NCBI GenBank assembly: GCA_900095875.1
Contig: LT608311.1
Location: forward strand, 992,001-1,056,000
DNA: 64,000 bases
Reading direction: 5' to 3'
Source of the DNA: Caecibacter massiliensis
GTDB lineage: Bacteria > Bacillota > Negativicutes > Veillonellales > Megasphaeraceae
Shown here: positions 1 through 64,000 of the stretch, in pieces
Layout: the number at the start of each line of letters is the position of its first letter
Numbering within the stretch: position 1 is the first letter of the stretch
Notes under the pieces: generated by a model
The model's database searches: none
What the model was told of the DNA's origin: nothing
Seen by the model: only the letters and a program-made list of their open reading frames with translations
Position numbers and translations under genes: made by a program

Positions 1-9
1 CTAATTACC

Positions 10-50
10 AAAAACGTCTTCCTGCCTCATTGACAGGAAGACGTTTTTTT
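10..50 (+). terminator. Intrinsic terminator of an upstream gene
   Basis: A 14-bp perfect stem (11-24 with 34-47) is followed by a T run. It precedes the first gene and most likely ends a transcript entering from the left. The stem has A residues on its left flank, so it could act in both directions. Confidence 0.85.
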
Positions 51-97
51 CCGTACACTTATTATATACAAGATTTCCATATACAAGGAGGATTTCC

Positions 98-1609
98 ATG
101 AAACAATACGATGTCATTATCATCGGCACGGGAGCAGCCACCATCATTGCTGATGCCGCTATACGGCAGCATAAACAAGTTGCTATCATCGAACGGGGCC
201 GGTTCGGCGGCACCTGCCTGAACCGTGGATGCATCCCGACAAAAGTCATGGTGACAGCAGCCAATCTGCTCTGTGAAATACGGGAAGGAGCCCGTATCGG
301 TGTCACAGCGGAAAACGCCACGCTGGACTGGGATACGCTGGCCCGGAGGCTGTGGCAGAAAATAGACGAAAGTCCGGCCATTCAGGCGTATTATGACCAA
401 TTCCCCAACGTCGATACCTATAACGGCACGGCCTCGTTTACCGGCAAAAAGACGATTGCCGTGACAAAAGCCGACGGTACAGCAGAAGAACTGGAAGGCC
501 GGCAGATTTTTATCGGTACTGGTGGCCGGACGAATATCCCCGTACTCCCCGGTCTGGAAGAATGCGGTTACATTACGTCAGAAACATTCTTTGGTCCCAA
601 ATTCCCGGGAAAACCGTATAAGAGCCTGATTGTCATCGGCGGCGGCCCCATAGGCTGTGAATTTTCTCATGTCTTTGAAGCGGCCGGCACCCAGGTCACC
701 ATCGTCCAGCACAACGTCCGCCTCCTGCCAAAAGAAGAGCCAGAAATCTCGGCATTCATGCTGCGCCAGTTCCAGAACCGTCATATCGATGTCCGCCTGA
801 ATCAGGACACAATATCCGTGCGGCGCGAAGGCGATGAAAAAGTCCTGACTATCCGCAACCGTACAGACGGGACGACGGCAGAAGTACGGGCCGAAGAAAT
901 CCTCGTGGCCCCCGGCATCCGCCCTATGACAGAACTGCTGCAGCTGGAACATACGGATGTCCGTCTCGACAGCCGCGGCTATATCGAGACCAATGAGTTT
1001 CTCGAAACCAGCGCAGATGGCATCTGGGCCCTGGGCGATGTCAATGGCAGGGCGCCATTCCGCCATAAAGCCAATTACGAAGCCGAAATCATAGCCCACA
1101 ATCTCTTTTCCCATATGCCCCGCGAAAACTGGCGCTGGGCACAATACGATGCCGTACCGGCCGTAACCTATACCTATCCGGAAACGGCCCATACAGGACT
1201 TACGGAAGAAGGAGCCCGAAAGCAGGGATATGATGTGGAAACGGCAGTCAACCACTACTCTGCCTCAGCCAAAGGCTATGCACTGGGATACGAACCGGGA
1301 GCTTCTGATGACGGATTTATCAAACTCATCATCGACAAAACGAGCAAACAGATTCTCGGCGCCCATATCGTAGGCCACGAAGCGTCCATCCTCATCCAAC
1401 CCTTTGTCAACCTTCTCATGTGCGGTACTCACACAGTACAACCTCTCCGCCCGGATATTGCCTCAGCCGACGCACAGTATCTGCGCGATCTCCCCCTTAC
1501 GCGCACGCTGGATCCGCGCAGTGTCTATACCCTGAGTGAAACCATGACGCCCCACCCGTCCCTTTCGGAAGTTACCATGTGGACACGATACTACTACGAA
1601 AAAAAATAA
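98..1609 (+). CDS. lpdA: Dihydrolipoamide dehydrogenase-like FAD/NAD disulfide oxidoreductase
   Basis: A 503-residue flavoprotein of the pyridine nucleotide-disulfide oxidoreductase family. The N-terminal FAD fold begins at residue 6 with a GTGAA phosphate loop. The redox-active disulfide is C40/C45 in GGTCLNRGCIPTK, and a GGGPIGCEF NAD-binding loop lies near residue 185. The C-terminus carries HPSLSE (His at about 486), the active-site signature of dihydrolipoamide dehydrogenases (usually HPTLSE), which favours that activity over mercuric or glutathione reductase. The ATG at 98 follows a strong AAGGAGG at 85-91. No E1/E2 2-oxoacid dehydrogenase or glycine-cleavage gene lies beside it, so its lipoyl partner is elsewhere or it acts alone. 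It is monocistronic, with a convergent terminator downstream. A related disulfide reductase is possible but less likely. Confidence 0.88.
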   Translation: MKQYDVIIIGTGAATIIADAAIRQHKQVAIIERGRFGGTCLNRGCIPTKVMVTAANLLCEIREGARIGVTAENATLDWDTLARRLWQKIDESPAIQAYYDQFPNVDTYNGTASFTGKKTIAVTKADGTAEELEGRQIFIGTGGRTNIPVLPGLEECGYITSETFFGPKFPGKPYKSLIVIGGGPIGCEFSHVFEAAGTQVTIVQHNVRLLPKEEPEISAFMLRQFQNRHIDVRLNQDTISVRREGDEKVLTIRNRTDGTTAEVRAEEILVAPGIRPMTELLQLEHTDVRLDSRGYIETNEFLETSADGIWALGDVNGRAPFRHKANYEAEIIAHNLFSHMPRENWRWAQYDAVPAVTYTYPETAHTGLTEEGARKQGYDVETAVNHYSASAKGYALGYEPGASDDGFIKLIIDKTSKQILGAHIVGHEASILIQPFVNLLMCGTHTVQPLRPDIASADAQYLRDLPLTRTLDPRSVYTLSETMTPHPSLSEVTMWTRYYYEKK

Positions 1610-1657
1610 GATTTTGTTTAAACCAAATAATCTATGACTTGTAGCGAAAGATAAAAC

Positions 1658-1705
1658 AGAGGCTGCAACGAAACGAACTTTTAAAGCCATTTCATTGCAG
1701 CCTCT
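1658..1705. terminator. Convergent hairpin terminator (GGCTGCAAC family)
   Basis: Arms 1658-1673 and 1690-1705 pair almost perfectly. The hairpin lies between the flavoprotein gene (plus) and the ferredoxin gene (minus). It is one of four related hairpins in the window sharing a GGCTGYAAC core. Confidence 0.7.
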
Positions 1706-1786
1706 GCTTTGTGTTACGGGAGTCTCACTTTATATCTGCACGATATCAGCACCCTGCCGATGCCGTACGCCTTGTGTATTTCTTTC

Positions 1787-1972
1787 TCAGGCTTCTTCGA
1801 TGGCGCCTGCCGGGCAGTTGTTCATTGCGTCAATAGCGGATTCTTCAACTTCCGGTGCTACATCGTCAGGAATCGCTTCAGCCATACCGGAATCAGCCAT
1901 GTGGAATACTTCCGGACAGGAACCTGCGCACATACCACAAGAGATACAGGAATCATTTACTTTGAATTTCAT
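1787..1972 (-). CDS. Small 4Fe-4S ferredoxin
   Basis: A 61-residue acidic protein with one cluster-binding pattern: CISCGMC near residues 10-16 and a distal C-P pair (NNCPAGA) near residue 54. This is the single [4Fe-4S] ferredoxin type with C-x2-C-x2-C plus CP; C20 (SCPE) is an extra cysteine rather than part of a second full motif. It is likely a soluble low-potential electron carrier in anaerobic metabolism. The start has a good Shine-Dalgarno (rc of 1979-1986, AAGGAGC-like). It is transcribed alone, convergent with the flavoprotein gene; a shared redox role is possible but not shown. Confidence 0.9.
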   Translation of the reverse strand: MKFKVNDSCISCGMCAGSCPEVFHMADSGMAEAIPDDVAPEVEESAIDAMNNCPAGAIEEA

Positions 1973-2137
1973 AAGTCATCGCTCCTTTCGCGATACATAT
2001 ATCATATGGAGGATTATCGTATTCCGGTTCATCACCGTTTCCTCTTTACACGTATAGTATAACCTGCGCTGCTTCGATTGTACGTTGTAAATATAACGAA
2101 GAAACAAATATATCGATTTTTTTCAATTTTTTACCTC

Positions 2138-2166
2138 TTGACAAAACGCCACGAAATGGATATACT
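2138..2166 (+). promoter_or_regulatory. Consensus sigma-70 promoter of tRNA-Thr
   Basis: TTGACA at 2138-2143 and TATACT at 2161-2166 with exactly 17 bp between them, 30 bp before the tRNA 5' end. A near-perfect housekeeping promoter, as expected for a stable RNA. Confidence 0.9.
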
Positions 2167-2195
2167 AATAAAGTACCGTTCAGGTACAATCATAT

Positions 2196-2271
2196 GCCAC
2201 TTTAGCTCAGCTGGTAGAGCATCTCATTCGTAATGAGAGGGTCGTTGGTTCGAATCCGATAAGTGGCTCCA
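2196..2271 (+). tRNA. tRNA-Thr (anticodon CGT)
   Basis: A full cloverleaf can be drawn. The acceptor GCCACTT pairs with AAGTGGC, the D-arm stem is GCTC/GAGC, and the anticodon stem TCTCA/TGAGA encloses loop TTCGTAA with anticodon CGT (reads ACG, threonine). The T-arm contains GGTTCGAATCC, and CCA is encoded at 2269-2271. Length is 76 nt. It is a solitary tRNA with its own promoter and terminator. Confidence 0.97.
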
Positions 2272-2277
2272 AAGAAA

Positions 2278-2333
2278 GGGGCTGTAACAAAATGAGCAAG
2301 AAAGCTCATTTTGTTACAGCCCCTTATTTTTTT
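2278..2333 (+). terminator. Terminator of tRNA-Thr
   Basis: A 20-bp perfect stem (2278-2297 with 2304-2323) with a 6-nt loop, followed by TTATTTTTTT. It starts 7 nt after the tRNA CCA. Its sequence (GGGGCTGTAACAAAATGAGC) belongs to the dispersed hairpin family noted under findings. Confidence 0.92.
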
Positions 2334-2372
2334 ACAGGTCCGCCATCCAGGCACTTGCCCGACGTTTTTTAG

Positions 2373-2423
2373 AACCAGCAAGAGGCATAGGCAAAGCCTC
2401 TCGCTCTACCTATGCCTCTGGTT
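2373..2423. other. Imperfect hairpin downstream of the adhesin gene
   Basis: Arms at 2373-2391 and 2409-2423 share AACCAG and GGCATAGG/CCTATGCC pairing. No clear T run follows on either strand, so termination of the minus-strand adhesin transcript is only a possibility. Confidence 0.35.
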
Positions 2424-2497
2424 ATTTATCCTGATTGACGGAATCATCAGACGTAATCACATCATCCCGACAGGCCGATATGATCGTTATCTTGTCA

Positions 2498-4864
2498 CTA
2501 TTTCTTGACGCGGACACGCTGTACGGTCGGCGTGCCGTCTTTATCCTGATGTACCGTATCGATGCGGATATACGAAAGTTCATTGCTGAATTCGCGGGCC
2601 AGGCGGTTCATTTCCGGATCGGTATGGCCGAGTCCTTTTTCCATCAGACGGTAGACGATGGCTGCAAATTCGTAGCGGGTCATCACCTGATTGCCTTTAA
2701 AGAGTCCATCCGGGTAGCCTTCGATAATGCCATTGCCCGCCAGTTTCGTGACATATTCGTAAGCCCAGTGGTTATCGGCTACATCGGGGAAGAGCATGCT
2801 CTTATTGGGATCGATAGCCAGATGATGCATCGCTTTGAGCTCTGCAATTTCAGCTGCCTGGTCTGCCAAGGCTTGCCGCAGGTCGCGGATTTCCTTGGCC
2901 ATGGCGACACGGGAGTTGGAAACATGGTTGCCGCGGCCGATTTTCAGGCTGACGCCGGCATTGATCATGTTTTCACCGCCGCCGAAGCTGCCGCCGACGC
3001 TGAACATGGTGTCTTCATTAGGCCGATAGTAGAGTCCAACAGCTGCCGCATTGGCACCGCGGTAGTTACCGTAACCGGCTGCGAAATCCCACTTATCGTC
3101 CGGGTCGAAGTCCAGCGGATGGAGCGCTGCCAAAGCGGCTGCGCCAGCGCCGACGCGGTTGATGCGGTTATCCAGCTTATTCAGGGAATTCCCGAGCTGG
3201 GTAATGTTCTGCCGGTTTTCCTGTACCATCTGGTTGGTGGCGTAGAGCTGGCTGCCGTTGATGGCGTCCGTAGACGTCGCCGATACTTCACCCGGTGCCA
3301 GCTGGGTAATGGACTGATTGCTCATATCCAGGCCGTCTCCGTTCAACAGTGGCCCGCCCTGGGCGATTTGGACACTATCGACATTGATATCCCGTTACAA
3401 ATTGATATGGATGGTATCGACCTTGCCGCCATTAGCATCGGTAGTAGTGGTAGATGCCGTATGGATATTGTCTCCGCCCAGAATATTGACAGTCCCTCCG
3501 TCGTTGAGCCGGGCCGTATTCTTATCGTCCGTGGCAAACTTCACTTCATTGGACACATAGCCTACATTGACCGGTCCGCCGTCCTCCACTTCCGGCTGTT
3601 CTGCCGCCACCCGCCGGGGAGCCGGCCTGGAGGCTGGATTGAGCTGATCAGGAGACGCATCCGGCTGCTCCCGATTGTCCGGGAATTCTTCCGGATTGGA
3701 CAGGATGTGTACCGTTCCGTGTTCGTTGCTCAAGCCATTCAGATTGGCTTTGATGGTATATTCCGATCCCTGTTTCTCCACGACGATGCCTTCCCCGGCA
3801 TGAATGGAAATCCGGGCATCGCTCATGGCTTCCTTCAGCTGGGCCACGTTCACGGCGTCCGTATCTTCCGTCCCGGCTGCCAGGTTGATAATCTGCCGGG
3901 TCCGCTGGGGAATCCGCCGGCCATTTTCATCCTGGGAAGGCCCGGCCCCGACGGAAACAGCACCCCAGGTGGACTGCCAGGCAGGAGAAACGTCCTGCAT
4001 CTGTCCATACACCGGATGGTATCCCTGCCAGCCCGCTTCCCGGCCGGCTACGGAACTCATGCCCAACGCCACGGATCCCGGGGCAGAAGAAATGCTCAGC
4101 AGGCCTATCGCCGTGCCTCCATTTCCAGTAACCTGGCTGGCAGCCCCTACGGCCGTGCCCCGGAGGCCGGCTCCACTGCCATAGCCCAACGCCGTTGCGA
4201 AGTCATCGGTGGCTTTGCTATAACCGCCCAGGGCCACGGAAGCCAATCCGGAAGATTCGGAATAAGCCCCTACGGCCGTAGAATGTTTACCAGCCGTTCC
4301 TCCTTTGCCCATGCCATTGGCCATCATGCCGATGCTGGTGCTGTCCTCTCCTTTGCTCTTGGCCTGCTGTCCCAGGGCTACGGCTCCCTCAGCAGTGGCT
4401 TCAGAATAACTGCCCACCGCTGTCGTATACATACCCTTAGCATGACTCTGTTCGCCAATAGCGATGGCATTCGTTCCAGTGGCTTCCCCCTGGGACCCGG
4501 TACCAATGGCAATAGCGTCCAAACCAGTAGCTTTCGAGCCATTTCCTACAGCCAGTGCCCGTTCACCGTCAGCTACGGCATCGTTGCCCAGAGCCGTAGC
4601 CCCCATAGTTCCTTCAGCATGGGCCCCAGCCCCGATAGCCAGAGAGTCCTTCCCTACCGCACCGTCATTATTGTAATTTTTGTCGCGGTTACCATTCTCA
4701 GGGTTGACACTGAAATAATGGATGCCGTCCTGGACGGGATCCGGAGTCTGCCCAGCATCAGCGGCCCAGGCAGCACCGCCCCAGAAAGCCGTCATGCTAC
4801 ACAGGGCCAATACAGCCAATGTCAGTTTGGCATGGGATGTTTTACAATGATGACGTCTCTTCAT
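2498..4864 (-). pseudogene. YadA-type trimeric autotransporter adhesin with SLH domain, interrupted by an in-frame stop
   Basis: The reading frame spans 789 codons from the ATG at 4864 (AAGGAGG just upstream) to the stop at 2498, but codon 490 (3395-3397) is TAA. Frame is kept across it, so the break is a single nonsense change. Order of parts: signal peptide (residues 1-35, basic then hydrophobic, ending AAWA); about 200 residues of Hep_Hag head repeats of the A-IG-G--A-G--A-A-G type; neck and stalk; after the stop, a YadA membrane-anchor domain (codons about 561-643, with NRVGAGAAALAALHP); a short coiled coil; and one SLH domain (codons about 690-744, FPDVADNHWAYEYV). Trimeric autotransporters mediate adhesion; SLH domains tether outer-membrane proteins to cell-wall polymer in Negativicutes. 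The upstream half alone would be exported but could not anchor. Sequencing error, strain-specific inactivation or suppression remain possible. Confidence 0.85.
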
Positions 4865-4918
4865 AATGTACGCCTCCTTTATTCTTAAACTATATTTTTT
4901 AGCTGTCTTTTTGTTTTC

Positions 4919-4924
4919 ATTATA
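4919..4924 (-). promoter_or_regulatory. Candidate -10 element of the adhesin gene
   Basis: TATAAT on the minus strand, about 55 bp before the adhesin ATG. No convincing -35 box is present at 16-18 bp. The first ACTGTAA-N4-TTACAGT dyad lies about 22 bp upstream, so activation or repression at this dyad would fit. Confidence 0.5.
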
Positions 4925-4945
4925 TCAAAAGCAAAAAGGAAACAC

Positions 4946-5137
4946 ACTGTAATTTGTTACAGTATATTCATGTGTATTTTGCAATTACAAAAGCGTTTTA
5001 GACGGTTGTATAAACTTTTATGAATCTGTCATGACAGATGATATGATTTAATGGTTTGTCTGTCATGACAGCCAAAAAGCTCCTGCATTTGTTGGAAAAA
5101 TTCTGATTCTATGATCTATACCTGTAATTTATTACAG
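4946..5137. promoter_or_regulatory. Nested array of four dyads (candidate operators)
   Basis: Two different palindromes are arranged A-B-B-A upstream of the adhesin. A1 is ACTGTAA-N4-TTACAGT (4946-4963). B1 is a perfect 16-bp palindrome ATCTGTCATGACAGAT (5024-5039). B2 is CTGTCATGACAG (5060-5071). A2 is CTGTAA-N4-TTACAG (5122-5137). B1 and B2 centres are 34 bp apart. These look like binding sites for two dimeric regulators; which ones is unknown. Confidence 0.6.
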
Positions 5138-5189
5138 TGTTTTTATTCTTTATATTTAGTAAGATGATAATAAGGATAGAATACGTACG

Positions 5190-5460
5190 GATTTCTGAGG
5201 TTTCAAGTCCATATTCCTGTTGATGATGCTGCCCTTCGGGGTCATGATCAGCACGTTCCCAGGGGCGATGAATCGAAAGATGATTTACAACCGGAAGGAG
5301 GAAGAGGAGCAGCAGCTATATCCTCTTTGGAGAGGAACGGGATGACCTGATGGCCGTCTGGGAAGGCGTGCGGAATCTCTCCCCGGACCAGGGGCTGGAA
5401 CAGTTGAAGAGGCGGAAACTCCCGCAGGAACCAGCAAGGAACTATAACGCCAGACAAACA
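5190..5460 (+). other. Degraded coding-like remnant, no intact gene
   Basis: Two short open stretches in adjacent plus-strand frames read like one disrupted protein. The first runs from about 5216 to 5340 (LMMLPFGVMIS..., then NRKEEEEQQLY). The second runs from about 5320 to 5530 (FGEERDDLMAVWEGVRNL...). Neither has a convincing start and ribosome site, and the family is not recognised. The next feature is a plus-strand terminator, which would suit a decayed gene. It could equally be non-coding. Confidence 0.3.
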
Positions 5461-5461
5461 C

Positions 5462-5523
5462 AAACTCCCTTTCAAGCAGACAGGAAATACGAACATCCTG
5501 AACTGCCTGAAAGGGAGTTTTTT
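5462..5523 (+). terminator. Intrinsic terminator with no intact upstream gene
   Basis: Arms 5462-5479 and 5503-5520 (AAACTCCCTTTCA and complement, one mismatch in 18) precede a T run at 5518-5523. It faces plus and sits after the degraded region. Confidence 0.7.
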
Positions 5524-5657
5524 AGAGTGTAATATCACCATCACACAAACTATTCGCGTTAACAAAAGAAACAAACTATCTTCCACCCTTTACGCCTATG
5601 GCAAAAAGTACTATGCTGTACATATAGGTGATACTATTGTTGACTGGAGATGATTCT

Positions 5658-6476
5658 ATGACAAATGAAGAACTCGCCCGGCGCTCTACGGCTGTGCGTG
5701 AATATGTCGTCAAGATGCTGGCTGCTGCCGGCGCAGGCCATCCCGGCGGCTCTCTTTCCATTGTGGAAATCATGCAGGTGTTGTATGGGGAATATATGCA
5801 TGTGCGGCCCGGAGAACCTCACTGGCCCGGCCGTGACCGGCTCATCCTGTCCAAAGGCCATGCTGCACCGGCTCTCTACGCGACGCTCATGATGCACGGT
5901 TTCTTTCCCGAAGACGAATTGTGGAATCTCCGGAAATGTGGAGCCATGCTCCAGGGCGTGCCCGATATGAACCGCACGCCGGGCATTGATATGTCTACCG
6001 GCTCGCTGGGTCAGGGCCTGTCCGCCGGCAACGGCATGGCTCTGGGAGCCCGTCTTGACCACGCAGACTGGCGCACGTACGTCATCTGCGGCGACGGGGA
6101 AATCGAAGAAGGCATCATCTGGGAAGCGGCCATGACCAGTGCCCATTTTAAGCTGGACAACCTGACGCTCATCATCGACCACAATAAATTGCAGCTCAGC
6201 GGTGCGTCGGAAGAGGTCATGAATATCATGCCTATTGCCGATAAATTCCGCGATTTCCACTGGCATACGATTACTATCAACGGTCATAACTTTGACGAAA
6301 TCCGGGCAGCCCTGAAAGAAGCGGAAGAAACGAAAGGCATGCCGACGGCCATCATCGCCGAAACCATCAAGGGCAAAGGCGTCGATTTCATGGAAAACAA
6401 GGCCGCCTGGCACAATAAAACACTCGATGCCGCCGAAACGAAAAAGGCACTGGAAGAATTGGAAGGTGAATCATAA
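5658..6476 (+). CDS. Transketolase, N-terminal subunit
   Basis: A 272-residue thiamine-diphosphate-binding half of a split transketolase. It interconverts pentose-phosphate pathway sugars by two-carbon transfer together with the C-terminal subunit encoded next. Visible motifs are GHPGGSLS near the N-terminus, LSKGHAAPALYA, SLGQGLSAGNGMALG, and the ThDP/Mg motif GDGEIEEG with NLTLIIDHNK. The ATG at 5658 is chosen over an upstream in-frame ATG at 5628 because GGAG stands 8 bp before it and the family begins here. Its last base overlaps the next start codon, implying translational coupling. Confidence 0.95.
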   Translation: MTNEELARRSTAVREYVVKMLAAAGAGHPGGSLSIVEIMQVLYGEYMHVRPGEPHWPGRDRLILSKGHAAPALYATLMMHGFFPEDELWNLRKCGAMLQGVPDMNRTPGIDMSTGSLGQGLSAGNGMALGARLDHADWRTYVICGDGEIEEGIIWEAAMTSAHFKLDNLTLIIDHNKLQLSGASEEVMNIMPIADKFRDFHWHTITINGHNFDEIRAALKEAEETKGMPTAIIAETIKGKGVDFMENKAAWHNKTLDAAETKKALEELEGES

Positions 6477-7399
6477 TGGCTATGTCTACACGGGACGCCT
6501 ACGGTCATGTCCTGGAAACGGAAATCTATAAAAATCCCGATGTCGTCGTCGTTGATGCGGATATCGCCTCTTCGACGCGGGCAGAAAAATTTAAGAACAA
6601 GGCTCCGGAACGGTTCTTCAATGTCGGTATTTCCGAACAGGACCTGATGGGTACCGCCGCCGGTCTGGCTGCCGTCGGAAAAATCCCCCTGGCCGGATCG
6701 TATGCACTGTTTACCGAACGGGGACTGGAAATCACCCGCAATTCCATCTGCCTGCCCAATCTCAATGTAAAAATCATCGTCAGTCACGGCGGCCTGACCA
6801 TCGGCAGTGACGGTGCCACCCATCAGGCCATCGAAGACATCGCTCTCATGCGCAGCCTGCCCAATCTTTCGGTCATCGTCCCATCGGATGGCTGGGAAAC
6901 GGAAGAAGCCGTCAAGGCCGCCGTCGCCCATAAAGGCCCGGTATACATCCGCCTCGGCAAAGATACCGTCCCCGATATCCATCCGGCCGGAAGCACCTTC
7001 CAATGGGGCAAGGGACAGATTCTCCGGGACGGCATTGACGTGGCCCTCATAGGGACAGGGCGCATGACAGCAGCTGCTCTTGCTGCCGCCGATCAGCTGC
7101 GTCAGGAGGGATTGGAAGCCATGGTCATCAATATGCCGACCATCAAGCCTATTGATGCCGATCTCATCGAATATGCCGCCCGTAAGACCGGGCACATGGT
7201 CACGGCAGAAGAAGGCACCGTACTCGGCGGTCTCAGTTCCGCCGTGGCAGAAACACTCGTCCGCCGCTATCCCGTCCGTCAGGAATTCATCGGCGTACAG
7301 GATACATTTGGTGAATCCGGTTCTTCCGAAGACCTGCTGAAAAAATACGGTCTCACCGCAGATGATATCGCCGCTGCCGCCCGTAAGGTACTGGCATAA
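6476..7399 (+). CDS. Transketolase, C-terminal subunit
   Basis: A 307-residue partner of the preceding subunit, containing the pyrimidine-binding and C-terminal transketolase domains. Motifs include FFNVGISEQDLMGTAAGLA near residue 45 (containing the Glu that activates ThDP) and HGGLTIGSDGATHQAIEDIAL. The C-terminal domain contains MVTAEEGTVLGGLSSAVAE. The start overlaps the upstream stop by one base (TAATG); an alternative ATG lies two codons downstream. Together they make an ordinary full-length transketolase divided into two genes, a common arrangement in Firmicutes. Confidence 0.95.
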   Translation: MAMSTRDAYGHVLETEIYKNPDVVVVDADIASSTRAEKFKNKAPERFFNVGISEQDLMGTAAGLAAVGKIPLAGSYALFTERGLEITRNSICLPNLNVKIIVSHGGLTIGSDGATHQAIEDIALMRSLPNLSVIVPSDGWETEEAVKAAVAHKGPVYIRLGKDTVPDIHPAGSTFQWGKGQILRDGIDVALIGTGRMTAAALAAADQLRQEGLEAMVINMPTIKPIDADLIEYAARKTGHMVTAEEGTVLGGLSSAVAETLVRRYPVRQEFIGVQDTFGESGSSEDLLKKYGLTADDIAAAARKVLA

Positions 7400-7427
7400 A
7401 CGTCTCAGCCATCGTATAACAACAAAA

Positions 7428-7476
7428 AAGCAGCAGATATGGGGAAAATCTCCCTGCATCTGCTGCTTCTTTTTTC
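7428..7476. terminator. Bidirectional terminator
   Basis: Arms 7428-7438 (AAGCAGCAGAT) and 7458-7468, with T-rich DNA on the right and A-rich on the left, serve both the transketolase operon (plus) and the acetyltransferase gene (minus). Confidence 0.85.
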
Positions 7477-7480
7477 GTAT

Positions 7481-7903
7481 TTAAAATTCCCGGACAAATT
7501 TTGCGTGAGTCTGCTCCATCCCTTCGCGCATATAAAAGCGGTGGGCATGAACGCGGGCCTTATTGCTGGTCACCTCTATGAGAACGCACTGCCGCTTTAC
7601 TGCTTCTTCTTCGGCCAGACGCACCATCTGGGCGCCGGTGCCCTGACTGCGCGCGTCTTCACTGACAAAAAATTCCACGATTTCCGCACAGTTTCCGCAG
7701 TGATGCAATTGCCTGTCAAACCGCAGATTCAATACGGCATACAGTTTCCCGTCCTTTTCTGCAACGAGGCAGTAGTAATCATCATTTTCCATCTGTTCTG
7801 CATAAACCCGGGCAAACATGTCCCTGTCCAGTTCCCGCCGGACGAGCTGGCAGATGAGCTCATAAACGCCTTGAAGGTCGTGAATCGTGCTTTTTCTAAA
7901 CAT
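7481..7903 (-). CDS. GNAT family N-acetyltransferase
   Basis: A 140-residue single-domain GNAT protein. The acetyl-CoA pyrophosphate-binding loop is visible as EDARSQGTGAQMV (about residues 82-94), preceded by the beta-4 strand CAEIVEFFVS. The C-terminus has the usual RFYMREGM-x-x-T segment. The substrate cannot be predicted. It is monocistronic and convergent with the transketolase genes. Confidence 0.85.
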   Translation of the reverse strand: MFRKSTIHDLQGVYELICQLVRRELDRDMFARVYAEQMENDDYYCLVAEKDGKLYAVLNLRFDRQLHHCGNCAEIVEFFVSEDARSQGTGAQMVRLAEEEAVKRQCVLIEVTSNKARVHAHRFYMREGMEQTHAKFVREF

Positions 7904-8071
7904 GGTAGTACCTCTCTTTTTCTAAATATATGTGAACTGCCATTTATCATACAGCCTTCCTAGTTTCATTATATCAGGAAAAATCTTCCCACCGCCAGTT
8001 TTTACCTATGAAAATAAAGACTAGGATATGCGAAATTTGCAAGTAAAATTATTTCTCCCGGCCCCGGCCCG

Positions 8072-8080
8072 TGCTATAAT
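8072..8080 (+). promoter_or_regulatory. Extended -10 promoter of murI
   Basis: TGCTATAAT (TG-N-TATAAT) about 50 bp upstream of the murI start. There is no good -35 box, which suits an extended -10 promoter. Confidence 0.65.
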
Positions 8081-8127
8081 ATATACGCTGATACAGTATA
8101 ATTTCCATGAAATCCGAGGTCTTTTAT

Positions 8128-8913
8128 ATGAAAATTGCTTTTTTCGACTCCGGCATCGGCGGGCTCAGCGTCCTCCATCATGCCATGAAAGTACTCCCTC
8201 ATGAACAATTTATTTTTTTCGCCGATGAAGATAATGTGCCCTATGGGACGAAGACGACGGAACAGGTATTCCAGTACGTCAGCGACGCCTTTTCTTTTCT
8301 CATGACCAAAGATGTCAAGGCTATCGTTGTCGCCTGCAATACCGCTACCAGCGTGGCCGTGCGGGAACTGCGCCACCAATACAAGATTCCCATCATCGGG
8401 ATGGAACCGGCTGCCAAAAAAGCACTCGATATGGATACAGAGCGCAACCGCGTCCTGGTCATTGCCACGCCGATTACCGTGCGGGGACATAAAATCAAAG
8501 AGCTTATCGAAAAATACGATACAGAAAGTCTGGTAGACCTGCTGGCCATGCCGGATCTTGTGGAATTTGCCGAACACATGGATTTTTCCTCGCCGGCCGT
8601 AGAAGACTATATCCGCCGGCAGTTTGCCCCGTATGATTTCAGCAAGTATGCCAATCTCGTCCTGGGCTGCACCCATTTCAATTATTTTAAAGAAACGCTG
8701 CGACGCATCCTGCCAGACCATGTCCGCTTTGTCGATGGCAACGAAGGAACAATCCGCGAACTCATCCGCCAGCTCGATTACCGCAAAGGTCTGGAATATC
8801 TGCCTCAGACCGTCGAATATTATTATTCGGGAAAGGCCGTCACAGAGCCTCACGAATTGCAGCGTATCGACGCCTATCTGGACCAGCTGGAACGGGTTTA
8901 TACCATCATCTGA
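8128..8913 (+). CDS. murI: Glutamate racemase
   Basis: A 261-residue Asp/Glu racemase family enzyme that supplies D-glutamate for peptidoglycan. The N-terminal DSGIGGLSVLHH motif, the PYG loop near residue 38, the first catalytic cysteine in VACNTAT (about residue 70) and the second in LGCTHF (about residue 182) are all present. The start at 8128 is preferred because GAGGT lies 9 bp upstream and the family begins with this MKIAFFDSG; an earlier in-frame ATG (8107) has no ribosome site. The gene is alone between a promoter and a strong terminator. Confidence 0.92.
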   Translation: MKIAFFDSGIGGLSVLHHAMKVLPHEQFIFFADEDNVPYGTKTTEQVFQYVSDAFSFLMTKDVKAIVVACNTATSVAVRELRHQYKIPIIGMEPAAKKALDMDTERNRVLVIATPITVRGHKIKELIEKYDTESLVDLLAMPDLVEFAEHMDFSSPAVEDYIRRQFAPYDFSKYANLVLGCTHFNYFKETLRRILPDHVRFVDGNEGTIRELIRQLDYRKGLEYLPQTVEYYYSGKAVTEPHELQRIDAYLDQLERVYTII

Positions 8914-8950
8914 TATTTTACAATATGGCAGACCCCGATCTGCCACAAGT

Positions 8951-8996
8951 AAAACAGGAGCTGTCTTCCCCTGATTGAGAAGACAGCTCCTGTTTT
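8951..8996. terminator. Bidirectional terminator
   Basis: A 17-bp perfect stem (8951-8967 with 8980-8996) with A4/T4 flanks separates murI (plus) from the TRAP operon (minus). Confidence 0.9.
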
Positions 8997-9010
8997 CGTT
9001 CTATTCAGTT

Positions 9011-10948
9011 TCAGCCGGCAATGGCTGCTTTTTTCTTTTTCAGCCGCATCTGCCAGAAGAGGATGCTGCCAAAAATGACGATACCGATGCCGTCGGTCAT
9101 GACGCCCGGCACAATCATGAGCAGGCCTGCCACAAACAACAGGACCCGTACGGGGACGTTGCAGTGATCGGCCAGATACCCAATCATGGACGAACTGAGG
9201 CCGATCATGCCCAGTACAGCCGTAATGGTCGCCATAATCATTTCCAGCGGCGTCGCCTGTACCATGAGAAGGACTGGCGATACGACAAAGATATAGGGAA
9301 TGATGAAGGCCGCTATGGCCAATTTGGACGCATTGACCCCGGTCATGAGGGGATTGCCGCCGCTGATGCCGGCACCGGCATAGGCCGCCAGTGCTACCGG
9401 CGGTGTAATATCAGCGATGATTCCGAAATAGAAGACAAACATATGCGCCGCAAGGACGGGGACGCCCAGTTTTATCAGAGCCGGAGCGGCAATAGTCGCC
9501 GTGATGACGTAGTTTGCCGTAGTCGGCACGCCCATGCCCAGTATAAGCGCCGTAATCATGGTAAAGAACATGGTCGGCAGCAGCATACCGCCCGAAAGGT
9601 CGATCAGGGCCGATGCCAGTTTTAATCCCACGCCGGTCTTGGTAACGACGCCGATGATGATGCCGGCTGCAGCACAGGCTATGAGTACGCCCAGGACGCC
9701 TTTGGCGCCTTTTTCCAGCCCCTGGATGATCTGAATGGGTTTCATGCGCGTAGCCTTGCGGACAAACGATGCCGCGATGGACATGACGATGGCTACCAGT
9801 GCCGCCCGCATGGGCGAATAGCCTGCAACCAGCAGATAGACGATTGCGATGAGAGGCAGGGCCAGATGACCCCGTTCTTTCAAAATCGTCCAGATCTTAG
9901 GCAGCTGAGAGCGGGGAACGCCTTTCAGATTGTTGCGTTTTGCTTCGAAATGAACACCAAGACAGATACCTGTAAAATATAATAAAGCCGGGATAACGGC
10001 TGCCTTGACGATATCAATATAGGGAACGCCGACAAATTCTGCCATGAGGAAAGCCGCTGCCCCCATGACCGGCGGCATGAGCTGTCCGCCTGTAGACGAT
10101 GCCGCTTCTACGGCACCGGCGAAATTCTTGTGATAGCCTAATTTCTTCATCATAGGAATGGTGAAGCTGCCTGTCCCGACGACGTTGGCTACGGAGCTGC
10201 CGGAAACGGTCCCCATGAGGGCGCTGGAAATGACAGCTACTTTGGCAGGCCCGCCACTGGACCAGCCGGCGATGGCATTGGCCAAATCAATGAAGAACTT
10301 CCCCAGGCCGGTCGCTTCCAGATAGGCGCCAAACAAAATAAACAGGAAAATAAAGGTAGACGATACACCAAGAGGAATACCGAATACGCCTTCGGTCGTA
10401 AAATACAGGTGTCCTACCAGCTGTTCCGGTGTCAGTCCCCGATGAGCCAGAACGCCCGGCATATAGGGGCCGGCAAAGGCATACGCCAGAAAAGCCAGCA
10501 CCACGCAGAGCATCGGCTTTCCTACGGCCCGCCGTGTAGCTTCCAGGATCAGCAGGATGCCTATGCTGCCTACGATGTAATCCATCGTCGTCACCGTTCC
10601 GGAGCGCAGCACGAGCTGCTGATATTCCAGGACGATATAAGCTGGAGAGGCTGCCCCCAGGATTGCCAGCAGGATATCCAGGGGATGGACTTTCCCGCTC
10701 TTCAGCCATTTCTTCCGTGTCGGATAGAGAAGAAATATCAGCGCCATGCCAAAGCCCAGGTGTACCGCACGCTGCAGCTGGGCATCGAGTACGCCGAACG
10801 CGCCGGTATACAACTGAAATATAGAAAACGTGATGGCAATGGCCGAAACAACTTTGGCCATAAATCCCTTGTAATTTATCGTATTGGATTCATTATCGTA
10901 CTTTTTTAACACCTCATCGGCGAGTTGTTCCGTCGATTTTTCACTCAT
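9011..10948 (-). CDS. TRAP transporter permease, fused 4TM/12TM (DctQM-like)
   Basis: A 645-residue multi-spanning membrane protein. The N-terminal third has about four to five helices (DctQ-like); the rest is the large DctM-type permease, with GSSVANVVGTGSFTIPMMKK and GMGVPTTANYVITA typical of the family. Fusion of the small and large permease subunits characterises TAXI-type TRAP systems. It drives ion-coupled import of an organic acid delivered by the binding protein encoded upstream. The last gene of a three-gene operon, 13 bp after the DUF1850 gene. Confidence 0.93.
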   Translation of the reverse strand: MSEKSTEQLADEVLKKYDNESNTINYKGFMAKVVSAIAITFSIFQLYTGAFGVLDAQLQRAVHLGFGMALIFLLYPTRKKWLKSGKVHPLDILLAILGAASPAYIVLEYQQLVLRSGTVTTMDYIVGSIGILLILEATRRAVGKPMLCVVLAFLAYAFAGPYMPGVLAHRGLTPEQLVGHLYFTTEGVFGIPLGVSSTFIFLFILFGAYLEATGLGKFFIDLANAIAGWSSGGPAKVAVISSALMGTVSGSSVANVVGTGSFTIPMMKKLGYHKNFAGAVEAASSTGGQLMPPVMGAAAFLMAEFVGVPYIDIVKAAVIPALLYFTGICLGVHFEAKRNNLKGVPRSQLPKIWTILKERGHLALPLIAIVYLLVAGYSPMRAALVAIVMSIAASFVRKATRMKPIQIIQGLEKGAKGVLGVLIACAAAGIIIGVVTKTGVGLKLASALIDLSGGMLLPTMFFTMITALILGMGVPTTANYVITATIAAPALIKLGVPVLAAHMFVFYFGIIADITPPVALAAYAGAGISGGNPLMTGVNASKLAIAAFIIPYIFVVSPVLLMVQATPLEMIMATITAVLGMIGLSSSMIGYLADHCNVPVRVLLFVAGLLMIVPGVMTDGIGIVIFGSILFWQMRLKKKKAAIAG

Positions 10949-10961
10949 ACTTCTCTCTCCC

Positions 10962-11453
10962 TTATCTGACCATATCCCGTATATACTGATATAACGGCGC
11001 TACCCTGATATCTATGGCACTGCCATCGGGCAGGTACTGATACAAAGGGCAGGCCGTATCCGCTATGGTAACGGTCAGTTGTGTGCCGACGCCTGTCCGA
11101 AGATGAAGCTGCGGGAAAGGCCGTTCCATATGGTCCATGATGAAATAATCGCCTTCATGGCGGAATGACCCATCGCTTTCCATAAACGGCAGTCCGACGC
11201 CGAAAGACTGGTATTTTGTTTTATGAAGGCAGAAGCCGTCCGCCCGGTCGTTGACGCTGAGGTATTCCCAGACGGGTGTTTTCTGCACAGAATGAATAAA
11301 ACGGATGGTCACTGCCGTGCCCGCCCGTACCGGCACATCCAGCATATGGCGTCCTCCCCCATAGAGGAAGAGCCACGGCTGAAGCAGTACCGGTGACAGG
11401 ACGAAGAGGAGCAGGCACAGCAGATATCCTCCCGTTAAAACACGGACGCGCAT
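10962..11453 (-). CDS. DUF1850 domain protein
   Basis: A 163-residue protein with one N-terminal membrane helix (about residues 8-28, LLCLLLFVLSPVLL) and an extracytoplasmic beta-rich domain containing FIHSVQKTPVWEYL, the recognisable DUF1850 core. DUF1850 proteins are regularly encoded between TAXI binding proteins and fused TRAP permeases, as here (6 bp after the binding protein gene, 13 bp before the permease). Their function is unknown; an accessory role in the transporter is likely from context. Confidence 0.85.
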   Translation of the reverse strand: MRVRVLTGGYLLCLLLFVLSPVLLQPWLFLYGGGRHMLDVPVRAGTAVTIRFIHSVQKTPVWEYLSVNDRADGFCLHKTKYQSFGVGLPFMESDGSFRHEGDYFIMDHMERPFPQLHLRTGVGTQLTVTIADTACPLYQYLPDGSAIDIRVAPLYQYIRDMVR

Positions 11454-11459
11454 GAAGAA

Positions 11460-12428
11460 TTATTCTTTAAAGAATTTTTCAGCGCCGGCATTCATCGGAA
11501 TCGGCATGCCTTTCAGGGCGCCTTCCTTGGTGATGAGTTTGCCGACAGAATGAGCTTCTTTCAGACGGTCCAAGTTGGTAAAGAGGGCCTTGGCAATATC
11601 ATAGCCCATCTGATCATCGACTTTATCCGATGCTACGAGCATAGCCATGACGGAAACGGTCGGTACGTCTTCATCAAAGCCGGCATAAGTACCAGCCGGG
11701 ATGACCGTCTTGGTGTAGAACGGATACTGGGAAATGAGCTGGTCGGCTTTATCGGGATCGACAGCGAGGATGCGGATCTTATTCTGGGAAGCCAAATCCT
11801 GTACAGCCGCCGTCGGGAAACCAGCCGTCAGGAATGCTGCATCGACGTTGCCGTCTTTCAGGGCGCTGGAGCTTTCACCGAAGGACAGGTACTGAACCTG
11901 GATGTCATCATAAGTCAGTCCATAAGCAGCCAGGATCTGGCGGGCATTGGCTTCTACACCGCTTCCGGCAGCACCGACGGAAACGCGTTTGCCTTTCAGG
12001 TCGGCAATGGTCTTGATGCCAGACGATTCAAGGGTGACGGCCTGGCATGTTTCCGGATAGAGGGCGGCAATACCGCGGAGATTGTCAACTTTTTTATCCT
12101 TGAACATTTCCGTGCCATTAGCTGCATAGTAGGTAATATCGTTCTGGATAATGGCCAGATCGATAGATCCATCTTTCAGCATATTGATATTGGCAACGGA
12201 AGCGCCTGTACTCTGGGCCGTGGCATTCATGCCTTCAATGTTCTTATTCAAAATTTCTGCCATAGCACCGCCAATCGGATAATACGTGCCGGCCGTGCCA
12301 CCGGTACCAATATTCAGGAATTTCTTCTGGGCACCGGCTTTATTATCCCCACAACCGGCAAGCGCCCCTACGACTACGACAGCGGCCAGACCAACGGCCA
12401 ATACTTTCTTAAGTGAACTGAACTTCAT
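11460..12428 (-). CDS. TAXI-family TRAP transporter solute-binding lipoprotein
   Basis: A 322-residue binding protein. It starts with a lipoprotein signal whose lipobox ends ALAGC near residue 25, followed by the TAXI core (NIGTGGTAGTYYPIGGAMAEILN near residue 40). The mature domain captures a carboxylate ligand and hands it to the fused permease. The start at 12428 is chosen because GGGAGGG lies just upstream and the signal peptide begins here; an upstream in-frame extension to 12512 would spoil the signal. First gene of the TRAP operon, with a consensus promoter about 110 bp upstream. Ligand not predictable (TAXI systems often carry glutamate or other dicarboxylates). Confidence 0.92.
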   Translation of the reverse strand: MKFSSLKKVLAVGLAAVVVVGALAGCGDNKAGAQKKFLNIGTGGTAGTYYPIGGAMAEILNKNIEGMNATAQSTGASVANINMLKDGSIDLAIIQNDITYYAANGTEMFKDKKVDNLRGIAALYPETCQAVTLESSGIKTIADLKGKRVSVGAAGSGVEANARQILAAYGLTYDDIQVQYLSFGESSSALKDGNVDAAFLTAGFPTAAVQDLASQNKIRILAVDPDKADQLISQYPFYTKTVIPAGTYAGFDEDVPTVSVMAMLVASDKVDDQMGYDIAKALFTNLDRLKEAHSVGKLITKEGALKGMPIPMNAGAEKFFKE

Positions 12429-12539
12429 ATGACATCCCTCCCAAAATTTGCGTTCCTGGACAAAAAAAGGCCTCCAAACCCTTCCTCGATTTGTACGGCC
12501 CCCTTGCCTCATTCTGCATTCTATTTTCCTTATACGAAA

Positions 12540-12568
12540 ATTATAAATGTATAGTTATGTCTTGTCAA
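12540..12568 (-). promoter_or_regulatory. Consensus sigma-70 promoter of the TRAP operon
   Basis: On the minus strand TTGACA (12568-12563), a 17-bp spacer and TATAAT (12545-12540). Both hexamers are perfect. The transcript would have a leader of about 100 nt. Confidence 0.92.
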
Positions 12569-12681
12569 TAAATTTTTTCAAAAAAATTCTTCCATTAAAT
12601 TAAACGTTTAAGTAACGGTAATTCTCTACCATATGGTAAAATAAGCTTTATTGTTTTCGCATAGTAAAATTTAATCTCATG

Positions 12682-12717
12682 AAAAAAGGAGAAATTTGCA
12701 TAAATACAAATTTCTCC
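12682..12717 (-). terminator. Terminator of yhaO-yhaN
   Basis: An 11-bp perfect stem (12688-12698 with 12707-12717) followed on the minus strand by six T residues (12687-12682). Positioned 40 bp after the yhaN stop. Confidence 0.88.
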
Positions 12718-12757
12718 CTGTTCGTAAGCACAAACTAATTTTTCTGTTTTTTGTCCA

Positions 12758-15745
12758 TTACGCTGACGCAATTGTCCCCTGTTCAATTTCAAACAGATGA
12801 ATCGTATCCGTTTCTCCTGCCAGCAGTTTCTGCACTTCTTCTGCCAGTTTCCTCGTTTCCATGGAACAGGTGAAGAGGAATATCTGTTCTTTCCTGCCCA
12901 GATCGGCCAGGAAGCGGATGGCTTCTTTCTGCCGTTGTTCATCGAAGCGGACGAGGATATCGTCGAGAATGATCGGCATCGGTTCGATCTGTTTGGAAAA
13001 GGCCATGGCCAGACTCATGCGGATGGCCAGATATACCTGGTCGCCCGTGCCGCTGCTCCATTCCTTTTCGGGAATGCGCCGGCCCGTCCCGTCGACGGCA
13101 TAGAGCTGCCGCCCGTCAAAACTGGCCTGGAGCGTATACCGGCCCTGGGTCATGAGGTGGAGATAATCGCCGGCCTGGCGGATTACCAGAGGCTGGCGAA
13201 CCCGTTCGTAATAATTCTGGGCTTCGCCGAGCATATACTGGGCATATAAGAAGGTCAGCCAGTCATCGGTCTTCCTGTCGAGTTCCGTTTTCCTGTTCTG
13301 CTTTTCCTGCAGCAGCCGTCCCGCTTCTTCGCTCTTTGCCATCTGGCTGAGCCGTTCGACGATGCTGCCTCTCTTTTCGGCCACTGCAGCCAGTTTCTTT
13401 TCCGTATCGGCTATCTTACGTTCATAGTATGCCTTTTCGTCTTTCCAAGTCTGGCAGTCGTGTATCTTTAATTCATGGCGGAGCTGGGCCAGGTTCTTCG
13501 GCTTCTTGGCGATGAGCTTGATGTGGGCTTCCGATTGTTCGTATACTTCTTTATACTGGTGGAACTGACGGAATTTCAAGATCTTGCTGCGAAATTCTCC
13601 TGCCGTCTGGGAGCCCGTTTCCTTCAGGATTTCTGCTTCCTGATGGCGGCGTATATCCCGTTCCTTCTGACATTTTGCCAGTTCTTTCTTCTTTTCTTCC
13701 TGCTGCCGGTCCTGTTCGCGGGCCACTTCTGCCTGGACGCGGATTTTCTGCCACATCTGATAAACCCGCTCGATGCCTTCCGGCGATACGTCTTCACTGA
13801 CGCCGACTTCGCGGAAAATCTGTTCAGCACTATCCTTCAGACGGCTGATACGGGTCAGGATATCTTCTTTGCGCTTCTTCCAGTTCTTCAGGGACGTGCG
13901 GGTATGCTGGTATGCATCCCAGGCTTCTTTGGCAGCCTGGACATCGCCCGTTTCCAGTTTGGTAAATCCCGTCGTCTGCTGCCAGGTTTTCCAGGCACTG
14001 CGGCAGTTTCCCAGTTTATCTTCCCAGCCTTTTCCTTCCTGTTCCCATTTCTGGTAAATGGCGTCGTACATGACCTGCTGTTCCTTTTTCCAGGCATCCT
14101 GGGACTCTCTCGTCTTCCAGTCCATGTATTCCTTGCGGACGCCGTCGAGCATCTGATTCCAGGCCGCATTGTCTTCGTCCGTAGAAATTTCCAGGCCCGC
14201 ATCATCGGCCATGGCTGAAAGGCGGGTCTGTAAGGTAGCCAGCTGACCCTCCAGTTCGCCGATGCGCCGGGGCACGCGCCGCCCGTCCGAACGCTGTTTG
14301 GCAAAAGCGGCAAGAGCCAGCAGTACACACAGGACAGCCGCGCCGCCGGCCATCATGAGATCAAAATCATACAGGACGACCGAAGCCGCAAGTCCCGCCG
14401 CAGCCAGCAGAAAAAGCAGGCCCAGCGCCAGGAATCCATGGCTCGTTTCTGCCGGGTCTTCCTTCAGCAGCCGCAGCAGTTCCTGAGTCTTTTCCCGTTC
14501 TATGAGCGTATCCTGAATGGTGACGACTGATTTTCCCAGTTCCTTCCATTCTTCCGGCGTCCGCTGCGGCCCGTCGGCATTGCCCGTATCCAGAGAGGCA
14601 CTGACATCTTTAGGACGGGCTGCCTGCCACTTTTCTTCTTCCCTGGTGTACGTTTCCAGATTGCGGGCCAGAGTCAGGGCCCGGTTCCAGTCGGCCTGTT
14701 CCGGAAGTGTTCCTTCCGTCCAGCCGGCCAGAGTCTGACTGTACTTATTTTCATCGTACTGCCAGTCCATTTCCTTATCCTCATGGTCTGCCAGTTCTTC
14801 CTGCCCCTGCTGCCACTGGGGCATATTGTGATACAGCTCATCAATCTGGGAGCCGCAGATGACCCAGCGGTTCCATTCCTGCTTGAAGGCCGGTCCCTTG
14901 CGGCTGGCCGCTTCCAGTTCTTTTATTTTTTCATTGATGTCCCGGATTTTCTGTTCCAGCTCTTCCCAGCGCTGGGCACCATCGGCAGGGAACTGCGATA
15001 CGTCGGCCAGTTCCTGCATGTGCTTCATGGCATCCTGCCCCCGCTTATACACGTCCCAGGCAGCCAGCGGCATAGCTACCTTTTCGATCTGCTGCTTCGT
15101 TTCTTCTATGCTCAGACGCAGCCGTTTCTCAATTTCATGGGTCTGTTGTTCCTTTTCCTGCAAGGATGCAAATTCTTCTTCATCGTAGGACAATTCATGG
15201 ATTTTACGGTCGAATTCACGCTGTTCCTGCAACAGGTTATTGATGGGCTTCTTGCCCTGATGGGATGCTACGAGCAGTTCTCCCATCTGCCGCATAAAAT
15301 CACGGCGGACCGCTCCCATGCGGACGCCGCTTTCGATGCTGAAGAAATGACTCCGTACTTCCTCGTTGGAGAGAATCTTGAATCCCTGCAGGTCCTCGAG
15401 TCCCATGGCAAAAATCTTATCATACGTACCCCGTTCCAGGCTGTGCCACCAGAGTGCGGACGGTTCTTCATGGATTACTTCGTCGCCATCGGCGATATAC
15501 GATTCTTTTTCATTGCGGTAAATCCGGTATTCATGGCCGTCTTCCCGGCGGATATCCATGTGGCCGAAGTACCCTTTCCACTCTCCCCGTGGATAGCCGA
15601 AAAACATGGAGCGCACGTATTTCATCAGCGTCGTCTTGCCGCTTTCGTTCTGACCATGCATGACGATCAGGCCTTTTTCCGGCGGCACCCAGGAAACATT
15701 ATGGTAAATACCGAAATCATCTAAATTCATCTGTATAATCTTCAT
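12758..15745 (-). CDS. yhaN: SbcC/Rad50-like AAA ATPase, YhaN family
   Basis: A 995-residue SMC-like ATPase. The N-terminal half-site has Walker A GQNESGKT (about residues 32-39). Long coiled coils follow (about residues 160-420 and 500-860), interrupted by a hydrophobic segment near residues 430-475 that looks like two membrane helices, as known for YhaN. The C-terminal half-site carries the signature-like WSSGTGDQVYLAIR and Walker B PIILDDILVRFDE. With YhaO it resembles the SbcCD/Mre11-Rad50 nuclease that processes DNA ends. It begins 3 bp after yhaO ends. Confidence 0.88.
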   Translation of the reverse strand: MKIIQMNLDDFGIYHNVSWVPPEKGLIVMHGQNESGKTTLMKYVRSMFFGYPRGEWKGYFGHMDIRREDGHEYRIYRNEKESYIADGDEVIHEEPSALWWHSLERGTYDKIFAMGLEDLQGFKILSNEEVRSHFFSIESGVRMGAVRRDFMRQMGELLVASHQGKKPINNLLQEQREFDRKIHELSYDEEEFASLQEKEQQTHEIEKRLRLSIEETKQQIEKVAMPLAAWDVYKRGQDAMKHMQELADVSQFPADGAQRWEELEQKIRDINEKIKELEAASRKGPAFKQEWNRWVICGSQIDELYHNMPQWQQGQEELADHEDKEMDWQYDENKYSQTLAGWTEGTLPEQADWNRALTLARNLETYTREEEKWQAARPKDVSASLDTGNADGPQRTPEEWKELGKSVVTIQDTLIEREKTQELLRLLKEDPAETSHGFLALGLLFLLAAAGLAASVVLYDFDLMMAGGAAVLCVLLALAAFAKQRSDGRRVPRRIGELEGQLATLQTRLSAMADDAGLEISTDEDNAAWNQMLDGVRKEYMDWKTRESQDAWKKEQQVMYDAIYQKWEQEGKGWEDKLGNCRSAWKTWQQTTGFTKLETGDVQAAKEAWDAYQHTRTSLKNWKKRKEDILTRISRLKDSAEQIFREVGVSEDVSPEGIERVYQMWQKIRVQAEVAREQDRQQEEKKKELAKCQKERDIRRHQEAEILKETGSQTAGEFRSKILKFRQFHQYKEVYEQSEAHIKLIAKKPKNLAQLRHELKIHDCQTWKDEKAYYERKIADTEKKLAAVAEKRGSIVERLSQMAKSEEAGRLLQEKQNRKTELDRKTDDWLTFLYAQYMLGEAQNYYERVRQPLVIRQAGDYLHLMTQGRYTLQASFDGRQLYAVDGTGRRIPEKEWSSGTGDQVYLAIRMSLAMAFSKQIEPMPIILDDILVRFDEQRQKEAIRFLADLGRKEQIFLFTCSMETRKLAEEVQKLLAGETDTIHLFEIEQGTIASA

Positions 15746-15748
15746 ATC

Positions 15749-17014
15749 TTATCCTCTTCTATCTTCCAGCAGCTTCTGCATGCCCAGCCATTTGGCTTTT
15801 TCAAACGCTTCCAGGAGCCGTTCGTCGGAAATACTCCGGCCATACGCTCCCAGGCGTTCAAATTCCGGCCGCTGTGACAAGATATCGCGCAGGACTTTCA
15901 TTTTTTCATCCTGCGGCAGTGCATCGAGCTTGTCCGATACGTTGAGGTAGTCCCCTACCGTATCGGGCAGTTTGCTCCGTTCGCCGGCATTGATTTTGGG
16001 ACGGGCCATGTTGCGCAGGCGCTGTACCATGACGAAGGCGTATTTGCCGGCTTCTTCTTCCCGCCAGGCATCGATCCAGTACTGTGTCGCTTCCGGATTA
16101 TTGATGACCTGGTACATACTGCCCGACCCGGTAAAATTTATCGTCAGGAAAGTGGGCTTGCCACATTCCCGGCGCACTTTTTCTTTGGTAAAGCGCACGG
16201 CATCGCGCAGCTCCGAAACCGACTCGGCGTTATCGATGGGCACGTCGGCCGTTTCCCAGCGGACGATGCTCGTATCGATGAATTCCATATGTACCGTCCC
16301 GTACGGGCCTACTTCCACGTAATAACAGCCCCGCGGCCCCGTTTCTGTACAATCGAGTCCCTGGGGATTGCCGGCATATACGACATAAGGCTTCTCTGAC
16401 AGGACCTGGTGCTTGTGCACGTGGCCCAGAGCCCAGTAATCCATGCCGCTTTCCTGCAGGTCCGTCATGCTGCACGGGGCATACGGCGACTGGGCACTGC
16501 CGACCTGGGTGTGCAGCAGGCCGATGGCATAACGGTCAGCCGCAGTCCGGCGGAAATTCCAGGCCAGATTGTCCCGCTGCTCGCTCTTGGCGTAGCTCTG
16601 CCCGTAGACAGCGGCTATTTCTTCCCCGTCTACGATGAGGGGGATCCGTTCGACCTTTTCCGTGCCAAAAACATGTACGTTGGGCGGAAAGGGAATCCGT
16701 GCCTTCCAGGCATCCAGCGGGTCGTGATTGCCCAGTACGGCAAAGACCTGTATATGGTGCTGGGCCAGCTTGTGCAGGAGGCGTACATAATCGAGCTGCG
16801 CCGTCAGGTTGTGGCTGCTGCTGGTATAGACGTCGCCGGCAATAAGGACGGCATCGACTTCTTTATCAATCGCCGTCTGGACGATTTTCTGAAACGCCCG
16901 GACCGGCGCCTTGCCGACGATACGCTGCCAGCGTTCATCGACCATGGCGATATCATGAAAGGGACTGCCCAGATGCAGGTCCCCGCAATGTATAAAACGT
17001 AAACTTTTGGCCAT
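15749..17014 (-). CDS. yhaO: SbcD/Mre11-like DNA repair exonuclease, YhaO family
   Basis: A 421-residue calcineurin-like metallophosphoesterase. Metal-binding motifs are in order: CGDLHLGSPF (residues 10-19), LIAGDVYTSS near residue 58, LGNHDPLDAW near 96, LLHTQVG and ALGHVHKHQV near residues 170-205. This is the Mre11/SbcD active site. A C-terminal helical region presumably contacts the ATPase YhaN encoded immediately downstream. Length fits YhaO. Its first codon overlaps the stop of the MocR gene, suggesting coupling. Confidence 0.9.
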   Translation of the reverse strand: MAKSLRFIHCGDLHLGSPFHDIAMVDERWQRIVGKAPVRAFQKIVQTAIDKEVDAVLIAGDVYTSSSHNLTAQLDYVRLLHKLAQHHIQVFAVLGNHDPLDAWKARIPFPPNVHVFGTEKVERIPLIVDGEEIAAVYGQSYAKSEQRDNLAWNFRRTAADRYAIGLLHTQVGSAQSPYAPCSMTDLQESGMDYWALGHVHKHQVLSEKPYVVYAGNPQGLDCTETGPRGCYYVEVGPYGTVHMEFIDTSIVRWETADVPIDNAESVSELRDAVRFTKEKVRRECGKPTFLTINFTGSGSMYQVINNPEATQYWIDAWREEEAGKYAFVMVQRLRNMARPKINAGERSKLPDTVGDYLNVSDKLDALPQDEKMKVLRDILSQRPEFERLGAYGRSISDERLLEAFEKAKWLGMQKLLEDRRG

Positions 17015-18411
17015 TAGTCTCCCTCTTTCTCTGACCAGGCTGTTTTTAATGCCTCCACAGCGTCTTTCAGCTGACAGCCGGGAATTTTGGAAAAGCTCAG
17101 AAGAAATTCTTTTTCCGTCTCCAGATTCCGGTTTTCATAAAAGGATTGCACCGATAAGACGCGGCAGCCTTTTTTCGCTGCTTTTTTCAATAATATGTCT
17201 TCCGTATCGGGGCTTTTCAGGGTAATGTGACAATAGACGCCCGATACGATACGGCTGACGCGGATGCGGTCCCCAAAGGCTTTCACGAGGAAACGCTCCA
17301 TGATTTCCCCTTTTTCCTGATAGTCTTTGCGCAGGCGCCGCACCTGCCGGGCCAGTTCTCCGCTGCGGATATATTCGGCAAGGACACACTGTTCCAGCAC
17401 AGAAGCGCCCTGGCGGAACAGGGCGCGGCTCTGCCGATACCTGCCAAGGAGCGGTGGCGGAAGGACCATGTAACTAAGACGCACAAATGGCGGCAGCACT
17501 TTGGACAGTGCCCCCATGTAGATGACGCGGCCTGCCTTGTCCATTCCCTGCAAGGCAGGCACGGGACGGCCGTAATAGCGCAGTTCACTGTCATAATCAT
17601 CTTCGACGATCATGCCATCGTGGTCGCCTGCCCAGTGAAGCAGGTCGTAGCGCATACCGGCCGGCATGACTGTTCCCGTAGGGAACTGATGGGACGGACT
17701 GACATATACCAGACGCGCCCCGCTCCGTTCCAATATATCCATAGACAACAGCCCGTCCCGCACCGGTACGGGCTGCAGCGAAAATCCGCGGCTGCGGAAT
17801 AGTTCCCTTCCCAGGCGGAATCCCGGCTCTTCCACGGCGATACACTCATAATCGGGCCGGAGCAGACTGGCAAGGACGGCCAGAAGCGGAATGGTTCCCG
17901 AACCGATCAGTATCGCCTCCGGATCGGCATGGACGCCGCGGCTCTGGTAGACATATTCACTCAGCGCCTGCCGCAGGACAGGTGCTCCCTGTTCATCCTG
18001 ATTGGCCAGAAGATATGCCGGCTCACTCAGGACGCGGTTCATCAGCTTGCGCCAGACCATCATAGGGAAGCGTTCCATATCCATGTCCCCGCTGCCAAAA
18101 TCATAGACGACCGGCGGCTGTATTTCCTGCTTTTCCGGCTGACGGTACACGGGCCGTTCTTTTTTCTGCGGAAAGGCAATGTCGGCTACTTCATACCGCG
18201 CCTTGGTCCGGCGGATGATGTATCCTTCACTGGCAAGCTGGTAATAGGCCTTTTCGACGGTCATCTTGCTGACGCCGGCCCGCTGGGATAGTTCGCGCAC
18301 TGAAGCCATCTTCATCCCTGCCGGCATCCGGCGGGCCGTAATTTCATCGCGGTAATAGGCATATATTTGTACATAGTACGGTATTTTGCTAAGAGTGTCG
18401 ATTTGCAGCAT
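17014..18411 (-). CDS. MocR/PdxR-type GntR regulator with aminotransferase domain
   Basis: A 465-residue fusion of a winged-helix GntR DNA-binding domain (residues 1-75, including ASVRELSQRAGVSKMTVEKAY) and a fold-type I PLP aminotransferase-like domain (about residues 110-460, with the PLP lysine in GALSKVLPP). MocR proteins sense PLP or amino compounds. The start at 18411 has GGGGGA 5 bp before it; an upstream TTG at 18432 is less likely. No pdxST, gab or typical MocR target lies adjacent, so the regulon is unknown. Confidence 0.88.
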   Translation of the reverse strand: MLQIDTLSKIPYYVQIYAYYRDEITARRMPAGMKMASVRELSQRAGVSKMTVEKAYYQLASEGYIIRRTKARYEVADIAFPQKKERPVYRQPEKQEIQPPVVYDFGSGDMDMERFPMMVWRKLMNRVLSEPAYLLANQDEQGAPVLRQALSEYVYQSRGVHADPEAILIGSGTIPLLAVLASLLRPDYECIAVEEPGFRLGRELFRSRGFSLQPVPVRDGLLSMDILERSGARLVYVSPSHQFPTGTVMPAGMRYDLLHWAGDHDGMIVEDDYDSELRYYGRPVPALQGMDKAGRVIYMGALSKVLPPFVRLSYMVLPPPLLGRYRQSRALFRQGASVLEQCVLAEYIRSGELARQVRRLRKDYQEKGEIMERFLVKAFGDRIRVSRIVSGVYCHITLKSPDTEDILLKKAAKKGCRVLSVQSFYENRNLETEKEFLLSFSKIPGCQLKDAVEALKTAWSEKEGD

Positions 18412-18541
18412 AGGTCCCCCGGTAATAATCAAGGCAAATTTACGATAAGCCTACCTTTTATTGTATCGAAAAACAGTTCTGGTGAAAAGAGCTGACAGGC
18501 ACATTTATAGGAGAAATGCCGACAAACCGGACCGTATGGCA

Positions 18542-19819
18542 TCAGCTGTCAGCTACGGCCGCTGCAATGGCTGCCCCGACCGACGGGCCATCATAGACCA
18601 GTGCCGCTTCCACGGGAATCCCCTGCTGCCGGGAATGACCCCGCCGGGCCGCACAGCCATACAGGGCATCGTCAAACATGAGGAGCCCTCCGCGGATATG
18701 ACTCAGGAGCCCCCCTTCAATGGCAATGGACTGGCGGGAAATATGGCCTTTAGGATACAGATGCTGCAGGATTCCATAGCAGGCAGCGCCGGAAAGCTGT
18801 GCCGTCCGCACGAGAATCGTCCCGGCCAGATTGCGCAGCGGCTCTACATCAGCGGGAGCGACGATGCGGTTCAGCAGGCGGCTCAGGCGCAGGCGGGCAT
18901 CATCGGGATTGCCAGCCGTTACAATGCGGTTCATTTCCGGTGTCGTGCACGGCGGGATATCGTCCGTATCAAAATACGTCTTCAATGTCTCTCTATAGAT
19001 AGAACCGAGATAGGCGCCACTGACCATTTTTTCCAGCATGTGGTGACCGGGAAAGCGCGTCGCTTCGTCTACCCGTTCATCCCATGTATTCCGCGGCATC
19101 CCATCGAAATCACCCGCTTCCAGGTTGATGACCATGGACTTCTCTGGTTCAAAATAACAAATATTAAACCCCGTCCCGCAAATGACGCCAATATGGGTAT
19201 GGCGGTATTGATAAGCTGCAGCCATGAGCACGGCTGTCGTATCATTAATCAGCGCTGCCGGACGGATCCGGTCGAGACCGCGGCGCCGGAGCGCCTCTTT
19301 CAGCAATTGGTTGATCCAATTTCCTTCCACGCCGGCAACGGCCATTTCCTTAGACCACTGTACCAGGCGCGCGTCGTGACAGTCGGACTGGCTGACTTCA
19401 TAGGAAAAGGTATGCCCCAGGGCACAATCTACATTGCCTCCGGCCGCTTCCTCTACAGTAGCCGCGATAAAATCAAAAAGCTCCTCTGCCCGCGTCTCCT
19501 TCGTCGTATAATCGTATTCTCCTTCTTTCCGCAAAGGATGAGAGACAATTTTATCAATAATAAAACAGTGCCCGCCCAAAAGACGGATACGGGAAGCGCG
19601 CACATTGGTCCCGCCGAAATCCAGGGCCAGATACGTCCCTTTCTCACTGCCATCAGGCAGTCCCATATAGGACGGCAGGGACGAAAGGGACGATGGGGCT
19701 CCCGTTTCCGCCGCTTCCAGCTGCTGCCGGAAGGACGCTGCAAAATACTGCAGCTGTTCATCACTCCAATAAAAATGCTGCGCAATATTCATCCAGTTGC
19801 CACTTGCTTTCCGGCCCAT
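18542..19819 (-). CDS. Eukaryotic-type hexokinase
   Basis: A 425-residue hexokinase of the eukaryotic HK family rather than a bacterial ROK or Glk glucokinase. The ATP-phosphate motif LALDFGGTNVRA (about residues 59-70), the sugar-binding region around LGHTFSYEVSQ, LINDTTAVLMAAAY, the second phosphate motif GVICGTGFNICY, and the conserved glutamate in MVINLEAGDFDGMP are visible. It should phosphorylate glucose or related hexoses at C6. The start at 19819 is preferred because GGGGGA lies 6 bp upstream and the longer version would prepend an unrelated hydrophobic stretch. It lies divergent from thiS and 130 bp upstream of the MocR gene. Confidence 0.88.
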   Translation of the reverse strand: MGRKASGNWMNIAQHFYWSDEQLQYFAASFRQQLEAAETGAPSSLSSLPSYMGLPDGSEKGTYLALDFGGTNVRASRIRLLGGHCFIIDKIVSHPLRKEGEYDYTTKETRAEELFDFIAATVEEAAGGNVDCALGHTFSYEVSQSDCHDARLVQWSKEMAVAGVEGNWINQLLKEALRRRGLDRIRPAALINDTTAVLMAAAYQYRHTHIGVICGTGFNICYFEPEKSMVINLEAGDFDGMPRNTWDERVDEATRFPGHHMLEKMVSGAYLGSIYRETLKTYFDTDDIPPCTTPEMNRIVTAGNPDDARLRLSRLLNRIVAPADVEPLRNLAGTILVRTAQLSGAACYGILQHLYPKGHISRQSIAIEGGLLSHIRGGLLMFDDALYGCAARRGHSRQQGIPVEAALVYDGPSVGAAIAAAVADS

Positions 19820-19935
19820 ATACAGTCCCCCTGTCTGTTTCGCTATCGTTATGAATATTATACTACAACAGGGGATGACGATAAAATTTTTACGTAAATT
19901 TTTTGTAATAGCTGCTATATGTGACAAAATGCACA

Positions 19936-19963
19936 TTGACATTTTTTCATATTTCACTATAAT
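19936..19963 (+). promoter_or_regulatory. Consensus promoter of the thiSGH leader
   Basis: TTGACA (19936-19941) and TATAAT (19958-19963) with a 16-bp spacer. Transcription would start near 19970, only about 14 nt before a complete terminator hairpin. Confidence 0.88.
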
Positions 19964-19983
19964 GAAACGTAGAGTGAGACCGG

Positions 19984-20048
19984 AAGAGGCCGCACGAAGG
20001 GGTACACCACCTTGGGTGTAATTCTTCGTGCGGCCTCTTTATTTTTCT
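19984..20048 (+). terminator. Terminator/attenuator hairpin in the thiSGH leader
   Basis: A perfect 16-bp stem (19984-19999 with 20024-20039) with an inner 6-bp stem (20003-20008 with 20015-20020) ends in a T-rich run (20038-20048). It lies between the promoter and thiS, with no gene between them. No TPP riboswitch motifs (CUGAGA, ACCUGAUCUGG) are visible. It may attenuate thiSGH, or make an RNA of about 75 nt. Confidence 0.75.
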
Positions 20049-20075
20049 ATTCCCCACGCGGAAAGGAGACTCAGC

Positions 20076-20270
20076 ATGGTCAGGATAAACGGCAATGATG
20101 TGGCCGCGGCCGGGCAGAATTTGCAGGCCTTCCTCGAACAGAAAGGTTATCGCTGCGACCGCATCGCCATTGAACTAAACGGTGCTATCGTACCGCGCAA
20201 GACGTATGCCGCCGTAACCCTCCACGATGGCGATTCGATGGAAATCGTCCATTTCGTAGGAGGCGGCTGA
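20076..20270 (+). CDS. thiS: Thiamine sulfur-carrier protein ThiS
   Basis: A 64-residue ubiquitin-fold sulfur carrier ending in the essential Gly-Gly tail (HFVGGG). Its C-terminal thiocarboxylate donates sulfur to the thiazole moiety made by ThiG. The start at 20076 follows AAAGGAG. First gene of thiS-thiG-thiH. The adenylating enzyme ThiF is absent from the cluster and from the window. Confidence 0.92.
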   Translation: MVRINGNDVAAAGQNLQAFLEQKGYRCDRIAIELNGAIVPRKTYAAVTLHDGDSMEIVHFVGGG

Positions 20271-20324
20271 TACAGACAGCATACGGCGTTCTTATCTTAT
20301 ATTATGAATCAAGGAGTGATTCCC

Positions 20325-21095
20325 ATGGAAAATGATGACAAACTCGTACTTGGCGGTCATGAATTCACATCCCGCTTTATCTTAGGTTCCGGTAAATTTT
20401 CAGTCGATCTGATCAAAGCCGCCGTCGATCAGGCAGGCGCCCAAATCGTCACCATGGCCCTGCGCCGTGTAGAAGCCGGACAGAAAGACAATATCCTCGA
20501 TTTTATTCCCAAAGGCGTAACCCTCCTGCCGAATACGTCGAGCGCCCGCACGGCCGAAGAAGCCGTCCGCATCGCCCGCCTTTCCCGTGAAATCGGCTGT
20601 GGTGATTTCATTAAAATCGAAGTCATGCGCGATTCCAAATACCTGCTTCCTGATAATGCCGAAACGATTAAAGCGACGGAAATACTCGCCAAAGAAGGGT
20701 TTATCGTCCTGCCCTATATGTATCCCGACCTGTACGCCGCCCGGGCGCTCGTCGATGCCGGCGCCGCTGCCATCATGCCCCTGGCCTCTCCTATCGGTAC
20801 CAACAAAGGCCTGAGCACCCGCGATTTCATCCAGATACTCATCGATGAAATCGACCTGCCCATCATCGTCGATGCCGGTATCGGCCGTCCGTCCCAGGCC
20901 TGCGAAGCCATGGAAATGGGCGCTGCCGCCATCATGGCCAATACGGCTATCGCCACAGCCGGCAACCTGCCGCTCATGGCCCAGGCATTCCGCAAAGCCA
21001 TCGAAGCCGGTCGTGCCGCTTATCTGGCTGGTATGGGCCGTGTACGGGAAACGGCTTCGGCTTCTGATCCGCTCACAGGATTTTTAGGCGACTAA
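20325..21095 (+). CDS. thiG: Thiazole synthase ThiG
   Basis: A 256-residue TIM-barrel enzyme that joins 1-deoxyxylulose 5-phosphate, dehydroglycine and ThiS-thiocarboxylate into thiazole phosphate. Family motifs are [12 protein letters not shown], the Schiff-base lysine region [26 protein letters not shown], and [10 protein letters not shown] for phosphate binding. The start at 20325 has GGAGTG 6-7 bp upstream; a prior in-frame ATG at 20304 would add seven residues. The gene follows thiS by 54 bp and precedes thiH by 12 bp. Confidence 0.95.
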
Positions 21096-21107
21096 GGGGG
21101 CTTTTTC

Positions 21108-22271
21108 ATGGAACAGAAACGTATTGATCATATGAAATATCTGCCCGGCATGGAAGTGCTCGATTCGGACATGCTCAGCCAGATCTTAAAATACCACGAT
21201 GCCTTCCGCAATGAAGATTTTACCGGCAAAGACGTCGAACTGGCCCTCAGCAAGATGCGCCTCGATCCGCATGATTTCATGGCACTTCTCTCTACGGCCG
21301 CTGCTCCCTACCTGGAAGAAATGGCCCAGAAAGCCCATATCGTCACGCGCCGCCATTTTGGCAATAACATTTCTGTCATCACGCCGATTTATTTTGCCAA
21401 CTACTGTGACAACTACTGTATCTACTGCGGCTTCAATTCCCATAACAAAATCAAGCGGGCCCGCCTGTCTGACGAAGAACTGCACCGGGAATGCAAAAAC
21501 ATCGCCGATGCCGGCATTGAAGAAGTCATCATGCTCACTGGAGAAAGCCCCAAGATGAGCGACATCAAATACATCGGCAATGCCGTGAAAATCGCCCGTC
21601 AGTATTTCCGTGCCATCAACATGGAAATCTACCCGGTCAATTCCGATGATTACAAATACCTCCACGAATGCGGCGCCGATTACGTCACGGTCTTCCAGGA
21701 AACGTACAATTCCGATAAGTACGAAACACTGCACCTGGCAGGCAACAAGCGTATTTTCCCATACCGTTTCTATTCCCAGGAACGGGCTATCCTCGGCGGC
21801 ATGCGCGGCGTCGGCTTCGCCGCTCTCTTAGGTCTCGATGACTACCAGAAAGACGCTGTGGCAACGGGCATGCACGCCTATCTGATACAACGGAAATATC
21901 CCCATGCGGAAATTTCCCTTTCCTGCCCGCGTCTGTGCCCGATTATCAACAACGATAAAATCAACCCGAAGGACGTAGACGAACGGAAACTGACCCAGAT
22001 TATCTGTGCCTACCGCCTGTTTCTGCCTTACGCTTCCATCGTCGTTTCCAGCCGGGAAAGCGCCAAATACCGCAACGCCATCATGAAAATCGCTGCTACC
22101 AAAGTATCGGCCAGCGTCTGTGTCGGCATTGGCGGCCATCTGGAAGATGACGGCAGTGAAAAAGGCGATGAACAGTTTGAAATCACGGATAACCGTCCCT
22201 TCGATGAAATGTACGCCGCCATTAAAGGCATGGGGCTCCAGCCGATTACGAGCGAATACATTTACTTATAA
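21108..22271 (+). CDS. thiH: 2-Iminoacetate synthase ThiH (radical SAM)
   Basis: A 387-residue radical-SAM tyrosine lyase that supplies dehydroglycine for thiazole formation, the anaerobic route. The [4Fe-4S] cluster motif CDNYCIYCGF lies near residues 99-108, and the C-terminal BATS-type domain is present. Its use instead of the oxidase ThiO fits an anaerobe. It starts 12 bp after thiG and ends the operon, with a small terminator 12 bp later. Confidence 0.95.
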   Translation: MEQKRIDHMKYLPGMEVLDSDMLSQILKYHDAFRNEDFTGKDVELALSKMRLDPHDFMALLSTAAAPYLEEMAQKAHIVTRRHFGNNISVITPIYFANYCDNYCIYCGFNSHNKIKRARLSDEELHRECKNIADAGIEEVIMLTGESPKMSDIKYIGNAVKIARQYFRAINMEIYPVNSDDYKYLHECGADYVTVFQETYNSDKYETLHLAGNKRIFPYRFYSQERAILGGMRGVGFAALLGLDDYQKDAVATGMHAYLIQRKYPHAEISLSCPRLCPIINNDKINPKDVDERKLTQIICAYRLFLPYASIVVSSRESAKYRNAIMKIAATKVSASVCVGIGGHLEDDGSEKGDEQFEITDNRPFDEMYAAIKGMGLQPITSEYIYL

Positions 22272-22283
22272 CACCGTTTGCAG

Positions 22284-22309
22284 ACGCCGGAATATCCGGC
22301 CGGCGTTTT
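22284..22309 (+). terminator. Terminator of thiSGH
   Basis: ACGCCGG (22284-22290) pairs with CCGGCGT (22300-22306) and is followed by TTTT. Directly after thiH. Confidence 0.75.
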
Positions 22310-22364
22310 GCTATATACTAAACATATCCAATGGCCCTGCCAGCCCTATCCACCTGGCAGGACA

Positions 22365-22410
22365 GCAAAAAAGGATTGTCACACATCATGGTGCGGCAAT
22401 CCTTTTTTGC
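22365..22410. terminator. Second, bidirectional hairpin after thiH
   Basis: A perfect 14-bp stem (22365-22378 with 22397-22410) whose arms contain A6/T6. It can stop transcripts from either side. Confidence 0.7.
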
Positions 22411-22499
22411 ATGTTTTCCTATGCTTCTCTCAGTAAATATCCGTTGGCTTTATATATTTTAAGAATAAATTAAATAAAGGTAATAGAAAATATACTAAA

Positions 22500-22545
22500 G
22501 AGGCTGCAACAGCATGAACCGGATAAGTCCTGTTGTTGCAGCCTC
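22500..22545. terminator. GGCTGCAACA-family hairpin after the PLP lyase gene
   Basis: Arms 22500-22511 and 22534-22545 (GAGGCTGCAACA and complement). Weak T run on the minus strand. It likely ends the minus-strand lyase operon, together with the other hairpins in this 320-bp gene-free stretch. Confidence 0.6.
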
Positions 22546-22592
22546 ATGTACGCCTGGATAAAATAATGTAATCCCGCCGATATCCGTCCCGG

Positions 22593-23813
22593 TCAAACTA
22601 CAGCCAGTGCCTGTTCCAGATCAGCAATGATGTCTTCCGGGTCTTCCAGACCGACTGACATACGGATCATGCCGTCTGTAATGCCAGCAGCCTCCCTCAC
22701 TTCTCTGGGAATCATGGTATGGGTCATGGCTGCAGCCTGTTCTACCAAAGTTTCCGTATCGCCCAGGCTGACGGCCAGTGTACACAATTTAAGATGGTTG
22801 ATGAACGTCTTGCCCGCTTCCAGTCCGCCTTTGACATCGAAACTCAGCATGCCTCCACCACCGCGCATTTGCCGTTTCGCCAGTTCATACTGCGGATTAG
22901 ATGGCAGGAAGGGATAGCGGACGATGTCAATTTTTGGGTGCTGTTCCAGATACTGTGCAATCTGAAGTGCATTGGTATTATATTGTTTCATACGCACGGC
23001 CAGCGTCTTGAGTCCCCGCGTGGCCAGAAAGGCGATTTGCGGTGCCATGACGGCACCAAAGTGCATGAGCGTACCGAGGCGGCAGTCGCGCAGGAATCCT
23101 TCATCATTGGAAATGACGGCTCCTCCCAGAAGATCGCCGTGACCGCCGATGTACTTGGTCACGCTCTGTACGACCCAATCGGCGCCCAGATCGAGAGGAT
23201 TCGTGTTGTACGGCGTAGCAAAGGTGTTATCAACACCGACTTTGATGCCGTGTTCATGGGCGATGGCAGAAATAGCCGCAATGTCAGCCATAACCATGGT
23301 CGGATTGGCCGGCGATTCGATGTAAATGAGCTTCGTATTTTCTTTGATGCCTTTCTCCAGCGTTTCCAGATTCTGCGGATCAAAGGTCCCCACTTCGACG
23401 CCGAACCGGGGCAGGAAATCACGGGTAATATCTTCTGTACCGGAATACTTGGCCTTGCAGAACAGCGCATGGTCACCGACGCGTACACTCATGAAGATGG
23501 CCCCTGCCACGGCACCCATCCCCGATGCATATGACACGGCACCGAGTCCATGTTCGGCAGCGGCTATCTTTTTTTCAAAATAATCGTTGCTGGGATTGGT
23601 AATACGGCTGTAGGCAAAACTTTCGGCATAATCGTCACAGGCTTTGACCGCATCATCTGTCGAGTCGAAATAAAAGGTCGAAGTCTGATAAATCGGTGGC
23701 ACTAAGGCACCGTAGGCATCCCGCGGTTCACCAGTATGAATGTTGACCGTAGACGGTCCGTATTTTGTCCTGTCAAAATCAGGATGGCGCAATACACTTA
23801 AACTCATGTTCAT
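22593..23813 (-). CDS. Trans-sulfuration PLP enzyme (methionine gamma-lyase / cystathionine lyase family), copy 2
   Basis: A 406-residue Cys/Met-metabolism PLP enzyme. YSRITNPSNDYFEKKIAAAE near residue 68 and the PLP lysine in SVTKYIGGHGDLLGG (about residue 215) are diagnostic. It cleaves or replaces the gamma- or beta-substituent of sulfur amino acids. The position after the active-site tyrosine, cysteine in classical methionine gamma-lyases, is not cysteine here (KYSGT), so the exact substrate is open. Last gene of the lyase-brnQ-lyase operon, 19 bp after brnQ. Confidence 0.85.
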   Translation of the reverse strand: MNMSLSVLRHPDFDRTKYGPSTVNIHTGEPRDAYGALVPPIYQTSTFYFDSTDDAVKACDDYAESFAYSRITNPSNDYFEKKIAAAEHGLGAVSYASGMGAVAGAIFMSVRVGDHALFCKAKYSGTEDITRDFLPRFGVEVGTFDPQNLETLEKGIKENTKLIYIESPANPTMVMADIAAISAIAHEHGIKVGVDNTFATPYNTNPLDLGADWVVQSVTKYIGGHGDLLGGAVISNDEGFLRDCRLGTLMHFGAVMAPQIAFLATRGLKTLAVRMKQYNTNALQIAQYLEQHPKIDIVRYPFLPSNPQYELAKRQMRGGGGMLSFDVKGGLEAGKTFINHLKLCTLAVSLGDTETLVEQAAAMTHTMIPREVREAAGITDGMIRMSVGLEDPEDIIADLEQALAVV

Positions 23814-23832
23814 ATCCCCCTCTTCATATTAC

Positions 23833-25161
23833 TTATTCTCCCACTGTCCTTACAGCGGCTTTACCATGTCCCGTCGCTTTATAAATCAAAGATCCTGCGA
23901 CAAAGCCGATGATAAACGGCGTAATCCAACCGAAGCCAAAGGTCGAAAGCGGCGTTGCTGCCACGATAGCTTTAGCAAAGCCAAGACCGGACAGGCCCGG
24001 CAGTGATTCTATCAGCGCATAAATAGTAACCAGATATACCGATCCCTTGTAGGCCCCGTCATTCGGCACGACTTTGACCAATACGCCCAGGACAAGCAGT
24101 GCCAGGCACGGCGGATAGCATACGCCGAAAATCCAGCCGACGTAGGTGACGATGCCATCGACGCCAAGGAGAGCCGTAAGAGCCGAAAGGATGCTGCATA
24201 CGATAGCAACTTTCTTATAACTGACTTTGCCGGTCATGGTGCTGGTAAATTCCGCAACCGCCGCTACCTGGCCGATTGCCGTAGTCAGACAGGCCAGCAC
24301 GACGGCGATGCCCATGGGTACCATGACCCACGTGCCAACGCGCTGGATGATGGCGACGAGCAGTTCCGCCCGGCCGATAGACTGCGGGTAGTCACCACTG
24401 ACACAGGCGCCCATATACAACAGCGACCCGTAAATGATGAGAAGCAGGACGAAGGCGACGATGCCACAATAGATGAGGACTTTATTACGCTGGGCAATGG
24501 TCGTGTAGCCTTTGCCCTTGATAGAGCCGATGAATACGGCTGCCATGATAAAGCTGACCAGGACATCGCCTGTATTATATCCGCCCAGGAAGGCATTGAC
24601 GAACGGTTTGGCTACCTGTGGTTCAATCGGCGTTCCCAGAGGATGGACGATACCCATGATGGAAACGACGACCAGGATGAGTGCCAGAAGCGGCGTCAGA
24701 TACCGGCCCATGCGGTCCATGACGTTATTCTTATCTTTGACAAAGAAGAAGCATATAATGAAATATATGATGACCAGTGGAATGAACGGCGCCCCCGGCA
24801 CATTGCCCTGTACGCCGAGCTGGATAGCCGTAGCACAGGTCCGGGGAATGGAAACGAAGGTGCACACAAACATCAGCGCCGCCAGCAGGACATTGTACGT
24901 ATACTTGCCGACGTGATCGGTGATAGCATGGACATCGCCGTTCAGACCAATGACAACCAACGTAAAAATAGGAAGAAAAATACCGGAAAGCGTCAGGCCC
25001 GACAGGCCGGCAAATACGGCAGACCCGCTATTGAGGCCCAGCTGGGGCGGGAAAATCAGGTTGCCTGCCCCAAAGTAGGTAGCGAAGAAAGCAAAACCGA
25101 GGATAAAAATATCGAGAATCTTGATACTGCCATTACCGGGAGAAGAATTGCCACTCATCAT
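23833..25161 (-). CDS. brnQ: Branched-chain amino acid:cation symporter BrnQ
   Basis: A 442-residue, about 12-helix LIVCS-family carrier importing Leu, Ile or Val with Na+ or H+. The family N-terminus is recognisable (FILGFAFFATYFGAGNLIFPP near residue 20). The start at 25161 has AAGGAGG about 5 bp upstream; the adjacent ATG at 25158 is an alternative, and a longer 25230 version lacks a site. It lies between two trans-sulfuration enzymes, which suggests it may serve uptake of methionine or branched-chain amino acids for the same pathway. Confidence 0.93.
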   Translation of the reverse strand: MMSGNSSPGNGSIKILDIFILGFAFFATYFGAGNLIFPPQLGLNSGSAVFAGLSGLTLSGIFLPIFTLVVIGLNGDVHAITDHVGKYTYNVLLAALMFVCTFVSIPRTCATAIQLGVQGNVPGAPFIPLVIIYFIICFFFVKDKNNVMDRMGRYLTPLLALILVVVSIMGIVHPLGTPIEPQVAKPFVNAFLGGYNTGDVLVSFIMAAVFIGSIKGKGYTTIAQRNKVLIYCGIVAFVLLLIIYGSLLYMGACVSGDYPQSIGRAELLVAIIQRVGTWVMVPMGIAVVLACLTTAIGQVAAVAEFTSTMTGKVSYKKVAIVCSILSALTALLGVDGIVTYVGWIFGVCYPPCLALLVLGVLVKVVPNDGAYKGSVYLVTIYALIESLPGLSGLGFAKAIVAATPLSTFGFGWITPFIIGFVAGSLIYKATGHGKAAVRTVGE

Positions 25162-25240
25162 ACATACCTCCTTATAAGCCGCACCCGGCCCTTCAGTCCC
25201 GCAGCCCGTCCGGGCCGGATGCCGTACCACAAAACAGAAC

Positions 25241-26434
25241 TTATAATTTTTCCAGAGCCTGATCGAAATCGTTCAGCAAATCGTCTGTGTCTTCCAGTCC
25301 GGAAGACAGGCGGATCTGGCCGTACGTGATGCCAATTGCCGCCAGTTCATCGGCCGAAAGGTCACGGTGGGATGCTTTCGGCGGATAGGTCAGAGTCGTG
25401 CACGTACCGGCCAGAGTCGGTACGAAATGGACCAGTTTCAGATTGGCAATGAGTTTGTCGATCAGTTCCATTCCGCCTTTGAAATTGACGCTGAGCATGC
25501 CGCCGTATCCATTGCCTTCAAACTGCTTGTCTGCCAAAGCCTTGCTGGGAGACGAATCCAGGCCCGGATAATAGACTTTTTCTACTTTCGGATGGTGTTC
25601 AAAGAACTTTGCCAGAGCCAGGCCGTTCTGGCTCATCTTCTGGACGCGCAGCGGCAGTGTCCGCAGACTGCGTGCCAGGAGCCACGATTCCGTCGCACCC
25701 AGATTGCCGCCGTACAGGCCGAGATAGAAGCGGATCGTATCGATCAGTTTTTTCGATCCCAGCGCCGCGCCGCCTACGATATCGTCATGGCCGCCCAGGT
25801 ATTTCGTCGCGCTGTACAAAACGAGGTCGGCGCCGAATTTTGCCGGCTTGGCCACGATGGACGTAGCAAAAGTGTTGTCGATAAAGAGCAAGGCGCCGTT
25901 GTCATGGGCCACGTCTGCCAGATGCCCCAGATCCGGGACGGACATGAGCGGATTGGCAATGGTTTCCCCGTAAATAACTTTCGTGTTGGGCTTGATGTAG
26001 TCTTCCGGTTTCTGTGTATCGAAATCGATGAACGTCGTTTCGACCCCCCACTTGGAAAGTTCATGTTTTAAGAAATAGAACGTTTCCCCGTACAGCACAG
26101 GAGAAGCCAGTACATGGTCTCCCGGTCTGAGCACGGCCAGAAGCGATGTGGTGATAGCCGCCATGCCGGAAGAAAAGACCAGGCCCGTTTCCGTTCCATC
26201 GCCCGCTGCCAGAATACGCGATGCCGCATCAGAATTAGGGTTTCCCAGACGGAAATAGGCGTAGCCCGGTGCCCCTTCATCACAGATTTTATCCATCGGT
26301 TCAATAGAATCAAATATATAGGCCGATGACAAATAAATAGGAAATGTTTCCGGTATGGTCAGTGCCTTGTTCATTTCATAGCACATTTCTCCTGTCCCCG
26401 TATGCATATACGTCGTAGCCGTTCCTCTTGACAT
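25241..26434 (-). CDS. Trans-sulfuration PLP enzyme (methionine gamma-lyase family), copy 1
   Basis: A 397-residue Cys/Met-metabolism PLP enzyme, clearly diverged from copy 2 (22593-23813). It has YAYFRLGNPNSDAA, VFSSGMAAITTSL, the PLP lysine in YSATKYLGGHDDIVGG (about residue 210), and LYGETFYFLKHE at the substrate tyrosine; classical methionine gamma-lyases have LYGCT here, so the catalytic cysteine is Glu in this enzyme. Start at 26434 after GGAAGGAG; the upstream extension to 26536 is non-coding. First gene of an operon with brnQ and copy 2, downstream of phased repeats and a LuxR gene. Confidence 0.85.
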   Translation of the reverse strand: MSRGTATTYMHTGTGEMCYEMNKALTIPETFPIYLSSAYIFDSIEPMDKICDEGAPGYAYFRLGNPNSDAASRILAAGDGTETGLVFSSGMAAITTSLLAVLRPGDHVLASPVLYGETFYFLKHELSKWGVETTFIDFDTQKPEDYIKPNTKVIYGETIANPLMSVPDLGHLADVAHDNGALLFIDNTFATSIVAKPAKFGADLVLYSATKYLGGHDDIVGGAALGSKKLIDTIRFYLGLYGGNLGATESWLLARSLRTLPLRVQKMSQNGLALAKFFEHHPKVEKVYYPGLDSSPSKALADKQFEGNGYGGMLSVNFKGGMELIDKLIANLKLVHFVPTLAGTCTTLTYPPKASHRDLSADELAAIGITYGQIRLSSGLEDTDDLLNDFDQALEKL

Positions 26435-26598
26435 GATATAATCTCCTTCCCTGAGTACAGAAATCAACTGGCTGTATGACTTTTCCGGAATCGTCAATTG
26501 TCTTTTTGTTATCTTAATTATATCGGTAAAAGACAAAAAAATATATGCATCACGCGGCGTATTTATAGTAGTATTTTAGGAGTACATCGGATAAAACA

Positions 26599-26642
26599 TA
26601 CTCTTTTTATACTCCTCCCGTACTCCTTTTATACTCCACGCG
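26599..26642 (-). promoter_or_regulatory. Four 11-bp-phased direct repeats (candidate activator sites)
   Basis: On the minus strand GGAGTATAAAA / GGAGTACGGGA / GGAGTATAAAA / AGAGTATGTTT run back to back. The shared GAGTA starts exactly every 11 bp (plus-strand TACTC at 26599, 26610, 26621 and 26632), one helical turn. An inverted GAGTA copy sits at 26580-26584. The array lies about 165 bp upstream of lyase copy 1 and just after the LuxR gene terminator. Confidence 0.65.
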
Positions 26643-26702
26643 CACCCTCTCCGTCTCGTTTCCCTGCCACTTTCGTCCTCCCCGGGCTGCACGCTGTATC
26701 AT

Positions 26703-26735
26703 AAAAAAACTCTGCACGATATCTATCGTGCAGAG
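26703..26735 (-). terminator. Terminator of the LuxR-type regulator
   Basis: An 11-bp perfect stem (26710-26720 with 26725-26735), 4-nt loop, then seven T residues on the minus strand (26709-26703). Confidence 0.92.
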
Positions 26736-26753
26736 GCTGATTTCCCTATGTAC

Positions 26754-27539
26754 TTATTCCCGGGTCCGTTCCCACGTCCGTATGGTTTCCATAAGCTGCA
26801 GGCGGCTGCTGACGCCCAGCTTGGCAAAAATATGGTGCAGGTGTTTTTTTGTCGTATACTGGCTGATGACCAGATGACGGCTGATATCTTCCGTCGAATA
26901 GTGCTTCATGACCAGGCTGGCAATCTCACTTTCCCGGGGAGTCAGCCCCATAGCCGTCAGCTGATTTTCTTCCTGGTCCTTTTCTTGCTGCTGCACCTGG
27001 CATTCCTTCCATTCCCTGCGCAGGCGGATAGCCAGATGATCCTTCAGCCGGTCCAGTATTTCCATTTCGTTATCGGTAAAATCCCTCTGCCGGTCTGTCC
27101 GATAGAGGACGACTTCCCCCAGCAGCTTCCGGTTATCGGTCAGGACGATACCACTATAAAAGCTGACTTCATTGGGAAGAAGAAATGATTTCCGGACTTC
27201 TGTCACCGAATCCGTCACCTCTTCATCCGGCGTGACCAGATCGCTGCTGCGATAGGCCATAGTGCGGCGCAGGCTGATGACGCGGCGGCAGATGCCGTTC
27301 GTATTGATCAACTGGCCATAGGCTTTGATAATCTCCGGATCCATGTGGATACAGAAAGGAGACTGCAATGCCAGCTGGCCGCCCCTTTCCTCGTGAAACA
27401 GAAAAAAAGCGGCTCGCTCAAACGGTATGATATTGCGCAATGCCTCCAAAAAATACCGCTGCATGTCCCGGATTGCATCCGTACCGTGGATCAGCAGGGA
27501 TAATTCGTTGATTCCCAGCCATTCTGAATTTGTTAACAT
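26754..27539 (-). CDS. GAF-like sensor / LuxR-type HTH transcriptional regulator
   Basis: A 261-residue regulator. Residues about 15-175 resemble a GAF-like sensory domain (LRNIIPFERAAFFLF..., YSGIVLTDNRKLLGEVVLYR), and residues about 195-255 are a LuxR/GerE helix-turn-helix (LTPRESEIASLVMKHYSTEDISRHL, then TTKKHLHHIFAKLGV). No phospho-acceptor receiver domain is visible. Its terminator is followed by 11-bp-phased repeats and then the lyase-brnQ-lyase operon in the same direction, so it is the obvious candidate regulator of that operon. The signal is unknown. Confidence 0.88.
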   Translation of the reverse strand: MLTNSEWLGINELSLLIHGTDAIRDMQRYFLEALRNIIPFERAAFFLFHEERGGQLALQSPFCIHMDPEIIKAYGQLINTNGICRRVISLRRTMAYRSSDLVTPDEEVTDSVTEVRKSFLLPNEVSFYSGIVLTDNRKLLGEVVLYRTDRQRDFTDNEMEILDRLKDHLAIRLRREWKECQVQQQEKDQEENQLTAMGLTPRESEIASLVMKHYSTEDISRHLVISQYTTKKHLHHIFAKLGVSSRLQLMETIRTWERTRE

Positions 27540-27873
27540 ACTGCCACCTTCCGTCCGCCATCACCCGTCCTCCAGGGGGTCCGGCGAAAAAGTAATGCGT
27601 TTTTAATCATGTTGCCGTCGCATATCATATATACTTATTATATAATGATTATGCAAAAAAATAAAGTTTCTTCCTCGTATTTCATTCTGATGTGAATAAA
27701 TGTCTATGCCATAAACGCATTAATTTATCGTAATTTAGCAACGATTTTTTCCTTTTTTTATGCCTTATTATCATAATATGGCTGAGAATTTATTGATAGT
27801 TAAGAGAAATAAATGTATAATGATATATATTGTTAACAGTTGGGATAACGTTAAAAGACAAGGGTGATATATT
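27540..27873. other. AT-rich divergent promoter region
   Basis: 334 bp between the LuxR gene and tenI. It contains the tenI promoter (listed separately), a minus-strand TATAAT-like stretch near 27640, and an imperfect dyad TTAAC...GTTAA around 27833-27855. No gene or riboswitch was recognised. Confidence 0.5.
27793..27821 (+). promoter_or_regulatory. Promoter of tenI
   Basis: TTGATA (27793-27798), 17-bp spacer, TATAAT (27816-27821), about 50 bp before the tenI start. Confidence 0.75.
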
Positions 27874-28473
27874 GTGTTGAAATTGATTGCTGTAACAAAC
27901 CATGCGTTATGCAAACAAAATTACTGGGATCATATGGAACAGATAGCAGCTTCTGATATCGACAGCATTATTTTGCGCGAAAAAAATCTCGACGAAGAAG
28001 AATACACGAATTATGCCAAAAAGATGCAACGGCTCTGCAACCTGCATCAGAAACAGTGCATTCTCAGTTACTTCGGCCGCGTCGGTGTCAAACTCCACAT
28101 CCCCCGTTTCCAATGTTCTCTGGACTATTTGCAGTCCCATACGGCGATTACTTATTATATGACCAGCCTGGGAGTTTCTGTGCACAGCGCGGAAGAAGCC
28201 CGTCTGGCCGAAGAACTGGGCGCCCACTACATCATCGCCAGCCACGTGCTGCCCACGCCGTGCAAGCCGGCCCAGCCTCCTATCGGCCTCCAGGAACTGC
28301 GCAATATTACCAGTGCCGTACACGTCCCGGTCTATGCCCTGGGCGGTATAACGCCGGAAACGCTGCCACAGCTGGCCGGTATCCCCATCGCCGGCGTCTG
28401 CGTCATGACCGGACTCATGACCTGTGATGATGTGCCGGCATACGTGCAGAAGCTGCGTCAGGCAATGCAGTAG
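27874..28473 (+). CDS. tenI: TenI-like thiazole tautomerase / ThiE-fold protein
   Basis: A 199-residue ThiE/TenI-family TIM-barrel protein. LREKNL (residues 35-40) is the family's thiazole-region motif. The ThiE IND-R catalytic segment is replaced (CILSYFGRVG), while VSVHSAEEA and SHVLPTPCK match the His and H-V-x-x-T-x-C-K pattern of TenI. TenI isomerises the thiazole product of ThiG, so this suits the thiSGH genes 6 kb away better than a thiamine-phosphate synthase role. The start is GTG at 27874 (or TTG at 27877) behind AAGGG. It is followed 16 bp later by an isochorismatase-family gene. Confidence 0.7.
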   Translation: MLKLIAVTNHALCKQNYWDHMEQIAASDIDSIILREKNLDEEEYTNYAKKMQRLCNLHQKQCILSYFGRVGVKLHIPRFQCSLDYLQSHTAITYYMTSLGVSVHSAEEARLAEELGAHYIIASHVLPTPCKPAQPPIGLQELRNITSAVHVPVYALGGITPETLPQLAGIPIAGVCVMTGLMTCDDVPAYVQKLRQAMQ

Positions 28474-28489
28474 AAAGGATGTCCTATTC

Positions 28490-29011
28490 ATGAAACAAGC
28501 TTATATTATCATCGATATGCAGAATGATTTCATCGACGGGGCTCTGGGTACGAAAGAAGCACCGCTCATCGTACCGCGCATCGAAGCCCTTCTTCAGGCT
28601 GCCAAAAAAGACGAAACGCACCAGACGGATTTCATCTTCACCCAGGATACACATGGCGAAGACTATATGGATACGCAGGAAGGACGTAAACTCCCCGTTC
28701 CCCATTGCATCCGCGATACCCACGGCTGGCAGATCTGCCGGGACCTTCTGCCGTATACGCTCATGGCACCGGTCCTGGAAAAACCGACTTTCGGCTGCAC
28801 CCAGCTCGTCGAAGAAGCGGCACCATACGACCGCCTGGTCCTCATGGGGCTCTGCACGGATATCTGCGTCATTTCCAATGCCATGCTCCTAAAAGCCTAT
28901 TTCCCGGAAAAGGAAATCGCCGTCCGGAGCGACTGCTGTGCCGGTGTCACACCGGAAAGCCACGCCGAAGCCCTGCGCGCCATGAAGCGCTGTCATATCG
29001 ATATTATCTGA
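28490..29011 (+). CDS. Isochorismatase/nicotinamidase-family cysteine hydrolase
   Basis: A 173-residue cysteine hydrolase. The triad is visible: Asp in IIIDMQNDF (residue 9), Lys in LEKPTFG (about residue 102), and Cys in GLCTDICV (about residue 124). The D-x-D/H metal-site pattern near FTQDTHGEDY resembles nicotinamidase, which converts nicotinamide to nicotinate for NAD salvage. The start at 28490 follows GAAAGGA. Probably cotranscribed with tenI; terminator directly after. Confidence 0.88.
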   Translation: MKQAYIIIDMQNDFIDGALGTKEAPLIVPRIEALLQAAKKDETHQTDFIFTQDTHGEDYMDTQEGRKLPVPHCIRDTHGWQICRDLLPYTLMAPVLEKPTFGCTQLVEEAAPYDRLVLMGLCTDICVISNAMLLKAYFPEKEIAVRSDCCAGVTPESHAEALRAMKRCHIDII

Positions 29012-29017
29012 TTATGC

Positions 29018-29046
29018 CAGACCGTCTTTCCGACGGTCTGCTTTTT
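29018..29046 (+). terminator. Terminator of tenI and hydrolase genes
   Basis: CAGACCGTC (29018-29026) pairs with GACGGTCTG (29032-29040) followed by CTTTTT. Confidence 0.9.
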
Positions 29047-29177
29047 GCGTCATCGTATTTCTTTATGTCTGTTATAATATATCTATGTTTTGACATATGT
29101 CATCATCACCAGTATAATAGGAACAGGGCATGGTACAGCCCATGCCCTGTATCGTCATGGTGAAAGGAGGAGTATTT

Positions 29178-29555
29178 ATGCCGCGTCCCCAACGCTGCCG
29201 CCGTGTCTGTTCTCTGCCCCGTCAGGAATCGTTTACTCCCGACGGAAAGCAAAATGATTGTGATACTATCGTAATGACTGTCGATGAATATGAAGTCATC
29301 CGCCTCATGGATCTGGTCGGTCTGACACAGGAACAGGCTGCTGTACAGATGGATGTAGGCCGCACGACTGTAACGGGAATCTATGAATCGGCCCGTCATA
29401 AAGTAGCTTTGGCACTGGTATACGGCAGACGCCTGCTCATCCAGGGCGGTAAAATCCAGGTTTGTGAACGCGCCGGTTCGTGCTGCAATCCATTCTGCCG
29501 GGCTGTCCGCGAAAAACGGGATACGATCCCACAAAAGGAGAATGATACACAATGA
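29178..29555 (+). CDS. DUF134 family HTH protein
   Basis: A 125-residue protein of the DUF134 family. It has an N-terminal MPRPQRCRRVCSLP cysteine/arginine segment, a sigma-like HTH (VIRLMDLVGLTQEQAAVQMD...RTTVTGIYESARHKVA), and a C-terminal cysteine patch (CERAGSCCNPFC). These proteins are frequently linked to Mrp-type ATPases, as here, and probably act as metal- or Fe-S-responsive regulators. The start at 29178 follows AAAGGAGG. Stop and next start overlap (ATGA). Confidence 0.9.
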   Translation: MPRPQRCRRVCSLPRQESFTPDGKQNDCDTIVMTVDEYEVIRLMDLVGLTQEQAAVQMDVGRTTVTGIYESARHKVALALVYGRRLLIQGGKIQVCERAGSCCNPFCRAVREKRDTIPQKENDTQ

Positions 29556-30388
29556 GTGAAAACTGTAATCACGACTGTTCCAGCTGCGCCAGCAACTGTG
29601 AAAGCCGTACGGAACCACAGAGCCTTCTGGCAAAGCCTCATGAAGGCACCCATGTCAAACACGTCATCGCCGTCGTCAGCGGCAAAGGCGGCGTCGGTAA
29701 ATCCCTGGTCACGTCGCTCATGGCCGTACAGATGCACCGCCGTGGCTTTAAAACGGCAATCCTCGATGCCGATATTACCGGCCCTTCCATTCCGAAAGTA
29801 TTCGGCATCACCGATCGTGCTACGGGCAGCGAAGCCGGCATCAATCCGGTCGTCACCAAAGGCGGCATTGAAGTCATGTCCATGAACGTCCTTCTGGAAG
29901 ATACGGCCTCGCCCGTCGTCTGGAGAGGACCGGTCATTTCCGGAGCAGTCAAACAGTTCTGGACCGACGTGCTCTGGGGCGACATCGACTACATGTTCGT
30001 CGATATGCCTCCGGGAACGGGCGATGTTCCCCTGACCGTATTCCAGAGCCTGCCCGTCGATGGCATCCTCGTCGTCACTTCCCCGCAGGAACTGGTTTCC
30101 CTCATCGTCGAAAAGGCATTGAAGATGTCTGAACTGATGCACATCCCCGTCCTGGGCCTCATCGAAAACATGAGCTACTTCGAATGCCCGAACTGCCATG
30201 AAAAAGTAGAAATCTACGGCCCGAGCCGCGTCGATGAATCGGCTCAGAAGTATGGCATCAGCCATACGGCCAAACTGCCGATCGATCCAGCCTTTGCCGC
30301 GCACTGCGATAAGGGCGATATCGAAAGCTACCAGGCCGATTATCTGTCCGATACGGCTGCCTTCCTCGAAGGCGTACTGGGTAAATAA
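29552..30388 (+). CDS. Mrp/NBP35-family Fe-S cluster carrier ATPase
   Basis: A 278-residue P-loop ATPase of the Mrp/ApbC/NBP35 group that binds and transfers Fe-S clusters. It has a cysteine-rich N-terminus (C5, C9, C12, C16), a deviant Walker A VSGKGGVGKS (about residues 42-51), Walker B-type DADITGPSIP, PPGTGDVPLT, and the C-terminal CPNC (about residue 212) that bridges the cluster in the dimer. It overlaps the DUF134 stop by 4 bp, so the two are coupled. Confidence 0.95.
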   Translation: MSENCNHDCSSCASNCESRTEPQSLLAKPHEGTHVKHVIAVVSGKGGVGKSLVTSLMAVQMHRRGFKTAILDADITGPSIPKVFGITDRATGSEAGINPVVTKGGIEVMSMNVLLEDTASPVVWRGPVISGAVKQFWTDVLWGDIDYMFVDMPPGTGDVPLTVFQSLPVDGILVVTSPQELVSLIVEKALKMSELMHIPVLGLIENMSYFECPNCHEKVEIYGPSRVDESAQKYGISHTAKLPIDPAFAAHCDKGDIESYQADYLSDTAAFLEGVLGK

Positions 30389-30413
30389 AAGTCCCATTTA
30401 CGATAAGACAACC

Positions 30414-30464
30414 AAAGGCTGCCGCAAAATGACTCACAAGTTCATTTTGCGGCAGCCTTTTTGC
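30414..30464. terminator. Terminator of the DUF134-Mrp operon (GGCTGCCGC family)
   Basis: A 19-bp stem (30414-30432 with 30442-30460) followed by T5. Its GGCTGCCGCAAAATGA arm matches the dispersed hairpin family. Convergent with livF. Confidence 0.88.
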
Positions 30465-30508
30465 ACTGGAAAGAGTATCCGGGCAATTCTCCCTGTGAAA
30501 TAACGATA

Positions 30509-31222
30509 TTATTTTTTGCCGCCCAGATACGCCGCCGTGACCTGGGGATTGGCCGCTACTTCCGATGCCTTTCCCTGCAGGACGATATGCCCTGTTTCCA
30601 TGACATAAGCGTAATCGGCAATCTGCAGAGCCTTTTTGGCATTCTGTTCGACCAGGAGGATCGTCGTACCGCTTCCATTGATATCTTTGATGACGTCAAA
30701 GATTTCCTGTACGACGATGGGAGCCAGCCCCATAGACGGTTCGTCCAGAAGGAGCAGCTCCGGCCGGGCCATGACAGCACGGCCGATGGCCAGCATCTGC
30801 TGTTCGCCGCCGGACAGCGTTCCGCCGAACTGCTTTTTCCGTTCTTCCAGCCGGGGGAAGCGGTCGTAGACTTTTTTCAGATCTGCGGCAATGCCCCCTT
30901 TATCACTGCGCTGGTAGGCACCGAGGTACAGATTTTCTTCGACGCTCATATTCTGCAGGATCTGCCGGCCTTCCGGCACCAGAGATATGCCTTCGTGAAC
31001 GACCTGATACGGTTTCGTTCCGGCAAGAGGTTTCCCTTTGAAACGGATTTCCCCTTCTCTGGGAGATACCAGTCCCATGATGGTCTTCATGGTCGTCGAT
31101 TTTCCGGCGCCATTGGCCCCGATAAGAGAAACGATACTGCCTTCCGGTACAGACAGGCTGATGCCTTTGAGGGCCATGATGCTGCCGTATCCGGCTACGA
31201 TGTTCTGTAATTCCAGGAGCAT
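30509..31222 (-). CDS. livF: Branched-chain amino acid ABC transporter ATPase LivF
   Basis: A 237-residue ABC ATPase with Walker A GANGAGKST (about residues 36-44), signature LSGGEQQMLAIGRA and Walker B LLLLDEPSMGLAP. It energises Leu/Ile/Val import with LivG, LivH, LivM and the binding protein LivJ. Its start overlaps the livG stop. Last gene of the T-box-controlled operon. Confidence 0.95.
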   Translation of the reverse strand: MLLELQNIVAGYGSIMALKGISLSVPEGSIVSLIGANGAGKSTTMKTIMGLVSPREGEIRFKGKPLAGTKPYQVVHEGISLVPEGRQILQNMSVEENLYLGAYQRSDKGGIAADLKKVYDRFPRLEERKKQFGGTLSGGEQQMLAIGRAVMARPELLLLDEPSMGLAPIVVQEIFDVIKDINGSGTTILLVEQNAKKALQIADYAYVMETGHIVLQGKASEVAANPQVTAAYLGGKK

Positions 31223-31989
31223 TACTCTTCATCCTCCTTTCCCAGATAGGCTTCGATGACAGCCGGATTATTCTGGATTTCCGACGGAGTCCCTTCGGCC
31301 AGTTTTTTACCGAAATTAATGACCACCAGGCGGTCGCACAAATCCATCATGAGATTCATATCGTGTTCGATGAGCAGGATGCTCACGTGATACGTATCGC
31401 GCAGTCCCCGGATAAGTGTCCCCAGTGACGCCGTTTCGCTGTCATTCATGCCGGCAGCCGGTTCGTCGAGGAGCAGCAGTTTGGGATGGGTGGACATGGC
31501 CCGGGCGATTTCCAGTTTGCGCTGTTTGCCGTAAGGCAGGCTGGATGCCATCGTATGGGCGTCCTGATTGAGGCCGACGAACTTCAGGAAATCCATGGCC
31601 CGCTGCCGCGCTTCCTGTTCTTCCCGCTTCTGGCCTTTCGTGTGGAACACGCTGGACCAGATGCCGGAATGAAGCTGGGTGTGGCAGCCGACGAGGCAGT
31701 TTTCCAGGACCGTCATCTGGGGAAAGAGGCGGATGTTCTGAAACGTCCGGGCAATGCCCAGAGATGTGATTTCATGCGGTTTCTTCCCTTCGATGGATTC
31801 ACCCTGAAAGAGGATATCTCCTTCCGATACCTGATACACGCCGGTAATCAGATTGAACAGGGTCGTCTTGCCGGCACCATTAGGGCCGATAATGCCGTAA
31901 ATCTGTCCGTCTTCCACGGAAAAAGAAATATCGGAAGAAGCCGTGACCCCGCCAAAGCGTTTGACGACATGTTGTAATTCCAGAAGCAT
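31222..31989 (-). CDS. livG: Branched-chain amino acid ABC transporter ATPase LivG
   Basis: A 255-residue ABC ATPase with Walker A GPNGAGKTT and Walker B LLLLDEPAAGMN. The helical-domain region is typical of LivG (ARTFQNIRLFPQMTVLENCLVG), and the signature is unusually drifted (SSLPYGKQRKLEIARAM instead of LSGGQ, which is normal in LivG). It overlaps livM by one base at its start and livF at its end. Confidence 0.95.
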   Translation of the reverse strand: MLLELQHVVKRFGGVTASSDISFSVEDGQIYGIIGPNGAGKTTLFNLITGVYQVSEGDILFQGESIEGKKPHEITSLGIARTFQNIRLFPQMTVLENCLVGCHTQLHSGIWSSVFHTKGQKREEQEARQRAMDFLKFVGLNQDAHTMASSLPYGKQRKLEIARAMSTHPKLLLLDEPAAGMNDSETASLGTLIRGLRDTYHVSILLIEHDMNLMMDLCDRLVVINFGKKLAEGTPSEIQNNPAVIEAYLGKEDEE

Positions 31990-32948
31990 TACCGGTCACC
32001 TTCTTTCGCCGCTTCCTGCACAGCCCGGGGCGTATGCCGGCGGTGCAGTTTTTTCAGGACATCATAGGACAGGATGCCATCGGGACGGAAAGCCATGAGT
32101 GCTACCAGCATGATGCCGTAGAGCATATCCCGGTATTCGGCCAGGTCGCGCAGCAGTTCCGGCAGTACGGTCAGGATAACTGCGCCCAGAGGCGAACCCC
32201 ACATGACATTGCTGCCGCCGAATACACAATACAACAGGGCGTCGACGACTTTATGCCAGGAGAAATCAGTCGGGCTGATGAAATTGGCCGTGTGGGCAAA
32301 GAGAGCCCCGGCAACACCGGCAAAGAACGCGCTGAATAAAAAGGACATCATCTTATAATATACAATAGGGATACCTGAAAGTTCCGCCGCGTGTTCATCG
32401 GCTTTGATAGCGGCAAAGGCCCGGCCGATGCGGGATTGTTCCAGCCGGTGCCAGAACCAGAGGACGGCCGCAACGACGATCAGCAGGGCCAGGCACATGA
32501 GGAGCTGGCCTCCCGTCTGGGTATCCATATCGAGGACATCGAGGAGGTCGCTGGCCAGGTCTCCCAGGGTATTGGCCATAGAAGGGATTCCCGAGAGGCC
32601 CAGGGCTCCGTTGGTGATTTTCAGATTCAGGGCCAGGACGCGGACGACTTCACCAAATCCCAAAGTAGCGATTGCCAGGTACATGCCGCGCAGCCGCGTC
32701 GTCGGGATTCCGACGACCAGTGCCACGGCAGCTGCCATGATACCACCGAGGACGATGGCTGCCGCCATGGGAAGTCCGGCCTGCATGGTCAGGATGGCCG
32801 ACGTATAGGCGCCGACACTCATGAACCCGGCGTTTCCCAGGGACATCTGACCGGTGCATAAGGTCATATAGACCGACAACGACAAGATAATGTTGATACA
32901 GGAAAACACGACGACCTGCAGGACATAGCCATTCAGTATTTCATCCAT
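31989..32948 (-). CDS. livM: Branched-chain amino acid ABC transporter permease LivM
   Basis: A 319-residue inner-membrane permease with about eight to nine helices. It contains LSVYMTLCTGQMSLGNAGFMSVGAY near the N-terminus and the EAA-like loop IGRAFAAIKADEHAAELSGI, both typical of LivM. Overlaps its neighbours livH and livG by one base. Confidence 0.95.
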   Translation of the reverse strand: MDEILNGYVLQVVVFSCINIILSLSVYMTLCTGQMSLGNAGFMSVGAYTSAILTMQAGLPMAAAIVLGGIMAAAVALVVGIPTTRLRGMYLAIATLGFGEVVRVLALNLKITNGALGLSGIPSMANTLGDLASDLLDVLDMDTQTGGQLLMCLALLIVVAAVLWFWHRLEQSRIGRAFAAIKADEHAAELSGIPIVYYKMMSFLFSAFFAGVAGALFAHTANFISPTDFSWHKVVDALLYCVFGGSNVMWGSPLGAVILTVLPELLRDLAEYRDMLYGIMLVALMAFRPDGILSYDVLKKLHRRHTPRAVQEAAKEGDR

Positions 32949-33829
32949 TATGGTCTGCCTCCTTTGCCGGCTTTGGAAAAGAGCCCTTCAGGCCGGAAGA
33001 ACAAGATGAGGATGATGATGCCGAAAGCGACGGCATCGCGATAGGACGACGCACCATAGGCGACGCTGAATACTTCGGCAATACCCAGGATAAAGCCGCC
33101 CATCATGGCACCGCGGATATTTCCCAGTCCACCCATGATGAGAACGGCCAGGCCTTTAAAGCCCATGGTCATGCCCATGGTCGGTTCGATGGCATTGAAG
33201 GAAAGGCCGACCAGGACGCCGGCAGCCGCTCCCAGAGATGAAGCCAGCATGACCGTGAAGGTGATGATACGGCTGGTGTTGATGCCCAGAAGGCCCGCTG
33301 TTTCGATATTTTCCGACGTCGCCTTGACGGCCTTGCCGATTTTCGTCTTATCCAACAGGAGCGTGAGCAGCACCATCAGGACGATAGCCGTGCCGAAACC
33401 GACGATCTGGATCATGGATACTTTAAAGAGACCGGCATTCATGAGCGCCCCTTCAAACTGAGGCGGGAAGGACTGGGTCTGGGGCCCCCAGATCTTGAGG
33501 GCCAGACTTTCCAAGAAAATCGATACGCCGATCGTACTGATGAGCGGTGCCAAGTGCGTTACCTTGCGGCGGCGCAGCGGGCGTAGTGCCAGGTATTCCA
33601 GGAAAAATCCCAGGACAGCCCCGCCCAGCATAGCACCGATGAGAGCCACGAATATATTGGCTCCGGCTGCCGTTACCAGCATCAGGCCGATAAAGGCACC
33701 AAACATGAAGATTTCGCCATGGGCCATATTGATGATGTTCAACACCCCGAAAACCAGCGTATAGCCAATGGCAATGACAGCATAGGCACTGCCAAGATTC
33801 AATCCATTAATAAGCTGCTGAAAAAACAC
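32948..33829 (-). CDS. livH: Branched-chain amino acid ABC transporter permease LivH
   Basis: A 293-residue permease. The family N-terminus FFQQLINGLNLGSAYAVIAIG follows directly, with NIINMAHGEIFMFGAF a few helices in. The GTG at 33829 is chosen: AGAGGGG precedes it by 8 bp and the length suits LivH. An ATG at 33883 would overlap livJ and add 18 residues without a site. It lies 35 bp after livJ. Confidence 0.92.
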   Translation of the reverse strand: MFFQQLINGLNLGSAYAVIAIGYTLVFGVLNIINMAHGEIFMFGAFIGLMLVTAAGANIFVALIGAMLGGAVLGFFLEYLALRPLRRRKVTHLAPLISTIGVSIFLESLALKIWGPQTQSFPPQFEGALMNAGLFKVSMIQIVGFGTAIVLMVLLTLLLDKTKIGKAVKATSENIETAGLLGINTSRIITFTVMLASSLGAAAGVLVGLSFNAIEPTMGMTMGFKGLAVLIMGGLGNIRGAMMGGFILGIAEVFSVAYGASSYRDAVAFGIIILILFFRPEGLFSKAGKGGRP

Positions 33830-33864
33830 GATATATACCCCTCTGTCTAAAAACCAAGAACTGA

Positions 33865-35013
33865 TTACTGTAAAGGCGTCCATTTCCCGTCTTTGATGAC
33901 CAGTACGTCCAGATCCATCGACGGATCGCGATGATCATCAAAGGAGAATACGCCGGTTGCACCTTCAAAATTCGTAATCTGTGCCAGGGCATCGCGGAAC
34001 TTCTTGCGGTTCGTCGTCGTGCCCGATTTTTCTACGGCTTCGTGGATGATGTACATGGCATCGTAAGCCTGGGCCGCAAACTGGTCCGGTTCATGACCGT
34101 ATTTGGCAACGAAGGCTTTACGGAAATTCTGAGCTTTTTCACTCTGCCGTTCCGGGTTCCACGGCGTAGCTACCATCGTACCATCGGCAGCGGCACCAGC
34201 CTGTTTGATATATTCCGGACTGTTGAATCCGTTATTGCCGATAATCGGCTGGTTCATCCCCATTTCACGGGCTTTCTTAGCAATGAGAGCGCCTTCCTGA
34301 TAGAGGCCTGCCACGGCGATGACATCAGGATTGGTGGCCTGGATTTTTGTCAGCTGTGCCGAGAAATCCGTATCTTTATCGGCAAAGGTTTCCGTATCGA
34401 CGACTTCGATACCGTCATCGGCAAAGACCTGCTGATAAATCTTGCTTTCACCAACCATCTGGTCGTTATTGTTGGAATATAACAGAGCCACTTTCTTGAA
34501 GCCCAATTTCTGCTGTGCTTTCTTTACCGTCTGGGGAATAGCCAGTTTGCCCGGGATGGCGTTGCGGAAAATATAATCGCCAATGTTGGTGACATCCGGT
34601 CCGGTCCCACCGGTAGTAAAGCAGACGACCTTGTCCTGTTGGGCAATCGGGCCGGATGCCATAATTTCACCGGTCGTCATAGGTCCTTCGATGGCCAGGA
34701 CCTTGTCCTGTTCGATTGCTTTCTTCGTCGCATTGATGGCTTCTGTCTTATCCAGCTTCGTATCGTAGGTCTTAAGGTCTATCTTTACTTTCGTATTAGG
34801 ATCTTTATTGATTTCTTCTACAGCCAGGTCTACCCCTTCTTTCATTGCCTGTCCATAAGCAGCACCCGGACCGGTATAGGCCGTGATAAATCCGATTTTG
34901 GCTGATTTACCGTTACTGTCCCCGTCTTTGCTGCCCCCACAGCCGGCGATGGATACGGCCGTCATGACAGCCAGTCCCGCAACAACAATTTGTTTTAATA
35001 ATGTGTGTTTCAT
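33865..35013 (-). CDS. livJ: Branched-chain amino acid-binding lipoprotein LivJ
   Basis: A 382-residue periplasmic-binding-fold protein anchored as a lipoprotein (lipobox SIAGC near residue 25). The leucine-binding domain is seen in AKIGFITAYTGPGAAYGQAM, GPMTTGEIMASGPIAQQ and VALLYSNNNDQMVGESK. First gene of livJHMGF, immediately downstream of the T-box leader. Confidence 0.95.
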   Translation of the reverse strand: MKHTLLKQIVVAGLAVMTAVSIAGCGGSKDGDSNGKSAKIGFITAYTGPGAAYGQAMKEGVDLAVEEINKDPNTKVKIDLKTYDTKLDKTEAINATKKAIEQDKVLAIEGPMTTGEIMASGPIAQQDKVVCFTTGGTGPDVTNIGDYIFRNAIPGKLAIPQTVKKAQQKLGFKKVALLYSNNNDQMVGESKIYQQVFADDGIEVVDTETFADKDTDFSAQLTKIQATNPDVIAVAGLYQEGALIAKKAREMGMNQPIIGNNGFNSPEYIKQAGAAADGTMVATPWNPERQSEKAQNFRKAFVAKYGHEPDQFAAQAYDAMYIIHEAVEKSGTTTNRKKFRDALAQITNFEGATGVFSFDDHRDPSMDLDVLVIKDGKWTPLQ

Positions 35014-35039
35014 GATTACTCCACTCTCCTCTTCTTATT

Positions 35040-35318
35040 CCCATATAAAAAACACCCCCTGTTTCCGCCAGTTCCGGCCGAAACAGGGGCGTCTGTACGC
35101 GGTACCACCCTGCATTATACTTTGGTGTATCGATAACGGGATATCCGCTTTCCCTTACTTAATTCAGGAAAAGTACTCACGAGTGATATATTCGCCTGAC
35201 GGCTTTATCCGTTCACACCAGCCACGGACTCTCTGAAAAAGTAGACGCCACACTTTTTGCTCTCGCTCATCGTATATATGGGTTGTTGTATTGGTCTGCA
35301 TGTCTGTTTGACTTGCAT
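35040..35318 (-). promoter_or_regulatory. T-box leader controlling livJHMGF (probable Ile specifier)
   Basis: Read on the minus strand, the T-box sequence GCAGGGTGGTACCGCG occupies about 35113-35098. Stem I features come before it (AGAGAGTCC...GGTGTGAA, then GAATATATCACTCGTGAG, in which ATC is the probable specifier codon). A terminator stem (35089-35056, CCCCTGTTTC with its complement) and T6 follow. Uncharged tRNA-Ile would stabilise the antiterminator and switch on the transporter operon. The T-box call is firm; the specifier assignment is inference from the loop position. Confidence 0.93.
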
Positions 35319-35324
35319 GGCAAC

Positions 35325-35352
35325 ATTATAAGGCGTTTTCTCTCCCTGTCAA
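35325..35352 (-). promoter_or_regulatory. Promoter of the T-box/liv operon
   Basis: TTGACA (35352-35347), 16-bp spacer, TATAAT (35330-35325) on the minus strand, starting transcription about 7 bp before the leader. Confidence 0.9.
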
Positions 35353-35470
35353 GGATTATTATTCTGATTGTTTATCATGTTTTCTATTTTCTATTCTCAT
35401 AGGTTATGGTTAATCGTTTTACGCTGTTTGTATGTTTATTCACCTAAAAAGCCGGAAATCCTCCCTACAG

Positions 35471-35519
35471 AAACGACGACCCTATGAAGCCATTCGTACT
35501 TCATGGGGCCGTCGTTTTT
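35471..35519. terminator. Hairpin after the alkaline phosphatase gene
   Basis: AACGACG...ATGAAG pairs with CTTCAT...CGTCGTT around a 9-nt loop. T5 follows on the plus strand and a weaker T3 on the minus strand; it probably ends the minus-strand phosphatase gene. Confidence 0.6.
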
Positions 35520-35542
35520 ATCTTGTCGATATAAGGGGACGA

Positions 35543-37387
35543 TTATTTCACATTTTTTGTGGCATCAATGCCCAGGGCACGCATAATACCGAAGAAGACT
35601 TCCGTATTATCCATGACACCGTTAAAGTATTCCGAGCCGGGGCCTTCTGCATTCAGCGGCACATCGTCGGCTGCATGGCATTCATCGCCGATGGTATCGG
35701 GAATATTGGCCGGGATGAGTTCGACGGGATCACCGTCATGATGACGGGCCGGGTTAGCTTTGGCAACGACTGTCGATACCTGATGGTATTCCGTCTTGTC
35801 ACCAATCTGCTGAGCTTCCTGCTTGGTGACTTTTTCCGTAATCGTCGGCGCCGTCGGTTTCTGCTGGAAGTGGAAATTTTCATAATAAGCCGGATGGTTG
35901 GCATACTGGACGGCCAGGGTTACATCGGGATCGGGATTGTCCGGGAATCCATCGTGGTCAGCATCCTTGAATGTCGGGAAGATAGAATCGGCATAGGTGC
36001 GGACGGCCGCCAGACCTTTCTTTCCATCCCGTTCATGATAGGTACCGGTGATGGATGCGCCGTGGGCATGGTCGGCTACGACGATGATCAGCGTATTATT
36101 ACCATGTTCTTTATTCCATTTCTGGGCATATTCGATGGCCTTATCAAATTCAATCGTATCGTAGGTGGCACGCTGCCAGTCCATGGCGTGGAGTTGTTTA
36201 TCAATGGATGCGCCTTCGATCATGGCGAAGAAACCTTTCGGATTCTGGCTGAGGATGTCGAGAGACTTTTTCGTCATATTGACCAGATTTGGCTGATCCG
36301 TATATTTCCCTAATACTTCAGGATTTTTAAGCATTTTCCGATCGATATAGACATTCATCGTTCCCGGCTTGAATAATCCCAGGAGCGGTTTGTTGGAAGG
36401 CGCTGCCATCATTTCTTTCGATGTCGTGACAAAAGTATAGCCCTTATCTTTGAATTCCTGGATGACATTCTGGTTATCGTGACGTTTCGATCCTTTTTCC
36501 GTCTGTGGGATATACCGGCTGGAACCGCCACCCATGATGACATCCGGGCGATGGTAATCTTCCAGATATTCTGAAGCCAGGTAGTCCTGGTTGGCCCGGC
36601 GGCGCGTATGGCCAATCATGGCAGCCGGCGTTGCATCGGTCGATTCAGCCTGGGTAATGATGCCGACGGACATGCCGCGGCTGCGTTTTACGATTTCACT
36701 GATGTTTTCAACGCGGGGATCGTCGAAGGGATTCTTGGTCGAATCTTCATAGACACCCATAGCATTGACAACCGATTTATGACCCGTCGCATAGGCCGAT
36801 GCCGAGTTGGCACTGTCCGTCGTCAGGGAATCGTAGCCGCTCGTCGTAATCAGGCAGTTATGCGGCATTTTTTCCATGGCCAGCAAGTCATTATATTTCC
36901 CATTGGTCATGCCTTTGGAGATAATACGTGCCATTTCACGGGCCTGCAGCGACATGCCGTCACCGACAAAGAGAATGACATTCTTGGCCTGTTTCTGTGC
37001 TTTTTCCTGAACGACCGTATAGCGGGCATGGCTGACATTACGGCCCGTATCATCCGTCGCAGAAGCCTGCACCGTATAGTTTCCGGCTTTGGGGAAGTTC
37101 ACACTGTTTACACGATAGGAAATAACCCCGTTGTCCAGATTCGCCGCCTTTAGATCTTTTCCGAAAAATTTACCTGCCGGCTGGTTGTTGATGGTGATGT
37201 CCACGTTTTTCAGGTTTTTAGCCTGACTGACTTCTACATCAAAATCAAACTTGGCCCCTGCCAGAAATTTGGCGTTATCTACGGGCAGAATGCGTACGTT
37301 TGCCGCCTGCACGCCGGGAATGATCCCGAAAGCAGAACCGCAGACCATCATCGAAAGAATTGCACGTTTTAACCATGTCTTTTTCAT
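35543..37387 (-). CDS. Alkaline phosphatase, exported
   Basis: A 614-residue secreted phosphomonoesterase. The signal peptide (residues 1-29) ends GVQAA. A beta-sandwich-like domain (about residues 30-125) precedes the alkaline phosphatase core. The nucleophile serine is in TDSANSASAYATGHKS, metal ligands include FVGDGMS, TQAESTDATPAAMIGH, IEGASID and VADHAHG. It releases phosphate outside the cytoplasm. The start at 37387 is chosen because AGGAGG lies 7 bp upstream and it begins the signal peptide. The N-terminal added domain is longer than E. coli PhoA. Confidence 0.9.
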   Translation of the reverse strand: MKKTWLKRAILSMMVCGSAFGIIPGVQAANVRILPVDNAKFLAGAKFDFDVEVSQAKNLKNVDITINNQPAGKFFGKDLKAANLDNGVISYRVNSVNFPKAGNYTVQASATDDTGRNVSHARYTVVQEKAQKQAKNVILFVGDGMSLQAREMARIISKGMTNGKYNDLLAMEKMPHNCLITTSGYDSLTTDSANSASAYATGHKSVVNAMGVYEDSTKNPFDDPRVENISEIVKRSRGMSVGIITQAESTDATPAAMIGHTRRRANQDYLASEYLEDYHRPDVIMGGGSSRYIPQTEKGSKRHDNQNVIQEFKDKGYTFVTTSKEMMAAPSNKPLLGLFKPGTMNVYIDRKMLKNPEVLGKYTDQPNLVNMTKKSLDILSQNPKGFFAMIEGASIDKQLHAMDWQRATYDTIEFDKAIEYAQKWNKEHGNNTLIIVVADHAHGASITGTYHERDGKKGLAAVRTYADSIFPTFKDADHDGFPDNPDPDVTLAVQYANHPAYYENFHFQQKPTAPTITEKVTKQEAQQIGDKTEYHQVSTVVAKANPARHHDGDPVELIPANIPDTIGDECHAADDVPLNAEGPGSEYFNGVMDNTEVFFGIMRALGIDATKNVK

Positions 37388-37616
37388 ACCATGACCTCCT
37401 GATTTCATGCGCTCTTGCAGCATGACCTGGCTTTACTGTTTCTTATGTATCGCATGGTCATTATACGAGGTCTATGTTATAAATCATGTCATTTTTCTGT
37501 ATAATTTCTGTCAATTATCCCGCGGCGACAAAAAAACAGAGCGGCCGCCGGGGCAGCCACTCCATGGTACCGTTTCTCATATATCGTATTGTCTGTCAGC
37601 CTGTACAGTCTGGGAA

Positions 37617-38804
37617 TTACAGGTATCCGGCAGCCTGACCGGCCAGTTTGGTGCGGACAATGCGCGTCACTTTTTCATCGACGAGTCTGCGGAAGGATTC
37701 GTCGTTTTCATAGGCTTTTAACAGGCCGGCATAGGTTTCCTGTTCATGGCCGTAGTCGTGGCAGACGAGGACGATGTCGGCACCGGCCCGGATGGCCATG
37801 ACGCCCATGTCGGAGAAGGCATAGTGTTTGGCCATAGCTCCCATTTCCATGTCATCGGACAGGATGAGGCCTTCATAGCCGAACTGCTGGCGCAGCAGGC
37901 CCGTCATGACCGGCTGGGATACACAGGCCGGAAGTTGTGGATCGAGGGCCGTAAAGGTGACGTTGGACACCATGATGAACATCTTATCGTGGGGTACCTG
38001 TCTGATGAGGTCAGAAAAAGGCTTCATATCAGCTGTCAACAGTTCTTCCCGGCTGGCAGCGACCTGGTCTCCGTCGAGATGGGGATCGGTCCGGACCTTT
38101 CCGATACCGGGAAAGTGTTTGAGAGAACACCAGATCTTCGCCTCTTCATAGCCTTGTACAGCCTGCAGGGCAAAGGCAGTGACGACGGCAGGATCTCTGC
38201 TGTACGACCGTTCTGACGCAGAACCGAGATCGACGACGGGGGCAAAATTCAGATTAAATCCCAGTTCCTTCAGCTTTTTCCCCGTCGTCAGGGCCCATGT
38301 CCGGGCCGCTGCGGGGTCGTCATTTTCTCCCAGCTGCTGTTCACTGGGCACGCGGGGAAAGGCCTCGCGCATGCGCAGGACAAATCCTCCTTCCTGATCG
38401 ACGGCAATAAAGGGAGGTATATCCTGGCTCTGCCGGCGTATCTGCCGTGCCAGGGCCGCATTCAGGTCTTTTACCTGCTGCGTCGACTGCATATTGCGGT
38501 CAAAGAGGATGACATTTCCCATGTGGTACTGGGCGATCTGGTAGGCCGCATCCTGATCGACCGTCGTCCCCTGGATACCGATCATCATGAGCTGTCCCAC
38601 CCGCTGCTGGGGGCTCATGGACCGGACCTTGTCCCTTGCCTGTTCATCCAGAGTCGATACAGTCCCCGTCCGGCCCGACGCTGCCGCCGTTCCATCCGTA
38701 CGGGAACGGCTCTGCCAAATCCATGCGGCAGCTCCTAGGACTACTATGACGAGTAAGACGATGATACTATATATGAATTTACTGTGCCTGTTCTTGTTCT
38801 TCAT
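37617..38804 (-). CDS. nagZ: Glycoside hydrolase family 3 beta-N-acetylhexosaminidase (NagZ-like), membrane-anchored
   Basis: A 395-residue GH3 enzyme with one N-terminal membrane helix (about residues 11-30). It contains KHFPGIGKVRTDPHLDG (about residue 228), the NagZ signature loop holding the catalytic His, and LILSDDMEMGAM with the nucleophile Asp. It should release GlcNAc from muropeptides or other beta-GlcNAc glycans at the outer face of the membrane. The GHG of canonical KHFPGHG is GIG here, but the His in DPH is kept. Its start overlaps the nagA end by 26 bp, feeding GlcNAc into NagA. Confidence 0.88.
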   Translation of the reverse strand: MKNKNRHSKFIYSIIVLLVIVVLGAAAWIWQSRSRTDGTAAASGRTGTVSTLDEQARDKVRSMSPQQRVGQLMMIGIQGTTVDQDAAYQIAQYHMGNVILFDRNMQSTQQVKDLNAALARQIRRQSQDIPPFIAVDQEGGFVLRMREAFPRVPSEQQLGENDDPAAARTWALTTGKKLKELGFNLNFAPVVDLGSASERSYSRDPAVVTAFALQAVQGYEEAKIWCSLKHFPGIGKVRTDPHLDGDQVAASREELLTADMKPFSDLIRQVPHDKMFIMVSNVTFTALDPQLPACVSQPVMTGLLRQQFGYEGLILSDDMEMGAMAKHYAFSDMGVMAIRAGADIVLVCHDYGHEQETYAGLLKAYENDESFRRLVDEKVTRIVRTKLAGQAAGYL

Positions 38805-39942
38805 TGTATACTAGTTCGCCACCTACCAGCGTCTGTTTGACGTGGAAATCCGTACTATCCAGAATCGCTATATCGGCCAGTTTGCCCTTTTCCAGAGACC
38901 CGATCCGGTCGTATACGCCCAGATCCTTTGCAGGGTTCACTGTCGCCATGGCCACGGCTTCGGGAAGGGGGGCACCACTGTTGATAAGGAAATTCAGAAC
39001 GACCTGATTCATAGCGGCAATACTGCCGGCCAGTGTGCCATCTTCCAGGCGGGCTTCCCCGTTTTTCACGAATACTTTCTGGCCGCCCAGTTCCGATTCT
39101 CCATCGGGCAGCAGGCAGGCCCGCAGCGAATCGGTAATAAGGATGATGCCATCCCGGCCTTTCATGCGGTACACCAGCTTCTGTGCCGCCGGATGGACGT
39201 GGAGATTATCGCAGATGAGCTCGCAGTGGGCTTTCGGGTCCAGCAGGGCGGCCCCGACGATGCCCGGCCGGCGGTGGTGGAGCGGCGTCATGGCATTATA
39301 CATATGGGTAATGTGATAGAACTGGCACTTTTCCATGCATTCCATGACCTGTTCATACGTCGCGCCGCTGTGGCCGACGGAGACGATGATATGATGGTCG
39401 GCGCACTCTTTCAGGAAGGTCTTGTCCTTTAGCGTTTCCGGCGCCAGGGTGATGATTTTTACCACGTCTTCATATGGTTCAATCCAGGAAAAATCAGCCC
39501 GTGCTATATTCGATTCCTTCTGAGCCCCTTTGTAAGCCGTGCTGATGAACGGTCCTTCCATATGGGCTCCCAGGATCCGGGCGCCGCGGTTCTTCTTCGC
39601 CCTGCGGATACGGCCGAGGGCCCGTTCGATGCGAGGCCGGTCGTAGGTCATGGTCGTCGGCAGGAAGGACGTCACCCCCGTCTTCGGCAGCACCGACTGG
39701 ATCGTCGCCAGCGACTCCTCATTTTCATCCATTGTGTCGGCACCGGCACAGCCGTGGATGTGTTCATTGATGAAACCCGGCACGACAAAGCCGCCGTTGG
39801 CATCAATGAGGTCAGTGCACATGCCCAGATGAAATCCCTTACGGGGTACGATATCGGCAATCGTGTCCCCTTCGTACAACAAAATATGTCCGCCTACGAT
39901 TGCATCGGGCAGGACGATCATCCCATCTATAATCGCTTTCAT
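38779..39942 (-). CDS. nagA: N-acetylglucosamine-6-phosphate deacetylase NagA
   Basis: A 387-residue amidohydrolase that converts GlcNAc-6-P to glucosamine-6-P. Visible motifs are VVPGFINEHIHGCAGAD, GAHMEGPFIS (Glu metal ligand), SVGHSGATYEQ, ITHMYNAMTPLHHRRPGIVGAAL and LITDSLRA (catalytic Asp). Start at 39942 after GGAG 8 bp upstream; the longer form to 39990 lacks support. Divergent from the nan operon; likely shares control by NanR. The GlcNAc-6-P comes from NanE. Confidence 0.95.
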   Translation of the reverse strand: MKAIIDGMIVLPDAIVGGHILLYEGDTIADIVPRKGFHLGMCTDLIDANGGFVVPGFINEHIHGCAGADTMDENEESLATIQSVLPKTGVTSFLPTTMTYDRPRIERALGRIRRAKKNRGARILGAHMEGPFISTAYKGAQKESNIARADFSWIEPYEDVVKIITLAPETLKDKTFLKECADHHIIVSVGHSGATYEQVMECMEKCQFYHITHMYNAMTPLHHRRPGIVGAALLDPKAHCELICDNLHVHPAAQKLVYRMKGRDGIILITDSLRACLLPDGESELGGQKVFVKNGEARLEDGTLAGSIAAMNQVVLNFLINSGAPLPEAVAMATVNPAKDLGVYDRIGSLEKGKLADIAILDSTDFHVKQTLVGGELVYNEEQEQAQ

Positions 39943-39989
39943 CGCATTCACTCCTATACTATTACTATGGCAGATACGGGTCATCTGCA

Positions 39990-40170
39990 TACCTTGTTAC
40001 AGTATATCATATGGCCCATACTTGTCATCTCTATTGTATCACCTTTTTATTTTAAAGAAAATAAATTTCATAAATTGATAGCTAGAATATTTTTATATGA
40101 AATATTATTGCATTTTTGACAGTCTGATGCTATACTTCTGGTGTAACAAATTTCATAAACTATCTGTTCA
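39990..40170. promoter_or_regulatory. Divergent nagZA / nan promoter region with repeated ATTTCATA sites
   Basis: AAATTTCATAAA occurs at 40064-40075 and again at 40148-40159, and the inverse TATGAAAT at 40096-40103. A plus-strand promoter TTGCAT (40108-40113), 17 bp, TGCTATACT (40128-40136) lies between the second and third sites. The sites are good candidates for binding by the RpiR-type NanR encoded downstream. Confidence 0.6.
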
Positions 40171-40208
40171 GCAGACACTATAGGACTGTCATAGCAAGGA
40201 GGAACAAC

Positions 40209-40874
40209 ATGCTGGAACAATTTAAAGGAAAACTCATCATTTCATGCCAGGCTCTGCCCGACGAACCGCTCCACAGCTCATTCATCATGGGCCGCATGGC
40301 TCTGGCTGCCAAACAGGCTGGTGCCGTCGGTATCCGGGCCCAGAGCACCGACGATATCCGGGAAATCAAAAAAGTGACGGGACTGCCGGTCATCGGCCTC
40401 ATCAAACGGAACTTTGACGATTCAGAAATCTACATCACCCCGACCCATCAGGAAATTGCCGAACTGCTCGATACGTCCTGTGAAATCATCGCCCTCGACG
40501 CAACGCTGCGCAAGCGCCCGGGAGATGAAAAACTGGCCGATCTGGTAGACCAGATACACGCCGGAGGCCGCCTGGCCCTGGCCGATATCTCCAACGACGC
40601 CGAAGGCCTGAACGCAGAAAAGATCGGCTTTGACTGCGTATCTACCACCATGTCCGGCTACACGCCCTATACGCCGTCCTTCGAAGGCCCGGACTACGGC
40701 CTCGTCGCCCGCATGGCCGGCCAGCTTTCCATCCCCGTCTTTGCCGAAGGCCGCATCAACACGCCGGAAGACCTCCGACGGGTCTACGAATGCGGCGCCT
40801 ACGGTGCCATCGTCGGCTCGGCTATTACCCGTCCCCAGCTGATTGCCAAAAAATTTGTCGATATTTTAAAGTAA
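40209..40874 (+). CDS. nanE: N-acetylmannosamine-6-phosphate 2-epimerase NanE
   Basis: A 221-residue TIM-barrel epimerase converting ManNAc-6-P to GlcNAc-6-P. The family sequence is plain: KLIISCQALPDEPLHSS at the start, GLIKRNFDDSEIYITPT, ALDATLRKRP, and GRINTPEDLRRVYECGAYGAIVGSAITRP. First gene of the plus-strand nan operon, with AAGGAGG 8 bp upstream. Confidence 0.96.
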   Translation: MLEQFKGKLIISCQALPDEPLHSSFIMGRMALAAKQAGAVGIRAQSTDDIREIKKVTGLPVIGLIKRNFDDSEIYITPTHQEIAELLDTSCEIIALDATLRKRPGDEKLADLVDQIHAGGRLALADISNDAEGLNAEKIGFDCVSTTMSGYTPYTPSFEGPDYGLVARMAGQLSIPVFAEGRINTPEDLRRVYECGAYGAIVGSAITRPQLIAKKFVDILK

Positions 40875-40920
40875 ATCATATATAAACCTATATTACACGC
40901 ACTACCGAGGAGGATGCATT

Positions 40921-41802
40921 ATGTCACAGAGAGATTTAAAAGGATTGTTTTCCGCACTGCTCGTTTCCTTTGATGAACAGGGAAATATCAATGAAAAAGG
41001 CCTGCGCCAGATTATCCGCTACAACATCGACGTCAACCACATGGACGGCCTGTATGTAGGCGGCAGCACGGGAGAAAACTTCATGCTGTCTACGGACGAA
41101 AAGAAACGCATTTTTGAAATCGCCAAAGATGAAGCCAAAGATTCCCTGACCCTCATCGCCCAGGTCGGCTCGGTCAACCTGAAGGAATCGGTCGAACTGG
41201 CAAAATTCGTCACCGACTTAGGCTACGATGCCATCAGCGCCGTCACGCCGTTCTATTATAAATTTACCTTCGATGAAATCAAGAACTATTACAACACCAT
41301 CATCGGTGCCGTCGATAACCGCATGATCATCTATTCCATTCCCTTCCTGACCGGCGTTGATATGAGCCTGAGCCAGTTCGGCGAACTCTTCTCCAATCCG
41401 AAAATCGTCGGCGTCAAATTCACCCAGGCTGACTTCTATCTCCTGGAACGCATACGCAAGACCTTCCCGGATAAACTGATTTATGCCGGGTTTGACGAAA
41501 TGCTCCTGCCGGCCACGGTCCTCGGCGTCGATGGCGCCATCGGCTCTACGTACAACATCAATGGACGCCGCGGCCGTCAGATCTTTGAACTGGCAAAAGC
41601 ACAAAAAATCACGGAAGCACTGGAAGTACAGCACGTCACCAACGACCTCATTACGGACATCCTCGACAACGGCCTCTATGGCACGATCAAGCTGCTCCTC
41701 CAGGAAGCCGGCGTCGATGCAGGCTACTGCCGTGAACCCATGAAGAAATATACCCCGGAAATGGTAGCACGGGCCAAAGAAATCTATAAGAAATATTTCT
41801 AA
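40921..41802 (+). CDS. nanA: N-acetylneuraminate lyase NanA
   Basis: A 293-residue aldolase that splits sialic acid into ManNAc and pyruvate. Motifs are VGGSTGENFMLS (pyruvate carboxylate binding), the YSIPFLTG tyrosine near residue 137, and the Schiff-base lysine in GVKFTQADFY near residue 165. It follows nanE by 46 bp. An intercistronic hairpin downstream may lower expression of the later genes. Confidence 0.96.
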   Translation: MSQRDLKGLFSALLVSFDEQGNINEKGLRQIIRYNIDVNHMDGLYVGGSTGENFMLSTDEKKRIFEIAKDEAKDSLTLIAQVGSVNLKESVELAKFVTDLGYDAISAVTPFYYKFTFDEIKNYYNTIIGAVDNRMIIYSIPFLTGVDMSLSQFGELFSNPKIVGVKFTQADFYLLERIRKTFPDKLIYAGFDEMLLPATVLGVDGAIGSTYNINGRRGRQIFELAKAQKITEALEVQHVTNDLITDILDNGLYGTIKLLLQEAGVDAGYCREPMKKYTPEMVARAKEIYKKYF

Positions 41803-41839
41803 TGTTCTGATTCCACTCACTCCCGTTTCCATTGCAGAT

Positions 41840-41868
41840 AAGCGCCGGAAACATCTGGCGCTTTTTCT
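41840..41868 (+). terminator. Intercistronic hairpin between nanA and the symporter gene
   Basis: AAGCGCC (41840-41846) pairs with GGCGCTT (41857-41863) and is followed by T5. It probably gives partial termination within the operon. Confidence 0.65.
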
Positions 41869-41902
41869 GTATCCGGGACCTAGTTTAAAGGAGGACACCC
41901 CT

Positions 41903-43387
41903 ATGCACGAAGGATTTACCTGGATCGATACCGTTGTTTTAGTCTTATACCTGTTAGGCGTCCTGCTGGCCGGCCTCTATTTCTCCAAGAAGGAAATGAA
42001 AGGCAAGGAATTCTTCAAGGGCGACGGCACTATCCCCTGGTGGGTCACCTGCGTCTCCATCTTCGCCACCCTTCTCAGCCCGATTTCCTTCTTGTCCCTG
42101 CCGGGCAATTCCTATAAAGGATCGTGGATCCTCTGGTGGGCCCAGCTGGGCATGCTCATCGCCATCCCGCTGACCATCAAGTACTTCCTGCCCATCTACA
42201 GCCGTCTGGAAATCGACACGGCCTACCATTATCTGCAGAAGCGCTTTGAAAGCAAAAACCTCCGCATCCTGGGGGCTGCCATGTTCATCATCTACCAGCT
42301 GGGCCGCATGTCCATCATCATGTACCTGCCGTCCATCGCCCTGGCAGAACTGACCGGCATCGATGTCAATATCCTGATCGTCGTCATGGGCGTCATCGCC
42401 ATCATTTATTCCTATTCCGGCGGACTGAAAGCCGTCCTCTACACCGACTTCATCCAGGGCATGGTCCTCATCTTTGGCATCGCCCTGACGCTGGTCGTCA
42501 TGATCGGCGACATCCACGGCGGATTCGGCACCATCATGGATACGCTGACGACAGGCCACAAATTCATGTTCCAGAATGAAGTATGGATGAGCCCGGATAT
42601 CATTTCGACCAGTGTCTTCATCGTCTTCATCGGCGGCGGCCTGGCCACCTTTGCCTCGTACGTCTCCAGTCAGGATATCGTACAGCGGTTCACGACGACG
42701 ACGGATATCAAGCAGCTGAACAAAATGACTCTCGGCAACGGCGTTCTGTCCATTTTCGCCGCCACTGTATTTTACCTCGTCGGCACCAGCCTCTACGTTT
42801 TCTATCAGCAGAACCCGGACCTGCTCATGACCAGCCGTCAGGATCTGGTATTTGCCAGCTATATTACGTATGAACTGCCGGCAGGCGTTACGGGCATCCT
42901 CCTGGCCGCTATTTACGCCGCTTCCCAGTCCACTTTGTCTACGGGCATCAATTCCGTCGCTACCAGCTGGGTCCTCGACATCCAGTCCGTCCTCAACCCG
43001 GATCTGGACAGCCGGAAGCAGACGCGCATCGCCAAGCTCGTCTCCCTGGGCATCGGCATCCTGTCCATCATCGTCGCCATGGTCATGGCCGTCAGCGATA
43101 TCCACTCGGCCTACGAATGGTTCAACAGCTTCATCGGCCTGGCCCTGGGCTCACTGGCCGGCATGTTCGTCCTGGGAGCCTTCAGCAAACACGCCAACAC
43201 CAAAGGCGCGTTCGTCGGCTTTATCTGTTCCACTGCCGTCGTCATGTATCTGAAATACTTCGTCCCTTCCGTCTCGTTCTGGTCCTATACGGCTATCACC
43301 ATCATCCTTTCTCTGGTAGTCGGTACCATCGTCAGCCGTCTGACGGGCAAAGACTATACGGCACCGGAAGGAACGACAGCCGATTAA
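41903..43387 (+). CDS. Sodium:solute symporter, probable sialic acid transporter
   Basis: A 494-residue SSS-family carrier of about 13 helices. WWVTCVSIFATLLSPISFLSLPG near residue 45, SYSGGLKAVLYTDFIQG near residue 170 and SQSTLSTGINSVATSW (Na2-site region) are typical. It most likely imports N-acetylneuraminate with Na+, since it sits between nanA and nanQ in a complete sialic-acid operon and no TRAP or ABC sialate system is present there. Start at 41903 follows AAAGGAGG. Confidence 0.88.
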   Translation: MHEGFTWIDTVVLVLYLLGVLLAGLYFSKKEMKGKEFFKGDGTIPWWVTCVSIFATLLSPISFLSLPGNSYKGSWILWWAQLGMLIAIPLTIKYFLPIYSRLEIDTAYHYLQKRFESKNLRILGAAMFIIYQLGRMSIIMYLPSIALAELTGIDVNILIVVMGVIAIIYSYSGGLKAVLYTDFIQGMVLIFGIALTLVVMIGDIHGGFGTIMDTLTTGHKFMFQNEVWMSPDIISTSVFIVFIGGGLATFASYVSSQDIVQRFTTTTDIKQLNKMTLGNGVLSIFAATVFYLVGTSLYVFYQQNPDLLMTSRQDLVFASYITYELPAGVTGILLAAIYAASQSTLSTGINSVATSWVLDIQSVLNPDLDSRKQTRIAKLVSLGIGILSIIVAMVMAVSDIHSAYEWFNSFIGLALGSLAGMFVLGAFSKHANTKGAFVGFICSTAVVMYLKYFVPSVSFWSYTAITIILSLVVGTIVSRLTGKDYTAPEGTTAD

Positions 43388-43406
43388 TCGTAAAGGAGCC
43401 ACTCGT

Positions 43407-43856
43407 ATGATATATGGAAATATCCACCAAAAAGAAACGTATGCCTTTTTACCGGTACCGGTACAGCGCTGTCTGGACCTGGCCCGCAGCAGCGGATTTG
43501 CTTCTCTGACGCCGGGCAGCCATCCCATCGACGGCGATTCCCTGTTCGTCAATGTCGCAGCCTATACGACGGGACCGGAAGAAACGCGCAGCTGGGAAGC
43601 CCACAAAGACTACCTCGATATCCACGTCCTCAGCGAAGGGGAAGAATACATCGACCTCGGCTTCATCGAATCCATGACCTGCGGTGCCTATCACAAAGAC
43701 AGCGACTATCAGGAAGTGACCGGTACGGCCCGGGCCCGCGTTCTCATGCGTCCCGGCGATTTTCTCATCTGTTATCGCGAAGATGCCCATAAACCTGGCA
43801 TTGCTGCCGGTGAACCGGCTCCGCTCAAAAAGGGAATTTTTAAAGTCCGTATCTGA
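43407..43856 (+). CDS. nanQ: YhcH/NanQ family protein
   Basis: A 149-residue cupin-like protein of the YhcH/YjgK/YiaL family. The conserved TTGPEETRSWEAHKDYLDIHVLSEGEEYIDLG region and the FLICYREDAHKPGIA tail are visible. Family members including NanQ of E. coli open or isomerise sialic acid forms. It follows the symporter gene by 19 bp and precedes nanM. Confidence 0.9.
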   Translation: MIYGNIHQKETYAFLPVPVQRCLDLARSSGFASLTPGSHPIDGDSLFVNVAAYTTGPEETRSWEAHKDYLDIHVLSEGEEYIDLGFIESMTCGAYHKDSDYQEVTGTARARVLMRPGDFLICYREDAHKPGIAAGEPAPLKKGIFKVRI

Positions 43857-43881
43857 TTTGACATCTCCAAGGAGGTATCGT

Positions 43882-45018
43882 ATGATGAAAAAAAGTGTAA
43901 TTGCTGCAACCGTACTGGCCCTGACCCTCTCGACATCCCTGTCTTTTGCCGCACCAGAACAGACCGGCTCCCCGCAGATCCGCTGGCAGTCGGCCGGTAC
44001 GTTGTCCCCGGCAGTGGGCCAGACAGAAAATATCGGCGTTGCCGGCATGATAGCCGGTACCAGCCATGGCTATATCATCGCCGGTGGCGGTGCCAATTTC
44101 CCCAACGGCGGGCCCGCAGTGGGTGGTGCCAAAGTGACCTATCCTGATATCTACGCCATGAAGGCGACGGACAAAGGCCTCATCGAAACAGACCATCAGG
44201 TCCTGCCCTTCCCGGCAGCCTATGGCGCGTCGGTCACAGCCGCTGACGGCGTCTATTACATCGGCGGCAGCCCCGATACGACTGCTGCCAAAGCCATTAC
44301 ACGCCTTACCTGCGACGATCAGGGAAAACTGCACTACCAGACAGCCGGCACCCTGCCCTTCACCTTCCAGAACGGCATTGCCGCCCGGAATGGCCAGACC
44401 CTCTTCCTGGGACTGGGAAAACAAGACGGCAGCCTGAGCCGCAATTTCTACGCCTATGACCTTAAAACGGGAGCACTGGAACGGCTGGCCGATTTCCCCG
44501 GAAAGGCCCGTGAACAGAGCGTTGCCCAGCTGCTGGGCCAGACGCTGTGCGTCTTCAGCGGTGGCAGCGATACGGCCTATACGGACGGATACGGCTATGA
44601 CCTGAAGACCCACACCTGGCACAAACTCGCCGATGCCGCCATAGACGGCCAGGGAATCTCCCTCCTGGGAGCCCGGGCCGTACGCCTGAATGAAGACGAA
44701 ATGCTGGTCATCGGCGGCTTCAATAAAGCCATCTATGACGATGCCGTCGCCCATCTGTCCCATCTTACGGGCGCAGAACTCACTGCCTATAAAACGGCTT
44801 ACTTTGGCAGGGAAAGCACCGATTTCAACTGGAACCGCCACATCCTCGTCTACAACGTCCGCAGCGACAGCTGGCGCTCTGCCGGAGAGATTCCCTTTGC
44901 GGCTCCCTGCGGTGAAGGGCTGGTGCTCCTGAAAGATAAAATCATTTCCCTCAATGGGGAAATCAAACCCGGTGTACGCAGCAACCGCATCTATGAAGGA
45001 TTCATCATGAAAGAATAG
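43882..45018 (+). CDS. nanM: N-acetylneuraminate epimerase NanM, exported
   Basis: A 378-residue Kelch beta-propeller with a signal peptide (residues 1-23, ending LSFAA). It interconverts alpha- and beta-sialic acid outside the cytoplasm before uptake. Repeats such as YIIAGGGANFPNG, YYIGGSPDTTAAK, LCVFSGGSDTAYTDGYGYDLKTHTW and MLVIGGFNKAIYDD mark the blades. The start at 43882 is chosen because CAAGGAGG lies just upstream and the signal begins there. A periplasmic location is consistent with a diderm cell. Confidence 0.92.
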   Translation: MMKKSVIAATVLALTLSTSLSFAAPEQTGSPQIRWQSAGTLSPAVGQTENIGVAGMIAGTSHGYIIAGGGANFPNGGPAVGGAKVTYPDIYAMKATDKGLIETDHQVLPFPAAYGASVTAADGVYYIGGSPDTTAAKAITRLTCDDQGKLHYQTAGTLPFTFQNGIAARNGQTLFLGLGKQDGSLSRNFYAYDLKTGALERLADFPGKAREQSVAQLLGQTLCVFSGGSDTAYTDGYGYDLKTHTWHKLADAAIDGQGISLLGARAVRLNEDEMLVIGGFNKAIYDDAVAHLSHLTGAELTAYKTAYFGRESTDFNWNRHILVYNVRSDSWRSAGEIPFAAPCGEGLVLLKDKIISLNGEIKPGVRSNRIYEGFIMKE

Positions 45019-45027
45019 GAGAAACCC

Positions 45028-45918
45028 ATGTATATATGCATTGACATTGGCGGCACGGCCATCAAATACGGACTGGCTTCTGCCGACGGCCAGCTGATAG
45101 AAACGAAGAGCACGCCCACCCACGCCCATGAAGGCGGCGGACCGGGCATCGTCCGCACGGTCCGCCGGCTGATCCGCCAGTACAAGGAAAGAGGACCACT
45201 GTCGGGCATCGCCCTTTCTACAGCCGGCATGGTCGATCCCCAGAAAGGACGGATTTTCTATGCCCTGGCCGATTCCATCCCCGATTATACAGGAACGGAA
45301 TGGAAAGAAATGCTGGAAGAGGAATTCCATATTCCCTGTGCCGTAGAAAACGATGTCAACTGTGCCGCCCTGGGCGAACTCTGGCTCGGTGCCGGAAAGG
45401 GCTGTGCGTCGGCCTTTATGATGACCATCGGCACCAGTATCGGCGGCTGTGCCATCTATGACGGCCATATTCTCCACGGCGCCGGCTGCAGTGCCGGAGA
45501 AATCGCCTATATGCGTGTGCCCGGCGGCCGGCTCCACGACCTGGCATCAGCCACCCGTTTGATCCGCGATGTCGCCACGGCCAAAGGCGTCAGACCGGAC
45601 GAACTGGATGGCCGGGCCGTATTTGCCATGGCCGCCGACGGCGACACCGATGCCATCGGTGCCATTGACGCCTTATCCCGTGACATAGCCGTCGCCATCG
45701 GCAATGTCATTACCGTACTGCAGCCCCAGGTCGTCATCCTGGGCGGCGGCATCATGGCCCAGGAAGGCGTATTCCGCCCGCTCCTGGAACAGTACGTATC
45801 ACAACAGCTGCCACCCGCCATGTACGGACCGACCCGCATCGCCTTTGCCCGCCTGGGCAATACGGCCGGCATGCTGGGAGCGCTCTATCATCTCCGTCAG
45901 ACCCTTTCGCAGGAGTAA
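45028..45918 (+). CDS. nanK: ROK-family N-acetylmannosamine kinase NanK
   Basis: A 296-residue ROK sugar kinase that phosphorylates ManNAc. ATP site YICIDIGGTAIKYGLA at the N-terminus, NDVNCAALGELWLGAGKG (about residue 105), and the GHILHGAGCSAGEIAYM segment are clear. The canonical ROK zinc motif (CxCGxxGC) is absent: this region reads RVPGGRLHDLAS, as in several zinc-free ROK kinases. Directly follows nanM by 9 bp. Confidence 0.9.
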   Translation: MYICIDIGGTAIKYGLASADGQLIETKSTPTHAHEGGGPGIVRTVRRLIRQYKERGPLSGIALSTAGMVDPQKGRIFYALADSIPDYTGTEWKEMLEEEFHIPCAVENDVNCAALGELWLGAGKGCASAFMMTIGTSIGGCAIYDGHILHGAGCSAGEIAYMRVPGGRLHDLASATRLIRDVATAKGVRPDELDGRAVFAMAADGDTDAIGAIDALSRDIAVAIGNVITVLQPQVVILGGGIMAQEGVFRPLLEQYVSQQLPPAMYGPTRIAFARLGNTAGMLGALYHLRQTLSQE

Positions 45919-45923
45919 CGCCT

Positions 45924-46778
45924 ATGAATATCTTGGAACAGCTGGACCATCCCGGCTTCAAACCCTCAAAATCCGACCGTACCCTCATGGAATACATCCG
46001 CCTCCACGGCGACCTGTTCTGCACGACGCCCATCGCCAGTCTGGCCAAAAAGAGCGGCATCAGCGAATCGACCATCACCCGCTTCGTGCGCAAGATGGGC
46101 TTTCAGAGCCTGCAGCATTTCAAGCTCAGCCTGGCAGAAGAATTGTCCCGGCGCAGCCAGCAGAAAACCATCATCAGCCACAATATCGCCGCCGACGAAT
46201 CCATCATGACGACGGCCAAAAAGCTCATGTCCATTGGCATGGATACGCTCCGCCAGACCGTAGAGACCCTCGATGAAGAGGTCATCGCCCAGACGGTCCG
46301 CCTGCTGACGGGCGGACACCGCGTGTATTTCATCGGCCTGGGAAATTCCGGATTCGTTGCCGACGATTCGGCGTACAAATTCCAGCGCATCGGCATCGAG
46401 GCTCTGGGCCTGGACAACAGCCATCTCATCATGCTGCACATGGCCCTCATCCAGCCGGGCGACGTCGTCATCGCCATCAGCCATTCCGGCGCCTCAAAGG
46501 AAATCGTCCAGGCAGCCCGCCTGGCCAAGCAGAACGGCGTCCGCCTGATTGCCATCACGGCCAATAGCGGTTCCGAGCTCCGGGACTGCGCCGATTTGTG
46601 CATTTCTTACCGCACGCGGGAAACGATGCTGGAAACGGGCTCTATCGTCACCAAGCTGACCCAGGTATTTATCATCGATTTAATCTATACACAGGTCGTC
46701 AAAGAACGGCCCGAAACATCCGTGAAGAATAAGCAGCGGACAGCGGACGCCGTCAATCTGCTGCGTCTCGGACACTAA
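45924..46778 (+). CDS. nanR: RpiR-family transcriptional regulator NanR
   Basis: A 284-residue regulator with an N-terminal RpiR helix-turn-helix (residues 1-75, PIASLAKKSGISESTITRFVRKMGF) and a SIS phosphosugar-binding domain (about residues 110-260, YFIGLGNSGFVADDSAYKFQRIG, ISHSGASKEIVQAA). It likely senses ManNAc-6-P or GlcN-6-P and controls the surrounding nag/nan genes through the ATTTCATA sites at 40064-40159. Five bp after nanK. Confidence 0.9.
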   Translation: MNILEQLDHPGFKPSKSDRTLMEYIRLHGDLFCTTPIASLAKKSGISESTITRFVRKMGFQSLQHFKLSLAEELSRRSQQKTIISHNIAADESIMTTAKKLMSIGMDTLRQTVETLDEEVIAQTVRLLTGGHRVYFIGLGNSGFVADDSAYKFQRIGIEALGLDNSHLIMLHMALIQPGDVVIAISHSGASKEIVQAARLAKQNGVRLIAITANSGSELRDCADLCISYRTRETMLETGSIVTKLTQVFIIDLIYTQVVKERPETSVKNKQRTADAVNLLRLGH

Positions 46779-46801
46779 GCATACTCTAAAAGGAGGCACG
46801 T

Positions 46802-47560
46802 ATGATGCGTGTTATCGTTACTAATTCTTATGATGAAATGAGTACAGAAGCCGCCAAAATCGTGGCCGGCCAGATATACCTCAAGCCGGACAGCGTCCTC
46901 GGCCTGGCCACGGGCAGCACGCCCCTGTCGATGTATAAAAAACTGATTGCCGTCCATGAAATGATCGGCCTCGACTTTTCCCAGGTCACGACATTCAACC
47001 TGGATGAATACATCGGCATGGCGCCGGACAATCCCCAGAGCTATCATTACTTCATGCATCATAATTTCTTCGATTTCATCAACATAAAGCCGGAAAACAT
47101 TTACATTCCCGACGGTATGGCAAAAGATATCGTAGCCGAAGGCAAGCGCTACGATGCCCTCATCGAAGCGAAAGGCGGCATCGACCTGCAGATTCTCGGC
47201 ATCGGTCAGAATGCCCACATCGGCTTCAACGAACCGGACATCAAATTCGAAGCGACGACCCACAAAGTCCGCCTCGATGAAGAAACCATCCAGGCCAATT
47301 CCCGCTTCTTCCAGACGGAAGAAGAAGTTCCCCGCTACGCCATCAGCATGGGCATCAAAACCATCATGCTGGCCAAAAAAGTCGTACTCCTGGCCAATGG
47401 CCGCAATAAAGCCGAAGCCATCTACAATACGGTCTGCGGCAGCATCAGCCCCAGTGCCCCGGCCAGCATTCTCCAGCTGCACCGCGACGCAACGGTCATT
47501 GTGGACAAAGAAGCGGCATCGCTCCTGCCGGACCGGGTTTGTGACAAAATTTGTGGATAA
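46802..47560 (+). CDS. nagB: Glucosamine-6-phosphate deaminase NagB
   Basis: A 252-residue isomerase/deaminase converting GlcN-6-P to fructose-6-P and ammonia, the exit of the pathway into glycolysis. [26 protein letters not shown] (catalytic Asp), [14 protein letters not shown] and [17 protein letters not shown] are all present. AAAGGAGG precedes the ATG at 46802; the next codon is also ATG. The last codons and stop (TTTGTGGATAA) coincide with a perfect DnaA box. Confidence 0.96.
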
Positions 47561-47901
47561 ATCCCTTTGCTATTCTCTTCTGGCGAGGTATTCCCCTGCA
47601 TGTGTACACATGTCTTTAGGGAAATGCCCCGCTTTTTCTATATGGTGTTATCCACAAATCCACAGAGGTTGTACACAGAAATCAGGGGAGCTTGTAAAAT
47701 ATGTAAAATCCGCATAGTTATCGCATTTATCGCGATTTTTTTCCTTATCTTGAACACATGTTCCCCATGAGTTATCCACAATCTGGCTAAAAAAAGGAAA
47801 AATATATCCACCGCCGTCAGGGCCTGTAAACAGGCATTCTCCGGCTATATCCACAGGGTAACAGAAGTTATGCACAATACGTGTGTATACTTTGTGGATA
47901 A
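47552..47901. other. Cluster of DnaA boxes
   Basis: Perfect TTATCCACA boxes occur at 47552-47560 (minus orientation), 47648-47656 (plus), 47772-47780 (plus) and 47893-47901 (minus). A TTATGCACA box is at 47868-47876. Near matches are ATATCCACA at 47848-47856 and AAATCCACA at 47657-47664. The stretch is otherwise gene-free between convergent nagB and a 97-aa gene. It lacks dnaA or dnaN nearby, so a DnaA-binding (titration or reactivation) locus is more likely than the main origin. Confidence 0.7.
47599..47612. repeat. Perfect 14-bp palindrome
   Basis: CATGTGTACACATG, within the DnaA-box region. A partial outer pairing (ATTCCC with GGGAAAT) surrounds it, giving a larger stem followed by GCTTTTT. 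It may be the nagB terminator, or a dimeric-protein site. Confidence 0.45.
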
Positions 47902-47920
47902 CTTTTATTTGCCTATGCAC

Positions 47921-47965
47921 AAAAAAAACCGTACCTCTGTGGGGATATCCACCGGAAGGTACGGT
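47921..47965 (-). terminator. Terminator of the 97-aa gene
   Basis: ACCGTACCT (47928-47936) pairs with AGGTACGGT (47957-47965), and the minus strand continues with eight T residues (47928-47921). Confidence 0.88.
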
Positions 47966-47995
47966 CTCTTCAGATGAGTCTGATGTCGTTTTCCA

Positions 47996-48289
47996 TTACA
48001 CTTCTTCGACGGGGCGGCTCCAGTCGATATGCACGCCCAGAGCCAGCCATATATAGCCCAGGGCCAGCTTCAGCGTATCCAGACTGTCCGTCGCCGCCGC
48101 TGTAATCGTTTCGTACTGGGACAGGGTGACATAGCGGTGCCACGAAAGGACCGTCGTCAGGAACGAATAGGTTTCCTTTTCCTTTTCTGCATCATTCAGA
48201 TGAACTGTAAGCTTTTTTGTTTCCGCATCATACTGGATATAACCGTTATTGTTATCACCCGTATGAACTGCTACTGTAAATACTGCCAT
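47996..48289 (-). CDS. Hypothetical protein, 97 residues
   Basis: Not recognised. It is a soluble-looking alpha/beta protein. The first half is strand-rich (FTVAVHTGDNNNGYIQY, TKKLTVHL) and the second half helical with aromatic residues (VLSWHRYVTLSQYE, GYIWLALGVHIDW). No signal peptide or cysteine is present. The GGAGAT ribosome site, a dedicated terminator, and codon use like its neighbours support it as real. It sits between the DnaA-box cluster and dinB, 22 bp after the dinB stop would allow, in the same direction as dinB. Confidence 0.75.
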   Translation of the reverse strand: MAVFTVAVHTGDNNNGYIQYDAETKKLTVHLNDAEKEKETYSFLTTVLSWHRYVTLSQYETITAAATDSLDTLKLALGYIWLALGVHIDWSRPVEEV

Positions 48290-48311
48290 ACGTAAATCTC
48301 CTTATCTGTAT

Positions 48312-49487
48312 CTATTTATCGTGGGACATTTCCCAGAGAAATCCTTTCATGAGCGCCTTGCGGCCAAAGCGCTGCTGCAGTTTGTCGATGGCTTCCGTGA
48401 CTTTGGCCTGCGTCTCTTCGTCGTCAGAAAATAAATCACTCTGCACCTGATAAGGCTGGAGCTGGCTGACCGACAGTCCCAGGAGCCGTATGGGGCCGTT
48501 TTTTCCCTTTTTATGATAGAGCCGTTTGGCGGCGAAATACAACTGTTCCTCCGAACAGGTCCCGATTGTCTCCAGCGTCAGGGACCGGGTCACCGTCTCA
48601 AAGGAAGAAAACCGCACTTTAATCGTAATCGTACGGCCCATGAGGTGATTCTGACGCAGCCGCCAGGCCACTTCATTGGCCAGGAGACGGAACTGTTCGT
48701 CAATGTCTTCTTCCCTCGTCAGGTCGTGCTCATACGTATGCTCGTTGCCGACCGACTGGGGTCGGCGGCTCACTTCCAGCTGACGGTTGTCCCTGCCACA
48801 GGCCAGTTCATACAAGCGGTGTGCCTGCCGCCCGGCAATGGGGACCAGGGCATCGGGCCCGGCCTGTATGATATCGCCGATGGTATGGAACCCGGCTTTT
48901 TCCAGCTGGCCTGCCGTCACCCGGCCGACGCCCCAGAGGCGTGAAACGGGAAGGGGGGCCAGGATTTCCTGCTCCTTGCCGTAGGGAATCCACATCAGGC
49001 CGTCGGGCTTTTTCAGATCCGACGCCAGCTTGGCCAGGAATTTATTGGGCGCGATGCCGGCCGACGCCACAAGGCCGGTGATGCGCAGGATATCGTCCTT
49101 GACGGCCCGGCCGATATCGACGATGTCCGGGTACTGGAGATTCATGCCAGAAACATCCAGGAAGGCTTCGTCCAGCGCCAGCGGTTCGATAAAGGGCGAA
49201 TAGTGCGATAAAATGAGGCGGATCTGATGGGAGATGCGCCGGTAATGGGCCATGCGCACGGGAAGGAATATGCCGGACGGACAAAGGCGCCGGGCCTGGC
49301 GGGTGCTCATGGCCGAATGGACGCCGAACCGCCGGGCCTCATAGGACGCCGTCGCCACGACACCCCGTTCGCCCAGCCCCCCGACGATGACGGGATGGCC
49401 GCGCAGAGCCGGATTATCCCGCTGTTCGACAGAAGCATAAAAAGCATCCATATCTACGTGCATGATCCAGCGCCTTGCCAATGTCAT
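48312..49487 (-). CDS. dinB: DNA polymerase IV (Y-family)
   Basis: A 391-residue translesion polymerase. MHVDMDAFYASVEQRDNPALRG (catalytic Asp), the steric gate region, DEAFLDVSGMN (catalytic Asp-Glu), and WGVGRVTAGQLEKAGFHTIGDI (HhH) are clear, with the little-finger domain at the C-terminus. The exact start is uncertain: ATG 49487 sits right after GGGAGGG; TTG 49481 has better spacing; an upstream start to 49526 is possible. No LexA (GAAC-N4-GTTC) box was seen upstream. Confidence 0.93.
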   Translation of the reverse strand: MTLARRWIMHVDMDAFYASVEQRDNPALRGHPVIVGGLGERGVVATASYEARRFGVHSAMSTRQARRLCPSGIFLPVRMAHYRRISHQIRLILSHYSPFIEPLALDEAFLDVSGMNLQYPDIVDIGRAVKDDILRITGLVASAGIAPNKFLAKLASDLKKPDGLMWIPYGKEQEILAPLPVSRLWGVGRVTAGQLEKAGFHTIGDIIQAGPDALVPIAGRQAHRLYELACGRDNRQLEVSRRPQSVGNEHTYEHDLTREEDIDEQFRLLANEVAWRLRQNHLMGRTITIKVRFSSFETVTRSLTLETIGTCSEEQLYFAAKRLYHKKGKNGPIRLLGLSVSQLQPYQVQSDLFSDDEETQAKVTEAIDKLQQRFGRKALMKGFLWEMSHDK

Positions 49488-49559
49488 TCCCTCCCTTGTA
49501 CTGGTATTATTATACAACGAGTCCACTTCAGAAATATAGGGGAAAAGTGAAAAATTTCC

Positions 49560-50108
49560 CTATTTCTCCAGACGATTTTTCTTCCCTGTACCTGGCCGGA
49601 AAAGATGGGCCAGGTCGGCTCCCTCGTGGCGGAGGAGCCAGATTTTCTTATCGATGCCGCCGGCATAGCCCGTCAGGCTGCCGCTCTTTCCAACGACACG
49701 GTGGCAGGGTATGATCAGGGAAATAGGGTTATGCCCGACGGCTCCCCCTACGGCATGGGGATTTTCTGTTTTCCCTGTCTGCTGCCCCAGCTTTTCCGCC
49801 AGGGCCCCATAGGTCGTCGTCTGCCCGTACGGCACCTGGCACAGCAGATGCCATACGCGCTGGCGGAACACGCTTCCCCGCGGCTTCAGCGGCAGTTCCG
49901 ACGGAACCGGCCGTTTTCCGGCAAAGTACCGGTCCAGCCAGTCTCTGACCTCAGTAAAAACAGGCAGGGCATCGTTCCGGCAGGCTTCCCCGGAAAGGGT
50001 GGCCCTGTCATACTTCTGCCCGCAGATCCACAGTCCGATGAGATGAGTCCCGTCACTGGCCAAAAGGACCGGTCCCAGGGGAGAATCGTATTGCGTCGTA
50101 TAATCCAT
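49560..50108 (-). CDS. ogt: Methylated-DNA--protein-cysteine methyltransferase
   Basis: A 182-residue suicide methyltransferase repairing O6-alkylguanine. The acceptor cysteine lies in LIIPCHRVVGKSGSLTGYAGG (about residue 133), and the winged-helix DNA-binding part has VPYGQTTTYGALAEKLG. Its intact pair of domains suits Ogt. It is a repair gene next to dinB, about 70 bp upstream in the same direction, suggesting a repair cluster. Confidence 0.94.
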   Translation of the reverse strand: MDYTTQYDSPLGPVLLASDGTHLIGLWICGQKYDRATLSGEACRNDALPVFTEVRDWLDRYFAGKRPVPSELPLKPRGSVFRQRVWHLLCQVPYGQTTTYGALAEKLGQQTGKTENPHAVGGAVGHNPISLIIPCHRVVGKSGSLTGYAGGIDKKIWLLRHEGADLAHLFRPGTGKKNRLEK

Positions 50109-50169
50109 GCAGGTAAGCCTCCTCTCTGATATATAGTTATTATACCATATCGCCTCCCGGCATAGACAA

Positions 50170-50221
50170 AACCGGGGCGGCTGCAGAAGGATTTTCCCAT
50201 CTCTTCCGCTGCCACCCCGGT
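50170..50221 (-). terminator. Probable terminator after the 45-aa peptide gene
   Basis: ACCGGGGCGGC...CTGCAGAAGG pairs imperfectly with TTCC...GCTGCCACCCCGGT. The minus strand continues TTTTG. Between the ALDH-peptide transcript and ogt. Confidence 0.55.
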
Positions 50222-50236
50222 TCTCCGGCTGTGCCG

Positions 50237-50374
50237 TTATTTCGATTTATGCGGTTTGCTGCTGGCCTGTGCCGCAGCCTGCACGCCCGGACGGTCTACA
50301 GTCATAAAACCATATACGGCCGTACAGGCCAGGCAGACAAACAGCAATGCTACGATTGTATTGCGTATGCCCAT
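50237..50374 (-). CDS. 45-residue single-pass membrane peptide
   Basis: A short gene with AGGAAAGGAG 5 bp before an ATG. It encodes MGIRNTIVALLFVCLACTAVY (one hydrophobic helix, residues 4-24), then a short tail with VDRPGVQ and a lysine-rich end. The family is not recognised. It is 15 bp downstream of the aldehyde dehydrogenase stop, so probably cotranscribed. The good ribosome site, spacing and following hairpin support it; a leaderless or non-functional peptide cannot be excluded. Confidence 0.65.
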   Translation of the reverse strand: MGIRNTIVALLFVCLACTAVYGFMTVDRPGVQAAAQASSKPHKSK

Positions 50375-50389
50375 GATACTCCTTTCCTA

Positions 50390-51868
50390 TCATTCATATA
50401 ATCCCGACGGTGTTTCCGCGAGGTTGATATAGATGTTTTTGGTCTGCATATAGTGCCGCATGGTCGTCTTGTCCGTTTCGCGGCCGATACCGGAAAGCTT
50501 GTAACCGCCAAAAGGCGTACCTGCCGGCAGTGCATTATACGTATTGATCCACATACGGCCCGTTTCTACCGCTTTGGCAACCCGCAGGGCCCGGTTGATG
50601 TCGCGGGTCCAGACGGCGCCGCCCAGGCCGTATACGCTGTCATTGGCCATAGCGACGACTTCCGCTTCATCCGTGAAGGGGATGATGCAGACGACGGGCC
50701 CGAAGATTTCTTCCTGGGCAATGCGCATGTCGTTTCTGACATCGGCAAAGATGGTCGGTTCGACGAAACTGCCCTTTTCCAGTCCCGGAGCCGACGCTTT
50801 CTTACCGCCGCAGACGAGGCGTGCTCCTTCCTGCTTCCCGATTTCAATATATTCGAGGATTTTCTTTACCTGCCGTTCGTCGATCTGCGATCCCATCTGG
50901 GTCGTTTCTTCCCAGGGCAGGCCAACGCGGATGCGGCGGAAGCGGTCAGCCAGTTCGGAGACGAACTTATCGTAAATGCCTTTTTGGACGAAAATACGCG
51001 ATCCGGCGCAGCATACCTGTCCCTGATTGAAGAGGATGCCCAGCTGGGCTCCATCCATAGCCATATCCCAATCGCAGTCGTCAAAGAAAATATTGGCCGA
51101 TTTGCCGCCCAGTTCCAGCGTGGCAGGAATCAGTTTCTTCATAGCCGCATCATAAACATCGCGGCCGATTTCCGTCGATCCCGTAAAGGCCAATTTCTGG
51201 ATGTCGGGATGATCGAGGATGTACTGACCGGCCCGGGAACCCTTGCCAGTAATGACGTTGACCACGCCCGGTGGCAGGACATCGCCAATGAGATGCATCA
51301 GTTCGAGGACGCTCAGGGACGTCGAGCTCGACGGCTTGAGGACGATGGTACAGCCTGCTGCCAGGGCCGGTGCCAGTTTCCACGCCGCCATGAGGAAGGG
51401 GAAATTCCAGGGGATGATCTGGCCGACGACACCAATTGGTTCATGGACGACGAGACTCAGCGTATGGTCGTCGATGACCGCTGCCCGGCCGTCTTCACTG
51501 CGGACGACGCCGGCAAAATAACGGAAATGATCGACCGCCAGAGGAATATCGATGTTCTTCGTTTCCCTGATAGGCTTGCCGTTATCCAGCGTTTCTACCA
51601 TAGCCAGCATATCGGCATTTTTTTCGATGATATCGGCAATGGCAAGGAGCAGGTCCTGCCGCTTCTGGGGCGACACGGTTTTCCAGGCGGGGAATGCTTT
51701 ATGAGCCGCTGCTACGGCCGCGTTGACATCGTCTTTCGTCGCTTCGGCACACTCGGCCAGCTTCGTCCCGTCGGCAGGGTTGTACGCTGCAAACCGGGCG
51801 CCATCACTGGCAGGGACCCATTTGCCATCAATATATAAATCATAAGAGGAGTGCGGTACGGTATACAT
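50390..51868 (-). CDS. NAD(P)-dependent aldehyde dehydrogenase
   Basis: A 492-residue ALDH-superfamily enzyme oxidising an aldehyde to its acid. GQIIPWNFPFLMAAWKLAPALAAG, FTGSTEIGR (NAD binding), ELGGKSANIFFDDCD (general base Glu) and GQVCCAGSRIFVQ (catalytic Cys) are in order. The length and sequence resemble betaine/gamma-aminobutyraldehyde or general aldehyde dehydrogenases; the substrate is unknown. Start at 51868 follows AGGAAG at 8 bp; a GTG at 51877 is less likely. Confidence 0.93.
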   Translation of the reverse strand: MYTVPHSSYDLYIDGKWVPASDGARFAAYNPADGTKLAECAEATKDDVNAAVAAAHKAFPAWKTVSPQKRQDLLLAIADIIEKNADMLAMVETLDNGKPIRETKNIDIPLAVDHFRYFAGVVRSEDGRAAVIDDHTLSLVVHEPIGVVGQIIPWNFPFLMAAWKLAPALAAGCTIVLKPSSSTSLSVLELMHLIGDVLPPGVVNVITGKGSRAGQYILDHPDIQKLAFTGSTEIGRDVYDAAMKKLIPATLELGGKSANIFFDDCDWDMAMDGAQLGILFNQGQVCCAGSRIFVQKGIYDKFVSELADRFRRIRVGLPWEETTQMGSQIDERQVKKILEYIEIGKQEGARLVCGGKKASAPGLEKGSFVEPTIFADVRNDMRIAQEEIFGPVVCIIPFTDEAEVVAMANDSVYGLGGAVWTRDINRALRVAKAVETGRMWINTYNALPAGTPFGGYKLSGIGRETDKTTMRHYMQTKNIYINLAETPSGLYE

Positions 51869-51975
51869 AAAAAACACTTCCTTTCTGAACAGAATTTATC
51901 CTGTTAAACGTTTGTGATAATTATTTTAATTAGAAAATTATTATTTGTTACATATAAAGAATATCACACATATAG

Positions 51976-52020
51976 AAATAAGTCAATGGATTCACGTTTT
52001 TAAATCACATTGACTTATTT
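51976..52020. repeat. 13-bp inverted repeat upstream of the aldehyde dehydrogenase
   Basis: AAATAAGTCAATG (51976-51988) and CATTGACTTATTT (52008-52020) with a 19-nt loop. No strong T run follows. It could be the terminator of the TVP38 gene or an operator upstream of the dehydrogenase. Confidence 0.6.
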
Positions 52021-52039
52021 CCTGATATAGTTTAAATAT

Positions 52040-52717
52040 TTAGTTTTTATGTTTCCATGTATGCCACGTATAACCTGCCAAGAGTGCCATGATTAGTACG
52101 CCTCCAGCGGCCAGCCGCAGGTCATGCCAGTCAAAGCGGATGAGGCCATATCCCATCCAGACCTCGATGCAGATGGCCAGGAATTTTCCGGCTATGGTCG
52201 CTATACCGTGCTCCGTAAAGCCGATGCGGCTCAGGGCACACAGGGCTGTAATGGCAAAATTGGGCGAATAGGGAATGGCCCGCAGGAAGAAGGCCGTCCG
52301 GGCGGTAATGTGCCGGTTGAGGCGGGCGACGAAGCGGCTGCGCGCCACGAGGCGGCGGGCCGTGCGGCGGAAGACGTAGCGCATGATGACAAAAGCCAGC
52401 ACATTGCCCGCCACCTGTCCAATCCAGGAAATGACAATTCCCGGCAGTATGCCGAAGAGGATGCCATTGACGGTCACAAACTGCACAGACGGCAGGCCGG
52501 TCATATTGGTCAGGATGATGAGCAGGATCATGAGCAGGACGGCGGCACTGCCAAAGGAGGCAATATAGGCCGACAAGCCCTGTATATCCCGACTGACCGT
52601 AAGCTGCCACAGCGTGCTGTAAAATGCCGGGATCATCACATAAATCCCGAGAAAAATCCCGGCGATGACGACCGCCATGAGCGGCTTGATTACTTTTTCT
52701 GCCTGTACCTGGTTCAT
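52040..52717 (-). CDS. TVP38/TMEM64 (DedA/VTT superfamily) membrane protein
   Basis: A 225-residue, about six-helix membrane protein. The VTT-domain motif is visible in LPSVQFVTVNGILFGILPGIVISWIGQVAGN and FFLRAIPYSPNFAITALCALSRIGF. Such proteins are thought to move or scramble lipids in the cytoplasmic membrane; the exact role is unknown. A clean start at 52717 follows AAGAT-like weak ribosome sequence (GAGAAGATAGC). Confidence 0.88.
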   Translation of the reverse strand: MNQVQAEKVIKPLMAVVIAGIFLGIYVMIPAFYSTLWQLTVSRDIQGLSAYIASFGSAAVLLMILLIILTNMTGLPSVQFVTVNGILFGILPGIVISWIGQVAGNVLAFVIMRYVFRRTARRLVARSRFVARLNRHITARTAFFLRAIPYSPNFAITALCALSRIGFTEHGIATIAGKFLAICIEVWMGYGLIRFDWHDLRLAAGGVLIMALLAGYTWHTWKHKN

Positions 52718-52737
52718 GCTATCTTCTCATTTCTTTT

Positions 52738-52998
52738 TTATGATATACGACCTGCAGCGGCTCCGGCCGGTTGACCTGGAAAACACCGGCCATTACCAGC
52801 AATCAGCAGAATCAATCCGGCAAAAAAGAAGCGGATTCCTGCAAAGACTACTTTACTGCCCAGGTCATTCCCGATTCCGATATAGCCGTACCCAGCCTTA
52901 ATCAGGGGATAAGCCAGGGGCCAGCCGATAGCACACAGCAATGCCAGACAGGGACACCATGCATGGCTGCGGAATAAAGAATACTTTGCGTCTTTCAC
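52738..52998 (-). pseudogene. Truncated DMT/EamA-family transporter fragment
   Basis: About 86 residues from GTG 52998 (preceded by AAAGGTGG). They match only the first two helices of a DMT permease (LALLCAIGWPLAYPLIKAGY..., VVFAGIRFFFAGLILLIAG) and then stop; a complete EamA transporter has about 300 residues and ten helices. The remaining 200 residues are absent. It appears to be a remnant, though a short product could be made. Confidence 0.6.
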
Positions 52999-53114
52999 TA
53001 TGATGCCACCTTTCCCATCCATTATACCAGATAAAAGCAATCTTCGCCCCTGAAACGTATATCTTGACATTATCAGAGAAGAGCCGTTCAAGGTTACAGC
53101 CGGTTCGTCGTGCT

Positions 53115-53537
53115 TCATGGACGCAGGAAAAAGATGCCCGCCAGGCACAGGATGATGCCGATGATCTGCCGGGGCAGCAGGATGTCTTTATACAGCAGGA
53201 CACCTATGCCTGCCAAGAGGAGCGCCACGCTGACATTAGCCAGGAGAGAAGCTATACTGATTTTCCAGCCAGCCCGGTATAGCAGGATATAGCCAAATTC
53301 GACGGCTACCAGCGTCAGTCCCCAGGCAGCACTCGCCCAGTTTATAGTCTGCAGATCCTGCCGCAGCGAAGGTCCTGTCACCACGTACGCAGCGGCACAC
53401 AGGAGAAAACTGACCAGGTAGGTCATACTGAGGGCCAGAAAAGGCGGAGCCGTCACCGGCGTTGCCTTGGCTATCATGTGATAGCCTATATTGCCCACGA
53501 CGACAATAAGAAGGGGAATCCAGTACATCAGACTCAT
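53115..53537 (-). CDS. Half-size EamA-type (EmrE-like) membrane transporter
   Basis: A 140-residue protein with about five helices, the length of one EamA/SMR repeat. WIPLLIVVVGNIGYHMIAKA, LSMTYLVSFLLCAAAY, SIASLLANVSVALLLAGIGVLLYKDILLPRQIIGIILCLAGI are typical. It would work as a dimer exporting small molecules. Start at 53537 overlaps the acetyltransferase stop (ATGA), so it is coupled to it. Confidence 0.82.
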   Translation of the reverse strand: MSLMYWIPLLIVVVGNIGYHMIAKATPVTAPPFLALSMTYLVSFLLCAAAYVVTGPSLRQDLQTINWASAAWGLTLVAVEFGYILLYRAGWKISIASLLANVSVALLLAGIGVLLYKDILLPRQIIGIILCLAGIFFLRP

Positions 53538-53959
53538 TCTATCAGCTCCTTTTCCATATGGATGTGAGGACAATATTCATCCAGATATTCGTCACCCGAT
53601 GCGGTAAATCCCAATTTTTCATAAAACGGACGTACCCGTACCTGTGCCGACAGGGCCAGCCGTTTCACCTGGCGGCCGCGCAGCCATGCTTCCGCTTCCC
53701 GTACGAGCCGCTCCCCGTACTGCCTGCCCCGGCAGGACTTCCGCACGGCCAGCCGGCCCAGTATATACACATCAGGATCATCGGATGAAAAGAGGCGGCA
53801 GCAGCCAGCGGCCTGCTCATTTTCATATAATACCAGATGCCAGGCTATGGAATCGGTATCATCAAATTCATGACAAAATCCCTGTTCTTCTACAAATACC
53901 TCCTGCCGGATGACCCGGGCGTCCTGTGAAAGTCCCTGCTGCATACGTATGTAAATCAT
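53534..53959 (-). CDS. GNAT family N-acetyltransferase (ElaA-like)
   Basis: A 141-residue GNAT protein. IRQEVFVEEQGFCHEFDDTD at the N-terminus and the acetyl-CoA loop LAVRKSCRGRQYGERLVREAEAWL (about residues 73-96) are typical, as is PFYEKLGFTASGDEYLDEYCPH near the end, as in the ElaA group. The start at 53959 follows AGGAGGG. Substrate unknown. First gene of a two-gene unit with the small transporter. Confidence 0.85.
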   Translation of the reverse strand: MIYIRMQQGLSQDARVIRQEVFVEEQGFCHEFDDTDSIAWHLVLYENEQAAGCCRLFSSDDPDVYILGRLAVRKSCRGRQYGERLVREAEAWLRGRQVKRLALSAQVRVRPFYEKLGFTASGDEYLDEYCPHIHMEKELIE

Positions 53960-54143
53960 GATACTCCCTCCTAAAAAAACAGAGGTGTCCAGGAATTGTC
54001 TTATAGCATGCAACCCATGCCGTACCTACGACAACTCCCAGACACCTCATTTCTTCTGTCCGGTGACAGAAGCGGTGTTCATATGAAATTCGCTTTATTC
54101 TAACATATCCTGTCATCTTCGTCAATACAAATACGAATCGTAT

Positions 54144-54176
54144 AACCAGACAAACAGGACCAGTACCAGCAGATAG
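54144..54176. repeat. 33-bp direct repeat, left copy
   Basis: Identical over 33 bp to 55993-56025, 1.85 kb away in the same orientation. On the minus strand it reads YLLVLVLFVW, the last helix of the transporter encoded at 55971-57113, and continues in frame to a different end (LYDSYLY then stop). Confidence 0.9.
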
Positions 54177-54247
54177 ACCTTTCTGATGGACGCAGACCGT
54201 TCCGATACTTCTTGTAACGCTATATGATTCTCTCTTTTTGAGTTTAG

Positions 54248-54299
54248 TTAGTTGTTTTAGTTTGGTCAGTCATTTGGTTAGTTGTTTTAGTTTAGTCAG
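54248..54299. repeat. Two 22-bp tandem repeats with a 30-bp period
   Basis: TTAGTTGTTTTAGTTTGGTCAG (54248-54269) and again at 54278-54299 with one change. The GGTCAG/TTTGGTCA motif recurs inside the adjacent AlbA-type gene (54560-54630), where it encodes TDQT repeats, so this stretch may once have been coding. Confidence 0.75.
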
Positions 54300-54354
54300 C
54301 AGAATGGATAAAAGCGGATGCATGTCCCCTGACTGGTGACATGACGGAATAGTA

Positions 54355-55796
54355 TCAGTTGAATCTCACGACCCAGTATCCTTTCCGGTGCGTCCCCATA
54401 CGTTGAAGACAGCCTTTTTCCTGGAGCTTTTTCATATAATACTTTATCGTACTAAGAGACAGTGATGTCGCTTCAGCAATTTCATGTTGCGTGCCATCCG
54501 GTTTCTTTTGAAGATATGACAAAATAACTCTTTCCTTTTCATTTAGTTTTACAGGCATATTCGTTCCCGTTTGGTCAGTTTTCGGGGTTTGGTCAGTTTT
54601 TTTAGTTTGGTCACTTGTTTGGTCAGTTATCCGGTACAAGTTAACGCGCAAATCGCCATCAAAATCAATGATTTCCGGTTCCTGCAAACCATAATTCCGG
54701 CAATCCCGGAAAATACGGGGAAAACCACTACCCCATTTTTCAATTAAATTCATATAAGCAAACGCATTTGCTAAAGCCCGTTGCGAATCTTTGAAAACCC
54801 TTCTTTCATTTTTTCATGTGTTACGCCGCGCATCAGACTACCTGGAGAAGTAACTTCTAATCGATCTGAAAAAAGGGCTATCTGAACGGATTCCGGCTCC
54901 AAATAATTACGATGAACAAGTGCATTGGCAATCAATTCCCGGATGCTGTCCGGAGGTAATTCATAAATATCCTGACGATAGACCCCCTGAAATCTGGCTC
55001 CCATATTAATCTTTTCAAGTACATACTGATATGCTTTTTCCACTTGTTCCTGAATCGGTGCATCAATTTCCCGCTTATCGACAAAAACAGCTCTATCGTC
55101 TGTCTTAAACACGGCACATTGAACCACCGGAGGATATCCGGCCTGATGTGTCAACATCGCATAGGCATAGGTCGGTATAAGCTGGTCTTTGTTTTCAATC
55201 AAAATGCCCCACGAAATGAGTTGATTAATCGTTAACTCCTTGATTCCTTGACGCTGGATATCGGATAATGCGTTTTTTTTAGCCGTTTCACTCATAGAAT
55301 GGCATAATGCCGTTACATCATATTTCGTGACTTTGAGATTAGGAATAGGCTGTTGATCAAAAAACTTATTTTCTCCTTCCAAAAGTAACTCCTGTAGAAT
55401 CGCCCGGTCCGCCAGACGCGTTGTTCCAGCCGTCCGGATATAAGTTCCCTTTACCGGTCCTTTCTTTTTAAGATAATACGGCCTCTGCATTCCAGGAGCA
55501 ATTTCTAAAATGATAAGCGATTTTCCTTCTATTTCCCGAACAAAAAGATCTGGAATAATCATCGGTTCGCAGCTGTCCGTAACGGCATTGGTAATGGCAT
55601 CCATCATTTGAAAGAAATCAGCCTGAGGAATCCCAACAACCCGCATCGTTCCATCTTCAACCCCAAATACGATCCGTCCACCATCACCATTGGCAAAGGC
55701 AACAACAGACTTCATATATTTCTGACTGTCTTCAGGAACCCTTTCCTTATATTCTACATTCTTAGATTCTCCATGAAGTGATAAATCTTTTTCCAT
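54355..55796 (-). pseudogene. AlbA_2-domain (divergent AAA-4) ATP-binding regulator, frameshifted
   Basis: Two frames together make one protein of about 480 residues. Residues 1-130 form the AlbA_2 domain (VVAFANGDGGRIVFGVEDG), followed by an ATP-binding HATPase-like region (IRELIANALVHRNY, SDRLEVTSPGSL). The first frame stops at 54771 after GFSKIRNGL. The expected continuation (ALANAFAYMNLIEKWGSGFPRIF) is in the next frame from about 54779, so about one base is missing near 54779-54783. The second part ends with a TDQT-rich linker and a winged helix (KERVILSYLQKKPDGTQHEIAEATSLSLSTIKYYMKKLQ). DNA is notably AT-rich compared with its neighbours, suggesting acquisition. Confidence 0.82.
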
Positions 55797-55970
55797 TCCT
55801 ACTGCCGCCTCCCTTTACGCTCATTGTATCAGATTATGATTTTTTCGACAACAAAGCGGTCCCCCAGTATTGCAGGGAAGGGGGCACAGGCCGTAAAACA
55901 AACCGGTTCGCTGGACAATGGGGATTTCCGTCCCTGTAATAAGCGTTGTCGCCTATTGACGCCGTCCTGG

Positions 55971-57113
55971 TTATAGCCCCATCTGATGACAGAACCAGAC
56001 AAACAGGACCAGTACCAGCAGATAGGCCAGGTTGAGCAGGGTAAACAATTTCAGATACCATCCCTGCCACCGGGGACAGGCCCGGACGAACATGCCATAG
56101 GAAATGAGGCTGGCCATGGATGCCACCAGCGTTCCCAGACCGCCTATATCGGTCCCCAGCAGGAGTGCCCCTGCATTGCCGGTAAAGCCCGACAGAAGGA
56201 CGGCAGCCGGTACATTGCTGATGATCTGACTGGCGGTAAGAGCGATGAGAAACTCGTGACCGGCCAGATATCCCGTCAGTATCTCCCGGAAAGCCGTCAG
56301 CTGGCTCATGTTGCCGATGAGGACGAAAAAAGCCACAAAGGTGCCCAAAAGCCGGTAATCAACGTAGCGGAAATACTGCGGCCGGGTCAGGAAGGTGACA
56401 ACGGCGACCATGACCAGGGTAAGGCGGTAATCAAGGACGTGGGCCACCGTGAGCAGGGAAAGGAAGAACATCCCTCCCAGAAGCCAGAGCTGCCGTGGCG
56501 GCGCCAGTACGGGCATATTCCGGGTGCGCCGGGCAGCCAGCCGCACCGACACGGGAATGGGCGTTCCTGGCAGCAGAAAGACCGACAGGGCCAGCAGCAC
56601 GAAAGATACGAGTGTATACGGCAGGAGAAGCTCCAGAAAGGTTACCAGATCCATGCCGTAATAGAAATAGAGATAGAGATTCTGCGGATTTCCCACAGGC
56701 GTACACATACTGCCCAGATTGGCCGCCAGCGTCTGCAGGACGATGACCAGGGCCATCTGCTTCTCTCTGGAAATCCGGGGCAGGGCCATCAGGGAAAACG
56801 GCACAAAGGTCAGGAGGGACACGTCATTGGTCACCCACATGCTGACAAAGAAACAGGCAAAAATGAGGACGGCAGCCAGCTGGCGCATCGTGTCCAGCCG
56901 GAGGAGAAGGCGCGCCAGTACCGCTGCAAAGACGCCGCTCTCCCGCAGGCCGCCGATGACGATCATGAGACAGAACAAAACAGCAAGTACGGGCATATTG
57001 ATATACCCGGCATAGGCTGCCGTCGGCGGCACGGCAATCATCGATACCAGCGCCGCTGTCCATGCCAGAAACAGAACCATATTCTCTCGTATCATCTGTC
57101 CGATAGACCTCAT
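55971..57113 (-). CDS. ArsB/NhaD/SLC13-type ion transporter
   Basis: A 380-residue, about ten-helix permease of the ion transporter superfamily. VTNDVSLLTFVPFSL and the SLGSMCTPVGNPQNLYLY hairpin motif, plus SQIISNVPAAVLLSGFTGNA, are the paired re-entrant motifs of the superfamily. The substrate could be arsenite, citrate/dicarboxylate or Na+/H+. The 3' end contains the right copy of the 33-bp repeat. The start at 57113 has GGAGAAG just upstream. Confidence 0.85.
   Translation of the reverse strand: MRSIGQMIRENMVLFLAWTAALVSMIAVPPTAAYAGYINMPVLAVLFCLMIVIGGLRESGVFAAVLARLLLRLDTMRQLAAVLIFACFFVSMWVTNDVSLLTFVPFSLMALPRISREKQMALVIVLQTLAANLGSMCTPVGNPQNLYLYFYYGMDLVTFLELLLPYTLVSFVLLALSVFLLPGTPIPVSVRLAARRTRNMPVLAPPRQLWLLGGMFFLSLLTVAHVLDYRLTLVMVAVVTFLTRPQYFRYVDYRLLGTFVAFFVLIGNMSQLTAFREILTGYLAGHEFLIALTASQIISNVPAAVLLSGFTGNAGALLLGTDIGGLGTLVASMASLISYGMFVRACPRWQGWYLKLFTLLNLAYLLVLVLFVWFCHQMGL
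55993..56025. repeat. 33-bp direct repeat, right copy
   Basis: Identical to 54144-54176. It lies inside the transporter gene and encodes its last helix. The pair bounds the AT-rich AlbA-type gene segment. Confidence 0.9.
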
Positions 57114-57298
57114 TTTCCACTTCTCCTCTGTCCCGTTTTCCTATCCATATACACAGGAATAATCTCTAAATTATACTACAAAACGGAGATTCATGAAACA
57201 GGTTGCAGGAAGGGAAAGATAGTTTGATGTTTGAAGTTTGATGAAGGGATAGCAGTCAACAGCTGGTGGCGTTGGATTCCTGTCTTTGCTGCTCTCCA

Positions 57299-57344
57299 TG
57301 AAAAAAGCTCTGCAAACCGCATGTTCATGCGATTTGCAGAGCTT
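57299..57344 (-). terminator. Terminator of the ribosomal protein operon
   Basis: A 19-nt stem with one mismatch (57305-57323 with 57326-57344), then six T residues on the minus strand, just after rplL. Confidence 0.92.
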
Positions 57345-57362
57345 GTAATTTCACAGAGGAAA

Positions 57363-57731
57363 TTATTTGAGTTCAACAGTTGCGCCAGCTTCTTCGAGTT
57401 TAGCTTTGAGAGCTTCAGCGTCAGCTTTGGCAACGCCTTCTTTAACAGCTTTCGGAGCGCCGTCAACGAGAGCTTTAGCGTCTTTCAGGCCGAGGCCGGT
57501 TACTTCGCGGACAACTTTGATTACGCCGATTTTCTTTTCACCAGCAGAGGTGAGGATTACGTCGAATTCGGATTTTTCTTCAGCAGGAGCAGCGCCAGCA
57601 GCAGGAGCAGCAGCAACAGCAACCGGAGCAGCAGCGGATACGCCGAATTTATCTTCCATAGCTTTTACGAGTTCGGAAAGTTCGAGAACGGTCATGCCTT
57701 CAATGGCTTCCATGATTTCTTCTTTAGTCAT
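57363..57731 (-). CDS. rplL: Ribosomal protein L7/L12
   Basis: The 122-residue stalk protein: N-terminal dimerisation helices ([20 protein letters not shown]), an Ala-rich hinge (about residues 33-52), and the C-terminal factor-binding domain ([26 protein letters not shown]). It recruits translation GTPases. AGGAGGT lies 8 bp before the start. Last gene of the rplJL unit. Confidence 0.98.
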
Positions 57732-57786
57732 TTTAAAATACCTCCATAGTATCAGTTTTTAGATTCGTTTGTAATATGTAAGCTAA

Positions 57787-58344
57787 TTAAGCAGATTCCT
57801 GTTCTGCTTTTTTAGCACGTACAGCATCAAGCACATAAACCATATTGCGGATGTTGCCCTGGAGTACGTTGACCAGGCCAGAGATAGGGGCCTGCATGCT
57901 GCCAACCAATTTGGCGAGGAGTTCTTCGCGGCTCGGCAGGCTTGCCAGAGCTTCGACAGCAGCTGCATCAATAACCTGACCATCGGCGATGCCGGCTTTG
58001 ACCGTCAGCGCTTCTGTCTTTGTTTCTTTGATGAAGTCTTTCAGGATTTTAGCCGGTGCTACTGTATCTTCAGAAGAATAAGCAATAGCAGTCGGACCTT
58101 CGAGAACGGCATCCAGATCGTTGAAACCGAGTTCATCGGCAGCGATACGGGTCAGTGTGTTTTTGACAACTTTGTATTCGACGCCACCTTCACGGAACTT
58201 ACGGCGGAGTTTCGTGACATCAGCTACGCTGAGGCCGGAGAAACCAACGAAAACAGCACCCTGGGAGGACTGCAGTTTTTCTTTCATTTCTTCTACAACA
58301 GCGGCTTTTGCCGGAGAAACCTGATGTTTTGCATACATAGACAT
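57787..58344 (-). CDS. rplJ: Ribosomal protein L10
   Basis: A 185-residue stalk-base protein binding 23S rRNA and L7/L12 dimers. GAVFVGFSGLSVADVTKLRRKFRE and VVKNTLTRIAADE are family hallmarks, with an acidic-helical C-terminus for L12. AGGAGGT is 10 bp upstream of the ATG at 58344; a second ATG two codons on is possible. Controlled by the L10 leader just upstream. Confidence 0.97.
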   Translation of the reverse strand: MSMYAKHQVSPAKAAVVEEMKEKLQSSQGAVFVGFSGLSVADVTKLRRKFREGGVEYKVVKNTLTRIAADELGFNDLDAVLEGPTAIAYSSEDTVAPAKILKDFIKETKTEALTVKAGIADGQVIDAAAVEALASLPSREELLAKLVGSMQAPISGLVNVLQGNIRNMVYVLDAVRAKKAEQESA

Positions 58345-58384
58345 GAGTTCGATACACCTCCTTGAACTGGGATTTATATCGTCT

Positions 58385-58510
58385 TAGCAATAAAAACGGT
58401 CCCATGTACGACTGACATGAGACCGAACTAGTCAAATTGAAATACCTGCTAGTTTCATAGCCTCAGATGGCGGACCTTAGTCCATTATACATACCTTCAG
58501 TCTACAGCTA
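58385..58510 (-). promoter_or_regulatory. L10 leader with terminator attenuator
   Basis: The 175-bp rplA-rplJ spacer contains an intrinsic terminator on the minus strand (58425-58397, an 11-bp stem, then T5 at 58396-58392). It follows a structured segment with CUGAAGG and AGGUAUU. This matches the autoregulatory L10 leader arrangement in Firmicutes, where L10-(L12)4 binding would favour termination. Assigned by position and structure, not by alignment. Confidence 0.7.
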
Positions 58511-58519
58511 AGAGAGATA

Positions 58520-59233
58520 TTATTTTTCTTCTTTGACAGCACCTTTGATGCTGTACTGGTTGATGTGGATGCCAGGGCCCATCGTGGAGCTTACGGTGAT
58601 GGATTTGATATACTGGCCTTTTGCACCCGACGGTTTTACTTTGATGAGAGTATCAACGAGAGTTGTCAGGTTTTCCACTAATTTATCTGCATCGAAAGAT
58701 TTCTTGCCGATAGGGGAATGAATATTGCCGGCTTTATCCGTGCGGTATTCGACCTTACCTGCTTTACTTTCGCTAACAGCTTTTGTTACGTCCATCGTAA
58801 CCGTGCCGACTTTCGGGTTAGGCATGAGGCCTTTCGGGCCGAGGATTTTACCAAGACGGCCGACTTTACCCATCATGTTCGGTGTTGCGATAGCTACGTC
58901 AAAATCAAGCCAGCCACCTTTGATCTTTTCGATGAGATCATCAGCACCGACATAGTCAGCGCCGGCAGCCTGAGCTTCTTTTTCTTTGTCGCCCTGAGCA
59001 AATACGAGGACAGTCTTGGATTTGCCAATACCATGGGGCAGAACCAGAGCGCCACGAACCTGCTGATCGGCATATTTCGGATCTACGTTGAGGTTGACAG
59101 CCAGTTCGACCGTTTCGTCAAATTTGGCTGTATCCATCTTTTTCAAGATGTCGATTGCTTCCGTCACGTCATACTGTTTGTATTTATCAAACAGTTTGGC
59201 GGCTTCTGCATATTTCTTGCCTACTTTTGCCAT
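58520..59233 (-). CDS. rplA: Ribosomal protein L1
   Basis: A 237-residue 50S protein of the L1 stalk. [21 protein letters not shown] at the start and [19 protein letters not shown] are characteristic. It follows rplK by about 60 bp with AAAGGAGG upstream. Confidence 0.98.
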
Positions 59234-59296
59234 CTAACTTTTTCCTCCTTTGTGGTTTAGCGGGGATTGACCCCTTCCACGGGACTGAACCGGCGA

Positions 59297-59722
59297 TTAA
59301 TCGACGATTTCAATACCCATGCTGCGGGCAGTGCCTTCAATCATTTTCATAGCAGCTTCAACGTCGTTGGCGTTGAGGTCCGGCATCTTAGTCGTTGCAA
59401 TTTCGCGGACTTTGTCGCGGCCCAGTTTAGCTACTTTTTTCTTGTTCGGTTCGCCCGAAGCTTTTTCCAAACCTGCGGCTTTCTTCAGGAGAACAGCTGC
59501 CGGCGGAGTTTTCGTAATGAACGTGAAGGAACGGTCTTCATATACAGTGATTTCGACAGGGATAATGAAGCCAGCCTGTTTAGCTGTACGTTCGTTGAAT
59601 TCCTTGACGAATGCCATAATGTTGACACCAGCCTGGCCTAATGCAGGGCCAATCGGAGGCGCCGGAGTTGCTTTACCAGCTTCACACTGGAGTTTTACCA
59701 TTCTTGCTACTTTTTTTGCCAT
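59297..59722 (-). CDS. rplK: Ribosomal protein L11
   Basis: A 141-residue 50S protein of the GTPase-associated centre. [35 protein letters not shown] and the C-terminal rRNA-binding [30 protein letters not shown] are typical. AAGGAGGT upstream of ATG. Confidence 0.98.
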
Positions 59723-59809
59723 GGTGAGTTACACCTCCTTACGTTACAAGATGTGGTCAGACGATTCATGAGAATCTCCCACTCGCGGCAGATGCCGCAT
59801 TAGAAGTAT

Positions 59810-60352
59810 TTATTCCAGACTTTTCTCGATTTGAGAATAGTCAACTTCTACTGAAGTTTCACGGCCAAACATATCAATGAGGCCTTTGAGGGTGCCTTTT
59901 TCATCATTGATTTCCGTAATGGTAGCAATGAAGTTTTCAAAAGGACCGGATGTAATGCGGACCTGTTCCCCTACTTCTACAGAAATATGGACCTTCGGTT
60001 CGCTTTCGTCAATGCCCTGAGACTTGAGGATGCGTTTTACTTCCTCAGGATTCAGCGGAATCGGCTTAGTGGCCGAACCAACAAAACCCGTTACGCCAGG
60101 TGTATTGCGGACGACATACCAGGAACGGTCGTTGACTTCCATTTCAACCAGGACATAGCCGGGGAAAATCTTGCGTTTCACCACGTGCTTCTTGCCGTCC
60201 TTGATATCGACTTCGTCTTCCATCGGCACGAGAATGCGGTTAATCACATTTTCCAGTCCCATGGATTTGACCTTCCGTTCCAGCGTCTGCATTACTTTAT
60301 TTTCATAACCGGAATACGTATGGATGACATACCATTTCTTATCAGTTTCCAT
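59810..60352 (-). CDS. nusG: Transcription antitermination factor NusG
   Basis: A 180-residue factor with the NGN domain (WYVIHTYSGYENKVMQTLERK...) and a KOW domain (VGEQVRITSGPFENFIATITEIN). It binds RNA polymerase and couples it to ribosomes or Rho. It starts 15 bp after secE ends. Confidence 0.98.
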   Translation of the reverse strand: METDKKWYVIHTYSGYENKVMQTLERKVKSMGLENVINRILVPMEDEVDIKDGKKHVVKRKIFPGYVLVEMEVNDRSWYVVRNTPGVTGFVGSATKPIPLNPEEVKRILKSQGIDESEPKVHISVEVGEQVRITSGPFENFIATITEINDEKGTLKGLIDMFGRETSVEVDYSQIEKSLE

Positions 60353-60367
60353 CTATGCACGGGCCTC

Positions 60368-60601
60368 CTATCCGACAACGATTCGGAGTAACCGGAACAA
60401 TTGGGCAAATACACCGTCCGAAACAGCGATGATAGCCATGACGACAATGGTTGCTACGATGACCATGACGGTATAATTGATCAATTCTTTTTTCGTCGGC
60501 CAGATGACCTTCTTTAACTCCACTTTGACGCCGTGGAGGAATTTGCCGTTCGCATCCTTTTTCTTATTCTTTTGTGCTTTCTTTGATGCTGTAGCTGCCA
60601 T
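60368..60601 (-). CDS. secE: Preprotein translocase subunit SecE
   Basis: A 77-residue single-helix SecE of the short Firmicute type: a lysine-rich N-terminus, the amphipathic VKVELKKVIWPTKKELINYT motif, and one membrane helix (VMVIVATIVVMAIIAVSD). Start at 60601 has GAGAGG 4 bp upstream; an ATG at 60619 is an alternative. Confidence 0.96.
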   Translation of the reverse strand: MAATASKKAQKNKKKDANGKFLHGVKVELKKVIWPTKKELINYTVMVIVATIVVMAIIAVSDGVFAQLFRLLRIVVG

Positions 60602-60647
60602 ATAACCTCTCACATTCAAATAAGACTAAGCACATCTTATTTCAAAC

Positions 60648-60797
60648 TTATTTCGTTTCTTTGTGTAATGTTTCTTTTTTGCAGAACGGGCAATATTTTT
60701 TGAGTTCCAGACGATCCGGATTGTTCTTCTTATTTTTGTTTGTCCGATAGTTACGCTGTTTGCATTCTGTGCATGCCAATGTGATAGCTGTACGCAT
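60648..60797 (-). CDS. rpmG: Ribosomal protein L33
   Basis: A 49-residue protein with two zinc-type cysteine pairs (CTEC near residues 9-12 and CPFC near residues 36-39) and a basic middle ([23 protein letters not shown]). GTAAGGA lies just before the ATG. It opens the conserved rpmG-secE-nusG-rplK-rplA-rplJ-rplL order. Confidence 0.96.
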
Positions 60798-60856
60798 TCC
60801 TTACACCTCTCTTAAATCATAGTAAAAGCCTGCATCGTGCGCAGGACCGCTTATAT

Positions 60857-60885
60857 AATGTACCATACCCGGCAGGCTAAGTCAA
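60857..60885 (-). promoter_or_regulatory. Promoter of the rpmG-secE-nusG operon
   Basis: TTGACT (60885-60880), 17 bp, TACATT (60862-60857) on the minus strand, about 60 bp before rpmG. Confidence 0.75.
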
Positions 60886-60903
60886 GAAAAAATGTGGTAA
60901 CTT

Positions 60904-60934
60904 AAAAAAGCTAGGTGAAACTGCACACCTAACT
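60904..60934 (-). terminator. Terminator of the L,D-transpeptidase gene
   Basis: AGCTAGGTG (60909-60917) pairs with CACCTAACT (60926-60934) apart from one mismatch; the minus strand then has six T residues. Confidence 0.75.
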
Positions 60935-61020
60935 TTTCAAAGTATATCACAGATATAGATTCGTTGTCAATATTCGGCGTCACCATTCATGGCAGGACGC
61001 CAGAACCGCCCGGAAGCGGC

Positions 61021-62235
61021 CTATTTCACCTTTGCCGCACCCTTCTGGCTGCTATCGCCGTAGAAGAGTGTCACCACCGGCCGGGACTGCATCCGGTATA
61101 CGAGGTCGGCTCCCAGTCCGCCCGTAAGGCCGTAGAGGTTCTGGGCCGTCGCGGCATCGAGATAGACCACGTCGCTGCGGACAATGCCCGTACCCGTGCC
61201 GTGGTTCGTCCGCAGTGTCTGGGACGCGCCGCTCCATTCGGCTTCCGTATGGGTCGCCGTCGAGAGGGCGAAGGCCGGCAGCCAGATGACTCCGTCTTTT
61301 CCCAGGGCCCGTTTGGGCTGTTTCTTCCCATTGACGTACAAATCATAGGCCTTGGCCACGTAGGTCGGATTGCCGTCGGAAGCGGCGATCTTGCTGGCAA
61401 TAGCCGCCGGTTCGGCAAAATCCTGGACGCCATAGCCGGCCAGGGCCTTCTTGACATCCTGTACAGACACAGTCTGCCAGCCGTATCCGTCGGGATAAAT
61501 ATAATAGGAAATCGTATGGTCGGCGTCGCGGTCGATGACTATGCGGTCGTAATAAATATCGACAGCCGTGCCGACACTGACCCGGTCATAGAGATCTTCT
61601 ACATCTTCTTCATGCATGCGCACACAGCCGTTGGAGACATAGCCGCCGATGGAATCGGGCCGGTTCGTCCCATGAATGCCATAATTGCCAAAAAGCCCGA
61701 GCCAGCGGTAGCCCAGGGGGCAGTCCGGGCCGGAGCCGATGCTCACGCCCGAGTCGGGGTCGGTCCAGGTCGGATTCAGGATTTTTTCACTGACCGAATA
61801 ATACCCCGTCGGCGTCGGCGTACTGACTTTGCCTACCCCTACGGGATACATACAGATAGGCGTCTTCCCTTCATAGAGCGTCAGGATACGGCTGGCCAGA
61901 TTGAGCATGATCTTCTTTTCCCGGGACACCTGCAGTCCCTCTGCCGGCACCGTCGATGTAACCGATACGGCCGTCGTGGGGGATGGCGAAGCCGGAGACG
62001 CTGCTGCCCCCGTCGTAGGTGTCACGGTCACCACTGCCGCCGGAGCGGCCTTGCCGTCAGCGCGCCCGCCGGATGGCGCCTGTTCGTTCAGGCTCTCCTC
62101 GGTACGCTGCGAAAAATGAGTCGGGACGGTCCGCAATGCCGTTTCTCCTGCCGGGACCGTGTCTGTGCCGGCCGCCCATGCGCTCCCTGCCGACAGGGCC
62201 AGCGCACAAAGTGCTGTCATTATGGTCTTACGCAA
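61021..62235 (-). CDS. L,D-transpeptidase (YkuD), exported
   Basis: A 404-residue secreted enzyme. Signal peptide (residues 1-21, SAWAA), a low-complexity Ala/Thr/Pro linker (about 22-105), a YkuD catalytic domain (about 108-235) with GIHGTNRPDSIG and SNGCVRMHEED holding the catalytic Cys, and a C-terminal domain (about 310-395) resembling a copper-amine-oxidase-N stalk fold (YDLYVNGKKQPKRAL...). It forms 3-3 cross-links or attaches proteins to peptidoglycan. The linker may span the wall region. Confidence 0.88.
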   Translation of the reverse strand: MRKTIMTALCALALSAGSAWAAGTDTVPAGETALRTVPTHFSQRTEESLNEQAPSGGRADGKAAPAAVVTVTPTTGAAASPASPSPTTAVSVTSTVPAEGLQVSREKKIMLNLASRILTLYEGKTPICMYPVGVGKVSTPTPTGYYSVSEKILNPTWTDPDSGVSIGSGPDCPLGYRWLGLFGNYGIHGTNRPDSIGGYVSNGCVRMHEEDVEDLYDRVSVGTAVDIYYDRIVIDRDADHTISYYIYPDGYGWQTVSVQDVKKALAGYGVQDFAEPAAIASKIAASDGNPTYVAKAYDLYVNGKKQPKRALGKDGVIWLPAFALSTATHTEAEWSGASQTLRTNHGTGTGIVRSDVVYLDAATAQNLYGLTGGLGADLVYRMQSRPVVTLFYGDSSQKGAAKVK

Positions 62236-62363
62236 TCTCCATTCCTCTTTTCCTGGCAGCCCGGACAGCCTGACGGGCTGCCCCTGCCCATATTAGTCTT
62301 TTGTTTTATTATACCATACGCAAAGCCCTGCCCAGTAGCTGTATACACGCAGTTTCGTCTTTT

Positions 62364-62840
62364 TTAATTAATCCGGGCGCTGATGCTGACAATGAAGAAA
62401 TTCTGCACGTCAAAGGCCAGCTGTTCCCCATCGGTGCCGTCATACACGTAGAGGGATTTATCATTGAAATTGTAAATATGGTCAGCTGTCCCATACTTGT
62501 CGGAAAGGACACTGGCTTCCATCCCGACCGTGACCCCATCAGGCGTCGCCAGATTATCCGTCGTGCAGGTGACGGCCACGGCCTGGCTGCCAGCGCCATC
62601 AAAACCGATGATATAGCCGTTATTGTAATTGTACTCCAGATACGTCTGATCGCCGTTGCTGCCCGATTCCTGGCTCGTCGGCGCGCCATATACGCTTTCG
62701 ACATAGTCCGGTGTACACCCCGGGCCGACGCCGCCGATGGCGATGCGGTCGTTGGAAATCTGGGCCGACGCGACAGAAGATATCATACAGGCCGCTCCCA
62801 GGACGAGAGCAAAGGCCCCAAGCTTTACACGATTGAACAC
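62364..62840 (-). CDS. Small secreted protein, family not recognised
   Basis: 158 residues from GTG 62840 (AAAGGAAG about 10 bp upstream). A signal peptide (residues about 1-26, LGAFALVLGAACMISSVASAQ) precedes a domain with two similar motifs, GPGCTPDYVESVYGAPTS and VTVGMEASVLSDKYGTADH. The YG-x-P pattern recalls BamE/SmpA-like or PepSY-type small exported domains, but this is only resemblance. Two cysteines (CTPD, CTTD) could pair outside the cell. Function unknown; it precedes the transpeptidase gene in the same direction, 128 bp away. Confidence 0.75.
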   Translation of the reverse strand: MFNRVKLGAFALVLGAACMISSVASAQISNDRIAIGGVGPGCTPDYVESVYGAPTSQESGSNGDQTYLEYNYNNGYIIGFDGAGSQAVAVTCTTDNLATPDGVTVGMEASVLSDKYGTADHIYNFNDKSLYVYDGTDGEQLAFDVQNFFIVSISARIN

Positions 62841-62959
62841 ACTATCTACTTCCTTTGTTTGCACTGCATTTTTCTGCACACAACACTCCCAGAAGAGGCC
62901 GGTCGTCTCTTCCGGCAGCACAAAATATTGTAGCACAGAGACGGGGACCCTGCAACGTC

Positions 62960-63166
62960 TCAGCGGGCATCCCACTCGGCAAAGCGTTCGTTCATACGCT
63001 TCTTCTTTACCCGGGCCGCTCCATTCTGCGCCCGTCCAAAGGGCAGGCGCCCTTCGGCGATGGTCCGTTTATAAAACAAGGTAACGGCCTCTTCTTCGGA
63101 AAGCCCCAGCCGGGAAAAAACGGCCCGGGCGTCCTGCCGCACCTCTTCGTCAATGTGAAGTTCCAT
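62960..63166 (-). CDS. RelB/DinJ-like antitoxin, no toxin partner
   Basis: A 68-residue protein with the ribbon-helix-helix antitoxin pattern of RelB/DinJ (MELHIDEEVRQDARAVFSRL, GLSEEEAVTLFYKRTI) and a basic C-terminal tail (RVKKKRMNERF). The start at 63166 follows AAAGGAG. It overlaps the cobT stop by 17 bp. The downstream sequence has no toxin gene of RelE/YafQ type; the next gene starts on the same strand but encodes a secreted protein. Orphan antitoxin-like proteins can act as regulators. Confidence 0.75.
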   Translation of the reverse strand: MELHIDEEVRQDARAVFSRLGLSEEEAVTLFYKRTIAEGRLPFGRAQNGAARVKKKRMNERFAEWDAR

Positions 63167-64000
63167 GATATGATTCTCCTTTCCCTGCCCTTTCGGCATG
63201 GCGTTCTTCGGCATCGGCATTGATGCCGTCGAGGGTTGCCATGTGGTCCACCGCATAGAGCATAGACCGCAGGAGGGTCACGGCCAGGACGGCCCCCGTT
63301 CCTTCTCCCAGGGAGAGATTGGCCCACAGCGGCACGTCGTAATCGTCGATGCCGGCGGCGTGCAGAGCTACGGACATACCCGCTTCCCGGCTCATGTGCG
63401 ACGGCAGGGCAAACCGGGAGACCTGGGGCATGAGCTGCACCGCCGCTGCCAGAGCCGCCGCCGTAATGAACCCGTCGATATAAAAGGGGATCCGCTCCCG
63501 GGCGCAGGTACACATGGCCGACGCCAGAGCGGCCAGATCAAATCCCCCCACATAGCGCAGGGCATCGGCGGCACCGGAAATGTGCGGTCCGTAGCGGGCG
63601 AGGGCATCGCGGATCAGGTCCCGCTTGTGCAGGAGGAGGCGGAAATTGCCCCGGGATGACCCGTAGCCGACCAGACTGGCCGCGTCGCGGGGCGCGATGG
63701 CCATGAGGACGGCTGCCGATGTCGTCGTATTGCCGATGCCCATTTCCCCGAAAGACAGGAAATTATACCCGTCGCGCTTCGCCACCAGCACCCGTTCCCG
63801 GCCGGCCGCAAACGCCTGTCGCAGCTCTTCTTCCGTCATGGCCGGTTCCCTGGAAAAATCCTTCGTCCCCCGGGCGATCTTATAATCCAGCCCGACCGCG
63901 TCGGGACTGTCGATGCCGACATCGACGACTTCCCAGGGAATCTGGTTGCAGCGGCAGAAACAGGTGACGGCCGACGTACCTTCCACCATATGGCAGCTCT
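63150..64000 (-). CDS. cobT: CobT nicotinate-nucleotide--dimethylbenzimidazole phosphoribosyltransferase, 5' end outside the window
   Basis: The last 283 residues of CobT, which activates the lower ligand of cobalamin. The nucleotide-site motifs SFGEMGIGNTTTSAAVLMAI, YVGGFDLAALASAM, FYIDGFITAAALAA and SHMSREAGMSVALHA are present, and the catalytic Glu is in LSLGEGTGAVLA. The frame stays open to the right edge (residue before MVEGTSAVTCFC), so about 70 residues lie outside. The stop overlaps the antitoxin start. Confidence 0.95.
   Translation of the reverse strand, partial: SCHMVEGTSAVTCFCRCNQIPWEVVDVGIDSPDAVGLDYKIARGTKDFSREPAMTEEELRQAFAAGRERVLVAKRDGYNFLSFGEMGIGNTTTSAAVLMAIAPRDAASLVGYGSSRGNFRLLLHKRDLIRDALARYGPHISGAADALRYVGGFDLAALASAMCTCARERIPFYIDGFITAAALAAAVQLMPQVSRFALPSHMSREAGMSVALHAAGIDDYDVPLWANLSLGEGTGAVLAVTLLRSMLYAVDHMATLDGINADAEERHAERAGKGESYHGTSH

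Follow-up and report, generated by a model that had tools for sequence, protein, structure and literature searches.

A conserved, origin-proximal cluster of DnaA boxes in Caecibacter massiliensis and other Negativicutes: a candidate element of DnaA control

What is a dense cluster of DnaA boxes doing far from dnaA, at the very end of an amino-sugar gene? This question is raised by a 64-kb stretch of the Caecibacter massiliensis chromosome (hereafter the window; C2:992001-1056000 in a genome of two contigs and 2.65 Mb). The original prediction, made from the letters of the window, took the cluster for a titration or reactivation locus of the datA/DARS kind rather than an origin. Herein, we describe the boxes, compare them with the rest of the genome and with relatives, and weigh what they may do.

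The cluster comprises nine boxes within 370 bp, namely five exact TTATNCACA boxes and four with one mismatch, and both strands are used. From the nagB side onward, they are the following.

47552..47560, minus strand: DnaA box TTATCCACA (motif match), the outermost; its plus-strand reading gives the last two codons and the stop of nagB (TGT GGA TAA)
47648..47656, plus strand: DnaA box TTATCCACA (motif match), with an aligned box in most of nine aligned relatives
47669..47677, plus strand: one-mismatch DnaA box TTGTACACA, 21 bp from the 47648 box; the 21-bp pair recurs in several family members
47772..47780, plus strand: DnaA box TTATCCACA, box D of the conserved layout, 75 bp from box C
47847..47855, plus strand: one-mismatch DnaA box ATATCCACA, box C, 35 bp from box B (mismatch scan and family alignment)
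47868..47876, plus strand: DnaA box TTATGCACA, head-to-head with box B, 14 bp start to start and 5 bp between the boxes
47882..47890, minus strand: one-mismatch DnaA box GTATACACA, box B, 11 bp from box A
47893..47901, minus strand: DnaA box TTATCCACA, box A (motif match)
47913..47921, plus strand: one-mismatch DnaA box CTATGCACA (mismatch scan)

The four TTATCCACA boxes, the TTATGCACA box, and the overlap with the nagB stop are thus as originally described, and the near-consensus boxes mentioned there are the four with one mismatch. The description of the DNA as gene-free is right for the spacer and wrong for the nagB end.

Is this density special? The whole window holds six TTATNCACA boxes against 1.39 expected from shuffles, a count reached in none of 100 shuffles. 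As background we used nineteen 5-kb stretches and the remainder of the window, all from the same genome, where 111 boxes (at most one mismatch) in 159,018 bp amount to 0.31 per 450 bp. An equal density in other spacers, which had been named as a ground for doubt, was not found, and only the dnaA region is comparable. The densest 450 bp of the background carries five boxes (L035, 140 kb); we rejected it as a second box-rich place, as none of them is an exact TTATNCACA. Genome-wide, there are 27 TTATCCACA and 60 TTATNCACA matches versus 10 and 41 for the reversed-pattern control, and more than two TTATNCACA boxes within about 2 kb occur at two places only in the 2.65-Mb genome, the cluster (five) and the dnaA region (eight). 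Box enrichment is local, not genome-wide. A head-to-head pair pattern was matched in 18 of 60 genomes (its control in three), and since several of these matches adjoin dnaA, we restricted its use to the cluster and oriC of the own genome. A search for RNA elements across 46700-48700 gave no Rfam match at gathering scores.

A dense cluster with both opposed and tandem DnaA boxes is also what a secondary or former replication origin might look like. The genome has a single dnaA match (C2:1231771-1233387), which dnaN and rnpA adjoin (read by eye) together with the eight TTATNCACA boxes, and it lies 193 kb, or 7.3% of the chromosome, from the cluster; the predicted lack of dnaA and dnaN nearby is therefore correct. 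GC skew, taken from the nineteen 5-kb samples, is below zero in each of the nine that precede 1.231 Mb and above zero in each of the ten that follow, turning within the dnaA region (C2:1.231-1.233 Mb), and no sustained change was seen across the window. Because the skew flips at dnaA, the cluster is not the origin, in line with the original prediction. The marks of oriC that we looked for, a GC-skew switch and linkage to dnaA and dnaN, are both missing at the cluster, and we hold a secondary or former origin to be extremely improbable.

The next question is whether the boxes serve the genes around them. The features that matter here are listed below.

38779-39990, minus strand: nagA of the window genome (NCBIfam TIGR00221), on the far side of the sialic-acid/amino-sugar block
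40209-47560, plus strand: sialic-acid/amino-sugar block (nanE, nanA, sodium:solute symporter, YhcH-type, NanM-type epimerase, ROK kinase, RpiR regulator, nagB)
46802..47560, plus strand: nagB (NCBIfam TIGR00502), with its stop codon inside the outermost box
47923..47970, minus strand: probable intrinsic terminator for the 97-aa gene, separating it from the core (RNA fold of 47915-47980)
47996..48289, minus strand: gene for a 97-aa protein, a landmark beside the element, found in 221 of 252 class genomes (search with protein alignment)

Judged by these comparisons, the neighbourhood seems young and the boxes old. Beyond the cluster, nine family relatives carry nagA in the direction of dinB and the 97-aa gene (in addition, G010 shows a partial match resembling nagA), and other family relatives carry a BrnQ-type (branched-chain amino acid) transporter (four) or a LysR regulator (two). 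nagB has no match at E <= 0.001 in any of the 59 relatives (the own genome being the one in 60), so the block looks acquired. Among the matches listed, the closest nagB (88%) comes from a Selenomonadaceae MAG, and the nearest listed ones belong to other families, with very near genomes possibly omitted. An insertion of the block (of which nagB alone was searched in relatives) appears to have separated nagA from the cluster, and this would be why nagB now ends inside the outermost box.

Both the nagB overlap and the convergent genes thus look like local accidents, specific to the window genome among those compared. The overlap consequently loses the evidential value that it had been given. The convergence of the genes and of the rpl operon on the cluster is correct as a fact and carries no weight as evidence, because the gene beyond the cluster differs in relatives and convergent transcription is not shared by them. 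The rpl genes themselves (rplL, rplJ, and rplK by Pfam; rplA by eye), together with nusG (by eye), occupy the minus strand at 57.4-60.4 kb and point at the cluster, which is not odd since forks arriving from oriC on the right travel in the same direction.

On the other side, transcription leaving the 97-aa gene would meet a strong hairpin (-28 kcal/mol, z -5.65) and eight consecutive U, so that the core is probably shielded from that side; the hairpin on the nagB side (47720-47736, z -1.2) is weak and unconvincing. For comparison, a passage of PMC5010248 states that DARS loci lose their activity on transcription through them. The 97-aa gene occurs in 43 of the 60 genomes (own included); in the class set of 252, it has no match in any of the 14 genomes of f2 and f3. 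Its protein has a DWSR motif that is invariant in 14 aligned sequences, no Pfam, NCBIfam, PADLOC, or significant PDB sequence match, and a fold model (pLDDT 88.6) that matches nothing in the PDB at E <= 0.001. With no family or fold match, we claim no role for it.

These neighbours bear on the idea that DnaA acts here as a transcription factor, for nagA in the relatives or for the 97-aa or dinB genes. Several B. subtilis genes are indeed regulated by DnaA, according to the part of PMC4447404 on this topic, and in G006 about 60 bp separate the end of the last box from the start codon of nagA. However, the gene beyond the element varies by lineage and has been displaced in the window genome, and the boxes persist all the same; they are independent of any one neighbouring gene. 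In addition, the element lies 3' of the 97-aa gene, with the strong hairpin between them in the window genome, and in f11, f18 (G122), and f21 a similar core adjoins other genes (neighbours read by eye). Regulation of a neighbour is therefore an improbable explanation.

How well the boxes are kept can be judged within the window's own family. In each of the 16 same-family relatives, the roughly 400 bp 3' of the 97-aa gene contain two or more exact boxes, in support of the predicted DnaA-box locus outside the origin. The count of boxes with at most one mismatch exceeds all 200 shuffles in 16 of 16 family genomes (own included; G014 outside the test), and the count of exact boxes does so in 15 of 16, with a tie in G007. 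Between G000 and nine aligned relatives, identity is 0.75-0.89 inside boxes and 0.36-0.41 outside, a measure that covers 10 of the 16 family genomes loaded and in which the in-box values are inflated by a partly box-driven alignment. The prediction had also counted a lack of conservation as a point against itself; the relatives have kept the boxes while their spacers diverged. Searching the spacer against the 60 genomes by blastn returned the own locus and two short stray matches and nothing else, so homology rests on the boxes and their layout.

This layout, read by eye, consists of two plus boxes 11 bp apart and a minus box 14, 24, or 34-35 bp further on, followed by another minus box after mostly 72-78 bp (the C-D spacing). 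The opposed pair is spaced by 14 bp in six of the 17 family genomes (own included), by 24, 34, or 35 bp in nine, and by neither in G005 and G010, which fit the layout poorly. Several family relatives also have an outer box 323-394 bp past the 97-aa gene, on the same strand relative to the gene as the 47552 box.

Outside the family, the picture is both wider and more regular. In f4, the second family with the gene in that order, arrays of exact or one-mismatch boxes follow the gene in six genomes of g7, four of g11, and one of g13 (two further g11 loci are interrupted by contig ends), often in 11-12-bp steps; some of the g7 arrays lack an exact box. In g5, by contrast, none of the 13 genomes examined has an exact box in the 1.3 kb or so around the 97-aa gene. 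Class-wide, the core consists of box A, 3 bp, box B, 13 bp, and an inverted box C (A-12-B-22-C; A+, B+, C-). Its strict outer pair, TTATCCACA-N25-TGTGGATAA, is matched in 44 of 252 class genomes (46 loci) and not in the other 208, and the reversed pattern is matched in 0 of 252. Box B (at most one mismatch) sits at exactly +12 in 39 of the 46 loci and in at most two at any other offset; the remaining loci have a two-mismatch box B (two) or none (five, all f21).

By coordinates, 27 of the 46 strict-pair loci lie less than 2.5 kb from the 97-aa gene. Conversely, among 40 loci of that gene hand-picked from the best matches, the core was found in 21, that is, in 21 of 23 outside f5 and f21; within about 1.5 kb of the gene it is absent from all 14 f21 and all three f5 loci sampled. 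G106 and G114 miss the core at the 97-aa gene, and G114 has one about 8.5 kb away. The window's own family does not show the strict class pattern (0 of 11 f1 genomes searched), and its apparent relatedness to the class core is based on position and on similar, not identical, spacing.

In a sample of the phylum outside the Negativicutes (17 class members set aside before counting), the A-C pair occurs in nine of 381 genomes (11 loci), with box B at +12 in only one of the 11 and a third box at other offsets elsewhere (e.g., +20 in five and +9 in four). Allowing one mismatch, 11 of 16 named genomes have the core: Pelosinus fermentans JBW45, another Pelosinus, Lucifera butyrica, Sporomusa malonica, a Sporomusaceae MAG, two Pectinatus, two Propionispira, a Megamonas MAG, and a Selenomonas bovis MAG. 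At the same stringency, it was not found in a Selenomonas ruminantium MAG, a Selenomonadaceae MAG, Alkaliphilus, Tepidibacter, and Clostridium tunisiense. Some genomes have two or more cores (by the strict pair, G112 and G115). The second cores of these two (L182 and L185, respectively) lie between genes for a PLP-dependent decarboxylase and a DegS-like kinase (by eye). The two Propionispira genomes (G646 and G647) have four cores each, one exact and three with one mismatch, of which two stand in tandem about 157 bp apart.

Several lineages have lost or moved the element, as one might expect of a chance pile-up or a functionless relic. That explanation is very unlikely, given box counts above every shuffle in 16 of 16 family genomes, boxes that are conserved next to diverged spacers, and an exact box B offset in 39 of 46 loci across the class.

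The distance from the core to the next box is regular as well. Of the 40 exact minus-strand boxes found 30-130 bp after C, 32 lie at 53-56, 63-65, or 73-79 bp, and the other eight (87, 90, or 101 bp) fall off these main steps; outside the own family, the C-D spacing is most often 73-79 bp. For 25 family-unique values, the Rayleigh R is 0.55 at a 10.5-bp period (nominal p about 6e-4); over the periods of 10 to 11 that we examined, R ranges from 0.43 to 0.66, and taking unique values removes relatedness only in part. A periodicity of about 10.5 bp would be expected if DnaA formed a looped or wrapped complex on one face of the helix.

All 23 measurable loci (22 genomes) lie 0.6-11.4% of the chromosome from dnaA (median 6.3%), although draft genomes bias these distances short and nine genomes (10 loci) are in a single contig or nearly so. 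For multi-contig genomes, a rounded size or the contig's own length stood for chromosome size. Of 21 genomes with the core, dnaA and the core are on different contigs in G112 and G166, and G247 was left out; among the 17 family genomes, dnaA and the element are on different contigs in ten, and G008 has no dnaA match. Part of the distance conservation is plain synteny. Relocated or second cores are found at 5.8% (G110), 7.1% (G165), and 7.9% (G115b, in G115) from dnaA. In three f4 genomes (G023, G051, and G054), just 12-18 kb separates dnaA from the 97-aa gene and its box array. The single-contig chromosome of G115 (G115:C1) was opened inside dnaA, whose match is therefore split across both ends of the record.

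Which known DnaA-control locus does the element resemble most? The DnaA-box clusters (DBC) of B. subtilis, reportedly described by Okumura et al. in 2012 and known to us through citing papers, are likewise said to lie outside oriC, to be origin-proximal, and to restrain early initiation. The window cluster has the same traits of location, with several boxes in a few hundred bp outside oriC at 7.3% of the chromosome; the difference is that B. subtilis has six clusters, whereas here there is one, with a related fixed core in many class genomes. A near-oriC DnaA-box cluster of Streptomyces coelicolor (Smulczyk-Krawczyszyn et al., 2006) is also said to repress untimely initiation; it belongs to another phylum and is likened here by its description. 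In the relevant passage of PMC5010248, the B. subtilis clusters and datA restrain initiation and become less effective after a move to the terminus. One passage of PMC5295017 also ascribes restraint to the B. subtilis clusters, and others in the same paper play such clusters down.

E. coli datA is given at 94.7 min and oriC at 84.6 min, about 10 min apart, in a passage of PMC5742627; this is some 10% of the chromosome, compared with 7.3% for the window element. Like the latter, datA is a non-coding DnaA-box cluster, and its binding sites are conserved while the spacers vary, as stated in part of PMC4585315. Its essential boxes, however, point in one direction and work with an IHF site (PMC5742627, same passage), whereas the window boxes face both ways and the IHF consensus TAANNNNTTGATW (at most one mismatch) has no match inside 47552-47921, its count across the window being that of chance.

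DARS offers the closest likeness in orientation. A DARS core has two tandem boxes and one opposed box, according to the passage on its topology in PMC5742627, and so have the window (47868+, 47882-, and 47893-, box I being opposed to II and III) and the class core (A+, B+, C-). Measured on MG1655, the cores of E. coli DARS1 and DARS2 have 14 bp to the opposed box and then 12 bp to the third; the window has 14 and 11 bp. A DARS-like locus, whose core would hold ADP-DnaA head-to-head, promote nucleotide exchange, and stimulate initiation, could also account for the genomes with at least two cores (G112, G115, and the two Propionispira with four each). Critically, though, the class-wide spacing is 22 and 12 bp, which leaves 8 bp more between the opposed boxes than in DARS, and the 14-bp pair is limited to six of 17 family genomes. 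The Negativicutes element is also near oriC, in contrast to DARS1 and DARS2, for which the part of PMC5010248 on position gives relative distances of 0.33 and 0.21. Hence, we regard a DARS-like stimulator as unlikely. The original datA/DARS comparison holds in part: position and probable role are like those of datA and the B. subtilis clusters, core orientation is like that of DARS, and the class-wide spacing differs.

Taken on balance, the cluster is probably a conserved, oriC-proximal, non-coding DnaA-binding element that restrains re-initiation in the manner of the B. subtilis clusters or datA. DnaA would be expected to occupy the strong boxes and to form a cooperative assembly on the core, in which two tandem boxes face an inverted one; the distance to a further box is most often some seven helical turns. 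Since replication reaches the locus shortly after initiation, the second copy should draw off DnaA (or inactivate it) and thereby restrain re-initiation at oriC; the effect of a single locus may be weak. Position and conservation favour such restraint, by binding or inactivating DnaA, and the DARS-like topology keeps reactivation in play. A more specific version, which we put forward tentatively, is that the Negativicutes have an element with an architecture of its own (box, 3 bp, box, 13 bp, inverted box, and a box at a helical step) that builds a defined DnaA complex and so changes the state or availability of DnaA, as an independently evolved counterpart of datA and DARS.

It is in E. coli that non-coding DnaA-control loci of fixed architecture have been worked out. 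According to a 2026 review (PMC13220808), datA and DARS are missing from B. subtilis, and it is not known whether this species has regulators that balance the nucleotide state of DnaA. In the literature consulted (subscription papers and preprints aside, and in part for the papers covered), we found no such DnaA-box locus described for Negativicutes, Veillonella, Selenomonas, or Megasphaera. Here, a spacing-conserved element is present in many genomes of this class of diderm Firmicutes, near oriC wherever it could be placed, and its pattern suggests that a conserved set of boxes helps control the timing of chromosome copying. It thus provides a concrete short sequence with which to ask whether structured DnaA-control loci arose more than once.
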